A DNA stretch of 43,126 nt, taken from the NCBI GenBank assembly GCA_002773845.1, contig PEZZ01000034.1, positions 1-43,126 on the forward strand. Reading direction: 5' to 3'. The number at the start of each line of letters is the position of its first letter. Positions within the stretch are counted from its first letter, which is position 1. The DNA is from Candidatus Buchananbacteria bacterium CG10_big_fil_rev_8_21_14_0_10_42_9. Its GTDB lineage: Bacteria; Patescibacteriota; Patescibacteriia; Buchananbacterales; 21-14-0-10-42-9. Below the pieces are notes generated by a model, which was not told the origin of the DNA, did no database searches, and worked only from the letters and a program-made list of their open reading frames with translations. This document shows positions 1 through 43,126 of the stretch, in pieces. A program made the position numbers and the translations under genes.

Positions 1-1271
1 CTAAGATACAGAATCACGGTATTCGGAGTTTGTTTGGGGTAGGTAGGCTAAAAGCCACCCTATCCCAATCAGTAGCTCTACCCCCGTGATCTATTTACTT
101 AAGGCTAGTCCTAAAACTATTTCGAGGAGAACCAGCTATTGCCAGGTTCGATTAGCATTTCACCGCTAACCACAGCTCATCCCCGCGTTTTGCACAGCGC
201 GTGGGTTCGGACCTCCAGTTGATGTTACTCAACCTTCATCCTGGCCATGGTTAGATCACCTGGCTTCGGGTCTTGTACTTACTGCGGTCTATTTTCAATA
301 CTCGATCGCGTGACCGAGTATTAAAAATAGGGGCGGGCTATTAACCCTCGCTTTCACTTGGCCTTCTCCCTCTACGGGATTAAACAAGCAGTAAGCACAA
401 ACTCGTTGGCTCATTCTTCAATAGGCACGCCGTCATCCCTCACCTTTTTCGACCACTCAATGTGGGTTAGTTATGAACGAGAGCCGAAGGCGCTACTGCG
501 CTTTCAACAAACATTCATCCACAAAGTGTCATCAAAAAAGGTGAGGGACTCCGACTCCTTGTAAGCATATGGTTTCAAATACTATTTCATCCCCCTCACC
601 GGGGTGCTTTTCACCTTTCCCTCACGGTACTGGTTCACTATCGATCACTAAACGTATTTAGCCTTAGCGCATAGTCGCGCCAGGTTCCCACAGGGTTTCA
701 CGGCACCCGTGGTACTCAAGAGAAATTACCGTAGAGCTATAACCCATTTCGCCTTACAGGGCTATCACCTTCTTTGGCTCCGCTTTCCAGACGGATTCAA
801 CTATGGAAGTTATAATTCGTGCGCTCTACCTTGAGCCTGCAAGAGCTCAAAAGTAATCACCTTACAACCCTTAAAGAACATATGGACTTGCATCCTTCCG
901 TTCATTGTAATACCGAAGTACCACAACAAGTTTAGTTCTAAAAGTTTAGGCTCGTCCCTGTTCGCTCACCACTACTAAGGGAATCGAAGATTATTAGTCA
1001 CTACTCGCAAACATCTGCGAACACTGACTAACAATCCATTGTTTCTTTCTATTCCTCCAGCTACTAAGATGTTTCAATTCGCTGGGTCTTCTTCATACAC
1101 CTATGAATTCAGTGCATGATGCTTTGATCTTCCATCAAAGCGGGTTACCCCATTCGGAGATTCCCGGTTCAAAGGTTGCTTGCCACCTCACCGAGACTTT
1201 TCGCAGGCTGCTACGTCCTTCGTCGTCGTTTAATGTCGAGGCATCCACCATATGCCCTTACGTCATATAAT
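1..1271 (-). rRNA. 23S ribosomal RNA, 5' portion (partial)
   Basis: The reverse complement matches conserved 23S domain I-II landmarks in order: the 5' segment ending GGATGCC (near 1240-1247), the conserved GTACCGTGAGGGAAAGG block (near 615-635), and the GGTTCTCCTCGAA-type block near 120-140. By comparison with E. coli the window ends near position 900-950 of the molecule, and the mature 5' end lies near 1271 (plus or minus about 5). This stretch is about 300 bases longer than its E. coli counterpart. The extra length sits in helix 25 (437-547), the helix 16-18 region (about 795-955) and helix 13 (about 975-1045). No 16S sequence lies upstream; a protein gene ends at 1586 instead, so the operon is not the usual 16S-23S arrangement. 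Confidence 0.97.
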
Positions 1272-1380
1272 CATAAGAATCGCATTGCTTACGTTCTTAT
1301 GCATGCATAATGTGCATTATTAGATGCTGGTATACGTATAATTATACGTTGTCATCCGCGGGCGGCTCGCCCGTGAATGA

Positions 1381-1400
1381 CACTAAATTGTTAAGTTGCA
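1381..1400 (-). promoter_or_regulatory. boxA-like antitermination element in the 23S leader
   Basis: The minus strand reads TGCAACTTAACAATTTAGTG, close to the E. coli rrn boxA core TGCTCTTTAACAATTTA (three mismatches). It lies about 110 bases before the mature 23S 5' end, where NusB/NusE-dependent antitermination elements are normally found. A weaker boxA-like string occurs near 1488-1500. Function is inferred from similarity and position only. Confidence 0.55.
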
Positions 1401-1449
1401 GTCTTTAGCTTCCGGCCAGTGGCTTCAAAATGTTTGAGGACACTCGTCA

Positions 1450-1479
1450 GAAATTAAAAAAACCGCCTCGTAGCGGTTT
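1450..1479 (-). terminator. Terminator-like hairpin inside the 23S leader
   Basis: On the minus strand AAACCGC (1479-1473) pairs with GCGGTTT (1466-1460) around a six-base loop, followed by a T-rich tail (1460-1450). It lies between the only good promoter (1554-1582) and the 23S gene. It could stop readthrough from the upstream protein gene, or act as an attenuator that boxA-type antitermination must overcome. Confidence 0.6.
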
Positions 1480-1509
1480 ACCCCACAAGTTAAAAGTGCG
1501 CGGTCCCGC

Positions 1510-1542
1510 TTAGCTTCCGTTCATGTAAGTTAGTTTTTTCAT
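1510..1542 (-). CDS. Possible 10-residue leader peptide ahead of 23S rRNA
   Basis: The mini-ORF reads MKKLTYMNGS and then a TAA stop. It begins about 5 bases after the predicted transcription start (near 1547) of the consensus promoter at 1554-1582 and ends about 30 bases before the terminator-like hairpin at 1479-1450. An AGGAGA string lies just before the ATG but would be mostly upstream of, or at, the transcript start. A short ORF of this size can occur by chance. Coding is suggested only by its recurrence in the same layout (mini-ORF then hairpin) upstream of polA and the cupin gene. Confidence 0.25.
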   Translation of the reverse strand: MKKLTYMNGS

Positions 1543-1553
1543 ATATCTCCTGT

Positions 1554-1582
1554 ATTATAGGGTAATTCTAAAAGGCTGTCAA
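1554..1582 (-). promoter_or_regulatory. Consensus sigma-70 promoter of the 23S rRNA transcript
   Basis: TTGACA (1582-1577) and TATAAT (1559-1554) are separated by exactly 17 bases on the minus strand, a perfect consensus promoter. The predicted start is near 1547, giving a 5' leader of about 275 bases. The stretch 1272-1585 holds no other gene: it contains the promoter, a mini-ORF, a terminator-like hairpin, the boxA-like element, and a strong stem near 1350-1382 (GTCAT...ATGAC with GGGC/GCCC inside). The promoter suggests the unlinked 23S gene is transcribed strongly on its own. Confidence 0.9.
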
Positions 1583-1585
1583 GGA

Positions 1586-3037
1586 TTATCTGTTAGCAAG
1601 TTCTAAATAGGTTGTCCCCAACTTTTTAACCAAGGCCGACGTGCAATATGAAATATTTTGGCTAGTTTTAGCAAATTCCTGACATCTATACAATCCCCGC
1701 ACCCGAAAGGGAGGCAAAATATCAGGCGGCGTGTCTTGAACGCCGTAGTAAGCAAGTTTAGCCCCGTAGGATTTTGCCACCTTATAAATTTCTAAAAATG
1801 CATCCGCTTGATCAATTTCTTGCTCTGACTCGCCTTCAATTGAGTCATCCCACCATAAATGGTCAACGTAAATTGGTTTTCGCTCGAGCTCAACTAGGCT
1901 TTGTAAAATTGAATTTAAATCATCAGCACTATTTCCTAAATAAGAAACTTTCCAAGCGTCAAACATTTCGACAGCATTAAAATTTAATACTTGACTTAAA
2001 TAATCAATTTTTTCTTCCCTAGACTCGGCACTATCACTAATACTAAAACTTACGCTGCCAAAAATTATTTGCGCATCAGAGTTCGCCTCTTTAATCGCTT
2101 CGCTGGTGGCCTGTAAGGTAGTAAAATATTTTCCGGGCGAAAGAGCGCCCAAAGTAAACTGATTATAAGCATCCGGATCAGTCGCCACCTCAAAGTAATT
2201 TATCGCTTGAGTTAAGCCCGGCATATCCTCAACTTCATCGCCATCATAGCGCTCAACCAATTGCTGAACATAATTTTGGTAATCATCTATATCATAATTT
2301 AAAACTTGGCGGTTGTTGGAGTTAACCACGCTTGGCCGTGGCCACGGCGAAATCATCACAACTAATGGAATTTTATTTTGATTAAACTTTTGGACTATTT
2401 TATCCTGCAGTGAAAAATCATAAACTCCATTTTCGCTTTCGGCTAAAGTAAAATCAAAGCCGCCAACTTCGCTAGCACTTAAGCGGTAGTAGCTCGCGCC
2501 CGATTCTTTTATCAACGCCAAGCTGCGATTCAAATATTCATCAAATTCTTCACCGCTTAGAAATTGAAATAATTCCCGTGACGGCGCTACAATTCCGGCA
2601 ATGCCTAATTCTCCCTTGATAGTTCCTGGCCGAACTAATTTACACTCTCCCAGACAACATGTTCCGTCCCACGCCTCAACGCTTTCGCCATTACACAAAT
2701 CAGCTTCTAAACAAACCTTACCGCCAAGCTCAGCGCAATTTGATAACGGTGCTAATACCCCGGGCTGGCTGTCTGGCACTTTATTATTATTCGATGGCCC
2801 ATACTTTTGCCTAACTGACTTAACAATCTCACAAATTTTAGTATCGCATTTTTTGGCATAATAACTTTCGCGAACAACAAAAATTAAATAACCGCCCACG
2901 ATCGTTAAGGCGACTAAAAACAAAGAATTACCGACAATCCGCTTAAATCTAAAAATATTTCGCGGCCGAGATTTTGTCTGCCGCGGCTTAACACTGTCTA
3001 CAGACCAAGCATTTTGTTGGCGCTTACGCTTGCTCAT
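1586..3037 (-). CDS. Membrane-anchored glycoside-hydrolase-like protein
   Basis: The 483-residue protein has a basic N-terminus (1-32) and one hydrophobic segment (about 33-52) that should act as a signal anchor and place the rest outside the cell. Residues about 70-135 are cysteine-rich, with the spacing of a small disulfide module. Residues about 145-480 look like a TIM-barrel of the GH5/GH39 clan: the string VVMISPWPRPS and the strand YFEVATDPD, where a general acid Glu would be expected. At the position of the second catalytic Glu the sequence reads IYVDHLWWDD, without a clear Glu, so activity is doubtful. The 91-residue gene ends 15 bases upstream and the two are probably cotranscribed. 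The 23S promoter begins 4 bases after the stop. The family assignment is inferred from fold-like patterns only. Confidence 0.6.
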   Translation of the reverse strand: MSKRKRQQNAWSVDSVKPRQTKSRPRNIFRFKRIVGNSLFLVALTIVGGYLIFVVRESYYAKKCDTKICEIVKSVRQKYGPSNNNKVPDSQPGVLAPLSNCAELGGKVCLEADLCNGESVEAWDGTCCLGECKLVRPGTIKGELGIAGIVAPSRELFQFLSGEEFDEYLNRSLALIKESGASYYRLSASEVGGFDFTLAESENGVYDFSLQDKIVQKFNQNKIPLVVMISPWPRPSVVNSNNRQVLNYDIDDYQNYVQQLVERYDGDEVEDMPGLTQAINYFEVATDPDAYNQFTLGALSPGKYFTTLQATSEAIKEANSDAQIIFGSVSFSISDSAESREEKIDYLSQVLNFNAVEMFDAWKVSYLGNSADDLNSILQSLVELERKPIYVDHLWWDDSIEGESEQEIDQADAFLEIYKVAKSYGAKLAYYGVQDTPPDILPPFRVRGLYRCQEFAKTSQNISYCTSALVKKLGTTYLELANR

Positions 3038-3052
3038 TAAACTTAACCATTC

Positions 3053-3328
3053 TTATACTTCTTTGTTCCGCTGTTCGCCGGCTTTTTTAACAGCTTCACT
3101 CCAAGCCGCCAAAGCCTTGCCGTACTCTGAGCTAGCTCTATCAATTTGTTCTAGCAACCCTTCATTTTCCATTATTTCCATAGCCTTTGCGGGTTCATGT
3201 TGGGCTTGAATTTCTTTCACTTGAGCCATTAAATCGCTCAGCACCTGTTCTGCTATCATAGCTTCTTGGAATAGGCTATCCATATTTTGTTCTAACTCAG
3301 AGTTTGGTTTGTTGGCTCGCTCAATCAT
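3053..3328 (-). CDS. Small hypothetical coiled-coil protein
   Basis: The 91-residue protein is rich in Glu, Ala, Gln and Lys with heptad-like spacing of Leu/Ile/Met, suggesting one or two amphipathic helices (about 10-50 and 55-85). There is no signal peptide, membrane segment or recognisable motif. It lies between tRNA-Leu (17 bases upstream) and the membrane glycosidase-like gene (15 bases downstream), all on the minus strand, so it may be cotranscribed with both. I do not recognise the family. It is probably real, given the tight packing and the absence of any better ORF here. Confidence 0.65.
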   Translation of the reverse strand: MIERANKPNSELEQNMDSLFQEAMIAEQVLSDLMAQVKEIQAQHEPAKAMEIMENEGLLEQIDRASSEYGKALAAWSEAVKKAGEQRNKEV

Positions 3329-3345
3329 ACATTTATTTTATTAAT

Positions 3346-3430
3346 TGGTGCCGCGGGAGAGACTCGAACTCTCACACCCGAAGGCACTAGCTCCTAAGGC
3401 TAGCGTGTCTACCAATTTCACCACCGCGGC
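3346..3430 (-). tRNA. tRNA-Leu (anticodon UAG)
   Basis: The minus strand folds as a class II tRNA. The acceptor stem is GCCGCGG/CCGCGGC, the D-loop contains the Leu-type GAAATTGGTAGACACG, the anticodon stem CTAGC/GCTAG encloses the loop CTTAGGA (anticodon TAG), there is a long variable arm (TGCCTTCGGGTG), and the T-arm contains GTTCGAGTC. The discriminator is A and the terminal CCA is encoded. UAG reads CUN leucine codons. Confidence 0.95.
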
Positions 3431-3448
3431 ATGCCACACAACCCTCTA

Positions 3449-3477
3449 TTTGTAAACAAAAAAAGACATTGTGTCAA
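3449..3477 (-). promoter_or_regulatory. Promoter of tRNA-Leu
   Basis: TTGACA (3477-3472) and TACAAA (3454-3449) are 17 bases apart on the minus strand. The predicted start is near 3442, 12 bases before the tRNA 5' end. Confidence 0.8.
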
Positions 3478-3494
3478 TTGATAAACGTGACAAA

Positions 3495-3525
3495 GCGGCC
3501 GTACCCCCGAAGGGAAATCGGCCGC
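3495..3525 (-). terminator. Strong hairpin after the zinc-ribbon orphan gene
   Basis: GCGGCCG and CGGCCGC pair around an inner TCCC/GGGG stem with a TTCG-type loop. A smaller hairpin (GTGTC...GGACAC, near 3534-3552) precedes it. The T tail is poor (CTTTGTC), so this may be a processing or stability structure rather than an efficient terminator. Confidence 0.5.
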
Positions 3526-3555
3526 CCGCGAATTGTGTCCCCTCCGAGACACTTA

Positions 3556-4176
3556 TTATGGGCCGCCACTGCCCATGATGAGGTCAAACAAGTCGTGCGG
3601 GTCTGCCCCTTTAAGCTCCCGCACCTCTTCGTCTGGTATCGACGGAACGCTCTGTTCGTCTTGCTCTGTGAGGCGAAAAAGTTCTATCGCCTTGCCGGCC
3701 TCCTCTAGGCCGTAGAGATACTCCCTCGCCCTCTCCAGCACACCCCTGTGGATCAGGCTAGTGAAGTGTTCTATGGCTTCATCCCTGCCGGCATGCAGCA
3801 AGGCATCCTTGTCGATTGGCACCATTTCTCCATAGAACAGCAGAACCATCTCTCCTGACGGGATTTTTGTTGCCCACGTAATGCCCTCTGGGCTTTCGTC
3901 GGCGTAAAAAAAATCGCGCAGGCGTTTCTTTATCAGTACAGCAACTGCCCTTTCCAAGCAGTACAGTTTTTCTGCCGTACTTACATCTTCCGACAGTAAG
4001 ACTTTGCCGTCTACCGGCCACGCCAGACCGAGTAAAGCCAAGCGGGCTTCGCCACACTTGCAAGGAAAGAGTGCAAGGTTCATTGGTGGCAGTTGAGGCT
4101 GGTCCCAATACTCCCTGCAGCTTGGACATCTCGCATCTTCAGGGTTCCACTCTGGAACCAACATCGGGTCCTCCAT
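3556..4176 (-). CDS. Orphan zinc-ribbon-like protein (GC-rich cassette 1)
   Basis: The 206-residue protein of unknown family has an N-terminal cysteine pair CPSC (17-20) and a second pair CKC (39-41), which could form a zinc ribbon. The rest is mixed helix and strand, rich in Glu, Leu and Ala, and ends in a glycine tail. No catalytic motif is recognised. Codon use differs sharply from neighbouring core genes: GAG, CTC, GTC and GCC are frequent, while neighbours favour AAA, ATT and TTA. The start is fixed by a perfect SD, AGGAGGTGTTTCATGGA, which almost matches the start of the cassette gene at 5601. A promoter, the gene and a strong hairpin make a self-contained unit between tRNA-Leu and pgi. 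Likely acquired; function unknown. Confidence 0.75.
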   Translation of the reverse strand: MEDPMLVPEWNPEDARCPSCREYWDQPQLPPMNLALFPCKCGEARLALLGLAWPVDGKVLLSEDVSTAEKLYCLERAVAVLIKKRLRDFFYADESPEGITWATKIPSGEMVLLFYGEMVPIDKDALLHAGRDEAIEHFTSLIHRGVLERAREYLYGLEEAGKAIELFRLTEQDEQSVPSIPDEEVRELKGADPHDLFDLIMGSGGP

Positions 4177-4212
4177 GAAACACCTCCTTTAGGAGAGGAC
4201 ACTCCTATATTA

Positions 4213-4241
4213 ATCTTGCTCCAGGCAAATTGCTTTGTCAA
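4213..4241 (-). promoter_or_regulatory. Probable promoter of cassette 1
   Basis: TTGACA (4241-4236) is followed after 17 bases by CAAGAT (4218-4213), a weak -10. Other A/T-rich hexamers a few bases further downstream could serve instead. The leader then carries the strong SD. Confidence 0.45.
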
Positions 4242-4278
4242 ACATAAAACACCATCTTTGGTAAAAACAATGGTGTTT
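4241..4278 (-). terminator. Terminator of the glucose-6-phosphate isomerase gene
   Basis: On the minus strand AAACACCAT (4278-4270) pairs with ATGGTGTTT (4255-4247), followed by TTATGTTTG. It lies just after the pgi stop codon at 4284. Confidence 0.7.
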
Positions 4279-4283
4279 AAATA

Positions 4284-5519
4284 TCAATCTTTTAAAGCCT
4301 GAAACTTAATCCGCTTTTCAAAACTAATTTGCTTAGCCGCTTCTACTTCTGGCTGGTCAAATGGATTTTGGTTGCGAAGCAGTGCCGAGTACACGGTAAA
4401 GTAATGCCAAAAAGATAAAAACCAACCAACTGATTCGTAGCTTGTGTCTTTAACTGTCATCACAATATGCGGAATGCCGCGTGCTTCCGCGTTTTCACGC
4501 ACACCTTGATAATCAAAATGCAACCCGGCGTCAAATGGCACTTTATGAATATCACTCAATATCCCGTCTCGCAATGGCACGTCGCGTAAATCCTCCGGGA
4601 TTTTATTAGCCATCTTATTTTGTTGCATAAAACGGTCATTTACAATAAAAAATCCTAATACATTTTTACGACCGCCAAAAAATCTTTGGTTAGTGTGGTG
4701 TTGGCTCTCTGGTGCCATATCGCCAAAAATAGTTTGGCCCCTGCCGCCCTTGCCTGTACTTTCGTGAATAAGCTGAATCATCAATGGTAAAAATCCGGCA
4801 TACTCAAATGAATAAATCGGCGCAAAAATTTCGGTATAACCTTTGCGTTCCAATAAATAACAATACAGGGCCGACAAAAAAGCTTGGTTTTGTTTTAGGT
4901 TAGCGCGATAACCATAATCTTTGTACGCAATATTGGCGGCTTTATCAATGGCTTTAATATCTAAACCCATCAAGTAAGCAATGCCGTAAGCGCACTCACT
5001 GCGCCCGCTGTAACGACCGCCAACCTCAGGATGCTCTAAAATATCCCATTTTCTTTTTTTAGCCACCTCGCACAATGTGCCTTTATGCGGAGAAGTAACA
5101 GGTAAAATTTTGTACTCATCCCAAAAAGCGGTCAGGGGCTCAAGCACATCTAAATTAGTACCTGATTTGGAAATTGGCATGACTAAAGTATCTTTTGGCC
5201 TGTATTTCTTTTTCAGCTCGGTAATTAACTGCGGCTCCATCGTGCTTAAAAAGAAAACGTCTTTTTTGTTCCGCTTGGTTTGTAGGGCCTGATAATAAGC
5301 CAAAGCGCTAGTACGTGAGCCACCATTAGCAATTACAATAATATTTTTATACTTTTGATACGGCTTACAAGTACGGGCAATTTTATTATAATTTGGTTTA
5401 TGTGTTTGAAAAGATGGCAGCTCTAACTTTGCTAATCTTTTTTTAAAAGCGCCAAAGTTAAATTTTTTAGTATCCACTTTGGCGTACCGCGCATCTATTA
5501 CAATTACATTTTTTGACAT
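4284..5519 (-). CDS. pgi: Glucose-6-phosphate isomerase
   Basis: The enzyme interconverts glucose-6-phosphate and fructose-6-phosphate in the cytosol. The protein shows a sugar-isomerase (SIS) fold: IVIANGGSRTSALAYYQAL (phosphate loop), the PISKSGTNLD block, the signature-like GGRYSGRSECAYGIAY, and the HESTGKGGRG segment carrying the conserved Glu, followed by a conserved His-rich stretch. At about 411 residues it is shorter than the 550-residue E. coli enzyme and nearer the short bacterial/archaeal PGIs. An 18-residue upstream extension is possible, but I chose ATG 5519 because a TATAAT (5534-5529) would start the transcript only 3 bases before it. It feeds glucose released by the GH15/GH57/ROK genes elsewhere in the window into glycolysis. 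Confidence 0.88.
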   Translation of the reverse strand: MSKNVIVIDARYAKVDTKKFNFGAFKKRLAKLELPSFQTHKPNYNKIARTCKPYQKYKNIIVIANGGSRTSALAYYQALQTKRNKKDVFFLSTMEPQLITELKKKYRPKDTLVMPISKSGTNLDVLEPLTAFWDEYKILPVTSPHKGTLCEVAKKRKWDILEHPEVGGRYSGRSECAYGIAYLMGLDIKAIDKAANIAYKDYGYRANLKQNQAFLSALYCYLLERKGYTEIFAPIYSFEYAGFLPLMIQLIHESTGKGGRGQTIFGDMAPESQHHTNQRFFGGRKNVLGFFIVNDRFMQQNKMANKIPEDLRDVPLRDGILSDIHKVPFDAGLHFDYQGVRENAEARGIPHIVMTVKDTSYESVGWFLSFWHYFTVYSALLRNQNPFDQPEVEAAKQISFEKRIKFQALKD

Positions 5520-5528
5520 ATTGAATAC

Positions 5529-5534
5529 ATTATA
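5529..5534 (-). promoter_or_regulatory. -10 element of a near-leaderless pgi transcript
   Basis: TATAAT on the minus strand ends 9 bases before the pgi ATG, predicting a 3-base 5' leader. The -35 region (CTCAAG at 17 spacing) is weak. The region is shared with the divergent promoter of cassette 2. Confidence 0.6.
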
Positions 5535-5600
5535 ACACAAGTTGACTAGTTCTTGAGAAAAGTATAAGGTCACTTAGATCCGCCAACCAGGAGGTGTATC

Positions 5601-5894
5601 ATGGACGGAACACTGATTATTCAATTTCAACGCTGGCGAAAGCGTTGGACCCGCACGCTCGTCTTGGCTGGCCGTGCAGCCGGGGCGAAAACCCACTGGC
5701 GGGCCACCATGGTCAAGCCGGGTGAAGCCTCTGAGGGTAGCCTTGCGCCTCCCTCTTACGAGATAACCCTTGAAGATGGCAACAACACCATACCGGCGCT
5801 GGTAACGTGGCCTAACCACGTGCCCACCCTAATCCGCACCGATACCGGCCAGCGGCTTGGCACGGTGAAAACCCTACGCACTGTCTACGCGTAG
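5601..5894 (+). CDS. Orphan protein, GC-rich cassette 2, first gene
   Basis: The 97-residue basic protein has no signal peptide or membrane segment. The N-terminal third is Arg- and Trp-rich (FQRWRKRWTR), and the remainder looks beta-rich, ending RTDTGQRLGTVKTLRTVYA. No family is recognised. The start is set by a perfect SD: AGGAGGTGTATCATGGA, one base different from the start region of the orphan gene at 4176. Codons are GC-ending, unlike neighbouring core genes. A second small gene follows after 12 bases with its own SD, so the two form a bicistron with a strong terminator. It is transcribed divergently from pgi; a possible promoter is TTGACT near 5540 with TATAAG 15 bases on. Function unknown; likely acquired. 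Confidence 0.7.
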   Translation: MDGTLIIQFQRWRKRWTRTLVLAGRAAGAKTHWRATMVKPGEASEGSLAPPSYEITLEDGNNTIPALVTWPNHVPTLIRTDTGQRLGTVKTLRTVYA

Positions 5895-5906
5895 AAGGAG
5901 GCATAT

Positions 5907-6143
5907 ATGCCGCCCGCGCTACAGGTTAGTCCGCTCGACGATGCGGCAGTTGGGGACGTGTTCTGTCTCCAGGTGGACGTGTTGGGGCAGGCGCACTGTC
6001 GCATCGAGGCAGTCACCGCTCGCACCCGGACGGTCTATGCAGTCGAACAAAGTGGGCGAAAAATCCGCCGCCACAAAGGTGGATGGTACTTCGACTATGG
6101 CCCTTATGGCTTGCTCGAAATCATCAGCGCGGAGAAGTGCTGA
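5907..6143 (+). CDS. Orphan protein, GC-rich cassette 2, second gene
   Basis: The 78-residue protein has no recognised family. The pattern VGDVFCLQVDV...HCRIEAVTARTRTVYAV is beta-rich, followed by a basic patch SGRKIRRHKGGW and an aromatic-glycine string YFDYGPYG, suggesting a small beta-barrel or SH3-like fold. It has two internal cysteines plus one at the C-terminus. Its start has a perfect SD (AAGGAGG, 6 bases before ATG). It is 12 bases downstream of the first cassette gene, with the same GC-rich codon use, and is followed at once by a strong terminator. The pairing of two tiny genes suggests they act together; no function can be assigned. Confidence 0.7.
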   Translation: MPPALQVSPLDDAAVGDVFCLQVDVLGQAHCRIEAVTARTRTVYAVEQSGRKIRRHKGGWYFDYGPYGLLEIISAEKC

Positions 6144-6165
6144 TGAAACCAATTCATCCCTCCCG

Positions 6166-6204
6166 CGCCCCGCCGGTCTGTGTCCGACGGGGCGTTCTCT
6201 TTTA
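6166..6204 (+). terminator. Intrinsic terminator of cassette 2
   Basis: CGCCCCGCCGG (6166-6176) pairs with CCGACGGGGCG (6184-6194) around a 7-base loop, then TTCTCTTTTATT. A very stable canonical terminator that ends just as the next promoter begins. Confidence 0.9.
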
Positions 6205-6233
6205 TTGACAAAATCTATTGCTTAAACTAAACT
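6205..6233 (+). promoter_or_regulatory. Promoter of the lamin-tail protein gene
   Basis: TTGACA (6205-6210) and TAAACT (6228-6233) are 17 bases apart. The predicted start is near 6240. The transcript would open with a tight hairpin, GGCGCC-TTG-GGCGCC (6243-6257), followed by TTTTAT, which could be a 5' stabiliser or an attenuator. Confidence 0.75.
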
Positions 6234-6278
6234 GTTTTTACTGGCGCCTTGGGCGCCTTTTATCATTAAGAAAATCCT

Positions 6279-8537
6279 ATGCTTACTTTTACGCGACGGC
6301 GCGTAAGGGTAACGGCGCTGCTAGTTAGCAGTTTTTTTGTTTGGGCAAATTTAGCCCAAGCGGCATCGACAATTGTCATCAATGAAATCGGCGCATATGA
6401 AACGACTGATCACGAATGGATAGAAATTTATAATATGTCATCGGAGGAGGTCGATATTACCGGCTGGAAATTTTGGGAAAACGACACGAACCATGGGCTT
6501 AACGAATCTCAAGGCGACCTTATTATTGAGCCTGGGGAATACGCCATCATTGCCCAAAAAGCCGATATATTTTTAACCGATCATTCTGGTTTTAATGGAA
6601 CAATTATTGACAGCTCGTGGGGCACTTTAAAAGAAAGTGGCGAAGAAGTTGGGCTTAAAGACAACGACGGAAAAGTAGTTGAATTATTTACTTACATTGA
6701 AGCGCCTAATTTTTCCCTTGAACGCAAAGATCCATTATTGGCTGATTACACCCCCAGCAATTGGCAAGAACATGCTGATTCCAATACTGTCGGAGAACAA
6801 AACTCAAATTATTTATTGTCCGAGCCTATCGAGGAACCTGAGGACCCCAAAGCCCCTGAAGACAACTCAACTCCGCTCGAAGAAGAAATAAGCCCAGAAA
6901 GTAATGGCAGCAAGCCCAAAATTCTCCCGCCGCAACCAGGAGAAATTGTGATTAGCGAGTTTGTATCTGACCCTAGCGACGGCGAAGAAGAATGGGTGGA
7001 GCTATATTCATTATATGATTATCCAATTGACCTTGCGGGCTGGGCAATTGAAGAAGGGTCTGGTGCAAAAACTAAACTCGCCGGTACGCTAGGCGCTTAT
7101 ACTTATTTTGTAGTAGAAAAACTCAAGGGCAATCTCAATAACAAAGGCGACATAATAATTCTTAAAGATCCGCAAGAAAAAATCATTTTTGAGCTGACGT
7201 ATGGCGAATGGGATGACGGCAATGTTAAAGACAATGGGCCGGTAGCAAGTGACCCATTTTCAGTCGCGCGAATTAAACATGCAACTCAACGGCGCCAGGA
7301 TAAAAATAATTACCAAATTACCGCAACTCCGACTAAAGGACAAGCTAATTACATTACTAAGCCAGAAGAAAAACCCTCTCAGCCAGAGGCTAATCCGCCT
7401 TTGGCGGAGACTCGCTCTGAATCTAGTCAACCGACAACAACTCCCGCAGTATTAAGACCTATCCAATATCCTCCTCTGCAAATCTCCGAATTCTTGCCTG
7501 ACCCTGAAGGCAATGACCATGAATTGGAATTTATCGAGCTATTCAACCCTAATACTACAACGGTCAGCTTGATAGACTGGCAACTTGATGACGCTGAGGG
7601 CGGCAGTCGACCGTTCAAAATTGCAACCGGTGAAATTGAAGCCCTTAGCTATAAAGTGTTTTTCGCCCCTACAACTCGACTAACGCTAAACAATAACGGC
7701 GACTCGGTTAGATTATTTAATCCCTCGAGCGAGTTGGTTGATTTAATTGAATACGACAAACTTGACACAGGCATAGCGATTTCTAAAATCGATAACGCCA
7801 TACAGCAAACCTCAACGCCTACTCCTGGACAGCCAAACGTTATAACTGAAAATATAGAAATTGATGAATCGTTGGATTTTACTCAAGCCGTAACAAGCGA
7901 AGCTGATGCCTTTACCGCTGGCGACAAAATATTAACAATTGGCATAGTTACCGTTCCGCCCGGAATACTTGGTTCCAAAATTATGTATATAAACGGATTG
8001 CAAGTGTATATGCATAAAGCTGATTGGCCAAAAATTGATTTGGGCGATGAAATTCAAGTCCAAGGCGAAATTTCTATTGTTCAAAACGGAACTAGAATAA
8101 AACTAAAAGGCAAAGAAGCGATTGGGGTAATTTCATCAAATGGATTGATTGAACCAAATTTAGTTGAGGTGATTGATATAGAAGAAAACTTATTGAGTCA
8201 GTTAATTTCAATTAGCGGCGAGGTAGTAGAAAGTAAAAAAGGCACATTTTGGGTTGACGATGAAACCGGCGAAATTCGAGTGGTTATAAAATCCACTACT
8301 AACATTACACAACAACCAGAGGTTGGCGACATGGTTTCTATCACTGGCATTGTAGATAAAACGCGCTCCGGCTTTCGTCTGTTGCCCAGAAGTAACGACG
8401 ATATTGTAATCTCTCAAGTTTTAGGGGAAGAGTACGCCGAAGAAATATCAAGCGCGGAAAAAACAATCTCATTAAAAAAAATCGCCCATGGTATAGGCAA
8501 TTTCTTCAAATCACTGTGGCAAAGAATTTTTAACTAA
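6279..8537 (+). CDS. Secreted multi-domain lamin-tail (LTD) surface protein
   Basis: The 752-residue protein has an N-terminal signal peptide (basic 1-10, hydrophobic about 11-25, likely cleavage after AQA at about 29). Three lamin-tail domains follow at about 31-130, 220-330 and 398-490, each with the motif pattern IxEIxxxxxxxxEWIELYN...(V/I)DxxGW. Acidic, Pro-rich linkers lie between them (about 180-220 and 360-395). The C-terminal third contains two OB-fold-like units (about 535-620 and 635-715), each with a GDxIxVxGxIxxxxxGxRL pattern, then a short amphipathic tail ending SLWQRIFN. LTDs and OB-folds of this kind occur in extracellular proteins with nucleases or in DNA uptake; a role in DNA or cell-surface binding is plausible but inferred. 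There is no SD before the ATG. Confidence 0.8.
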   Translation: MLTFTRRRVRVTALLVSSFFVWANLAQAASTIVINEIGAYETTDHEWIEIYNMSSEEVDITGWKFWENDTNHGLNESQGDLIIEPGEYAIIAQKADIFLTDHSGFNGTIIDSSWGTLKESGEEVGLKDNDGKVVELFTYIEAPNFSLERKDPLLADYTPSNWQEHADSNTVGEQNSNYLLSEPIEEPEDPKAPEDNSTPLEEEISPESNGSKPKILPPQPGEIVISEFVSDPSDGEEEWVELYSLYDYPIDLAGWAIEEGSGAKTKLAGTLGAYTYFVVEKLKGNLNNKGDIIILKDPQEKIIFELTYGEWDDGNVKDNGPVASDPFSVARIKHATQRRQDKNNYQITATPTKGQANYITKPEEKPSQPEANPPLAETRSESSQPTTTPAVLRPIQYPPLQISEFLPDPEGNDHELEFIELFNPNTTTVSLIDWQLDDAEGGSRPFKIATGEIEALSYKVFFAPTTRLTLNNNGDSVRLFNPSSELVDLIEYDKLDTGIAISKIDNAIQQTSTPTPGQPNVITENIEIDESLDFTQAVTSEADAFTAGDKILTIGIVTVPPGILGSKIMYINGLQVYMHKADWPKIDLGDEIQVQGEISIVQNGTRIKLKGKEAIGVISSNGLIEPNLVEVIDIEENLLSQLISISGEVVESKKGTFWVDDETGEIRVVIKSTTNITQQPEVGDMVSITGIVDKTRSGFRLLPRSNDDIVISQVLGEEYAEEISSAEKTISLKKIAHGIGNFFKSLWQRIFN

Positions 8538-8561
8538 AATCCTCACCTAAGCGGAGATGAA

Positions 8562-8712
8562 AACAACTGGGTCCTGAATTAAATTCAGGACGACAGTATT
8601 TTAGCAGCCCCCTCTCTTGTCGTCCCAAACCATGCGCTCGGCTTGACTGAGTATTGTTACAGAACCTCTAATAGATAGAGATTCCGGCTCAAGGCCGGAA
8701 TGACAACACTTT
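8562..8712. repeat. Dispersed palindromic repeat (REP-like, family A)
   Basis: Two adjacent inverted units: GTCCTGAAT...ATTCAGGAC (about 8571-8592) and AGATTCCGGCTCAAGGCCGGAATGAC (core near 8680-8704). The second unit recurs almost unchanged at 9917-9949, and related units occur at about 13358-13405 and 27478-27548. The rest of the 8538-8711 spacer holds no recognisable gene. Confidence 0.8.
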
Positions 8713-9389
8713 TATTTTTTCTTATTCTTATCCCGCCAGTCTTTTATTTTAGCGTGGTCGCCTGAAAGCAACACTTTTGGCACGCTTAGCTTTTTTCGGC
8801 CGTGCTTAACGGTTTCAGGTCTTGTGTACTGGGGGTACTCAACGTAATCATCACCTTTGGAAAACGTTTCTTCGGTCAACGCCTCATCGTGCCCAACCAC
8901 CCCGGGCACGTGCCGCGCGACGGTTTCAGTAATTACCATGGCCGGCAATTCCCCGCCAGCCAGCACATATTTTCCAATGGAAATTTTTTCATCAATTAAT
9001 TCTTCTACCCGCGAATCAAAACCTTCGTATCGCCCGCATAAAATTATGAGCTGGTCATATTGCGACAAGCGCTTAGCTTCTTTTTGGGTTAACTTTTTGC
9101 CTTCTGGTGCGGTCATTATTATTCGCGCTTTCTTTGTGCGCTTAATTGATTTTAGCGCCTTGGCAATTGGTTCAAACATTAAAATCATCCCCGGCCCTCC
9201 GCCGTACGGGCGGTCATCAACTGATTTATGCGGATCAGATTTTTTAGCGAACTTTCGCAAGTCTAAAATGTTAATTTTAATCAACTTTTTTTTCTGTGCC
9301 CGCGCTAAAATGGTTGAATTAAAATATTCACTAAATACGTTTGGGAAAATTGTAACAATGTCAAATTGAATGGACTTCTTTTTTGGCAT
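8712..9389 (-). CDS. trmD: tRNA (guanine37-N1)-methyltransferase
   Basis: TrmD methylates G37 next to the anticodon of several tRNAs using SAM, preventing +1 frameshifting. The 225-residue sequence has the family landmarks: FDIVTIFPNVF at the start, the DDRPYGGGPGMI block, the knotted SAM site with ILCGRYEGFDSRVEE, and GKYVLAGGELPAMV, followed by the linker and the RPE of the C-terminal domain. The start at ATG 9389 is supported by the N-terminal alignment and by an extended -10 (TGGTATAGT) that places transcription exactly on the A of the ATG. It is downstream of rpsP and khpA, the common rpsP-trmD neighbourhood, but a terminator and this promoter separate it from khpA. Confidence 0.95.
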   Translation of the reverse strand: MPKKKSIQFDIVTIFPNVFSEYFNSTILARAQKKKLIKINILDLRKFAKKSDPHKSVDDRPYGGGPGMILMFEPIAKALKSIKRTKKARIIMTAPEGKKLTQKEAKRLSQYDQLIILCGRYEGFDSRVEELIDEKISIGKYVLAGGELPAMVITETVARHVPGVVGHDEALTEETFSKGDDYVEYPQYTRPETVKHGRKKLSVPKVLLSGDHAKIKDWRDKNKKK

Positions 9390-9395
9390 AGCTAA

Positions 9396-9404
9396 ACTAT
9401 ACCA
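9396..9404 (-). promoter_or_regulatory. Extended -10 promoter giving a leaderless trmD mRNA
   Basis: TGG-TATAGT on the minus strand (9404-9396) ends six bases before the trmD ATG, so the predicted +1 is the A of the start codon. No clear -35 is seen, as is usual for extended -10 promoters. Confidence 0.6.
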
Positions 9405-9410
9405 TAAACT

Positions 9411-9433
9411 AAAAAACCCCGCTAAGCGGGGCT
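9411..9433 (-). terminator. Terminator after khpA
   Basis: On the minus strand GCCCCGC-TTA-GCGGGG is followed by TTTTTTAG. It separates the KH-domain gene from trmD, whose promoter overlaps its distal end. Confidence 0.85.
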
Positions 9434-9455
9434 TTAAGACTCTTTATAAGAGAAA

Positions 9456-9782
9456 TTAGATTTGAAGATTATCTACAACTGAAGTCTCCGTGTCGGCTGA
9501 AATGTCAGCTTTTGCTCGTTGCGGACGAGTGCTGCCTTCTGGTTCAGCGATCTTGAGGTTAACTCGCGCGTTGGCTTTGGCACCTACAATTTTGAGTAAG
9601 GTGCGAATAGCTCGCGCGGTTTGGCCTTGTCGGCCAATTACATACCCCATATCTTCTGGATTGATATGTAAGGTAATAAGTACGCCCATTTCATCAACGG
9701 TGCGTTCTGTCTTTACATCACCAGGGTGTCCGACGATACCTTTGACAATGTATTCAACAAATTCTTGGTCTTTCTCAGCCAT
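9456..9782 (-). CDS. khpA: KH-domain RNA-binding protein (KhpA type)
   Basis: The 108-residue cytosolic RNA-binding protein contains a KH domain. The signature GxxG loop appears as GYVIGRQGQTARAIRTLL (about residues 46-63), preceded by the ITLHINPEDMG strand. Its place between rpsP and trmD is the usual site of khpA in bacteria. In other species KhpA works with KhpB/Jag to bind mRNAs that affect division and elongation. The C-terminus carries an extra tail of about 25 residues (EPEGSTRPQ...TSVVDNLQI) beyond the usual 75-80-residue protein. There is no SD; the start is the first ATG. Confidence 0.9.
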   Translation of the reverse strand: MAEKDQEFVEYIVKGIVGHPGDVKTERTVDEMGVLITLHINPEDMGYVIGRQGQTARAIRTLLKIVGAKANARVNLKIAEPEGSTRPQRAKADISADTETSVVDNLQI

Positions 9783-9881
9783 ACGATTTGTGTATGTACT
9801 TATTTATTAATGTGCTTCCTTTACCATTTCAGCAAAAGAATACCCTACAGGATATCTAAAAACAATTTGTTTGTCAAGACA

Positions 9882-9950
9882 ATTGTCATCCTGAACTTGT
9901 TTCAGGATCTCTATCTGAATAGAGATTCCGGATCAAGTCCGGAATGACAT
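9882..9950. repeat. Dispersed palindromic repeat (REP-like, family A)
   Basis: GTCATCCTGAAC..GTTTCAGGAT is followed by AGATTCCGGATCAAGTCCGGAATGAC. It abuts the 3' end of rpsP and overlaps the rpsP-khpA spacer. The second half is nearly identical to the copy at about 8677-8704. Confidence 0.8.
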
Positions 9951-9952
9951 TA

Positions 9953-10429
9953 TTATTCTTCCTTTTTCTCTTCTGATTTTTCAACTGGCTTGTCCTCTTT
10001 GGGCGCTTCATCTTTCTTTTCTTCCTTAGGTGCTTTTTCGGCAGGCTTGTCTTCTGCTGATTTATCTTCAGTCTTGACTTTGTCATCAGCTGGCTTGGCT
10101 TCTTCGCCTTCCGGTTTCTTTGCCGCCTCAGCCGCTTTTTCAGCTTCCGCTTTCTTGCGGCGTTTCTTGCCGGAACTCGCGACTTGCTTTTCAGCTTCAA
10201 TTACATTTTGATCAATTAAAAGATTGTGCACGGTCGGGGAGGGTTTAGCACCTTTGCTAATCCAATACAAAATCCGATCTTTCTTCACTTCAGTGACTTT
10301 GGATCTGGGGTTATAATTCCCTAGAATTTCCAAATTGTCGCCCCAGGGATCTTTGGTTTTTTCCGAAACCACAATACGGTAAGTCGGTTGTTTTTTCTTA
10401 CCCATGCGGCTGAATCTGATTACTAGCAT
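9953..10429 (-). CDS. rpsP: Ribosomal protein bS16 with long charged C-terminal tail
   Basis: This is the small-subunit ribosomal protein. Residues 1-78 match bS16: MLVIRFSRMGKKKQPTYRIV at the start, the LGNYNPRS turn, and KGAKPSPTVHNLL. The usual protein is about 80-90 residues; here it runs to 158 with a low-complexity tail (about 85-158) of Lys, Glu, Ala and Pro (KKPEGEEAKPADDK-like repeats) that is probably disordered. Long charged extensions of ribosomal proteins occur in some CPR bacteria. There is no SD; a GATAAT -10 (10447-10442) predicts a leader of about 6 bases. First gene of the rpsP-khpA pair. Confidence 0.95.
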   Translation of the reverse strand: MLVIRFSRMGKKKQPTYRIVVSEKTKDPWGDNLEILGNYNPRSKVTEVKKDRILYWISKGAKPSPTVHNLLIDQNVIEAEKQVASSGKKRRKKAEAEKAAEAAKKPEGEEAKPADDKVKTEDKSAEDKPAEKAPKEEKKDEAPKEDKPVEKSEEKKEE

Positions 10430-10543
10430 GTGAAATTCTTAATTATCATCTAATAGAGCGTGATGAATTGCCAGACCCCGTCAAACGGGGCAAGGCGGTA
10501 CGCGTAGAATAATGGATAAGGTGATAAATGTCAAGATTAACGA

Positions 10544-10572
10544 TTGACGCATTGTTAATTTAGAGCTATAAT
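10544..10572 (+). promoter_or_regulatory. Promoter of cassette 3
   Basis: TTGACG (10544-10549) and TATAAT (10567-10572) are 17 bases apart. The predicted start is near 10579, so the RNA opens with the perfect hairpin CGCCAA-ATGG-TTGGCG (10580-10595). Confidence 0.85.
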
Positions 10573-10589
10573 GATATGTCGCCAAATGG

Positions 10590-10802
10590 TTGGCGGCAAA
10601 AATTACGTCCTCAGGGGCGCGGAAAGGCTTTGTTTTGCAAATCAAAATCATCCATCACTCAAGCAGCCCTCGAAGCGTGGAGAATGACGCCAACAAGTTC
10701 CTCGCCAGTCCGGCGGTGTCGGGCCGTCGGGTTCGCCCGCTAACCAACTCAGAGGGTGTGGTCACGGGCGTCGTGATCGAGTACGAGGTGGCCAAGGAGT
10801 AG
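10590..10802 (+). CDS. Orphan small protein, GC-rich cassette 3
   Basis: The reading frame of up to 70 residues opens with TTG; the true start is uncertain. The central and C-terminal parts look protein-like (GFVLQIKIIHHSSSP, then EGVVTGVVIEYEVAKE) and use GC-ending codons such as GTC, GTG, ATC and GAG. The opening codons lie inside a 5' hairpin with no SD. An ATG at 10586 lies in another frame that stops after 33 codons; joining the two frames would need a +1 shift near 10622, so a lost base or sequencing error is possible. A strong promoter and terminator bracket the unit. It could also be a structured RNA with an incidental ORF. Function unknown. Confidence 0.45.
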   Translation: MAAKITSSGARKGFVLQIKIIHHSSSPRSVENDANKFLASPAVSGRRVRPLTNSEGVVTGVVIEYEVAKE

Positions 10803-10808
10803 GCCGCC

Positions 10809-10850
10809 AACGCAGTTCAAGGCCACTGCGTTATCAACAGGCCTTTTTGT
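10809..10850 (+). terminator. Terminator of cassette 3 with alternative stems
   Basis: AACGCAG (10809-10815) pairs with CTGCGTT (10826-10832). Alternatively AAGGCC (10819-10824) pairs with GGCCTT (10841-10846) just before TTTTG. The two stems are mutually exclusive, so the structure could switch. The simplest reading is an intrinsic terminator. Confidence 0.65.
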
Positions 10851-10869
10851 TTTAATTGAATTATTTACC

Positions 10870-10962
10870 AAATAATCCTCTCCCATGATTGGGAGAGGAA
10901 GAAGGTGAGGGTTGAATAAATTATTTTCTACCTCACCCTAACCCTCTCCTGCTAGGAGAGGG
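10870..10962. repeat. Long imperfect palindrome (repeat family B)
   Basis: CCTCTCCCATGATTGGGAGAGG is followed by AAGGTGAGGG, an A/T-rich loop, then CCTCACCCTAACCCTCTCC and a second CTCCTGCTAGGAG hairpin. The same words (CTCTCCC/GGGAGAGG plus AAGGTGAGGG) recur at about 16292-16432. Confidence 0.75.
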
Positions 10963-10968
10963 TCTAAT

Positions 10969-13269
10969 TTATCGATTCACGTGCTTTTCAGCTTGTTCAA
11001 AATCAATGCTAAGTAATTTAGACACACCGTCTTCGCCCATGGAAACCCCGTACAGCATGGTTGCCTTTTCCATCGTGGCGCGGTTGTGCGTAATAGTTAT
11101 AAATTGGGTTTTATGTGATAACTCATCTAAAATCGCGGCGTAACGAATTGAATTGGCTTCATCCAGCGCCGCATCAACTTCATCCAACACCACAAACGGA
11201 GACGGGTTGTTTGAAATTATCGCGCAAATTAAAGCGATTGACGCCATCGCCCGTTCGCCGCCGGATAGCATCGCAATGCCGGCTAATTTTTTCCCCGGTG
11301 GCGTAGTTATAATATCAATGCCTTTAATGGTTTTACCGCTTTGAATTTTTTTAATAAACGCTTTTATCTCGTTCGCTTCATCATCGCCTTCTACTGCTAT
11401 CGCTTGGCTGTCTTCTAATTCATCTTCCCCGGCTTCTGGCCCGGAGCCTATTGAGCGAGTCTTTTTATTTGACGGCTCTTCTTTAATTAATCGTAATTCT
11501 GCTTTTCCGCCATTAAACAGCGTTCTGAAAAATTTATTAAACTCTTCATTAATTGTCTTAAACGCTTTATTAAAGTGTTGGTGAATAGTATCATCTAAAT
11601 CCAAAATCACCTGCTCTAATTCATTAGACGACTTTTTCAAATCGTTCGCTTGGCCAGACAGAAAATCATATCGCTCTTTAATTTCTTTATATTCTTTAAC
11701 GGTTTCCGGATCAATCCCGCCAATTAGTTCCAATTGATGCTTCAATTTATGAATTTCGCTAAGCTCGCTTTCTTTCGGCGTGGTTGAACCTTCATTTTTT
11801 AGCCAATCTAAACTTCCGGTTTCTTCTTTTATTTCTCGCTCCAAATCTTCAATCCTCGTTTCCACTTTGGCTAATGCCACTCGCACGTCAGACGCTTTAG
11901 CATTAAGCGAATTTAATTCTCGCTGAATCACTTGCCACTCTCGTTGCAAATCAAAAACAGCGCCCTTGTCTGAAGATTGTTGTTTTGAGGCTTCATCAAT
12001 TTGCTTTTGGAAACTGCTTAACTCATCCTCTAGGATTTTTAACTCAGCGTCAATTTTGTGCTTCTGTTTTTCTAACGCCGGGTCCACGCCGCCATTAACG
12101 GCTTTGGCTTTTGGGTTCTTTAAGGACTTTAATAAATTGCTGACTTTAAAATATATTGATTCAACCTTTTCTTTTATCGCCTGCAGCGGGGTTTTATCTG
12201 ACGCTATGGCCAAAAACGACTTATGCTCGGCTTCAATTTCTTCCAAGTGTGAAATAATTTCCGCTGTTGGCATAACGGACGTTTCCATCTTAACCCGCTC
12301 TTTGGCAATTACAATCTTATTTTCTAAAATTAACTGCTCTTCGCGTAATTTATTTTTAGACTCTAGCTTCTTTTGGTACTCTTGCTGTAAACTCATAATC
12401 GCGTCGCTTGGGGTGTCGGCTTTTTCTAACCGCTGCAGTTTGTTTGAAATCTGATCCAGCTTAGCCTGTTTTATTTTTAATCCCTCGGCATGTTTTTTTG
12501 CGTCCGGTGATAATTCAGATCGTTCTTTTTGTAGCTGCCTCCAAAGCGCACCAAAATAACTATGCTGAAACAAACGCAAATTCCTTTCAACTTCTTCGCG
12601 CTGTTCAAGCCGCTTAACCTGCCTAGTTAAAGACCTTAAGCGTGGCTCAATTTCATTTAAAATCGCTTCCACTTGCATTAAATTATCCCATGTGCGCTCT
12701 AATTTCTTGAGCGATTGGTCGCGTTTCATCTGAAACTCTTTGACGCCAACGGCTTCGTCAAAAAATTCCTTGCGTTCAGTTGGCGTGGCGATTAAAATTG
12801 AATCAATCATGCCCTGTCCGATAATACTGTAACTGCGCTGGCCAATATTAGATTTGGCAAGCAATATTTGAATATCTGAAAGCCGAGTTTTGTTCTTGTT
12901 GATAATGTAATCGCTCTCGCCCGTGCGATACACGCGCCGGGTAAGAACAACCTCATGATAATCAATTGGGATTTGTTTATCCGCATTATCAAAATACAAT
13001 GACACTTCGGCCATGCTCATACGCGATTTTTTGTCCGAACCTGAAAAAATCACATCTTCAGCTTTTTTGCCCCTCAACGCTTTAATGCTTTGTTCACCCA
13101 AAGCCCACCGTACCGCCTCAGCGATATTAGACTTACCCGATCCGTTTGGCCCAACAATCGCAGCGATGCCGTGGCTTCCGCCCGGCTTTTTTTCAGGCTT
13201 AGGGAATTCAAGCGTGATTTTGTTAGCAAATGATTTGAATCCGTGAGCTTCTAATTTCTTTAAATACAT
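10969..13269 (-). CDS. smc: SMC-family chromosome-segregation ATPase, shortened
   Basis: The ATP-driven DNA-organising protein has an SMC head: MYLKKLEAHGFKSFANK at the N-terminus, Walker A GPNGSGKS (40-47), the conserved GQGMIDSILIATPTERK segment, signature motif LSGGERAM (668-675) and Walker B VVLDEVD (693-699), then the D- and H-loops (AALDEA, THNR). At 766 residues it is far below the usual 1150-1200. Coiled coil occupies about 165-600, and the middle (about 340-405) has only a short linker with NGGVDP, with no room for the roughly 150-residue hinge. An acidic insert (about 605-645) lies between coil and C-terminal head. A -10-like TACAAT with upstream TG lies about 37 bases before the ATG. 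Possibly a hinge-less mini-SMC that dimerises in another way. Confidence 0.88.
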   Translation of the reverse strand: MYLKKLEAHGFKSFANKITLEFPKPEKKPGGSHGIAAIVGPNGSGKSNIAEAVRWALGEQSIKALRGKKAEDVIFSGSDKKSRMSMAEVSLYFDNADKQIPIDYHEVVLTRRVYRTGESDYIINKNKTRLSDIQILLAKSNIGQRSYSIIGQGMIDSILIATPTERKEFFDEAVGVKEFQMKRDQSLKKLERTWDNLMQVEAILNEIEPRLRSLTRQVKRLEQREEVERNLRLFQHSYFGALWRQLQKERSELSPDAKKHAEGLKIKQAKLDQISNKLQRLEKADTPSDAIMSLQQEYQKKLESKNKLREEQLILENKIVIAKERVKMETSVMPTAEIISHLEEIEAEHKSFLAIASDKTPLQAIKEKVESIYFKVSNLLKSLKNPKAKAVNGGVDPALEKQKHKIDAELKILEDELSSFQKQIDEASKQQSSDKGAVFDLQREWQVIQRELNSLNAKASDVRVALAKVETRIEDLEREIKEETGSLDWLKNEGSTTPKESELSEIHKLKHQLELIGGIDPETVKEYKEIKERYDFLSGQANDLKKSSNELEQVILDLDDTIHQHFNKAFKTINEEFNKFFRTLFNGGKAELRLIKEEPSNKKTRSIGSGPEAGEDELEDSQAIAVEGDDEANEIKAFIKKIQSGKTIKGIDIITTPPGKKLAGIAMLSGGERAMASIALICAIISNNPSPFVVLDEVDAALDEANSIRYAAILDELSHKTQFITITHNRATMEKATMLYGVSMGEDGVSKLLSIDFEQAEKHVNR

Positions 13270-13357
13270 AGAAAAAATAAATAGCTGCTAAAAGCAGTAG
13301 TATTGTACCATATTTCCATGTCGTCTCAGACCCCGATTGGGGACCCCAAAAAATACT

Positions 13358-13405
13358 GGATTCCCGCCCCCGTTTTCACGAGGACAAGCTTTCGCGGGAA
13401 TGACA
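13358..13405. repeat. Dispersed palindromic repeat (REP-like, family A)
   Basis: CTGGATTCCCGCCCCC...GCTTTCGCGGGAATGACAG is an imperfect palindrome of the GTCATTCC/GGAATGAC type also found near 8680, 9920 and 27480. It lies just before the polA leader promoter. Confidence 0.7.
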
Positions 13406-13412
13406 GGTGTAC

Positions 13413-13418
13413 TATAAT
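13413..13418 (+). promoter_or_regulatory. -10 element of the polA leader
   Basis: TATAAT ends six bases before an ATG at 13425, so the predicted +1 is the A of that ATG. The -35 region at 17-base spacing (TTTCGC) is weak. This is the best promoter signal upstream of polA. Confidence 0.6.
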
Positions 13419-13424
13419 AACTCA

Positions 13425-13514
13425 ATGCCCTGTAGAAAAATTTCGAATGCTTTGATCAAAATGTTACAGGGAGAAAAAACACATAAATATGGTTTTATTG
13501 AAAGGATTAAATAA
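13425..13514 (+). CDS. Possible leaderless 29-residue leader ORF upstream of polA
   Basis: The ORF starts exactly at the predicted transcription start and ends 41 bases before polA. The peptide begins MPCRKISNALIKML, is basic, and ends GFIERIK. It overlaps the left arm of a 20-base inverted repeat (13429-13447) whose right arm (13535-13553) reaches the polA start codon. Its stop is followed by a terminator-like hairpin. It could be a leader peptide, an unrelated small protein, or chance. Confidence 0.35.
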   Translation: MPCRKISNALIKMLQGEKTHKYGFIERIK

Positions 13515-13518
13515 TTGA

Positions 13519-13537
13519 GAAGGGCATAGCCCTTTTC
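13519..13537 (+). terminator. Terminator-like hairpin between the leader ORF and polA
   Basis: AAGGGC-ATA-GCCCTT (13520-13534) is followed by TTCG. The T tail is short, so efficiency is doubtful. Its position, directly before polA and between the arms of the long inverted repeat, suggests an attenuator. Confidence 0.5.
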
Positions 13538-13555
13538 GAAATTCTTCTACAAGGA

Positions 13556-16288
13556 ATGGCGAAAATAAAAAAATTCGTGGTAATTGACGGCCATGCCTTA
13601 ATTCACCGGGCATGGCATGTCTTGCCGCCACTAACCACTCAAGACGGTACGCTAGTTAATGCTGTGTATGGCTTTACCGCCATGCTGCTTAAAGTTATCA
13701 AAGACATCAAGCCCGAATATTTAGTTTTAACTTTTGATCTAAAAGGGCCAACGCATCGACATGAAGAATATAAAGAATACAAAGCGCATCGGGAAGCCCC
13801 GCCCGACGAGCTAATAGCCCAATTTGATTTGGTTCGCGAGGTTGTCCGCGCTTTTAATATACCCATTTTTGAAAAACAGGGGTTTGAAGCAGACGATTTA
13901 ATCGGCACGCTTGTTAAACACTCCAAGACTAAAGGTATTCACAAAATAATTGTCACCGGTGATATGGATGCGCTGCAATTAGTTGATGCCGAAACCACAG
14001 TAATGACCGTGAAAAAAGGCGCTACCGACACCATTGACTACGGGCCAACACAAGTAAAAGAAAAATATGGCGGGCTTGCCCCTGAACAATTAATTGACTT
14101 TAAGTCTTTGCGGGGCGATCCGTCTGATAACATTCCGGGCGTCAAGGGCATTGGCGAAAAAACTGCCATTACTTTGCTTAGCGAATTTAAAAATTTAGAC
14201 GGTGTTTATAAAAACATTGATTCGCCTAAAATCAAAGACCGTGTTCGCGAGCTTTTAAAAGAGTACAAAAAAGATGCCTACTTGTCACAAAAATTGGCAG
14301 CCATCAAAACCGACGTGCCGATAAAATTTTCTTTAAATGAAACTATTACTAAAGATTTTGATGTTGATAAGGCAGTTAAAATTTTTCAAAAATTTGAGTT
14401 TAAATCATTAATTAATCAACTGCCTAAATCTAGCCAGCCAAAAACACGGCAAACCCAACTAATGCTCGGTAAAATGGTTGACACTAAGTCGCGGGTTAAA
14501 CAGTTTGACTACACTTTAATTAACAGCCAAAAAGACTTTGATGATTTTTATAAAGAGCTGGCCGGGCAAAAATTGTTTGCTTTTGACACCGAAACAAGCT
14601 ACCTTGATCCTTTTTTCTCCGATCTGCTAGGCATCAGTTTTTCATGGCAAGCCAAAAAAGGTTATTATCTGACCAACCAAATTATCCAAAAAAATTTAGA
14701 CGCGCTAAATAAAATTTTTAACGATTCAAAAATTAAAAAAGTCGGGCATAACATTAAATACGACTTGGAAGTAGTTGAAAGCCATGGCCTTAAAGTGCAA
14801 GGAGTGCATTTTGACACAATGCTTGCCGCCTATTTATCCAACCCGGGTAACCGCGCATTAAAACTTGATAATTTAGCTTTTACTGAATTCGGCCATCAAA
14901 TGATTACGCTTGAAGAAATCGCCGGTAAAAAATTATCGCCCAAAGACAAAACTGTAGATTTATCGGTTGTGCCGATTGAAATAATGTCTGACTATTCTTG
15001 TGAGGACGCTGATTTTACATATCGCTTAATTAAACCTCTGGCAAAACAACTCAGGCAAAGCAATAACGAAGGCATTTTATTCAAAATTGAAGTGCCGCTA
15101 GTGCGCGTACTCGCGGACATGGAACGCGTTGGCATTGAAATTGATGTCGGCTTTCTGAAAAAAATGTCGAGCAGCTTTTCAAAAAAAATTGCAACCTTAG
15201 AAACTAAAATTTATAAAATGGCGGGCACTAAATTTAACATTAGTTCACCGCAGCAACTCAAAGAAATCCTTTTTGAAAAACTTGAAATTTCAACCGAAGG
15301 GCTAGGCAAAACTAAAACTGGAATCTCTACGGCGGCCGCTGAATTAGAAAAAATGCGCGGCCAGCACCCGATTATAGATTTAATTAGCCAATATCGCGAA
15401 TTAACCAAGCTGCAAAACACCTATTTAGACGCTTTGCCAGAACTAGTCAATGACGACGGCCGAGTACGAACGCAATTTAATCAAACTATCGCTGCTACCG
15501 GCCGGCTATCTTCATCCAATCCCAATTTACAAAATATCCCCATGCGAACCGATATCGGCCGTGAAATTCGTAAAGCTTTTGTCGCCGGACGCGGAAAAAA
15601 AATATTATCTGCTGATTACAACCAAATTGAACTTCGCATTATCGCATCTTTGGCTAACGACGCCAAAATGATTAATTCATTTAAAAAAGGGGAAGATATT
15701 CACACGCGAACTGCCGCCGACATTAATGAAATACCGCTAGATAAGGTGGCCAAAAAAGATCGTTACGCCGCCAAAGCGATTAACTTTGGCATAATTTACG
15801 GCATGGGTTATGTAAGTTTATCCAAATACGCAGACATTCCCCGCGAACAGGCCCAAGATTTTATTGATCGCTATTTTAATTTGCACACGCCCATTCACAA
15901 CTATCTAGAAGAAACCAAAGAAATTGCCCGCAAACAAGGTTATGCTGAAACTATTTTTGGCCGCCGACGATTTTTTCCTGAAATCAGTTCCAGCCAAAAC
16001 CAAGTTCGCGCCGCCGCTGAACGCGCCGCCGTTAACCACCCGATTCAAGGTACCGCCGCTGACTTAATGAAGCTTGCCATGATAGAAATATACAAAGGCT
16101 TGCCCAAAATCAGCCGCGACGCTAAAATGTTACTTCAAGTTCATGACGAATTAGTCTTTGAGGTGCCAAACAATGATCTTACCAAAGTCACTGAATTTAT
16201 TACCGACAAAATGGAAAATATTTATAAGCTCCGTTGCCCCATCGAAACGCACGTTCAAATAGGTCAAAATTGGGGCGAATTAAAGTAG
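13556..16288 (+). CDS. polA: DNA polymerase I
   Basis: The enzyme fills gaps and removes RNA primers during replication and repair. The 910 residues form three domains. The 5'-3' exonuclease (about 1-300) has FEADDLIGTLV and the H3TH segment GDPSDNIPGVKGIGEKTA. The 3'-5' proofreading domain (about 320-520) keeps its catalytic residues: FAFDTETS (near 341), VGHNIKYDLEV and SCEDADFTYRL. The polymerase domain (about 560-910) has motif A SADYNQIELRI (near 686), the O-helix AAKAINFGIIYGM (near 737) and motif C LQVHDELVFEV (near 860). Many bacterial PolI enzymes have lost proofreading, so an intact site is worth noting. The start ATG 13556 is preceded by AAGG and by the inverted-repeat leader described separately. 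Confidence 0.97.
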   Translation: MAKIKKFVVIDGHALIHRAWHVLPPLTTQDGTLVNAVYGFTAMLLKVIKDIKPEYLVLTFDLKGPTHRHEEYKEYKAHREAPPDELIAQFDLVREVVRAFNIPIFEKQGFEADDLIGTLVKHSKTKGIHKIIVTGDMDALQLVDAETTVMTVKKGATDTIDYGPTQVKEKYGGLAPEQLIDFKSLRGDPSDNIPGVKGIGEKTAITLLSEFKNLDGVYKNIDSPKIKDRVRELLKEYKKDAYLSQKLAAIKTDVPIKFSLNETITKDFDVDKAVKIFQKFEFKSLINQLPKSSQPKTRQTQLMLGKMVDTKSRVKQFDYTLINSQKDFDDFYKELAGQKLFAFDTETSYLDPFFSDLLGISFSWQAKKGYYLTNQIIQKNLDALNKIFNDSKIKKVGHNIKYDLEVVESHGLKVQGVHFDTMLAAYLSNPGNRALKLDNLAFTEFGHQMITLEEIAGKKLSPKDKTVDLSVVPIEIMSDYSCEDADFTYRLIKPLAKQLRQSNNEGILFKIEVPLVRVLADMERVGIEIDVGFLKKMSSSFSKKIATLETKIYKMAGTKFNISSPQQLKEILFEKLEISTEGLGKTKTGISTAAAELEKMRGQHPIIDLISQYRELTKLQNTYLDALPELVNDDGRVRTQFNQTIAATGRLSSSNPNLQNIPMRTDIGREIRKAFVAGRGKKILSADYNQIELRIIASLANDAKMINSFKKGEDIHTRTAADINEIPLDKVAKKDRYAAKAINFGIIYGMGYVSLSKYADIPREQAQDFIDRYFNLHTPIHNYLEETKEIARKQGYAETIFGRRRFFPEISSSQNQVRAAAERAAVNHPIQGTAADLMKLAMIEIYKGLPKISRDAKMLLQVHDELVFEVPNNDLTKVTEFITDKMENIYKLRCPIETHVQIGQNWGELK

Positions 16289-16291
16289 ATA

Positions 16292-16432
16292 AATAGTCTC
16301 CTCTCCCTTGGAGGGAGAGGACAAAGGTGAGGGGGTATAATGCATTACCTCGCTCTTACTCCCCCGCCAGGGTGGTTATGAAGCCATTAGGTCGGGCGAG
16401 CTCTCTCTTAAAGAGAGGGAGCCTGCTGTCAA
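16292..16432. repeat. Imperfect palindrome (repeat family B) after polA
   Basis: CCTCTCCCTTGGAGGGAGAGG with AAGGTGAGGG, then a mirror half containing CTCTCTCTTAAAGAGAGGGAG. It shares words with the element at 10870-10962 and fills the polA to acetyltransferase-remnant spacer. Confidence 0.65.
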
Positions 16433-16440
16433 ATTAAACA

Positions 16441-16885
16441 ATGAAAAAGTATCAAATAAAAAAATATTCTGATTCTGATCAACCTAGTGTGGCTAGTCTG
16501 GTGACCAAAGTGCTTCAAGAATATGGCTATCAATATAACAAAAAACTTGATAAAGACTTGGACGACCCAACAGAACACTACTTGAAGACTGGAGGTATGT
16601 TTTGGGTCATACCGAACGACAATACAATTATTGGGACGGTAGCCCTAAAGAAAAAAGGCGCCCAAGGAGAACTGAAAGGCTATACGTAGACAAGGATTGT
16701 CGTGGTATGGGATTGGGCTTAAGCCTTCTTAATGCAGTCATTCACTATTGTCAGGAAAACAAATAAAAACACTTAAATTAAACACAACAGAATCTTTTAG
16801 CGGTGCAATAAAATTCTATGAAAAAAATGGGTTTGCCACAACTAGAAAGATGGGCGATATTATTTACATGGAAAAACGCTTATAA
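16441..16885 (+). pseudogene. GNAT acetyltransferase gene with two frameshifts
   Basis: Reading across three frames gives a complete GNAT (Gcn5-related N-acetyltransferase) of about 147 residues. Frame 1 (16441-16689) holds the N-terminus through GTVALKKKG. Frame 2 continues with LYVDKDCRGMGLGLSLLNAV, the acetyl-CoA loop (R/Q-x-x-G-x-G/A type, here CRGMGLG). Frame 3 ends with FYEKNGFATT...YMEKRL and a stop at 16885. The breaks fall near 16676 (AAAGG, where AAAAGG would restore the frame) and near 16764 (CAAAT, where one more A would restore it). Both are single-base losses next to A runs, so this is either a recent pseudogene or a pair of sequencing or assembly errors. Confidence 0.8.
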
Positions 16886-16913
16886 TACTATTTGCTAAGC
16901 CATTTGTTATTTT

Positions 16914-17864
16914 ATGCTTATTTTCTTATACGGCGAAGACACTTACCGGTCGCGCCAAAAACTACACGAGCTTAAAGCTAAATTTATCGCCGACGTGGAT
17001 AAGTCTGGTTTAAATATTGATATTTTAATTGGAAAAAATGCCACAGCTCAAACAATCCAACAATCTTATTTAACCGCGCCTTTTTTAGCTAAGCGCCGCA
17101 TGATAATTGTGGAGGACTTTTTTGGCCTGAGGCCAAACAAGGAAAATTGTGAAGCTATTCTAAATGCCTTGCGGCGGCAAAGCGAAAACATTTTGATTTT
17201 TTGGGACGGAGAAATTAAAACCCCTTTACATAAGCCCGGCAAAGAACTTTTAAACAATTTAAAAAATGAAAAACTAAGCCAAGAATTTAGCGCTTTAGAG
17301 CCCCATGAGCTAAAACGCTGGCTCAGTAAATATTGCCAAGATAAAAACTTAAAAATTGAATCTAATGCTTTAGATTTATTGCTTGACTGGGTTGGCAATG
17401 ATTTGTGGCGATTGGTTAATGAAATGGAAAAGCTTAAAGCTTACGCAGCTGGCAAGAAAATAACCAAAACCGAAATTGAGCTTTTAAGCATAGGTTCTTT
17501 TGACGACAATGTCTTTAATATGACCGACGCTATTGGCAAGCGTCAGCACGCCTTAGCCTTACAGCTTTTAGAAGACCAATTCCACTTAGGCATAAATCAT
17601 TTGTCGCTACTTGCTACCATCACCTGGCAATTTAAAAATTTATTGGCCGTAAAATCTCTCGCGGGCGAAAATCTAAATGAAAAGGCTATTGCCAAAACAA
17701 CTAAGCTCCACCCGTTTGTGGTAAAAAAATCACTCCAACAAGTATCTAACTTTAGCTTGGAAGAATTAAAGCTTATTTATAATCGGCTACTAGAAACCGA
17801 CCAAGCCCTAAAAAACAGTGCCACTTCACCGCAAGCATTACTTGATCTGCTCATTTTGGCGTAA
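16914..17864 (+). CDS. holA: DNA polymerase III delta subunit (clamp loader)
   Basis: Delta opens the beta clamp (DnaN) as part of the clamp-loader complex. The 316-residue protein fits the HolA family: an N-terminal LIFLYGEDTYRSRQKLHELK, the FLAKRRMIIVEDF segment of the first domain, a middle domain with LELLLDWVGNDLWRLVNEMEKL-like helices (about 150-180), and a C-terminal collar domain ending SATSPQALLDLLILA. It is preceded by the GNAT remnant and followed by rpsT on the opposite strand; holA and rpsT are neighbours in many bacteria. There is no SD. A TATAAT lies about 27 bases before the ATG, over the end of the GNAT remnant. Confidence 0.9.
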   Translation: MLIFLYGEDTYRSRQKLHELKAKFIADVDKSGLNIDILIGKNATAQTIQQSYLTAPFLAKRRMIIVEDFFGLRPNKENCEAILNALRRQSENILIFWDGEIKTPLHKPGKELLNNLKNEKLSQEFSALEPHELKRWLSKYCQDKNLKIESNALDLLLDWVGNDLWRLVNEMEKLKAYAAGKKITKTEIELLSIGSFDDNVFNMTDAIGKRQHALALQLLEDQFHLGINHLSLLATITWQFKNLLAVKSLAGENLNEKAIAKTTKLHPFVVKKSLQQVSNFSLEELKLIYNRLLETDQALKNSATSPQALLDLLILA

Positions 17865-17940
17865 TAGTTATACGTTAGCACTTATTTTAATAATGCTTGC
17901 CCACTGTGCGTGAGGGGGAAAAATAATTTTAAATATAATC

Positions 17941-17963
17941 AAAAAACCCGCCGGATAGCGGGC
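17941..17963 (-). terminator. Terminator of rpsT
   Basis: On the minus strand CCCGC-TATCCG-GCGGG is followed by TTTTTTG, just after the rpsT stop. The remaining holA-rpsT spacer holds nothing recognisable. Confidence 0.85.
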
Positions 17964-17974
17964 TTGAAATGTAA

Positions 17975-18244
17975 TTACTTTTTTGCCTGCGGCTTGGCTG
18001 ACTTGATCAATCTAGACTTCTTGCGGGCACCGGTATTTTTTTTCATCACGCCTTTTTGAACCGCTCTATCAATCGCTTTGACCGCTTGCTTCACATATTC
18101 TTCAGCCTTAGTAAGGTCGTTGGCCTCAACTGATTTTTGGACACGCTTTAATAAATAAGCAATATTTTCTTTTGCCTGTTTGTTGCGGCTTGCCCGAGCT
18201 TGACTTTGGCGCAAATCTTTCATGGCTGCTTTTTTTACTGGCAC
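17975..18244 (-). CDS. rpsT: Ribosomal protein bS20
   Basis: The 89-residue basic protein binds the 5' domain of 16S rRNA. The sequence fits the family: an N-terminal MPVKKAAMKDLRQSQARASRNK helix, KVxKSVEANDL in the middle, and GVMKKNTGARKKSRL near the C-terminus. The start is a GTG (18244); the alignment with other S20 proteins needs the residues before the internal Met. A promoter with TTGACG (18302-18297) and TAGCAT (18279-18274), 17 bases apart, lies upstream. Length and charge are normal. Confidence 0.95.
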   Translation of the reverse strand: MPVKKAAMKDLRQSQARASRNKQAKENIAYLLKRVQKSVEANDLTKAEEYVKQAVKAIDRAVQKGVMKKNTGARKKSRLIKSAKPQAKK

Positions 18245-18273
18245 ACTATTTTCACTTAGTTATTAGTGACCGC

Positions 18274-18302
18274 ATGCTATCACAGCTAGCCCGCCGCGTC
18301 AA
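18274..18302 (-). promoter_or_regulatory. Promoter of rpsT
   Basis: TTGACG and TAGCAT are 17 bases apart on the minus strand. The predicted start is near 18267, about 22 bases before the GTG. Confidence 0.65.
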
Positions 18303-18330
18303 CCCCGTCTGACGGGGTCAAGACACCAAA

Positions 18331-18359
18331 TTGACAGAAAATGACTGAACGCCTACAAT
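18331..18359 (+). promoter_or_regulatory. Promoter of the bactofilin gene
   Basis: TTGACA (18331-18336) and TACAAT (18354-18359) are 17 bases apart. The predicted start is near 18366, about 27 bases before the ATG. Confidence 0.85.
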
Positions 18360-18392
18360 AATGAAGATAAAATTACTATTAAATGTACTCCT

Positions 18393-18845
18393 ATGTTTAA
18401 AGGTGATGAAGCGGGTCGCGAGGTCGATACCGTAATCGGCCCTTCGGTTAAAGTTGAAGGCGATTTTGAAGCCGCCGGCAATGTTGTCGTTGAAGGCCAA
18501 GTAACCGGAAATTTAAAAACTGACCGAAATTTACAAGTTGGCAGTAATGCTAAAATTTTTGCCAATGTGTCGGCCGGCAGTGCTAACATAGCCGGGGAAA
18601 TCCAAGGCAATGTTAAGATTCAAGACTCCCTTGACTTAAGCAACTCTGCGAGAGTCTTCGGCGATATTAAATGCAAAACCGCTTCAATTGCTTCCGGGGC
18701 GGTAGTCAACGGCAAGGTCCAAATCGGGGAGCAAAAAAAATCTAAGCCTGAGGCTAGTGAAATTACTTCTGGCAAAACTAAAAAAGGCAAGGCTTCGAAA
18801 ACAAACAAGGCGGCTGAAGCCACCCCTCCCGACCCCCTTGCCTAA
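18393..18845 (+). CDS. Bactofilin (polymer-forming cytoskeletal protein)
   Basis: Bactofilins polymerise into filaments that localise wall-synthesis or morphology factors. Residues about 12-112 form the bactofilin beta-helix: repeating GxVxGxL/V steps such as VKVEGDFEAAGNVVVEGQVTGNLKTD and AGEIQGNVKIQ, opening with the TVIGPSVKVEGD motif. The C-terminal tail (about 113-150) is Lys/Ser/Thr-rich and ends TPPDPLA, as expected for a disordered bactofilin end. There are no membrane segments. It has its own strong promoter and is followed 20 bases later by the lipid-kinase-like gene, so the two are probably an operon. Confidence 0.92.
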   Translation: MFKGDEAGREVDTVIGPSVKVEGDFEAAGNVVVEGQVTGNLKTDRNLQVGSNAKIFANVSAGSANIAGEIQGNVKIQDSLDLSNSARVFGDIKCKTASIASGAVVNGKVQIGEQKKSKPEASEITSGKTKKGKASKTNKAAEATPPDPLA

Positions 18846-18865
18846 AATCCGGGCGTCTGTAATTT

Positions 18866-19615
18866 ATGTATCTTTATTTATACGACAGTCTCTTGAGTGA
18901 AAAAAAATATCAGCGGCAACTTATTAAAATGGAAATGCAACTGACAGATCTTGGCATTGGCGGGAAAATTAGTCGTCTGTCGCCCTTAAAAAACCTCAAA
19001 CAACTAATTGAAGAAGAGGTTCGCGTCGGCGTTAAAACTGTGGTAGCGGTCGGCAACGACAAAACCTTATTCCAAGTCATCAACGCCATCGTTGGCAGGC
19101 CAGTAGTGCTTGGTATTGTTCCGTTTGGGCCAAACAACACAATTGCTCATGACCTAGGCATTAACTCTGTAGAAGATGCAACCAAAACTATTTCCACTAG
19201 AATTATTCAAAAAATTGATTTGGGCAAAATTAATAATGATTATTTTGTTTCTCAAGCTACCATTTCCGACGGCCAGGCAGTAATTGAATTTGACGATAAA
19301 TTTGCTGTTTCTACCGAGCATGCCGGCAGTAAAATTAATGTCTGCAATTTACGCCCGGCCCATGTAGCCGCCGGCCAAAACCATTTCAACCCGCAAGATG
19401 GTTATTTAGACTTACTCGTAGAAACCGCCAGCCGCAAAGGCATGTTTAGAACCGAATTTGCTAAAAGCATTTTTCCGTTCAAAAGAATTTTTATCCGCGG
19501 CCCTAAAACCGCCTCTATTACCGCTGATGGCGGAAAAATTTTTAAAACTCCAGTCAAAATTGAAGCCGCTCCCCAAAAAATAAAAATGATCGTCAGTAAA
19601 AAAAGAGATTTTTAA
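18866..19615 (+). CDS. Diacylglycerol-kinase-like protein with altered catalytic loop
   Basis: The 249-residue protein has the DAGK catalytic fold. A strand-loop VVAVGNDKTLFQVINAI (about 60-76) stands where lipid kinases have GGDGTxNEVVN, and LGIVPFGPNNTIAHDLGI (about 82-99) where they have LGIIPxGTGNDFARxLGI. The catalytic GGDGT is thus degenerate (VGNDK) and GTGN is GPNN, so kinase activity is doubtful. The C-terminal beta-sandwich is present, with HFNPQDGYLDLLV and a final PVKIEAAPQKIKMIVSKK. It is second in the bactofilin operon. The last ten codons and stop are duplicated 1.84 kb downstream, see the insertion element. Confidence 0.75.
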   Translation: MYLYLYDSLLSEKKYQRQLIKMEMQLTDLGIGGKISRLSPLKNLKQLIEEEVRVGVKTVVAVGNDKTLFQVINAIVGRPVVLGIVPFGPNNTIAHDLGINSVEDATKTISTRIIQKIDLGKINNDYFVSQATISDGQAVIEFDDKFAVSTEHAGSKINVCNLRPAHVAAGQNHFNPQDGYLDLLVETASRKGMFRTEFAKSIFPFKRIFIRGPKTASITADGGKIFKTPVKIEAAPQKIKMIVSKKRDF

Positions 19616-19617
19616 TT
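19583..19617 (+). repeat. Direct repeat, left copy (end of the lipid-kinase-like gene)
   Basis: These 35 bases match 21425-21459 at 33 positions. They encode the final ten residues (K-M-I-V-S-K-K-R-D-F) and stop of the intact gene. The differences are ATG/ATA (Met/Ile) and AGT/AGC (both Ser), so both copies keep the coding sense. Confidence 0.95.
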
Positions 19618-20394
19618 TTTCTTTGGGGACACTCCTTGCTCCCAAGCTAAATTAAACAAACCTTTAAGTAAGTTAACTAGGGCCAAGCTTTCTATCATTA
19701 CGCCCATAATATTTGGTTGTTGGTGCAATGCTAATACAACCTTATTTTCATATACGTTAATCTCACCCCTAAACTCTTTTATACCTGGCAACTGCTCTGC
19801 CTTGATCCATTTATAATGAGTGTAAGTAAAAGATCCGCGATAATCTTTCATCCATTCTCGTCCTTGAGGCGTATCTAGCAGTAGCATACGTTCATGAATT
19901 TTTCTCCGACTCCGCTCTTTATTATAGTCCTTACCCCATTGCCTAAATTCAGGCATGTTCCAGCCTTCAATGTCAGCAATAGATAAAACTTCATCTTTTG
20001 TCTCCAACGATTCGCTATAAATCGCTTTTAACCCCTCAATGCCTTCTTGATACCTAACAATTGGTTTATCAATTAATTTATATAAAGAAACCAGCTCCGG
20101 CAGTTCTTGTTCAACTCGTTCTAATCTCTTCTCCCATTGGTTTTTTTTGTTTTGTACAAATTGGACTAAGCGTCGAGGGTGCTCAGCGCTATACCGTATC
20201 TTTTTGCCTTCGCTAGAAACTTTATTAACCAAACCATAGACACTTAACTGTTCTAATATTTGATAGCCAAAAGTTCTAGTAATGCCGGCTTTTTTAGTTG
20301 CCTGACTAACTGTTGAAGGCCCAAGCTCTAACAGCGCCTGATATATCTTAGCTTCATTATCATCCAGACCTGAATCGCTTACTAAATTTTTCAT
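19612..20394 (-). CDS. TrmB-family transcriptional regulator
   Basis: The 260-residue protein has an N-terminal winged helix (about 1-70): GLDDNEAKIYQALLELGPSTVSQATKKAGITRTFGYQILEQL is a typical TrmB helix-turn-helix. A coiled linker follows (about 85-115), then an effector-like domain (about 120-260). TrmB proteins often sense sugars and control sugar uptake or metabolism, mostly in archaea and some bacteria; the effector here is unknown. ATG 20394 is chosen over an upstream ATG because the domain begins there and the promoter lies just upstream. The stop codon lies inside the left direct repeat, so the gene runs right up to the end of the insertion element. Codon use is AT-rich, like the core genes. 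Confidence 0.8.
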   Translation of the reverse strand: MKNLVSDSGLDDNEAKIYQALLELGPSTVSQATKKAGITRTFGYQILEQLSVYGLVNKVSSEGKKIRYSAEHPRRLVQFVQNKKNQWEKRLERVEQELPELVSLYKLIDKPIVRYQEGIEGLKAIYSESLETKDEVLSIADIEGWNMPEFRQWGKDYNKERSRRKIHERMLLLDTPQGREWMKDYRGSFTYTHYKWIKAEQLPGIKEFRGEINVYENKVVLALHQQPNIMGVMIESLALVNLLKGLFNLAWEQGVSPKKN

Positions 20395-20430
20395 AACTAC
20401 TTTAATGTATAAATAAAAACGCCTAAGCTT

Positions 20431-20459
20431 TTTGTAGCACAATCCTTAATTTGTGTCAA
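20431..20459 (-). promoter_or_regulatory. Promoter of the TrmB-like regulator
   Basis: TTGACA (20459-20454) and TACAAA (20436-20431) are 17 bases apart on the minus strand. The predicted start is near 20424, about 30 bases before the ATG. The divergent cassette promoter is less clear; CATAAT at 20579-20584 is a candidate -10. Confidence 0.75.
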
Positions 20460-20630
20460 TAATTACTTACACTTTATTTTTATTATAAAAATATTGGCTT
20501 ATTTTAAATAAATTCTCTTATAAATAATGAATCATCATATTTACACTTTAATAAATTTTAATAAAAATAACCTGTCATCATAATGGTGTGGTGACATACG
20601 CATCTAGATTTAGAGAAGGAGGTGGACTGG

Positions 20631-20729
20631 GTGGCCAAAAAAAATGCAGCAAAGAAAAACTCTCAAGAGTATTGCGTCGGCGACTTCGTCAAAGTAACTC
20701 GTCAAGATGTAAGTGAAAAAAAGAGGTGA
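20631..20729 (+). CDS. Orphan small protein, cassette 4, first gene
   Basis: The 32-residue protein starts at GTG with a perfect SD (AAGGAGGTG, about 8 bases upstream). The first half is Lys/Ala/Asn-rich (KKNAAKKN); the second half reads EYCVGDFVKVTRQDV, a small beta-like stretch. Its TGA stop overlaps the GTG of the next gene (GTGA), which predicts coupled translation. It may be the N-terminal part of a protein split by a frameshift, because the next frame lacks an SD of its own. No function is recognised. Confidence 0.5.
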   Translation: MAKKNAAKKNSQEYCVGDFVKVTRQDVSEKKR

Positions 20730-21241
20730 CGGCATGCGTCTTGGCAATCTACTTTGAGGGTGTACTGCTACGTCTGTGCCCCGTCGGCACAAAAGATTTC
20801 TTCTACAGAGATGTAAGGCATGGCCCCGTGGAAGTTGTCAAAAGGATCGGAGCCGACCTTGATAAGCTCGCAGGGGAGATTGGGTTTACCTTGGCAGTAA
20901 TGGCCTGCCAAAACGACCTCCCTGAAGGGTTGCTCGAATCCTTAAGCCCAACACGGTTGGCTGACATTGCGTCGGCTTGCTCCGGCTACGAAGGATTCGA
21001 TCAACCAATGAAGGATGCCATCGTCCCCCTGCTGGAGAAGAAAGGTGTCTACGAAGCTGTAAAAAAGGAAGCAAATAAACAGCTTACCGCCAAACATGTC
21101 AAAGAAGTCTGCAAGTTCGGCTGTGATGACCCAAGCAAAACATGTAGCTTCTTGACCGCTGGCCCAGGTGACGTGAGTTGCGCCAAGGGCACAGAGCTTG
21201 AGGGAGTAATTCACAACCAGAGCGGTTCATGGAACAGATGA
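20726..21241 (+). CDS. Orphan protein, cassette 4, second gene
   Basis: The 171-residue protein has no recognised family. It overlaps the previous stop by 4 bases and starts at GTG. Residues about 30-120 look helical and polar; the C-terminal part holds several cysteines (VCKFGCDDPSKTCSFL, and SCAKG further on) that could bind metal or form disulfides. There is no signal peptide or membrane segment. Codon use is GC-richer than the neighbouring TrmB-like gene. Its TGA stop overlaps the ATG of the third gene (ATGA). Part of the insertion element; function unknown. Confidence 0.65.
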   Translation: MTACVLAIYFEGVLLRLCPVGTKDFFYRDVRHGPVEVVKRIGADLDKLAGEIGFTLAVMACQNDLPEGLLESLSPTRLADIASACSGYEGFDQPMKDAIVPLLEKKGVYEAVKKEANKQLTAKHVKEVCKFGCDDPSKTCSFLTAGPGDVSCAKGTELEGVIHNQSGSWNR

Positions 21242-21372
21242 CCGCCATGGGGGACGGTGATGGTTGCGTCGGCAGGAAAGGATCTCTAAGCTTATACAAG
21301 CTAACGGAGGGCCGCACCAAAAAAACAGACAAAAAGCCAGCTAAGAAAAAAGCTGCAAAAAAGCGGTCTTAA
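21238..21372 (+). CDS. Orphan lysine-rich small protein, cassette 4, third gene
   Basis: The 44-residue protein begins at an ATG overlapping the previous stop by 4 bases (ATGA). It starts MTAMGDGDGCVGRKGSLSLY and ends in a Lys/Ala tail (KKTDKKPAKKKAAKKRS) typical of nucleic-acid-binding tails. The three cassette ORFs each sit in a different frame, each one base back from the last, so they could be coupled genes or one gene with two -1 shifts. A terminator follows 20 bases later. Confidence 0.5.
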   Translation: MTAMGDGDGCVGRKGSLSLYKLTEGRTKKTDKKPAKKKAAKKRS

Positions 21373-21392
21373 AACATGCGCAATAACGCAAG

Positions 21393-21420
21393 AGAGAGCC
21401 TGACCAGCTCTCTTTATCTT
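21393..21420 (+). terminator. Intrinsic terminator of cassette 4
   Basis: AGAGAGC (21393-21399) pairs with GCTCTCT (21407-21413), followed by TTATCTTTTG. Confidence 0.8.
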
Positions 21421-21424
21421 TTGT

Positions 21425-21459
21425 AAAATAATCGTCAGCAAAAAAAGAGATTTTTAATT
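21425..21459 (+). repeat. Direct repeat, right copy (displaced gene end)
   Basis: Matches 19583-19617 at 33 of 35 positions and still reads K-I-I-V-S-K-K-R-D-F-stop, but is attached to no gene. It marks the right edge of the 1.84-kb insertion. Confidence 0.95.
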
Positions 21460-21477
21460 AATGATAAAAAATAAAAG

Positions 21478-21500
21478 ACCCTCAGCCGGGGGTTTTTATT
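21478..21500 (+). terminator. Bidirectional terminator, probably the original end of the lipid-kinase-like operon
   Basis: ACCCTC (21478-21483) pairs with GGGGGT (21488-21493), then TTTTATTTC; on the minus strand the tail is CTTTTATTTTTT. It now also ends the minus-strand SET-domain gene. Confidence 0.75.
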
Positions 21501-21562
21501 TCTATAAGGCCAAATCTGACAATCTAAACCGAAGCTTTAGCGGAAAAAGCTTTAAAATTAGT

Positions 21563-22075
21563 TTAGCTTATTCTATCCCTTAAGTAAGGGGAATAATACT
21601 CCTTGTATCTATTTTGAACTTCCTTGTTCTTCCAATCCTGAGAAGAAATTACTTTTCTGCAAAACGAGGAACCACAATTACAGTTAAAATTCTCCTCCGC
21701 CGTTTCACAAAAAGCATAATCAAAAACAAGTTCTTCTTTGGGCTCTATGTCTCTTATTGCCACAAGGGTGATGGAGTTTGAAAAACCAACATTTGGTTCA
21801 CAGGAGTGATTAAAAACTCCAAAGCGCTCAAGCTCTTCGCGAGTTGTTGGAACTATAAAAAAATCCTCATCAATTTGTATACCTACCTGAGTCATGATCG
21901 ATCTATACTCCTCAATTTCATCTCTATGAACAATAACACCGCCCAGCACACCCACGACCTCTCCTTTTAAAATTTTATCCTTAGCGAAAACCCCAACTCC
22001 CTGTATAGGGGAAGGACGTGCCTCTGATTGCGGATTCAGCCATCTATGTGCCCACTTTTTGTGTAAATCGTGCAT
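21563..22075 (-). CDS. SET-domain lysine methyltransferase-like protein
   Basis: SET enzymes transfer methyl groups from SAM to lysines. The 170-residue protein has the core motifs: GVGVFAKDKILKGEVV near the N-terminus (about 26-41), FGVFNHSCEPNVGFS (about 86-100; the NHSCxPN signature), AIRDIEPKEELVFDYAF (about 106-122; the ELxFDY motif), and a post-SET cysteine cluster NCNCGSSFCRK (about 130-140) that can bind zinc with the signature Cys. All catalytic motifs look intact. It is free-standing on the minus strand between the PRC-barrel gene and the terminator at 21478. SET proteins in bacteria are often thought to be acquired from eukaryotes; its substrate is unknown. Confidence 0.9.
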   Translation of the reverse strand: MHDLHKKWAHRWLNPQSEARPSPIQGVGVFAKDKILKGEVVGVLGGVIVHRDEIEEYRSIMTQVGIQIDEDFFIVPTTREELERFGVFNHSCEPNVGFSNSITLVAIRDIEPKEELVFDYAFCETAEENFNCNCGSSFCRKVISSQDWKNKEVQNRYKEYYSPYLRDRIS

Positions 22076-22120
22076 ATTTATGCCGGAATTTTGTATAGCT
22101 CTATGATGTATAAAAACTCT

Positions 22121-22387
22121 TTACCCTGTTGGCGCTAGCTTTGGGTTACTTTGAGTGACTTTTGAGGTTGTGTCTTCAACCACCATTTTTTCTTTAGATA
22201 TTGAAATCACTTGCGACCGGTCAATCACAAGCTGATCTTTCCACAAATTTTTAATCAGCCCGGCTTTGACGTAATATTTTACAACTTCTTGCGTAGCCGG
22301 ATCAATTTCAAAATGGTTGATATGCCCCAAGCTCTCACCGCTTTGGGTTTCCACTGGCAAATTCACTAAGTCCTGGTTTTCTAACAT
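22121..22387 (-). CDS. PRC-barrel domain protein
   Basis: The 88-residue protein matches the PRC-barrel fold: an LVNLPVETQSGESLGHINHFEIDP strand pair (about 5-28), then VVKYYVKAG...DQLVIDRSQVISI and KMVVEDT. The ATG at 22387 is chosen because it follows the yidC stop with a 1-base gap; an in-frame start 39 bases upstream would overlap yidC. PRC-barrels occur in RimM, photosynthetic reaction-centre proteins and many small proteins of unknown role. It is the last gene of the rpmH-rnpA-yidD-yidC run, in the place often taken by jag/khpB. Confidence 0.8.
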   Translation of the reverse strand: MLENQDLVNLPVETQSGESLGHINHFEIDPATQEVVKYYVKAGLIKNLWKDQLVIDRSQVISISKEKMVVEDTTSKVTQSNPKLAPTG

Positions 22388-22388
22388 A

Positions 22389-23165
22389 TTATTCTTCTTT
22401 CCCTTCACTCTTTTCCACCATCTCAACTACCTCGCCCTCAACGACTGCTGGTTTTTCAGCTGGATGGGTTTTAAAAGTGTAATGTTGTTGCGCAATCATT
22501 AGCAAGGTGGTTACAAACCAATATAAAATTAAACCAGCCGGCAAACTAATTCCGATAATGACCGTAATTGCCGGCATCATATAAGTCATCTGTTTATTCA
22601 TCGCCGCCATCGTTCGCTCGTCCCCGGCGCCAGGGATATTAGGTTGGCGCTTACCAACCATCATTTTAGTTTGGAAAAACTGAGCCGCGCCAGTAATTAA
22701 GGCTAAAATAATATTTGGCTTAGACAAATCAAAAAATCCTAAAGTCACTGGGCTTATTGTGCCTGGATTTTCAATAAACGGATAAAGCAAATCAAAGCTA
22801 CCGTTAGTCAAACCGCTAATAAACACACGGTAAACCGCAATAAAAAAAGGCAGTTGAATTAGAAGCGGCAAGCACGAGGATAGCGGGTTTACTTTTTCGG
22901 TCCGGTATAATTTCATCAGCTCTTGAGCCATCTCTTCTTTTTTATTGCCGTATTTTTTACGCAGCGCCTCAACTTTTGGCTGGAGTTGCTGTAACGTGCG
23001 TTGCGACCGGATAGATTTTAATGAAAATGGAAATAGAACCCCCTTAATGATGATGGTTAGTAAAATAATGGCAATTCCGATGTCGTTGCCCGGAATAACA
23101 TTTACTAACCATACCAGGAGGTTAAATATGGGTTGATAAAAAAATGTTTGGTAAATTTGAAACAT
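22389..23165 (-). CDS. yidC: Membrane protein insertase YidC
   Basis: YidC inserts and folds inner-membrane proteins with or without Sec. The 258-residue protein is the short form, without the large periplasmic domain of E. coli YidC. It has a first membrane segment (about 5-22), a second with IGIAIILLTIIIKGVLFPF, whose positively charged groove residue follows as in the family, the cytosolic coiled hairpin with QPKVEALRKKYGNKKEEMAQELMKLYR (about 60-88), LPLLIQLPFFIAVYRVF, and two further C-terminal segments (about 145-165 and 205-235). The tail is acidic. It starts 1 base after the yidD stop, so the genes are cotranscribed. Confidence 0.95.
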   Translation of the reverse strand: MFQIYQTFFYQPIFNLLVWLVNVIPGNDIGIAIILLTIIIKGVLFPFSLKSIRSQRTLQQLQPKVEALRKKYGNKKEEMAQELMKLYRTEKVNPLSSCLPLLIQLPFFIAVYRVFISGLTNGSFDLLYPFIENPGTISPVTLGFFDLSKPNIILALITGAAQFFQTKMMVGKRQPNIPGAGDERTMAAMNKQMTYMMPAITVIIGISLPAGLILYWFVTTLLMIAQQHYTFKTHPAEKPAVVEGEVVEMVEKSEGKEE

Positions 23166-23166
23166 G

Positions 23167-23421
23167 TTATTTTACTGGATCATTCCCGCCGTGTGACCAT
23201 GGGTTGCATCTTAAAATCCGCCACAAACCCATTTTAGACCCCCTTAAAACTCCATGGCGAGCAATCGCTTGATAAGTGTACTCCGAACAACTGGGGTAAT
23301 AACGGCAAAACCCGTCCGGATACAAGCCGCGAAGCCAGCCATGGTCAAAAGATAATGTTTTTTGATAAAGGCGAATTGCCCTTAACGCGATAAATTGAGA
23401 AGTAAATTTAAAAGTAATCAT
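23167..23421 (-). CDS. yidD: Membrane protein insertion efficiency factor YidD
   Basis: The 84-residue protein carries the family signature: [14 protein letters not shown], then the cysteine motif [15 protein letters not shown] (Cys pair), and [19 protein letters not shown] near the end. YidD assists YidC-dependent insertion and sits at the membrane by an amphipathic N-terminal helix. The gene starts 4 bases before the rnpA stop (ATGA-type overlap) and lies directly before yidC, which is the standard order. Confidence 0.95.
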
Positions 23422-23759
23422 TTAACTAACTTGGCGCGAGCAAATAAATATTCTAACTCTTCGCTTAAAGCTTGATAAGGCTCGCTTACCGCGCTCGGCC
23501 TGGCTACCACCACCACATCAAAGCCTGTTTTTACTTGTGTTAGATGCTTATAAATAATTACCCGCAACTGCCGCTTTAATTTATTTCTAGCAACCGCCTT
23601 TTTAGCCACTTTGCTTGATACAACCACACCAAAACGGCTTGCCGCCAGGCTGTTTTTCAATACTTTTATGGCTAAATGCTTGCCCCTCGCCCCGTGGCCA
23701 CGAGCAAAAACTTTTTTAAAGTCTCTATCCGCCGTTAACCGAAGATCCTTTTCCAACAT
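23418..23759 (-). CDS. rnpA: Ribonuclease P protein component
   Basis: RnpA binds the catalytic RNase P RNA and helps recognise pre-tRNA 5' leaders. The 113-residue basic protein has the family motifs: [22 protein letters not shown] near the start and [28 protein letters not shown], the RNR-like motif (RNKLKRQLR). It starts 4 bases after the rpmH stop and overlaps yidD. Confidence 0.95.
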
Positions 23760-23763
23760 GAAC

Positions 23764-23901
23764 CTAAGCGCTTAGCTTGGACCGGCGCTTAGTGCGTCTT
23801 CTTTTTAATACGCGCTTACCGCCCGGGCTGCTCATGCGGCTTTTAAATCCATGTTTACGCTTGCGTCTTCTGGTTTTTGGTTGGTATGTTCGTTTAGGCA
23901 T
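23764..23901 (-). CDS. rpmH: Ribosomal protein bL34
   Basis: The 45-residue Arg/Lys-rich protein begins [20 protein letters not shown] and contains the [14 protein letters not shown] segment that identifies bL34. It is one residue or so longer than usual. First gene of the minus-strand rpmH-rnpA-yidD-yidC-PRC operon, divergent from dnaA across the origin region. Confidence 0.95.
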
Positions 23902-23924
23902 AATCAAATGATCAAGTGCGGTCA

Positions 23925-23953
23925 ATTGTACTAAAATTAAGCGTTAACGTCAA
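23925..23953 (-). promoter_or_regulatory. Promoter of the rpmH operon
   Basis: TTGACG (23953-23948) and TACAAT (23930-23925) are 17 bases apart on the minus strand. The predicted start is near 23918, 17 bases before the rpmH ATG. Confidence 0.85.
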
Positions 23954-23994
23954 TCCAAAACATTTTTGCCACTACCTATATTTATTTTAAATTG

Positions 23995-24014
23995 GTATTC
24001 ACAATTTATCAACA
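23995..24014 (+). promoter_or_regulatory. DnaA-box-like sites upstream of dnaA
   Basis: GTATTCACA (23995-24003) and TTATCAACA (24006-24014) each differ by one base from TTATNCACA. They could support autoregulation of dnaA or be part of the origin. Confidence 0.45.
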
Positions 24015-24067
24015 CTTTGATAACATTACAAGTCGCTGGGGATATGTTGCAAAACGTATGCACATGC

Positions 24068-24073
24068 TATACT
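24068..24073 (+). promoter_or_regulatory. Probable dnaA promoter (extended -10)
   Basis: TGC-TATACT with a TTGCAA 15 bases upstream (24047-24052) is the best promoter before dnaA. The predicted start is near 24080, about 48 bases before the ATG. Confidence 0.5.
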
Positions 24074-24127
24074 GTGTAATCATCTAACACCCCCTAAATA
24101 TTTTGCTAAGTCTAGCCTATATTAACT

Positions 24128-25510
24128 ATGACCATGAATAAAAAACAACTCTGGCAAGCCACCCTGGGCGAGCTGGAGCTAGTGCTCAGTAAGGCTAATT
24201 TTATCACCTGGTTTAAAAATACATTTATCACCGCTTACGACGGCGGCCGGCTTACTGTCGCAGTGCCCAATACCTTTACTAAAGCATGGCTTGAGAAAAA
24301 ATATCACATGGTTATTATCAGGGCGCTTCAAAAAATCACTAACAATGAGGTACGAGAAGTGGTTTATAAAGTTGAAACCCAAAAACCAGAATTCAGCGAA
24401 AACACCATGCCTCGACAAGACGGCGACGCAGGGGTGGCGACGGTTGAAGCTTCCTCTGCCACCGCTACTGACACCGCCACCGTTATTGAACAGGACGGAT
24501 TAAATCCTCGGTTTAACTTTTCTGCCTTTGTGGTTGGTAAATCCAATGAACTGGCTTGCGCCGCTTGCCAATCAATTGCTGAACGCCCGGGCGGTTCTTA
24601 TAATCCCTTATTCTTATACGGCGGCGTGGGGCTTGGTAAAACTCACTTAATGCAAGCTATCGGCAACGCTTTAAAAACGCAAAGTCCCAAGCGAAAAATC
24701 TTATACGTCACTTGCGAAAAATTTACCAATGATTTTATTCAATCAGTTAAAACTAACCCCAACAAATTTAAAGACTTATACCGCTCTGTGGATGTGCTTT
24801 TAATTGATGACATCCAATTCTTAGCCGGCAAAGACGGCACCCAAGAAGCCTTCTTTTACACTTTTAATGAACTCCACCAAAACAACAAACAAATTGTAAT
24901 GTCGTCAGACCGCCCCCCCAAAGCCATACCCGGACTAGAAAATAGGCTAGTTTCACGCTTTGAGATGGGCATGATGGCTGATGTCAACATCCCCGACCTT
25001 GAAACTCGTATCGCGATTTTAGAAACCAAATGCCAAGAAAGAAATTTTAATTTGTCTAACGAGGTAATCAACTTTTTAGCCTCTAACATTCAAAATAATA
25101 TTCGCGAACTAGAAGGTGCGTTAAACAAACTAATGGCCCACCAACAGCTATATAAGAAAAAAATAGATAAAGAAAGCGCAAAAACTATTTTAGCTAGCCT
25201 TACCGCCGCTCCAGCCAAAAAAACTGTCACGCCCAAGCAAATTATTAATACGGTATCTGATTTTTACGACATTGAAATAGATGATTTATTGGGTGATTGC
25301 CGCAAAAAAAACTTAGCCGTCCCACGCCAAATTGTCATGTTTTTAATGCGCGAAGAAATTAACACCTCCTACCCGTCGATCGGACAATTTGTTGGCAATC
25401 GTGACCACACCACCGCCATGCACGCTTATTCCAAAATATCCAAAGCGGTTAATGAGGATGAAAAAATAAAACAAGACATCACTTTTATCCGCGAACGTCT
25501 TTATAGTTAA
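24128..25510 (+). CDS. dnaA: Chromosomal replication initiator DnaA
   Basis: DnaA binds origin boxes and melts DNA to start replication. Of 460 residues, domain I is at about 1-80, a flexible Ala/Thr-rich domain II follows (about 90-125), the AAA+ ATPase domain III has Walker A GGVGLGKTH (near 164) and Walker B LLIDDIQFLAG (near 220), and the C-terminal DNA-binding domain IV carries VGNRDHTTAMHAYSKI, the DnaA signature. No SD precedes it; ATG 24128 is the first start, with a second ATG two codons later. It is upstream of dnaN, with the presumed origin between them. Confidence 0.97.
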   Translation: MTMNKKQLWQATLGELELVLSKANFITWFKNTFITAYDGGRLTVAVPNTFTKAWLEKKYHMVIIRALQKITNNEVREVVYKVETQKPEFSENTMPRQDGDAGVATVEASSATATDTATVIEQDGLNPRFNFSAFVVGKSNELACAACQSIAERPGGSYNPLFLYGGVGLGKTHLMQAIGNALKTQSPKRKILYVTCEKFTNDFIQSVKTNPNKFKDLYRSVDVLLIDDIQFLAGKDGTQEAFFYTFNELHQNNKQIVMSSDRPPKAIPGLENRLVSRFEMGMMADVNIPDLETRIAILETKCQERNFNLSNEVINFLASNIQNNIRELEGALNKLMAHQQLYKKKIDKESAKTILASLTAAPAKKTVTPKQIINTVSDFYDIEIDDLLGDCRKKNLAVPRQIVMFLMREEINTSYPSIGQFVGNRDHTTAMHAYSKISKAVNEDEKIKQDITFIRERLYS

Positions 25511-25793
25511 AAAACTTTTGGATATAATGTGGATGGCTTAGGTATAAACCTTTAACAAACTACACACACATTATTAAAAACAAAAAAAGTACTCAACAGC
25601 TCATCAACACCAAAATAAAACTCTTAAAAATAACCACATTCCACCCGCACTTCTCACACACATGTTTACGCAGTTTGTCCGGAATTAAAAAAGTGGTTTT
25701 TTAAAATTATCCGAAGTATATTTAACAATTTTTAAACTTATCCATATTTCCACAAGTTATATTATTAATATTATTAAATAAATAAACGATAAA
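25511..25793. other. Probable replication origin (oriC) between dnaA and dnaN
   Basis: The spacer holds DnaA-box-like words TTATCCGAA (25707-25715) and TTATCCATA (25738-25746), plus a weaker one at about 25748-25756. These are followed by an A/T-only stretch (about 25757-25785, TTATATTATTAATATTATT-like) suited to unwinding. A TTTATA-N17-TATAAT promoter (25500-25528) could serve dnaN with a long leader. The middle (about 25560-25690) shows no ORF. The location next to dnaA fits a typical bacterial oriC. Confidence 0.6.
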
Positions 25794-26921
25794 ATGAAAT
25801 TAATATGTACCCAAGAAAATTTGCTCTACGGATTATCCATAGCTGGGCATATCGCCGCCAAAAGCGCTAACCTGCCAATCCTAAATAACGTCTTAATCAA
25901 AAGCACTGATAACGGTATTATACTAATGGCTACAAATTTAGAGATTGCGGTGAGTTGCCAGGTGCGCGGTAAGGTAGAGTCTAAGGGCGAAACTACCACC
26001 CAGTCACGCCTATTAACCGACTACATTAGTTTTTTACCCAAGGAAAATATTACCCTGGAGGTGGTTGGGGGGGATACCTTATCGGTCCAATGTAAAAAAA
26101 ATAAAACTAAAATCAAAGGCTTATCAGCAACAGATTTTCCAGTTATCCCTGACGTGGTAAAGGAAAACCCGATAATTGTAGGTATTGATGATCTTCGTCA
26201 AGCTTTGTCAGAAGTGGCGTTTGCTATTACCGTGAATGAAACCAGGCCAGAAATTTCAGGCGTTTTTATGCAGTTTAGTAAAGAAAACATAACCTTAGCC
26301 GCGACTGATAGTTATCGGCTCGCAGAACGCGTTTTAGAAGTTAAAAAAGGGGGTAGTAATAAATCGGTGATTGTGCCGGTACGCACCATACTAGAGTTAC
26401 TTCGCATTTTAGGTAGTGTTAAAAGCGATATCGCAATTGAAGAGGTGGAAGAAGTGAAAATATATCTTAACGACAACCAGATTTTATTTAATGTTGGCGA
26501 AATTGATATCACCTCACGGTTAATTGAAGGGCAGTATCCTGACTATAAACAAATTATCCCAGACAAGGGTAAAACCAAGACAACTGTAAGCCGGGTGGAT
26601 CTAATTAAAGCGGTTAAGGCCGCGAGTTTATTTACCCGCTCTGGTATTTTTGATATCTCTTTAGATTTTTCAGCCAAAGACAACAAAATCACTATCACCT
26701 CGTCTAATAACCAGTTGGGCGAAAACACTACCGATATTAACACAGAAGTAAGCGGAGAGGGTAATTCCACCGTGTTAAATTATCGCTATCTATTAGACGT
26801 GCTGCAGGTAATTGACACTTCTGAGGTTGTGGTGGAGGTAATAGATGGGTCAAGCCCAGTCATAGTAAGGCCAAGCAGCGACGAGCAATACATTTATATC
26901 ATCATGCCGATTAAGCAATAA
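25794..26921 (+). CDS. dnaN: DNA polymerase III beta subunit (sliding clamp)
   Basis: The beta clamp is a ring that holds polymerase on DNA. The 375-residue protein begins MKLICTQENLLYGLSIAGHIAA and shows three repeats of the clamp fold, with the SGVFMQFSKENITLAATDSYRLA block (about 155-178) and the typical C-terminal IYIIMPI(K/R) end. The length is normal (about 370). It has no SD, and an A/T-rich leader. It follows dnaA, the standard order. Confidence 0.97.
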   Translation: MKLICTQENLLYGLSIAGHIAAKSANLPILNNVLIKSTDNGIILMATNLEIAVSCQVRGKVESKGETTTQSRLLTDYISFLPKENITLEVVGGDTLSVQCKKNKTKIKGLSATDFPVIPDVVKENPIIVGIDDLRQALSEVAFAITVNETRPEISGVFMQFSKENITLAATDSYRLAERVLEVKKGGSNKSVIVPVRTILELLRILGSVKSDIAIEEVEEVKIYLNDNQILFNVGEIDITSRLIEGQYPDYKQIIPDKGKTKTTVSRVDLIKAVKAASLFTRSGIFDISLDFSAKDNKITITSSNNQLGENTTDINTEVSGEGNSTVLNYRYLLDVLQVIDTSEVVVEVIDGSSPVIVRPSSDEQYIYIIMPIKQ

Positions 26922-26935
26922 TTGATAAAAAGCAG

Positions 26936-26976
26936 CCTATCGGTCATCTCGAGCGTAGCCGAGAGATCTCTCAAGA
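26936..26976. repeat. Short palindromic repeat after dnaN
   Basis: GGTCATCTCGAGCGTAGCCGAGAGATC forms a hairpin (CTCG/CGAG) beginning with GGTCATC, resembling family A repeats. Confidence 0.4.
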
Positions 26977-27019
26977 GTAATTAAAGTGGTGGTTGGGGGC
27001 GTTAATTGAACCCCCTAAA

Positions 27020-27047
27020 TCCCCCTTAACAGGGGGCTTTACTTTTT
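27020..27047 (+). terminator. Terminator after dnaN
   Basis: CCCCCT (27021-27026) pairs with AGGGGG (27031-27036) around a 4-base loop, then CTTTACTTTTTT. Confidence 0.75.
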
Positions 27048-27066
27048 TGGGTTGTTTTTGTTTAAG

Positions 27067-27095
27067 TTGACAGCGGGGAGTTTTTATTTTATGAT
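27067..27095 (+). promoter_or_regulatory. Promoter of cassette 5
   Basis: TTGACA (27067-27072) and TATGAT (27090-27095) are 17 bases apart. The predicted start is near 27102. A perfect SD (AGAGGAGG, 27113-27120) follows, seven bases before an ATG (27127). Confidence 0.85.
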
Positions 27096-27148
27096 GCGGG
27101 GTCTGCTACCTGAGAGGAGGTACGTTATGGATTAGGTGCAGTTTTGGG

Positions 27149-27439
27149 GTGGTAGCTTTTACCTCTAGTCTGTACGACTTTGGTGGGGTCACAAGTATTA
27201 CACAGTGGCTGGAGCTGGGAGTGTCAGTAGGATTTTTGACTGGCACCTACCTACTCGCGCACCAAAACCCAAGAGGCTTCTTCGGGTTTATGGTCATGAA
27301 CAGTTCTAACGCTGTTCTAATGACCATTCAAGACAAACCCCTGCTGGCAATTCAACAAATCGCGTCGTTGCTGTTCGTGGTTGACGCGTGCTCTCAGTAT
27401 CGGCTTAGGAGGGCCGAGACCGAGGACAACGGCTCTTAG
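27149..27439 (+). CDS. Small membrane protein, cassette 5, start disrupted
   Basis: The ORF of up to 96 residues has two hydrophobic stretches (about 19-38 and 44-82, with FGFMVMNSSNAVLM and IASLLFVVDAC), suggesting three short membrane segments, and a charged C-terminal tail. No family is recognised, though the pattern resembles small PnuC- or PQ-loop-like proteins. The start is odd: the strong SD serves ATG 27127, which reads Met-Asp-stop, while this frame begins upstream without a start and first offers GTG 27149 with no SD. A +1 shift after the second codon would join them (M-D-R-C-S-F-G-V-V-A...). So it is either frameshifted, recoded, or started at GTG by reinitiation. GC-ending codons mark it as another cassette. 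Confidence 0.55.
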   Translation: MVAFTSSLYDFGGVTSITQWLELGVSVGFLTGTYLLAHQNPRGFFGFMVMNSSNAVLMTIQDKPLLAIQQIASLLFVVDACSQYRLRRAETEDNGS

Positions 27440-27477
27440 ACAGTCATTCGTTCAGAGCCACCACAAAGGCAATCTGC

Positions 27478-27548
27478 ATTGTCATCCCGGCCTGTGGGCC
27501 GGAATCCAGAATTTAAAACTAGATCCCCGCCTTCGCGGGGATGACGTA
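27478..27548. repeat. Dispersed palindromic repeat (REP-like, family A)
   Basis: GTCATCCCGGCC...GGCCGGAATCCAG is followed by GATCCCCGCCTTCGCGGGGATGAC. It has the same GTCATCC/GGAATC arms as the copies near 8680, 9920 and 13360. It fills the cassette 5 to HAD spacer. Confidence 0.8.
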
Positions 27549-27572
27549 TCCGCAGGTTGTTTTTGTTTTAGG

Positions 27573-28187
27573 TTAAATTTTTATACCCCAGGCTTGAAGT
27601 CGAGTGACCAAAAGATTAATATCATTTTTCTCATGGTCATGCCAAAAAGTCTTAAAGCCCATTTGCCTTGGAATAGTGAGATTTTTTTCGTGGTTATCTA
27701 TAAACACGCTATCTTTTGCTTTAACGCCTGCTAGCTCAAGAGCTTTTTCAAATAAGTCCTGGTCTGTCTTAAGCGCACCTTGCTCGGCCGACAAGCAAAT
27801 AACTTTAAATAGTCTTGATAAGCCCCATTTTGTTTTGAGTAAATTGAAGCGCGCCAAGTTGTTGTCAGTAATAATTCCAAGCCGGTAGGTTTGGCCTAGC
27901 CTTTTACACAAGCCAAGCATTTTTTCGTTTTTAGGCGCGTTGGCCAAGGCTTGAGGTAAAATATTAATATCAATATTTTCGCCCACACAGTCGCAAAAGT
28001 CTGGCCACATTTCTTGATGGCTAATTTCACCGCGACTCAAATTTGGCGTATGCTTTAAATAGCAATCAATAATGGATTGAAGTTTTGTTTTGGGGATTGT
28101 CTTTTGAATATTTTTACATGTTGTGTACCAGCCGTTTTTATCCGTGGTCAAAACACCATCAAAGTCAAAAAAGATGGTTGATATCAT
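27573..28187 (-). CDS. HAD-superfamily hydrolase (phosphatase-like)
   Basis: The 204-residue HAD hydrolase has motif I DFDGVLT (8-14), a helical cap (about 20-85), motif II in RLGIITDNN (the Thr-Asp-Asn), motif III Lys in the GALKTDQDLF stretch, and motif IV as VFIDNHEKNL. It resembles beta-phosphoglucomutase-like or sugar-phosphatase HADs in having a small cap. The substrate is unknown; a phosphosugar would suit its place at the end of the glycogen and cell-wall operon, 5 bases after the PBP gene. Confidence 0.85.
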   Translation of the reverse strand: MISTIFFDFDGVLTTDKNGWYTTCKNIQKTIPKTKLQSIIDCYLKHTPNLSRGEISHQEMWPDFCDCVGENIDINILPQALANAPKNEKMLGLCKRLGQTYRLGIITDNNLARFNLLKTKWGLSRLFKVICLSAEQGALKTDQDLFEKALELAGVKAKDSVFIDNHEKNLTIPRQMGFKTFWHDHEKNDINLLVTRLQAWGIKI

Positions 28188-28192
28188 AAGTA

Positions 28193-31087
28193 TTATTCAG
28201 GTTTAGAAATTGTAATATTAACCCGGCGGCTTTCAAACCGGCGGCCTTGTTCGTCTAAAGCCACGGCATACACTTCATACCCCCCTGGCGGAGGTATCTC
28301 TTGCCAAATAGTTTTAACCGGGCTTGAGGAAACTTGTTTAGTGGTGTTAATAAACGACGGTGCGCCGCCCGTTTTAGTAAAAAAGAAGGTAACCTCTTTA
28401 ATGCCGCCCAGGCTAGATAAGGTCGCGGCAATATTTAGCGGGAAGTCTGATTCGGTTGCGGCCGTGCCGGAAGCCGGCTCAGTTAAATTAATTGTGACAG
28501 GCAGGCTTGGCAAAAGTAAATTCAAGCTAATTTGGTCGCTAGCCGTATTGTCTACATCGTCAAAGACTTTAGCGGTTAAGGTGTAAAACCCGCTAGTTAT
28601 CGCCGGGGCGCCAAGATAAGTGTCAAGTTCGTATGGGTGTAAACGTGAAGTGCCAACTAAATGATCTTCCAAATAATATTCCACGCGGCTGACTCCTCGC
28701 GGCGCGCTGGCGTTAACTCGCACATTTATGTCTCGGCTCGAGATTTTACTGTTGTTAGTTGGGCTTTCAATAATAATTGAGGGAATGTATTCTGGCAGAT
28801 GAACATCATCATATTCGGTTGGTTGGGTTTCATTAGTTAAGCCTTGCTCGTCTAGCCAGCGTTGGATCGCCCCTTCCCAGTTTGCGAATTGCGGGTCATT
28901 GGTGTTTGGCGGTGTATCGCCTTGGGGGTCGTCTTTATTGATGTAAAATAAAATACTGTGAGCTTGGGTGAATTTTTTTTCAATGACTAAGTGTTCAGGC
29001 GTGTATTGGGTGGCAAGCTTGCCTGAAAATCTATCAATTTTAACCGGAATTCCAGGGCCAGATGATGATTCTCCGTCCAAAACAGCTTTGCCAGTCACAA
29101 CCGGATTAGGCTCTTTAAAGTATTCAACGGGCGTGTCGCCCAACACTAATTGCATGTAGTTTCGCCAAATTGGCGCTGATACCGCTCCGCCTGCCGCACC
29201 AAGGTTCATCGCGTCATTATTGTTGTTACCAGCCCAAACCGCGGCGGCAATTGATGGTGTGTAGCCCAAAGTCCAGGCATCGCGATAGTCATTAGTGGTA
29301 CCGGTTTTGGCGGCCACAGGCCGACTACCTAAAGTAAGATAATTGTTTTCACCAAAAGCGTAAGCCCTGGCGTTGTTGTCCGACAAGATGTTATTTATTT
29401 GGCGGGCAGTTTGTTCTTCTAAAACACGTTGGTTTTTATCTTCCCATTCTTCAAGCACATTACCATCCTTGTCTTCAACTTTTAAAATAGCGCTGACCTC
29501 GTGTTGAATGCCTTCGCGAGCAAAGGCGGCATAGGCATTTAAATGTTCTATCATGCGCACCTCTCCTCCACCAAGTACCAACGACAAGCCAAAGCGAGAT
29601 CGGTTATCAAGCGAGCTGTAACCTAAATCTTCGGCTAAATCCAGCACATTATTAATTCCGGTTAAATAAATTGCTTTAACGGCCGGGATATTTAGTGAGC
29701 CAGCCAGGGCTTTTCTGATAGTGACAGGCCCATGCTCTTTTAAGTCGTAATTTTTAGGTTTATATGTGCCTTCAATGTCAGTTGAAAATGGCGTAACAAC
29801 GTCATACAAAATAGTGCCGGGGGTATAGCCCTTTTTAAATGCGGCGGCGTAAACTATTGGTTTAAAAGAAGAGCCTGGTTGGCGTAAGCGGGTGGTAATG
29901 TTAACTTGGCCATCAATTTCTTCGTCAAAAAAATCTACCGAGCCTACCATGGCTTCAATTTGACCGGTTTTTGGATCAAGCGACAACAGCGCAGCATTTG
30001 ATCCGCCTAAGTTGCGTATTTTTTCAATTCCCTCCTCAATCGCTTTTTCGGCTTTTTCTTGCTTGGATAAATCAAGGGTGGTAATTACTTTAAGCCCCCC
30101 CTGCTCAACTAGTCGTTCACCATACTTAGCGGTTAATAATTCGCGGACATACATTACAAAATGCGGTGCGGTAATATTCCCTTCCTCACGTTTGCGAAAG
30201 CTAAGCTCTTGTTCTTTAGCTGCTTCGGCCTCTTGCTTGGCAATATAGCCTTCGTCGACCATGGCATCTAAAACATAATGTTGGCGCCTAATTAGCTCAT
30301 CGTAATGGCTGCCATAAGGTGAATAATAAGTTGGCGACTGAGGCAGGGCGGCTAAAATTGCCGCTTCGGCCAAGGTTAAGTCTTTAGCTTGTTTGTTAAA
30401 GTAGGTTTCAGACGCCGCCTGGATACCGTAGGCAACCGAGCCGTAAGGTATTTCGTTAAAGTACAACCTTAAAATTTCATCCTTGGTAAATTTTCGCTCC
30501 AATTGGATGGCTAATATTAACTCTTTAATTTTCCGGGAGTACTTTTTTTCCGGGCTTAATATCGCGTTTTTAATTAACTGTTGGGTTAACGTTGATCCGC
30601 CGGCGCGTTCATTGCGTAAAATGTTAGTAATCATAGTTCTAACTATGCCGCGGACGCTAAAGCCAGAGTGAGTATAAAAATCTCTGTCTTCTGCGGCAAT
30701 AGTCGCTTCAATGGCGTAGTCTGGAATATCGCTTAGTTCAATTTGGGTGCGTTGTTGGTTTTTGAAAATATCAAACAAAACGGTTTCGCCGGTTTTGTCG
30801 TAGATTTTAGTAGATAACGGAACTTCACGGTCAATAATTCCACCGGGCGGAGGCAAATCCTTGCCGTACCAAATAAATGCGCCGATTAACAGGATAACTC
30901 CTCCGGCAAAAAGTATTGCTGCGCCTTTGATGGCCAACACCAACCATTCCGTGGGAATTTTAGGCGGTTTTTTGAAGGGCTTATGGCCGGTGATTTTTGG
31001 CAGCTTGCGGCTAGTTCGGGAGCGCAATGGTTTTTTGCTCCAGTTTTTAGGCGAATGAGTTTTAGTTGACAGTTGAGGAATGGGCAC
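28193..31087 (-). CDS. Class A penicillin-binding protein (PBP1A-like)
   Basis: A bifunctional peptidoglycan synthase. After a basic cytosolic stretch and one membrane segment (about 52-73 from this start), the GT51 glycosyltransferase has EDRDFYTHSGF and GGSTLTQQLIKN, then ERKFTKDEILRLYFNEIPYG. The transpeptidase shows the SxxK serine in PGSSFKPIVY, SxN in SLNIPAV, and KTGT in AAKTGTTNDYRDAW. Beyond it (about 760-965) lie two Ig-like beta domains, a C-terminal extension seen in some other bacteria. The ORF stays open to 31162, overlapping the ROK gene by 65 bases; GTG 31087, ten bases after the ROK stop, is the neater start. Confidence 0.92.
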   Translation of the reverse strand: MPIPQLSTKTHSPKNWSKKPLRSRTSRKLPKITGHKPFKKPPKIPTEWLVLAIKGAAILFAGGVILLIGAFIWYGKDLPPPGGIIDREVPLSTKIYDKTGETVLFDIFKNQQRTQIELSDIPDYAIEATIAAEDRDFYTHSGFSVRGIVRTMITNILRNERAGGSTLTQQLIKNAILSPEKKYSRKIKELILAIQLERKFTKDEILRLYFNEIPYGSVAYGIQAASETYFNKQAKDLTLAEAAILAALPQSPTYYSPYGSHYDELIRRQHYVLDAMVDEGYIAKQEAEAAKEQELSFRKREEGNITAPHFVMYVRELLTAKYGERLVEQGGLKVITTLDLSKQEKAEKAIEEGIEKIRNLGGSNAALLSLDPKTGQIEAMVGSVDFFDEEIDGQVNITTRLRQPGSSFKPIVYAAAFKKGYTPGTILYDVVTPFSTDIEGTYKPKNYDLKEHGPVTIRKALAGSLNIPAVKAIYLTGINNVLDLAEDLGYSSLDNRSRFGLSLVLGGGEVRMIEHLNAYAAFAREGIQHEVSAILKVEDKDGNVLEEWEDKNQRVLEEQTARQINNILSDNNARAYAFGENNYLTLGSRPVAAKTGTTNDYRDAWTLGYTPSIAAAVWAGNNNNDAMNLGAAGGAVSAPIWRNYMQLVLGDTPVEYFKEPNPVVTGKAVLDGESSSGPGIPVKIDRFSGKLATQYTPEHLVIEKKFTQAHSILFYINKDDPQGDTPPNTNDPQFANWEGAIQRWLDEQGLTNETQPTEYDDVHLPEYIPSIIIESPTNNSKISSRDINVRVNASAPRGVSRVEYYLEDHLVGTSRLHPYELDTYLGAPAITSGFYTLTAKVFDDVDNTASDQISLNLLLPSLPVTINLTEPASGTAATESDFPLNIAATLSSLGGIKEVTFFFTKTGGAPSFINTTKQVSSSPVKTIWQEIPPPGGYEVYAVALDEQGRRFESRRVNITISKPE

Positions 31088-31097
31088 GGCGGTAATG

Positions 31098-31994
31098 TTA
31101 TTGTTTAAACAATAATGTCGCTCCAAGCACGGCGGCGTTTTCGCCGAGCTTGCCTTTGACAATCGGGATCCTTTTTGAAGGTTGGTAAATTAGTTTTTTG
31201 CGCGCTAAAGCAATGGCTGGGCGCCAAAATAAAGGCACACGAATTAGGCCGCCGCCAAGCACGACAATGCCAGGGTTTAACCCGTTTATAATATTTGCTA
31301 AACCAACCGCTAAAGCTTCTTGCATGATATGAAAAACTTGTGTGGCTTGGCGGTCTTTCCGTTTGGCTTTTTTTTCAATTTCATAAGCGTCTGCTTTTTT
31401 GCCGGCGACTAGCTTGTACAGTTTAATCATGCCCGAACCTGAGGCGTAAATTTCCAAGTGGCCCTTTTGCCCACAGTTGCACTCAATGCCATGGTCGACA
31501 ATTGTCGTGTGGCCAAGTTCAGTGGCTAAGTGTTGTGCCCCGCTGTAAATTTTACTATTCATCACCCAGCCGCTGCCCACGCCGGTGCCCAAGGTTAAGC
31601 CGACAACATTGTCATATTTTTTACCAGCCCCAAAAATCGCTTCGCCCAAGGTAAAGCAATTGGCATCGTTTTCAATTCTAATTTCTTTTTTAAAAGTTTT
31701 TTTCAAAATTTTTCCTAAAGGCACATTTTTAAAATTTTTAGGCAAGTTTGGGCTAAATAAAACAGACCCGCGATCAGCCGATATAGAGCCGGCAATGCTT
31801 ACACCAATTCCCTTAACTTGGCTTGAGTTAAGCTCGGAAATTGTTTTTTTGATATTGTTAATCACGGCTGGGCGGCCTTGGTTAACGCCAGTAGCAACGC
31901 GTATTTGTTTGATTACTTTGGTTTGAGACACTAAGCCAGCGTGGATTTTTGTGCCACCGACATCAACCCCTAAATAAATTTCTGATCTTGCCAT
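31098..31994 (-). CDS. ROK-family sugar kinase (glucokinase-like)
   Basis: A ROK kinase that probably phosphorylates glucose or a related hexose with ATP. Motifs: phosphate-1 DVGGTKIHAG near the N-terminus, the catalytic region RIENDANCFTLGEAIFGAG, GTGVGSGWV, and the ROK zinc motif ELGHTTI...CNCGQKGHLEIYASG (three Cys plus His). Length about 298 residues is normal. ATG 31994 is chosen because TATAAT (32009-32004) would start an RNA 3 bases before it; an ATG 18 bases further up is also in frame. It lies after the APH-like kinase and before PBP1A in the glycogen operon, and would supply glucose-6-phosphate for pgi. Confidence 0.9.
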   Translation of the reverse strand: MARSEIYLGVDVGGTKIHAGLVSQTKVIKQIRVATGVNQGRPAVINNIKKTISELNSSQVKGIGVSIAGSISADRGSVLFSPNLPKNFKNVPLGKILKKTFKKEIRIENDANCFTLGEAIFGAGKKYDNVVGLTLGTGVGSGWVMNSKIYSGAQHLATELGHTTIVDHGIECNCGQKGHLEIYASGSGMIKLYKLVAGKKADAYEIEKKAKRKDRQATQVFHIMQEALAVGLANIINGLNPGIVVLGGGLIRVPLFWRPAIALARKKLIYQPSKRIPIVKGKLGENAAVLGATLLFKQ

Positions 31995-32003
31995 ATTTTT
32001 TAA

Positions 32004-32009
32004 ATTATA
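32004..32009 (-). promoter_or_regulatory. Internal -10 element upstream of the ROK kinase
   Basis: TATAAT in the short gap between the APH-like and ROK genes predicts a near-leaderless transcript (3-base leader), similar to pgi. No clear -35. Confidence 0.45.
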
Positions 32010-32035
32010 CAACGCTCGCCTTAAATCGGGTAGGG

Positions 32036-33037
32036 CTAACTAATTTTTTTAAATAAAATTTCAATTTCTTGGAGCAGAAAATTAATCGCCGTTTTTTTTG
32101 GCTTTTTTAAAGACGGCATAAAAAAGATGGCACTTTTTAGCGCCGTTAAAATTTGAAACAGCGTGATTTTGTAAATTAGCTCATCACTTGCCGCAATATT
32201 CCGGTTGCTTAAATAGGTGTTAAAAAATTGCTGTTGTAATTTTTCTATTTTAGCGGCAGGCGTGTAAATTCGGCTCATAAAATCAAGCTGCTGCATAAAT
32301 GACCCCAAATCGTAGGCCGGATCGCACAGTCCAGTGTCGGTAAAATCAATCACGTCTATGATTTTATGGTTTTGCTTTTGAATAATTATGTTTTCGGGAT
32401 GAAAATCGCCATGGCATAAAGTTTTTTTCTCCGGTTTGATCTTGTCAATTTCAGCAAATAGCCTTTTTTTAAAGGCAATGGCCTGCGATGTTTCTTTAGG
32501 CCAATTTTTTTTATAACGTCGTAAAACATTTTCCGGGTCAATTTGATTTTTAAAATCTATCTTTTTCAATTTTAATTTTCGCAACGGCTTTAAGCCGTGA
32601 ATTTGGCTGAGCTTAAGCCCAGCTTTCTCAACCCAAGCGTCGATGTTCTTTTGCCCTTGGATATACTGGTACAAATTATCCCCTTCAGCCGAAATATAAA
32701 ACATCCCTTTGAGGCGCTTGTCATACCATAGCGGTTTTTGGGTAGTAATGTTATGATCAAAAAAGTATTTTAAAATTTCAAAAGTTTTTTTGCGCGAACC
32801 GTCCCCCGCGGCACTGCAAAATACTATTAATTGCTGTTTGTTCGCATTGGATAATTCATATCTGACGACCGCCCGCCGGTTGTATTTTTTAAACCTTTTC
32901 AAGGATAATTTTAGCGGTCCGGCAATTGTCTCGTCATTTAAGCGTCGATCAAAATAATCCAGCATTTTAGCCTGATCAAAAAATGTGTCAACTTTAAAGT
33001 TGTTTTTTAGGATTGTTTTTCCCAGTGCCGTTGCCAT
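32036..33037 (-). CDS. Aminoglycoside-phosphotransferase-like kinase
   Basis: The 333-residue APH-fold kinase has the catalytic loop LCHGDFHPENIII (the HGDxHxxN motif, about 208-220), the metal-binding DFTDTGLCDPAYDLG (about 232-246), and an N-terminal lobe with VVRYEL. APH-like enzymes phosphorylate sugars, choline or drugs; in the glycogen cluster a maltose or sugar kinase is a plausible but untested role. It starts inside the end of the GH57 gene (31-base overlap), pointing to coupled translation. Confidence 0.75.
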   Translation of the reverse strand: MATALGKTILKNNFKVDTFFDQAKMLDYFDRRLNDETIAGPLKLSLKRFKKYNRRAVVRYELSNANKQQLIVFCSAAGDGSRKKTFEILKYFFDHNITTQKPLWYDKRLKGMFYISAEGDNLYQYIQGQKNIDAWVEKAGLKLSQIHGLKPLRKLKLKKIDFKNQIDPENVLRRYKKNWPKETSQAIAFKKRLFAEIDKIKPEKKTLCHGDFHPENIIIQKQNHKIIDVIDFTDTGLCDPAYDLGSFMQQLDFMSRIYTPAAKIEKLQQQFFNTYLSNRNIAASDELIYKITLFQILTALKSAIFFMPSLKKPKKTAINFLLQEIEILFKKIS

Positions 33038-34161
33038 ACCAAAGTAATAATTGAATGATACAATTTTTCCGCTTTAATTTTTTCGTAGGGTGAAGCACCC
33101 TTTAACGAGCGAACGCTTTTGATTAGCTCTTGCAACCCCTTTTCTATTTCGTCTGGATTCCAGCTGACGGGACTAAAAGCATCTAATTGTCGTCCCGCCG
33201 CCCACCACCAAGCACAGCTACACAGCCCCCGATCCAAATGCCGCCTGGCCCAATCGTGATTGCTGTCGCGCTCGTGTTTACTTACCAGTTTAATCGCTAA
33301 CTCTCGCAGCTCATTTAATTTAACTTGAACTAAATTGTGCGGGTCGTCCCATTGAGCAAAATGATGATTGCGTTTAAGTTCGTCTTCGGTTGATTCCCAA
33401 TTGCTTTTAACCGGGGTGATTTTCTCGCTATTTTTATACAACCTAATTAGCTGCGACATGCTTATTGATTTAACGTTGGGCAAGCCTAAGGCGTACGGCC
33501 AAGCTTTCCAGTCATCTTTATGCCAATAGCCGTACATTTCCCCGTCCGTGGCGGTTACCACAAACCGGGGTGGCAACTCTTGTTTATTTAAATCAATTAC
33601 GGTTGTGGGCGGAAATGATTTTGACCAGTTGCGATTTCTAAAAACAACTGTTAGCCCAATATTTTTAATTTGGTATTTTTGGTCAAAGTCAACCGCGCCA
33701 AGTTTGCCATTGTAAGAAATCTCATCTAACAATATCCACTCAAAGCCGTGGTCAGCTATCACTTTGGCCGCCTCTTTGCTGTATGCCATTTCGGGTAAGT
33801 AAAATCCTTTCGGTTGGTAAGCCGACTCAAAGTATGTCTGCAGGGTTTTATCATTAAGTTTAATTTGCCGCGCAATCTCTTCGCTTGGCAAAAGCGGCAA
33901 GATGGGGTGATATTTGGCAGTGCCCGTGAGTTCAATTTTGTCTTGCTTGGCAAGCTCAATAAAACCTTCCAGAACTTTGTTAAATTTGTAGTTAACAAGT
34001 AGTTCAACTAAACTGCCGGAAATGTTAACGGTCAATTTGGCCTGGCTGCTTTTGTTTAAAGTTTTGATGATAAACTGGTAGCTTTCTTTAACCAGTTGTC
34101 GCAGCACGTCCCTGGTTTGATTTGGCGGCTGGTGTAAATGTAAAAAGTTGGCCCAATACAT
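33007..34161 (-). CDS. Glycoside hydrolase family 57 (alpha-glucan enzyme)
   Basis: GH57 enzymes are amylases, branching enzymes or glucanotransferases acting on alpha-glucans. Motif 1 is HLHQPP (near residue 8). The nucleophile motif lies in GFYLPEMAYS (near 118, the Glu), and the acid/base motif in TATDGEMYGYW (near 206, the Asp). At 384 residues it is the short catalytic form. It starts at ATG 34161, 1 base after the glgA stop, and overlaps the next gene. With glgA and GH15 it forms a storage-glucan module. The exact specificity (debranching, branching or transfer) cannot be told. Confidence 0.85.
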   Translation of the reverse strand: MYWANFLHLHQPPNQTRDVLRQLVKESYQFIIKTLNKSSQAKLTVNISGSLVELLVNYKFNKVLEGFIELAKQDKIELTGTAKYHPILPLLPSEEIARQIKLNDKTLQTYFESAYQPKGFYLPEMAYSKEAAKVIADHGFEWILLDEISYNGKLGAVDFDQKYQIKNIGLTVVFRNRNWSKSFPPTTVIDLNKQELPPRFVVTATDGEMYGYWHKDDWKAWPYALGLPNVKSISMSQLIRLYKNSEKITPVKSNWESTEDELKRNHHFAQWDDPHNLVQVKLNELRELAIKLVSKHERDSNHDWARRHLDRGLCSCAWWWAAGRQLDAFSPVSWNPDEIEKGLQELIKSVRSLKGASPYEKIKAEKLYHSIITLVWQRHWEKQS

Positions 34162-34162
34162 A

Positions 34163-35662
34163 TTATTTTTTACCGTTTGATTTGCCGTTATGCTGGCTAA
34201 ATCGAATCGCTCGACGATAAAGTTCGACGTACTTTTCGGCCGGTACCTGCCAAGACGACGAAATGGCCATGCCGTTTAGCACTAAATTACGCCACTGTTT
34301 TTTATGTTTATAAGTTTCTAAGGCGCGAGTTAAGGCAACTAGTAACCCCTGGGCATTGTAATCAATAAATACAAAGCCATCGCCATGCCCGGTAGCGGCG
34401 TCAAAGTCAGTCACGGTATCAACCAGCCCGCCGGTGGCTCTGACAATTGGCACCGAACCGTAACGCAACGAAATAAGTTGGCCGAGTCCGCATGGTTCAA
34501 AACGTGACGGCATCAAAAACATGTCGGATCCGGCATAGGCTAAAGTCGCGCGCTTGGCGTCAAACTCTAAATTGGCGCTAAATTTATTTGGGTATTTTTT
34601 CATTAGTGATTTTAGCGTGGCCTCATATTTTTTATCGCCCGTGCCCATAATAAAAATTTGCACATCCATTTTTAGCACCGTGTCAATAATTTTAAATAGC
34701 AAATCAAAACCTTTTTGCTCAGCCACCCGAGTAACCATGCCGACCAATGGCACATCTTTATTTTGTGGTAGCTTAAAGTATTTTTGCAGGTAAGTTTTGT
34801 TGAGATATTTTTTGTCTAAACTTTTGGCGTCATAGTTGCGGTAAAGCCCAGGGTCGGTTTTGGGGTTATAATCTTTGTAATCAATGCCATTAACAATGCC
34901 AAACAAACGATCTTTTCTATTTTTCAAAATAATATGTAAGTCTTGCCCAAAATCTTTAGTTAAAATTTCTTTGGCGTATTGTTCGGATACGGTGTTAATC
35001 ATGTCAGTGTTAATAATTGCGCGTTTGGCGAAATTAACGCGCTCAAGTTTTGGCCCATGTTTAAACGGCGGCATGCGGCCGTACCCATCATCGCGGTAGC
35101 GCCGCGGTATCAACCACCACGGCTGACCGAGCTGAAAGGTCATATTGTGAATAGTGTAAATAGTAGCCGCGTTTTTTAAGATCGGATCTTTTTGGTATCG
35201 CTTTTTTAAAAAGTAAGGCACTAACCCGGTGGGCCAATCATGGCAATGAATAATGTCTATCTCTTTTTGCAACAGCCGCAACAGCTTAAGCGCCGCCAAA
35301 TCAAACAGCATAAAGCGGGCGTTTTCGTGCTTAGAACCATACAATTCTTTTTTCCTCCCAAAGTATTGCTTGTTGGCGACGAAGTAAACTTTCAGCCCGG
35401 GCATAAGTTCGCCTACCCAAAAGTTAACTTTTGTCTCTATGCCTTCAGACAAAGTAATCGCCACCTCCTCAAACAACAATTTCAATTTTTGTTTTTTGGC
35501 GTCAATAATTTGTTCGTATAAAGGCGTAATGACCATGACCTCATGCCCAAGCCGTTTAATTGCTTTGGGCAACGACCTGGCCACATCCCCCAAACCGCCG
35601 GTTTGCGAAAATGGAGAAACTTCGGAAGTAATGTGAACAATTGAAAGTTTATTTTTGGCCAT
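34163..35662 (-). CDS. glgA: Glycogen (starch) synthase, GT5
   Basis: GlgA extends alpha-1,4-glucans from ADP- or UDP-glucose. The 499-residue protein begins IVHITSEVSPFSQTGGLGDVARSLPKAI, with the family QTGGLGDV motif (near 22), and has NTVSEQYAKEI, HNMTF, and the C-terminal catalytic segment with MPSRFEPCGLGQLISLRYG (near 395-413; E-x7-E type) and RATGGLVDTV. It overlaps the GH15 gene by 14 bases. No glgC (ADP-glucose pyrophosphorylase) is in this window, so the donor supply must come from elsewhere. Confidence 0.95.
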   Translation of the reverse strand: MAKNKLSIVHITSEVSPFSQTGGLGDVARSLPKAIKRLGHEVMVITPLYEQIIDAKKQKLKLLFEEVAITLSEGIETKVNFWVGELMPGLKVYFVANKQYFGRKKELYGSKHENARFMLFDLAALKLLRLLQKEIDIIHCHDWPTGLVPYFLKKRYQKDPILKNAATIYTIHNMTFQLGQPWWLIPRRYRDDGYGRMPPFKHGPKLERVNFAKRAIINTDMINTVSEQYAKEILTKDFGQDLHIILKNRKDRLFGIVNGIDYKDYNPKTDPGLYRNYDAKSLDKKYLNKTYLQKYFKLPQNKDVPLVGMVTRVAEQKGFDLLFKIIDTVLKMDVQIFIMGTGDKKYEATLKSLMKKYPNKFSANLEFDAKRATLAYAGSDMFLMPSRFEPCGLGQLISLRYGSVPIVRATGGLVDTVTDFDAATGHGDGFVFIDYNAQGLLVALTRALETYKHKKQWRNLVLNGMAISSSWQVPAEKYVELYRRAIRFSQHNGKSNGKK

Positions 35663-36737
35663 CAGATTTTAAATAACCTAAATTGGCGGCGGCAATAATA
35701 AACATAGCGTGAGACCAGGCGAGCGGCTTAATGCCTTTGCGAAAATCTTCAAAAATCTGTTCTGGAATTAACAGGTCGTTGTCGAGCCGGTTAATTACCC
35801 AATTGAAATATTGTTCAGCCTTTTTTGGCTGTCCGGCTAATTGATAGTAAGTGGCTAACCAAAAATTTAACAGCGGCCACGCCCCGCCACCTTCTTGAGC
35901 CGAGCCTTCGCCGTCGTAGTAATCAAACTGGTAGCGATGCACGCCGCCATTAACCACTATATTATTTTCAATGGCACTGGCGGTATTTAGCATGCGCGGG
36001 TCATTGGCCGGAATAATATTAAAAGGATAAGCGATGCCAAGCATTGAGGCGTCAACGTTTAAATCGTCAATTTTACCGTGGGTTCGTAAAAAGTATTTAT
36101 GTTTTTCGTTATAAGCATCATTAATTCGTTCAATCATTTGGTGGGCAGTCTCTTTCCAGCGATCACCTTTTAGCATCATGTCAGCGCAAAGTAATCCCCG
36201 GGCGCAGGCGGCCAGGCTATAAGTGTGATTGTTTTCCATTTTGGTTGATGTTTGCCTATGCCCTTCTTCCCACAGGTCAACGGTGTTATCAAAAAAGTAA
36301 GTTCTTTTCCAGCTGTCAGAAATGCCATCCGCTAATCGGCGAATTAAATTTTCTTGTTTGGCGGCCTCACTTAAATGCTCAGAGTAAAAATCATAAATGG
36401 CCCAAAGCATTGAGCCGGCTTGATCCGGTTGATATTGTCGCACCCTAATTCTACCGTTAGTTGAGTAGTTGGCGTATAATTTTCCCCGCTTTTTAAAATC
36501 TTGGGGCCGATATTCAAGCCACTTGAAAAACGGTTCTTGAATGTTAGTAATGCCAGCCAGTTTGGCGGCAACACAAATATAAGCGGCGTCTCGAGGCCAG
36601 ACATAGTGGTAGTCTTTGGCTTGGCGCGGATAGTATTCCATATCAGAGTTGGCGGCAATGATAGCGCCGTTGGATAAAGACGAGTCAAGTAAAATCTCCC
36701 GGCTTTTGGCAATCAGGTCTTTAATTTTTTGAGTCAT
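35649..36737 (-). CDS. Glycoside hydrolase family 15 (glucoamylase-like)
   Basis: GH15 enzymes release glucose from alpha-glucan ends. The protein of about 362 residues from ATG 36737 has the (alpha/alpha)6 barrel pattern: YHYVWPRDAAYICVAAKLAG, a general acid Glu in DLWEEGHRQTSTKMENNH, and EGSAQEGGGAWPLLNFWLA near the second Glu. There is no signal peptide, so it is intracellular. The upstream-extended ORF begins inside ruvC; ATG 36737 overlaps ruvC by only 17 bases and is preferred. First of the glycan genes after ruvC. Confidence 0.9.
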   Translation of the reverse strand: MTQKIKDLIAKSREILLDSSLSNGAIIAANSDMEYYPRQAKDYHYVWPRDAAYICVAAKLAGITNIQEPFFKWLEYRPQDFKKRGKLYANYSTNGRIRVRQYQPDQAGSMLWAIYDFYSEHLSEAAKQENLIRRLADGISDSWKRTYFFDNTVDLWEEGHRQTSTKMENNHTYSLAACARGLLCADMMLKGDRWKETAHQMIERINDAYNEKHKYFLRTHGKIDDLNVDASMLGIAYPFNIIPANDPRMLNTASAIENNIVVNGGVHRYQFDYYDGEGSAQEGGGAWPLLNFWLATYYQLAGQPKKAEQYFNWVINRLDNDLLIPEQIFEDFRKGIKPLAWSHAMFIIAAANLGYLKSDGQK

Positions 36738-37224
36738 ATGTCTTAGTTTTATGAATACCGCACACCGCACAAGCCAAAGCGTCAGCCGCATGGTCCGGGC
36801 TTGGCACTTGCTTTAGTTTTAATAGCGTTTTGATCATTTGTTGGATTTGATTTTTGTCGGCCTTGCCGTAACCAATTAAAGCCATTTTAATTTGAAGCGG
36901 AGTAAGCTCAACTGTTTTTAGCTGGTGCCGTTCGGCAGTTAATAATATTGCGCCTTTGGCTTGTCCGACGAGCATGGCCGTTTTGGCATTTTTGGCAAAA
37001 AATATTTCTTCAATTGCCAGTAACTTGGGCTTATGGGTAATAATAATTTTTTCAACGCCGCTTGCAATTTGATAAAGTCTTTTGGCTAAGGAGTCGGAAT
37101 TTTTGGTTATTATTACGCCATGCTCTAAATGATTTAATTTATTGCCAGTGACACTAATTACGCCGTAACCGGTATTAGCCAACCCCGGATCAACGCCTAA
37201 AATGATTTTTGTTCCCGTGGGCAT
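36721..37224 (-). CDS. ruvC: Crossover junction endodeoxyribonuclease RuvC
   Basis: RuvC cuts Holliday junctions during recombination. The 167-residue protein has GVDPGLANTGYGVI (first catalytic Asp, near 11), the conserved IEEIFFAKNAKTAMLVGQAKG region (catalytic Glu, near 71), and PDHAADALACAVCGIH with the last catalytic Asp pair (near 147-150). It starts 3 bases after the yebC stop. Confidence 0.95.
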   Translation of the reverse strand: MPTGTKIILGVDPGLANTGYGVISVTGNKLNHLEHGVIITKNSDSLAKRLYQIASGVEKIIITHKPKLLAIEEIFFAKNAKTAMLVGQAKGAILLTAERHQLKTVELTPLQIKMALIGYGKADKNQIQQMIKTLLKLKQVPSPDHAADALACAVCGIHKTKTYDSKN

Positions 37225-37227
37225 GCG

Positions 37228-37941
37228 TTAAAGCTCCACGTTCGTAAAAACATTATTGACATCCGGGTTGTCGTCAAGGGCGGCGAATAATTTTTCTAGC
37301 TGATTTGCTTCTTTATTGTCCTCAATTTTTTTTGAGTCCTTTGGCCGCATAACAATTTCAGCTTCTTCAACGCCAATATTTTTTTCAGCTAAAAAGTTTT
37401 GAATTTTTTTTAAATCATTCGGTTGAGTGTAAATTGTGACGCCCTCATCGTGGTGAACTAAATCTTTGATGCCTTGATCAATTAGTTCCAATTCAAGTTC
37501 GTCGCTAAGCTGCTTGAGTTCAATTTCACCTACCTTTTCAAATTGCCAAGCCACCGCATTGCTAGTCGCTAGGTTGCCGCCGTGCTTACTTAAAATATGC
37601 TTAATGTCAGCCACGGTGCGGTTTTTATTGTCGGTTACGACTTGTATTAGAATGCCAGATCCACCCGGGCCAAAACCTTCGTATAAAGCCTCTTCTAAAG
37701 CTTCTCCGCCGCTATCGCCGGTGCCGCGCGCGATGGCGCGTTCAATATTGTCCTTTGGCATATTTCCGCCCTTAGCTTTATCAATCGCTAATTTCAGCTT
37801 AAAGTTCATGTCCGGATCGCCTCCGCCCTCTTTGGCGGCAACCGTAATCGCGTTGCCTAAACGCGTAAAAAGGGCGCCTCGCTTTGCGTCAGCCGCACCT
37901 TTTTGACGATGAATTTTTGCCCACTTAGAATGACCGGACAT
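37228..37941 (-). CDS. yebC: YebC/PmpR family protein (translation or transcription factor)
   Basis: The 237-residue protein is a clear YebC family member: MSGHSKWAKIHRQKGAADAKRG at the N-terminus, GGNMPKDNIERAIARGTG, and YEGFGPGGSGILIQVVTDNKNRTVADIKHILSKHGG. YebC proteins act as regulators and, as shown for some members, help ribosomes translate proline stretches. A TGC-TATAGT extended -10 (minus strand, near 37970) precedes it. It heads the long minus-strand operon through HAD. Confidence 0.96.
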   Translation of the reverse strand: MSGHSKWAKIHRQKGAADAKRGALFTRLGNAITVAAKEGGGDPDMNFKLKLAIDKAKGGNMPKDNIERAIARGTGDSGGEALEEALYEGFGPGGSGILIQVVTDNKNRTVADIKHILSKHGGNLATSNAVAWQFEKVGEIELKQLSDELELELIDQGIKDLVHHDEGVTIYTQPNDLKKIQNFLAEKNIGVEEAEIVMRPKDSKKIEDNKEANQLEKLFAALDDNPDVNNVFTNVEL

Positions 37942-38020
37942 GCCAAAAATTTATTTAAAACAATTGATACTATAGCATATTTACCCTTAATTTTCAAGAT
38001 AAATAATTACTTTTAAACCC

Positions 38021-38049
38021 TTGATTTATTCAAATAAATAGTCTAAGAT
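38021..38049 (+). promoter_or_regulatory. Promoter of the cupin leader
   Basis: TTGATT (38021-38026) and TAAGAT (38044-38049) are 17 bases apart. The predicted +1 (38056) is exactly the A of an ATG. Confidence 0.75.
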
Positions 38050-38055
38050 GAGTCT

Positions 38056-38115
38056 ATGCTAAAAACAAATACCAATTTAAGCGCTGCCACATTGCTTAAT
38101 TATTTTTTTAACTAA
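38056..38115 (+). CDS. Leaderless 19-residue leader peptide upstream of the cupin gene
   Basis: The ORF MLKTNTNLSAATLLNYFFN starts on the predicted transcription start and ends at TAA 38113-38115. The stop overlaps the beginning of a terminator-like stem that runs up to the cupin ATG. It has four Asn, four Leu and three Thr, so a codon-stalling signal is possible but not obvious. Coding is not proven; position and layout are the evidence. Confidence 0.45.
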   Translation: MLKTNTNLSAATLLNYFFN

Positions 38116-38143
38116 GCAGCCTGTCGCAAAAGGGCTGTTTTTT
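38115..38143 (+). terminator. Attenuator-like hairpin before the cupin gene
   Basis: AGCAGCC (38115-38121) pairs with GGCTGTT (38133-38139) around an 11-base loop, then a T run to 38143. The cupin ATG (38146) follows immediately. A ribosome finishing the leader ORF would cover the left arm. Confidence 0.65.
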
Positions 38144-38145
38144 GT

Positions 38146-38511
38146 ATGCCAGAAGTTAAACGCCAAGGTCAAACATCGCACACCAATAAACCTTGGGGCG
38201 GGTTTTCTCAATTTACTTTAAATGAGCCAACAACCGTTAAAATTTTAGAGGTAGCAAAAGGCAAGCGTTTTAGCTTACAAACTCACAAAAACCGATCCGA
38301 ACTTTGGGTGCCATTAAATGACGGAGGGGTGGCGACAGTTGGCGAGGAAGACTTTGAAGCCCGCGCCGGAGAAGAAATTTTTATCCCGGCCGGGGCAAAG
38401 CATAGATTTTTTGGCAAAGACGCAGACGTTAAAATTTTAGAAATTGCCTTTGGACAATTTGACGAAGCAGACATTGAGCGCCTTGAAGATGATTTTGGCC
38501 GAGTTAATTAA
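38146..38511 (+). CDS. Cupin, mannose-6-phosphate isomerase type
   Basis: The 121-residue single-domain cupin resembles the C-terminal isomerase part of ManC/type II phosphomannose isomerase: KPWGGFSQF near the start, FSLQTHKNRSELWVPL (cupin motif 1, metal His and Glu), AGEEIFIPAGAKHRFF (motif 2), and a final GQFDEADIERLEDDFGR like the family end. It likely isomerises or binds phosphosugars, providing mannose-6-phosphate for the glycosyltransferases that follow. It has a dedicated promoter, leader ORF and attenuator, and its own terminator at 38530. Confidence 0.85.
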   Translation: MPEVKRQGQTSHTNKPWGGFSQFTLNEPTTVKILEVAKGKRFSLQTHKNRSELWVPLNDGGVATVGEEDFEARAGEEIFIPAGAKHRFFGKDADVKILEIAFGQFDEADIERLEDDFGRVN

Positions 38512-38529
38512 TTTTTAAAACCAAAACAA

Positions 38530-38566
38530 AAGGTCTTTGTGCCCATGCTTGGCAAAGACCTTTTTA
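38530..38566 (+). terminator. Terminator of the cupin gene
   Basis: AAGGTCTTTG (38530-38539) pairs with CAAAGACCTT (38553-38562), followed by TTTAG. A strong intrinsic terminator. Confidence 0.85.
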
Positions 38567-38576
38567 GTTTAAGTTG

Positions 38577-40127
38577 ATGTATCCAAAAGTCAAAAAATTT
38601 TTTTTAGAGTTTGAACTGTTTAACCGGCACCCTCTATCTTACCTAGCGGTGTTTTTAGTAGCTTTGATTTTATCATCATTTTTCCAAGCCTCGCCTCATT
38701 TTGCCGATCCTGATTCTTTTTATCACGTCAAAATTTCTCTTTTGACATCAGAACTTGGGCCTTTAAATAGCTTGCCGTGGCTTTCGGCGACTAGCTTAGC
38801 CGGTCAATTTACCGACCATCATTTACTGTATCATGTCGCATTGATTCCTTTCGTTAAATTTTTTCCGCCTCTAGTCGGCATGAAAATAGCTTCCATACTG
38901 TTCGCTAGTTTAGTCATAGTAGTTTTTTATTGGTTGCTTCAACGCTTTAATGTTATTGGCGCTTTTTGGTTTACGCTTTTGTTGCTGGCCGCAAATTCGT
39001 TTGTGTTTAGGATTAACTTAGCTAAAGCTCAAAATTTAGCCTTCATTTTCTTATTTATTTATTTATATTTGTTACTAAAACAAAAATGGCCTTGGCTTTT
39101 GGCGCTAAGTTGGATTTATGTTTGGCTCTATGGCGGTTGGCCGATACTTTTATTGCTAAGTTTAATTTATTCGGCGGTGATGGTATTTGTTAATCGCGAC
39201 AGTCAATCATTACAGCGAGCCATTAAAGCTTTGGGCCTAACTTTTTTAGGCTTAGCTGCTGGCTTGATAATTAACCCTTACTTTCCCCAAAATGTTAATT
39301 TTTATTTAACCCAAATTTGGGAAATCGCAGTCATTAATTATAAATCGACTATCGGCGTCGGCGGCGAGTGGTACGGCTACAAGCCGCTTAATTTGTTAAG
39401 TAATATTAGCTTAGTTTTTTCAACTATGATTGTGGCGCTGGTTTTTTTCCCTACGGTTCGCCAAGCCAAAGATATTAAATGGTTTTTGTTTGTGGTTATG
39501 ATAGTGTTTTATATTCTGACATTAAAATCAAGGCGCAATGTTGAATATTTTGTACCCTTTGCAATTTTTTGGGCGGGGTGGGTCATTTCTCAAGCGATTA
39601 AAGAAAAACGTTTTGCCGGCGAATTTGAACTACTGGCTGAATTTTTTGGCAAATACAAACTAGCCTCAATGTTGGCAGTAGTTTTTTTGGCCATGAGCGT
39701 GCCCTATATAATTACGCGCGATGTTTATACTATTTCCACGCAATATCACCATTCTTTTAACTTTGATAAGTTTAAGGAAGCGTCAGCCTGGTTAGAGCAT
39801 AACTCAAAACCCCAAACAATTGTATTTCATAGCGACTGGGATGAGTTTCCGATTCTTTTTTATCACAATCACCATAATTATTACTTGGTTGGCCTTGACC
39901 CAACGTTTTTGTTTCAAACCAATCCGGATAAATATTGGGATTGGCAACAAGTTACAACCGGCGGGGCAACCGAGCGTTTGTATGATATAATTAGTCAAAG
40001 TTTTAACGCTGATTACGTGTTTATCGATCGTTTAGGCCATCAAGCCATGCAACAAAATATAGAAAACAATTTTCATTTTAAACGGGTATTTCAAAATCAA
40101 GAAAGTGCTGTTTATCAAGTTTTATAG
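38577..40127 (+). CDS. STT3/GT-C-like membrane glycosyltransferase
   Basis: This integral membrane protein of about 516 residues has around ten hydrophobic segments and a soluble C-terminal part (about 395-516). The first extracytoplasmic loop carries FADPDSFYHVKIS, an acidic Asp motif in the position used by oligosaccharyltransferase STT3 and related GT-C enzymes. No clear WWD-type motif is seen in the C-terminal half. It probably moves a lipid-linked sugar or glycan outside the membrane. ATG 38577 is preferred over a TTG one codon earlier. It starts a four-gene glycosyltransferase run with gaps of 3, 6 and 4 bases. Confidence 0.7.
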   Translation: MYPKVKKFFLEFELFNRHPLSYLAVFLVALILSSFFQASPHFADPDSFYHVKISLLTSELGPLNSLPWLSATSLAGQFTDHHLLYHVALIPFVKFFPPLVGMKIASILFASLVIVVFYWLLQRFNVIGAFWFTLLLLAANSFVFRINLAKAQNLAFIFLFIYLYLLLKQKWPWLLALSWIYVWLYGGWPILLLLSLIYSAVMVFVNRDSQSLQRAIKALGLTFLGLAAGLIINPYFPQNVNFYLTQIWEIAVINYKSTIGVGGEWYGYKPLNLLSNISLVFSTMIVALVFFPTVRQAKDIKWFLFVVMIVFYILTLKSRRNVEYFVPFAIFWAGWVISQAIKEKRFAGEFELLAEFFGKYKLASMLAVVFLAMSVPYIITRDVYTISTQYHHSFNFDKFKEASAWLEHNSKPQTIVFHSDWDEFPILFYHNHHNYYLVGLDPTFLFQTNPDKYWDWQQVTTGGATERLYDIISQSFNADYVFIDRLGHQAMQQNIENNFHFKRVFQNQESAVYQVL

Positions 40128-40130
40128 GCT

Positions 40131-40853
40131 ATGATTATTATTGTCATACCGGCGTTTAACGAGGAAGAAATTTTAGAAGCAAATATCATAAAGCTAAATA
40201 ATTTTTGTAAACAAAATTTAACAAATTGGTTTATTGTTATCGCGGATAACAATTCCCAAGACAGAACTCAGGCCATAGGTCAAAAATTAGCTTTTAACTT
40301 AAAGCCGGTGGAATACCTGTTCATTCCGACGCAGGGCAAGGGCGGGGCGATAAAAGATGCGTGGCAACATTCCGCTAGTAAATTTTCAGACAACAATGTT
40401 TATTGTTTTATGGATGCTGATTTAGCTACCGACTTGAAGGCTTTGCCAAAATTAATTAATGCTATTGACAAAGAAAATTATGACCTGGCAATTGGCAACC
40501 GGCATCACCGTTCGTCAAAAGTTAAACGTGGCAGTACGCGTAAAATATTTTCGTTTGGTTACAACAAGTTAGCAAAGTTGTTATTGCAAACTCACATAGA
40601 TGATTTACCTTGTGGCTTTAAAGCTATTAATCAAAAAGTTTTAGATAAGATTGTGCCTCAAGTTTCAAGCCGGGATTGGTTTTTTGACTCAGAACTTATG
40701 TTGCGGGCCGAACACCATAATTTGAAAATTAAACAGCTTCCGATTACTTGGGTTGATGATCAAAATCAAGCCAGCAAAGTAAATGTGGTAAACTTAGTGA
40801 TAGAATACGTCCAACAGTTGTGGCGGGTAAGAAAAATTTTTAAACAGCCATAG
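40131..40853 (+). CDS. Family 2 glycosyltransferase (dolichyl-phosphate-sugar synthase-like)
   Basis: The 240-residue GT-A glycosyltransferase has an N-terminal IIVIPAFNEEEIL (about 3-15), ADNNSQDRT, CFMDADLATDLKALP (the DxD-like DAD, about 94-108), and GFKAINQKVL toward the C-terminus. There is no membrane anchor. Such enzymes make polyprenyl-phosphate sugars, which the flanking GT-C membrane proteins could use as donors. Starts 3 bases after the previous stop. Confidence 0.85.
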   Translation: MIIIVIPAFNEEEILEANIIKLNNFCKQNLTNWFIVIADNNSQDRTQAIGQKLAFNLKPVEYLFIPTQGKGGAIKDAWQHSASKFSDNNVYCFMDADLATDLKALPKLINAIDKENYDLAIGNRHHRSSKVKRGSTRKIFSFGYNKLAKLLLQTHIDDLPCGFKAINQKVLDKIVPQVSSRDWFFDSELMLRAEHHNLKIKQLPITWVDDQNQASKVNVVNLVIEYVQQLWRVRKIFKQP

Positions 40854-40859
40854 TCGCTT

Positions 40860-42533
40860 ATGCTTAAAAAAATTTGGTCTGAACATAAAATCTTTATCTT
40901 TATTTTTTTAATGGCTTTAGTTTTGAGATTTTGGGGCATTTCAACTACGGCGGTCGCAAGCGATGCGGCTTTATATGCCTTTCGAGCTTTGGGCTGGGTT
41001 GATTATTTGGGTGGTGGCCAAAGCTCACCCATAATTTGGTTTGGACAAATTCCTTGGTGGGGCAATTTATCTTTTCACGACCAACCGCCGCTTGTGTTTG
41101 CCCTCATGCATCTGTCTATGCGCCTGTTCGGACAAAGCAGTTTAGCCGTTTTACTACCTTCATTGCTCGCCGGACTAGGCGCCACAATAATTATTCATTT
41201 GATACTTTTGCGGTTTCGCAATAAAACGGAGGCTTTAATGGGGGCCGGCTTTTTTAGTTTAAGTTCATACGCGGTTTGGACTGCCCGTACCGGCTACCTA
41301 GAGTCCGTGGAGCTATTTTTTATCATTTTAAGCATTTATTGGTTTTTGGTTTATTGGCAAACCAAACAAAGGGGCTATCTGTATGGCTGGGCCGCGGCGA
41401 CTGGGTTTGCGTTGATGAGTAAGTATACCGCGCTTTTTTTACTGCCGGCTGTTTTTGTTTTTATATTGCTTTACAAGCCGGCGTTGTTTATAAAAAAGAG
41501 GATGCTACTAGCGGCTGGAATTATTATAGCTGTTCTTTCGCCGGTAATTGTTTATAATGTGATGGTATTTAAAACTCGCGGCCACTTTGACGCGGCATTA
41601 TCTTCAATTGTGGGCATGAGCCCAGACGATTATGCCGTTTTATCTAGCCGAGGTTCGGGCTTTGACATTTTGGGTAACTTGTATGCTTTTGGGAACACCT
41701 TAAGCGGGATGATGTCTTTGCCGCTGTTGCTGGCCTTTGTTGCATCGGCGGTAGTAATAATTTGGCAAGCCACTGACCGTAAGGTTTCATTTTTTAAACG
41801 TTTCTTGGCGCTGAATTTATTGTTTTTAATAGTTATGTTTTTCTTTAATCAAGCTAGCCCCCGATTTTTACCAATAGTGCTACCGTTTTTTACAATCAGT
41901 TTAGCCGTCATTGCTAATCAGGTTTGGCGAATAGTTCGTCGTTCAATGTTAGCGGCGGTAGTTTTGGTGGCTTTTTTGTTATCCAGTCTGACTCTTGAAT
42001 TTGCCTACGCGATAAATACCAATTTGGTTAAAAATCCAGCCGGTCAGCTTGGCACGCATTACGCCACTGATCGATTTTTTGATACAGGATTTTATGATCT
42101 TGATGAGTATTTGCGGCACCAAATTTATGAACCCTTGGCATCACCTAGCCGTCCGACCACATTAGAAGATTTACTGGGCGTTGATAGTACCTCGCGAGAC
42201 ATTATATTAATTGATGAGCGCGCAAATTGGTTTGCCAGGACGTGGTACTTTACCCGTTATATGGTTTATTATGATGTGCCGATATTAGATTTTACTAGCC
42301 TTAGCCAACTGACCCAAGGTCAGCGAATTAGCGTGGAGGATTTTTTTAATGCTACTCGAGCCAAGAGCTTGTGGTTTGTTTACGCTGTGCCAGATGGATT
42401 GCCGACAAATCAAAATAACTTTACTGCCGCCGATACCCTAGCTCAAAATATAGAATCCGCAGCCACAGTACCGGCTACGGAGATCAAGAATTATAAAGGG
42501 GAAGTAGTGTTTAAAGTTTTTAAGTTGAAGTAG
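40860..42533 (+). CDS. GT39/ArnT-like membrane glycosyltransferase
   Basis: The 557-residue protein has about ten membrane segments. The first extracytoplasmic loop contains the acidic motif SDAALYAFRALGW (near 30-45), the Asp position used by PMT/ArnT enzymes, and SFHDQPPLVFALMH further on, typical of this superfamily. The C-terminal half (about 390-557) is soluble and probably extracytoplasmic. It likely transfers a sugar from a polyprenyl-phosphate donor to protein or lipid outside the cell. Next gene starts 4 bases on. Confidence 0.85.
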   Translation: MLKKIWSEHKIFIFIFLMALVLRFWGISTTAVASDAALYAFRALGWVDYLGGGQSSPIIWFGQIPWWGNLSFHDQPPLVFALMHLSMRLFGQSSLAVLLPSLLAGLGATIIIHLILLRFRNKTEALMGAGFFSLSSYAVWTARTGYLESVELFFIILSIYWFLVYWQTKQRGYLYGWAAATGFALMSKYTALFLLPAVFVFILLYKPALFIKKRMLLAAGIIIAVLSPVIVYNVMVFKTRGHFDAALSSIVGMSPDDYAVLSSRGSGFDILGNLYAFGNTLSGMMSLPLLLAFVASAVVIIWQATDRKVSFFKRFLALNLLFLIVMFFFNQASPRFLPIVLPFFTISLAVIANQVWRIVRRSMLAAVVLVAFLLSSLTLEFAYAINTNLVKNPAGQLGTHYATDRFFDTGFYDLDEYLRHQIYEPLASPSRPTTLEDLLGVDSTSRDIILIDERANWFARTWYFTRYMVYYDVPILDFTSLSQLTQGQRISVEDFFNATRAKSLWFVYAVPDGLPTNQNNFTAADTLAQNIESAATVPATEIKNYKGEVVFKVFKLK

Positions 42534-42537
42534 TTTA

Positions 42538-43126
42538 ATGAAAAGCCTTGTTGTTATCCCAACTTACAATGAAGCTAAAAACATTATCAGATTGCTGGAT
42601 AGTATTTTGGCGCTGGATGTTAATTTAGACATTTTGGTGGTTGACGATAATTCGCCGGACAAAACTTTTGACGCAGTAAACCATTATAAACAAAATCATC
42701 ATCAAATCAACCTTTTACTTAGGCCTCAAAAACAAGGACTTGGCCCGGCTTATGTAGCTGGATTTAAGTACGCCTTGGCGAATAGTTATGATTTGATTTG
42801 CACTATGGACGCCGATTGGTCGCATGATCCAAAATATTTACCCAAGCTAATTGAAGCGGCTAAAAAATATGATTTAGTTTTAGGCTCAAGATACGTTTTG
42901 GGGGGTGGCACTAGAAATTGGAGTTGGTTGCGACGCATTATAAGTCGCTATGGTAATTGGTACGCGCGTTTTATTTTAGGCTTGTCTTTTCATGATATAA
43001 CCGGTGGGTTTAAGTGTTACCGGCGAAAAGTTTTGGAGGCTATTAATCTTGATCGGCTAGCCTCGGTTGGTTACAATTTTCAAATTGAAACAACCTATCG
43101 AGCTTTTCGGCAAGGTTTTAAAATTG
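42538..43126 (+). CDS. Polyprenyl-phosphate mannose synthase-like glycosyltransferase (partial)
   Basis: The N-terminal 196 residues of a GT2 enzyme; the gene runs off the window. It has SLVVIPTYNEAKNI (3-16), VVDDNSPDKTFD, the catalytic TMDADWSHDPKYLP (near 90-103), and ITGGFKCYRRKVLEAI (near 159-174), a close match to DPM1/polyprenol monophosphomannose synthases. It would supply lipid-linked mannose or a similar sugar to the upstream GT-C enzymes; the cupin gene fits upstream in the same pathway. ATG 42538 follows the previous stop by 4 bases. Confidence 0.9.
   Translation, partial: MKSLVVIPTYNEAKNIIRLLDSILALDVNLDILVVDDNSPDKTFDAVNHYKQNHHQINLLLRPQKQGLGPAYVAGFKYALANSYDLICTMDADWSHDPKYLPKLIEAAKKYDLVLGSRYVLGGGTRNWSWLRRIISRYGNWYARFILGLSFHDITGGFKCYRRKVLEAINLDRLASVGYNFQIETTYRAFRQGFKI

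Follow-up and report, generated by a model that had tools for sequence, protein, structure and literature searches.

The genome from which this DNA derives has two classes of translation start, and the contrast between them is our main finding: its resident genes appear to do without a Shine-Dalgarno (SD) sequence although the 16S rRNA retains the anti-SD, and a strong SD marks what the evidence supports as a class of small genes that are autonomous, rich in GC and mostly unrelated to each other, here called cassettes. The cassettes stand out because the resident genes use no SD while the 16S keeps its anti-SD. We think it probable that they are autonomous accessory-gene units working like phage morons, dispersed through a Patescibacteria chromosome. 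The genome is probably of ABY1 type, since the best named relatives of its dnaN are Patescibacteria MAGs, including Falkow-, Uhr- and Kerfeldbacteria (~42–49% identity); the PGI gene gave no close relatives among the contigs searched. Below, "the window" is the whole stretch of 43,126 nucleotides that was analysed.

ORFs of both classes were called by one simple rule, whose choice of start favours an SD, and the resident set consists of conserved genes with a start on which homologues agree. None of the 73 conserved genes of this genome has even a 5-nt SD (SD5), so the cassette start word described below is not one that is common before core genes, and SD4 was found in 1.4% of them versus 2.7% in the control window. 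Conserved genes of relatives in the order gave SD5 in one of 75 and SD4 at the control rate (5.3% in both). SD4 stood at 1.9% versus 8.4% in the control window for 107 conserved genes at Falkow/Kerfeld/Uhrbacteria-type loci, and at 4.1% versus a control of 4.9% at Moran- and Paceibacteria-type loci. Pairing with the 16S tail had a median of -2.6 kcal/mol for the genome's own resident genes and -3.2 kcal/mol for mock windows, and the duplex energy of resident genes was equal to or weaker than that of mock windows. A T at position -1 was present in 63% of conserved genes in this genome and in 81% of those in the order relatives, and a search for leaderless initiation of resident genes gave no more than a weak TA...T peak at -12.

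GC-rich ORFs with no hit gave a different result: SD5 precedes 25 of 117 in this genome (p 2.5e-6) and 11 of 31 in relatives (p 2.9e-6). An ORF counts here as having no hit if ~0.9 Mb of compared sequence and the targeted searches yielded none, which is not proof of orphanhood; the concatenated-protein search missed some of the genome's own cassettes, so a lack of relatives in it carries little weight. Selecting for a strong SD, GC of at least 0.50, a length of at least 60 aa and no hit, we obtained at least 37 units across the genome, a set to which the five units of the sequence-only reading belong. As the 37 were selected on SD and GC, their SD energies are descriptive and not independent evidence. 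Eight loci of the DGR-target family in other genomes were found by homology, and their pairing with the 16S tail has a median of -11.7 kcal/mol. It is quite improbable that the cassette SDs are ordinary strong ones with no class identity, their strength merely reflecting how highly a few small genes are expressed. A strong SD may arise before any gene, and rpsU has one; however, conserved genes as a set do no better than mock windows, and it is among the GC-enriched no-hit ORFs that SDs cluster, both in this genome and in its relatives. We detected rpsU (bS21, PF01165) in 10 of 12 genomes, with a score just below the curated cut-off and the leader GAAAGGAAGGTGAAC in our own. The extended SD of rpsU in eight genomes ranges from -14.0 to -17.7 kcal/mol, with a median of -17.0, and rpsU with an extended SD and a GTG start is seen in this genome (L029:2573-2760) and in relatives (L344-L350).

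The cassettes also differ from their surroundings in composition. Strong-SD no-hit genes lie 9.6 GC points above conserved genes in this genome, and their mean GC runs from ~37% to 59% across five genomes. Promoter-like sites with at most two mismatches precede 30% of the cassettes versus 2% in shuffled sequence, individual cassettes varying; for conserved genes with a free upstream region the figures are 18% versus 4%. Terminators follow 27% of cassettes, against 3% in shuffled sequence. The sequence-only reading had credited each unit with its own start signals and most units with a promoter and a terminator-like hairpin; promoters and terminators are enriched in the set, but many cassettes have no recognisable one. 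The GC-rich codons that it described were confirmed. Most of the 15 cassette proteins run against Pfam were matchless, the exceptions being an M23 peptidase, an acyltransferase, a SLOG-type protein and an RND-like fragment; one more of the 15, a serine recombinase, is encoded at a possibly foreign contig end. The few proteins from known families (M23 peptidase, acyltransferase, SLOG) are a counterpoint to the moron-like reading. There was no clear enrichment of zinc-ribbon (5/37) or membrane proteins (3/37) relative to small resident proteins (2/46 and 7/46, respectively). Cassettes are mostly scattered singly between genes, with no array. At L009 (C5):2121-3763 three stand in tandem, two of them with nearly identical terminators (CGCCCACCCGGTTTTCGAACTAGGTGGGCG).

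The window holds five of these units, with resident genes (rRNA, tRNA, PGI, dnaN) as neighbours; the genes on its contig include those for LSU rRNA, tRNA-Leu and an LTD-domain protein, a PGI-like gene and dnaN. Their promoter-like sites and terminators are readings of the sequence. Cassette 1, on the minus strand, has a promoter-like site at 4213–4241 (TTGACA at 4241–4236, a spacer of 17, and CAAGAT at 4218–4213, a -10 box three mismatches from consensus) and the start word AGGAGGTGTTTCATGGA, an extended SD with ATG, at 4172–4188. It encodes a 206-aa protein of no known family with CxxC-type cysteines near its N-terminus (3556–4176), and ends in a terminator-like hairpin with a 7-bp GC-rich stem followed by TTTGTC (3495–3525). 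Its protein had no relative in 54 related genomes and none in IMG/VR. Cassette 2, on the plus strand, has the promoter-like site TTGACT-15-TATAAG (5542–5568) and the start word AGGAGGTGTATCATGGA (5589–5605), which pairs with the 16S tail at -15.6 kcal/mol, as does that of cassette 1. The word leads ORF a (97 aa, 5601–5894), which is of no known family and has no relative in 11 other genomes of its order. ORF b, a second cistron of 78 aa (5907–6143), also of no known family, has its own SD, AAGGAGG (5895–5901, -12.2 kcal/mol). A terminator with 10-bp GC-rich arms, a 7-nt loop and a T-rich tail follows at 6167–6204. As the sequence-only reading had proposed, the cassette 1 and cassette 2 proteins are not related to each other. 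They have no Pfam or PHROG match.

Cassette 3 (10544–10850, plus strand) is a GC islet with a TTGACG-17-TATAAT promoter-like site, a short unclear ORF and a hairpin, AACGCAGT/ACTGCGTT, followed by TTTTT. In cassette 4, also on the plus strand, the SD AAGGAGGTG (-16.9 kcal/mol) precedes a first short ORF from GTG 20631 (together 20616–20729), which overlaps the 171-aa main ORF (20726–21241) by GTGA. Cassette 5, again on the plus strand, has a TTGACA-17-TATGAT promoter-like site (27067–27095) and the reported start word, AGGAGGTACGTTATGGA (27115–27131), but its frame meets a stop at codon 3, and what follows (27127–27439) is a remnant of a membrane protein of ~190–200 aa, recognised by tblastn with the intact relatives L259, L261 and L263. 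An N-terminal scrap and the C-terminal part remain, matching residues 6–15 and ~102–188 of L259; the middle is missing and the frame is broken. Cassette 5 is a decayed gene, and its relatives are found in six genomes in other contexts.

No significant PHROG match was obtained for the window cassettes, and a viral origin for them was rejected on this result together with the lack of an IMG/VR relative of the cassette 1 protein. We found no DGR variable regions in the window cassettes and no repeat families at their borders. Elsewhere in the window, an intergenic REP-like palindromic repeat of the type GATTCCGG...CCGGAATGACA recurs at 8675–8723, 9919–9967 and 27487–27560, and an acetyltransferase-like (GNAT) gene at 16441–16880 is apparently split by a frame break.

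The near-identical start words of cassettes 1, 2 and 5, which drew attention to these units, all exist, although that of cassette 1 runs from 4188 to 4172 on the minus strand, one base off the 4189–4173 first given. The pattern AGGAGGT-N2-6-ATGGA occurs only three times in the whole 1.09-Mb genome, always in the window; the reversed pattern does not occur, and 100 shuffles produced none by chance. Words 1 and 2 are identical at 16 of 17 positions, and the sequences diverge immediately beyond the word edges. Among 67 same-spacing pairs drawn from 30 SD-led cassette starts they are the most alike outside the SD and ATG (7 of 8 positions), a match with a chance of ~3–5% by a simple base-match estimate and easier if a 16S-pairing TG is allowed. 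The genome's own 16S tail is GGATCACCTCCTTTCT, and AGGAGGTG is the exact complement of CACCTCCT within it, so the common part of words 1 and 2 reads as an extended SD, a spacer and ATG. Since AGGAGGTG complements the 16S tail and the identity stops at the word edges, the three words are not one copied sequence; the common 17-base word is better read as convergence on the 16S tail and a good spacing.

A shared, copied start module was accordingly rejected on the fit to the 16S tail and the similarity ending at the word. The two sources proposed in the sequence-only reading, a common donor and a gene-capture platform, fared no better. We regard as very improbable that the cassettes came from one source through integron-like, site-specific recombination, with a start module common by descent. 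The start words are similar, and 18 bases of cassette 2 (CAGGAGGTGTATCATGGA) also precede a different, unrelated 167-aa ORF in genome G131. A scan of 381 class genomes found the word AGGAGGTGTNTCATG at 19 places in 17 of them, versus one match to the reversed pattern; many of these sites lead mutually unlike ORFs with GC above that of the flanks, and some open only very short frames. However, AGGAGGTGTNTCATG also stands before ordinary-looking genes at at least two places (L281, L294), and the word is present in 44 IMG/VR stretches, as expected of a strong SD. The likeness stops at the word, no repeat family borders the cassettes in the window, and the units lie mostly single. The donor was rejected on GC: in one cassette family of nine members GC tracks that of the host (r = 0.80), and strong-SD no-hit genes span the wide GC range noted above.

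The best evidence for movement comes from a single cassette family, that of the DGR targets. The genome has two DGRs, at L014 (C10):2558-4562 and L019 (C15):15375-17825, each with a reverse transcriptase, a template and a target; the C10 DGR has an Avd-like gene, and the reverse transcriptase frames of both are cut or gapped. The cassette at C10 encodes a DGR target, whose variable repeat (C10:4060-4172) differs from the template (C10:3575-3687) at template adenines, except for four bases at the 3' edge. The C15 pair (16347-16439 / 15891-15983) is less clean, with 18 of 23 adenines changed and eight other mismatches. From just upstream of its promoter to its terminator, the C10 unit is 70–79% identical to two copies in G004, which are 80% identical to each other, and 69% identical to one copy in G005. 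The flanking genes differ among the loci in these three genomes, and further members also have a leader of the GGAGGATTGTC-ATG type. Conservation of the entire unit at unrelated loci, in genomes of two other families, points to its movement as a unit.

Occupied and empty sites were compared at recR|L21, editing-domain gene|scpA and gyrB|secE, which are sites other than those of the window's own cassettes. The first two are short gaps in most relatives, and gyrB|secE gives a mixed picture. Some relatives bear different strong-SD ORFs at these sites, a few of them perhaps orthologous. The zinc-ribbon proteins at gyrB|secE in G003 and G005 are 31% identical, and the editing|scpA cassettes of two families share orientation and cysteine pattern; these two sites look like fast-evolving positional orthologues, which speaks against the moron-like reading. 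The cassettes could on this evidence be old resident small-protein genes in stable positions, diverged beyond recognition, with the SD kept by selection and little transfer, a reading that we consider rather unlikely overall. It accounts for the same site, orientation and zinc-ribbon type recurring in different genera or families, and for family GC tracking host GC. It does not account for the sites empty in many relatives, for the DGR-target unit at unrelated loci with conserved non-coding ends, for the different contexts of the cassette 5 relatives, or for GC3 above that of the host in most of the nine-member family.

It is hardly credible that the GC-rich inserts are misassembled or misbinned foreign fragments. 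The source is a fragmented MAG, and a few contigs look foreign (the C2 start, C3 and C22), but short inserts flanked by native genes, with transcription-unit borders, number in the dozens, and similar units occur in independent relatives. The contigs in question, L026 (C22), L007 (C3) and the start of L006 (C2), carry recombinase- or transposase-like genes at GC-rich contig ends and are possibly foreign or misbinned.

In the moron-like reading that we favour, a cassette would bring its own sigma-70-like promoter and strong SD to one or two small GC-enriched ORFs, frequently closed by a terminator, and would lie between the transcription units of resident genes. Such units would be gained by horizontal exchange among Patescibacteria and expressed independently of their neighbourhood. 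If this is true, a strong SD would be a simple sequence test separating accessory from resident genes in Patescibacteria, which are among the least understood bacteria, and would yield a catalogue of likely exchanged genes. SD-less genes combined with an SD-led rpsU would then be known from a second large lineage, and the expression of accessory genes could be tied, in a testable way, to the composition of the ribosome. In the literature searched, which included few subscription papers, we came across no previous description of resident genes without an SD alongside SD-led accessory genes in Patescibacteria.

Four known systems invite comparison. In Flavobacterium johnsoniae the 16S tail is sequestered and rpsU retains an extended SD, and in Flavobacteriales a strong SD is typically found on rpsU alone (PMC9976891). 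The Bacteroidia-type system is further defined by bS21, bS18 and bS6 as the proteins that sequester the tail, and by raised translation of rpsU on ribosomes that lack bS21. Common to Bacteroidia and the genomes studied here are SD-less resident mRNAs, an intact anti-SD and a very strong extended SD on rpsU; here, however, dozens more genes, the cassettes, also bear strong SDs. One may speculate, though we think it unlikely, that bS21 hides the anti-SD as in Bacteroidia and that cassettes and rpsU belong to one translational regulon, served chiefly by bS21-lacking ribosomes, the mobile accessory genes being tuned to a specialised ribosome state. Integron gene cassettes are likewise small, mostly unknown ORFs added singly, whereas the present cassettes have their own promoter and SD and are mostly singly scattered, and the window showed neither an array nor a recombination site common to them. 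One clade of DGRs occurs only in Patescibacteria (PMC8144416), and the C10 and C15 cassettes resemble Patescibacteria DGR targets in that a template and a variable repeat lie close to a reverse transcriptase gene; most cassettes, among them all those in the window, are not DGR targets. Phage morons, which are accessory loci carried by temperate phages (PMC7067206), resemble the cassettes in being self-contained expression units of odd composition that lie between genes adjacent in relatives, with functions unrelated to their neighbours. The cassettes share with them their own promoters and terminators (as a set), a deviant composition and insertion between adjacent genes (recR|L21, editing|scpA). 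We do not class them as morons because they do not reside in a phage or prophage: they are spread through a cellular chromosome, at many sites per genome, and are marked by an SD in an otherwise SD-less genome.

Follow-up and report, generated by a model that had tools for sequence, protein, structure and literature searches.

What brought a block of 1.84 kb to the end of a lipid-kinase-like gene, with that end repeated on its far side? The question is raised by a 43,126-nucleotide window, the whole stretch of DNA that was analysed, from a member of the Buchananbacterales, and it is taken up here through the repeats, the cargo between them, the same locus in relatives, and similar structures at other genes.

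The duplicated gene end

The target gene (18866–19615, plus strand) matches PF00781 (DAGK_cat, E=3.2e-11) and is syntenic in same-order relatives. Two direct repeats of 35 bp on the plus strand, a proximal copy at 19583–19617 and a distal copy at 21425–21459, lie 1842 bp apart from start to start and agree at 33 of 35 positions. Both encode the last ten kinase codons and the stop, the proximal copy reading KMIVSKKRDF* and the distal copy KIIVSKKRDF* in frame; the two differences, ATG/ATA and AGT/AGC, amount to a Met/Ile exchange and a silent change at Ser. Among direct repeats within 6 kb of each other, this pair is the highest-scoring of the window (score 29 at +1/−2), the next real pair reaching 15 and the maximum over 20 Markov shuffles being 16. 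Across the 1.09-Mb genome, the 27-bp core with at most three mismatches occurs at just these two sites, and the 35-bp repeat is absent from the viral contigs searched.

Terminator-like hairpins flank the distal copy, both on the plus strand. One (21391–21415, z −2.9) ends the cassette just upstream of the copy, and the other (21474–21497, z −2.7) begins about 15 bp beyond it. The latter probably terminated the kinase gene originally, and a relative (L022) has a terminator at the equivalent position. A preliminary description of the locus, which had reported the two repeats with their 33 identities, their encoding of the last ten codons and stop, differences that keep coding sense, and a likely original terminator just past the distal copy, is thus borne out.

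The cargo

The repeats bracket a TrmB-like transcriptional regulator and a GC-rich cassette, as had also been described. The regulator (19612–20442, minus strand; ATG start more likely at about 20394) is recognized by PF01978 (E=2.6e-12). Its stop codon, at 19612–19614, falls within the proximal repeat on the opposite strand, so that the left border of the insert is the very end of the TrmB gene. TrmB relatives occur elsewhere in same-order genomes at about 21–34% identity, none of them at the kinase locus. A second TrmB-like gene (L069, 10136–10879) has its last 92 bp recurring downstream, inverted and with few differences.

The cassette, with a GC content of 50% vs 42%, lies on the plus strand and is divergent from TrmB across a 188-bp AT-rich gap. 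A divergent gene pair across an AT-rich gap is the usual layout for a regulator and its target operon, and TrmB and the cassette may be related in this way. The three ORFs previously listed for the cassette are present, but the last two look like a single broken gene. ORF1 (20631–20729, 32 aa) is preceded by a strong Shine-Dalgarno sequence, GGAGG, and overlaps ORF2 at its end, where there is an A AAA AAG run; this run (within 20700–20745) looks slippery, and the frame would join ORF2 by a −1 shift. ORF2 (20726–21241, 171 aa) has a C-terminal Cys-containing domain with homologues in the class, and ORF3 (21238–21372, 44 aa) is probably its continuation past a frameshift. The end of ORF2 together with ORF3 matches Cys-containing proteins of 73–78 aa in three other genomes of the class, and since these homologues (L028–L030) read through the break, ORF2 and ORF3 look like one gene with a probable frameshift at about 21222. 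Given this apparent frameshift, the cassette may be undergoing decay.

ORF2 matched nothing in Pfam or PHROG. Phage records held no match to the cassette, relatives of the cassette and kinase were sought in a genome-contig collection and relatives of the cassette and TrmB in a viral-contig collection, both with none found, and for TrmB plasmid records gave only distant matches. Two further intergenic orphan cassettes with strong Shine-Dalgarno sites lie in the window at 3556–4176 (minus strand, GC 54%) and 5601–6143 (plus strand, GC 60%), the latter followed by a terminator hairpin of its own; at neither were repeats of a flanking gene end seen. At L056, an identical 43-bp terminator-like hairpin follows each of two orphan genes (2050–2092 and 2767–2809).

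The kinase locus in same-order relatives

The relatives compared belong to the same order and share about 50% protein identity, the genus and family being singletons in the collection. The kinase was found in eleven same-order genomes and is whole in ten, in every one of which it lies beside PRC or yidC. The conserved order is bactofilin–kinase–(PRC)–yidC–yidD–rnpA–dnaA, with L019 cut before dnaA and L025 without PRC. Between kinase and PRC, none of the ten has TrmB, the present cassette or the SET-domain gene described below. The kinase of L022 leads into a terminator, and the convergent PRC gene there stops no more than about 60 bp from the kinase stop codon; in several other relatives the kinase–PRC gap is occupied by different orphan ORFs. 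Kinase-end repeats were sought in the relatives' gaps and none was found. As all ten relatives are without the insert and several have other orphans in its place, the 1.84-kb insert is lineage-specific and the kinase–PRC gap is a variable locus, the identity of about 50% being too low to place the exact junction. The exact empty site called for in the preliminary description, with its junction in the 35-bp repeat, was not seen among these order-level relatives. A SET-domain gene beyond the distal repeat (21563–22075, minus strand) is likewise absent from the relatives' kinase–PRC gap, and the secA–maf array of a relative (L108) includes a 40% identical homologue among its cargo.

The same scar at other genes

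Gene ends and starts were scanned against their own neighbourhoods in 967 of the 1090 kb of this genome, in 945 kb of same-order genomes and in 400 kb of other class members. Filtered raw matches in this genome and those of the order numbered 17 at ends or starts against 4 in a gene-middle control, and curation by eye took out paralogues, dispersed repeats and spurious ORFs. In this genome, convincing cases are the ends of the kinase, uvrC (a 28-bp duplication), purH (36 bp, exact, with purH split from purM) and metG (29/30), and two gene starts, one with RelB/YafQ-like toxin–antitoxin cargo (L161) and one a further duplicated start (L070). In relatives they are the end of a miaB-like gene (45/52, DUF559 cargo) and the starts of uvrC (40/41) and uvrA (26/27). 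Cargo extends from a dispersed palindrome of 112 bp to the RelB/YafQ-like pair and Rce1-like, DUF5674 and DUF559 genes. By eye, no motif common to the duplicated sequences is evident.

Other matches were set aside by eye. Those at L061 (about 3579–4186) and L066 (15911–16434) are gene-end repeat pairs whose differences fall where one copy has A, a pattern seen in diversity-generating retroelements, and look like variable/template repeats. L074, L151 and L158 appear to be tandem paralogues, L148 and the match at L065-uvrB dispersed palindromes, and L083 an internal repeat; L099 was also put aside. At L076 (7600–8700), two leader-peptide-like sequences, one Thr/Ile-rich and one Ile-rich, flank an orphan cassette together with similar attenuator-like hairpins, and the two leader-like copies were set aside as regulatory.

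Divergence of the copies and start-to-end joins

The insert at uvrC opens with another plausible UvrC tail, HRVLRSKGMR*; in the distal copy the tail is HRLLRS*. The UvrC ends of relatives are consistent with both, yet five codons differ synonymously between the two tails and one conservatively. For nine copy pairs from eight genes, picked after inspection from those alignable in frame and with the maf start counted twice, 23 of 41 changed codons are synonymous against 6.2 expected under random change, and none of 5000 simulated runs reached 23. The predominance of synonymous differences in this pooled set suggests that the copies mostly diverged as working gene parts, that is, probably in different genomes. 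The preliminary proposal that the insert brought its own gene end agrees with the pooled result, but the kinase pair alone is not significant (P=0.11), since it holds only two differences.

At two loci in relatives, the copied starts and ends lie side by side. In L187, the uvrA end is followed in turn by a cassette, a copy of the uvrC start (40/41), a degenerate copy of the uvrA end (51/68) 5 bp further along, a second cassette and uvrC. In L108, the secA–maf interval holds four genes, among them CYTH and SET genes, separated by maf-start copies and secA-end-like pieces; this four-gene array occupies 1391–3618 on the minus strand (relative G003). The maf-start copies score 35 and 25 against a shuffle maximum of 16. 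A maf-start copy adjoins secA-end-like sequence, and the case for the secA-end copy, whose score of 15 is within the shuffle level (maximum 16), depends on where it lies and on its translation, KKFKKCHKK*. Joins of this kind are the trace to be expected had fragments of the same locus been end-joined before integration.

Proposed import of locus-matched DNA

The explanation that we favour, with little more than even confidence, is that the 1.84-kb block is locus-matched DNA imported from a relative, as opposed to a dedicated mobile element. A related genome would supply a fragment of this locus, with kinase end, TrmB and orphan cassette; the fragment would enter the cell, and its far end would be joined to a trimmed kinase end. 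Recombination with the resident kinase would then take place through the short common gene end, either by one crossover with a re-closed circle or by one-sided homology, and would yield the gene, a donor-type gene end, the cargo, the resident gene end and the original terminator in that order. We infer several parts of this scheme: circularisation, the single crossover, transformation as the route of entry and dependence on RecA. The different orphan genes that fill the kinase–PRC gap of several relatives support import. Against it, the shared homology of 28–52 bp is short for RecA, and the identical purH copies fit plain target duplication equally well; no donor with a kinase–TrmB–cassette arrangement was found. 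The genome has a ComEC domain, but comEC appears to be split by a GIY-YIG gene, which makes competence uncertain. At this locus (L202; G000:C7, near 24186–24962), the competence domain and a metallo-hydrolase-like part lie in different frames, with the GIY-YIG nuclease gene between them.

The proposed steps resemble processes described elsewhere. In Escherichia coli given a linearised fragment, gene-end duplications made up 56 of 60 products and were attributed to trimmed, re-circularised DNA with one-sided homology and single-crossover integration (PMC3240628). That route, known from experiments and not from this lineage, and homology-facilitated illegitimate recombination more generally share with the present case the one-sided homology at a gene end and the duplicated end flanking the insert; classical illegitimate recombination products delete resident DNA, whereas here it is kept. 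For the stacked immunity genes of Vibrio, homology-facilitated illegitimate recombination has been put forward as well (PMC5361080). In the orphan immunity arrays of the Vibrio cholerae T6SS, each further addition matched to the locus leaves a displaced gene 3' end between the stacked genes, much as in the secA–maf interval of L108; those arrays displace an effector gene (PMC5361080), whereas here the targeted housekeeping gene is intact. The insert is classed as a variant of these kinds of recombination and of insertion with long target duplication, and is not assigned to any integrase family.

Alternative explanations

Strict insertion with a long target duplication, in which repair of a staggered break entered by the cargo copies 28–44 bp of target on both sides and no donor end is involved, is unlikely but the most serious of the alternatives. 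The cargo does lie between long direct repeats of the target, and the 0–9% divergence of copies at ends, starts and intergenic sites fits events of different ages; the purH copies are identical. The pattern has been described for restriction-modification genes of Helicobacter pylori (Nobusato 2000, as cited in PMC1643837 and PMC3031569), where host direct repeats of variable length likewise surround cargo in the absence of a transposase or integrase. That system differs in its cargo, which here comprises a regulator, orphan cassettes, a toxin–antitoxin pair, and CAAX-protease-like and nuclease-like genes; the copies here often differ in a coding-conserving way. Neither the second UvrC-like tail in the uvrC insert, nor the excess of synonymous differences, nor the start/end joins of L187 and L108 is explained by this process, and both the tail and the codon result count against it as the sole process.

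That an integrase acting in trans inserted a non-autonomous element site-specifically at the 3' end of the kinase gene is quite improbable. The precise gene-end duplication that restores the gene, the compactness of the element and the distal position of the original terminator all recall integrase elements that use att sites at the 3' ends of genes, restoring the gene end and leaving a distal copy. However, no integrase lies in the element, as had been noted before, and none matching PF00589 was found in this 96%-complete genome, whereas 14 of 14 control genomes were positive. The sole PF00239 recombinase is of the large serine type and lies in another contig (L054, 40–1617), where its reading frame apparently runs into tRNA-like sequence, GTRTLDLLRDRQA; large serine recombinases are not known to leave 35-bp identical flanks. 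Copies or relatives do not reuse the site, which is present just twice in the genome, and the other scars use unrelated sequences. Since gene starts, unrelated genes and unrelated cargo bear the same scar, the dedicated 3'-end att site suggested earlier is not supported, and the non-autonomous mobile carrier proposed with it gives way to imported DNA as the favoured reading.

It is a long shot that a recombination system new to science moves orphan cassettes in this order, using flanking core-gene ends as its sites; if it did, it would build integron-like arrays such as that at secA–maf in L108. Tandem duplication of the gene end and the genes downstream of it, with the second gene set deleted afterwards, is a known source of flanking repeats (PMC2869330) and is formally compatible with the end–cassette–start–end–cassette–start order of L187. 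It is nevertheless very unlikely, as the two L187 cassettes are not evidently alike, and the distal copies adjoin the likely original terminator (kinase) and the purM start (purH), so that in each case the second deletion must have been exact. An assembly artefact merging two strain variants of the locus is scarcely credible even for a genome in 50 contigs, as the copies differ, the locus has no run of N, and similar structures occur in several independent assemblies.

Significance

How small-genome bacteria such as this one come by their many orphan genes without integrases is little understood. Scanning gene ends and starts against their surroundings is applicable to any set of genomes. Each duplicated end or start can be read as the fossil of one import, recording the place of entry and which end was joined, and the scars point to a donor that was probably a relative with the cargo at the same locus.
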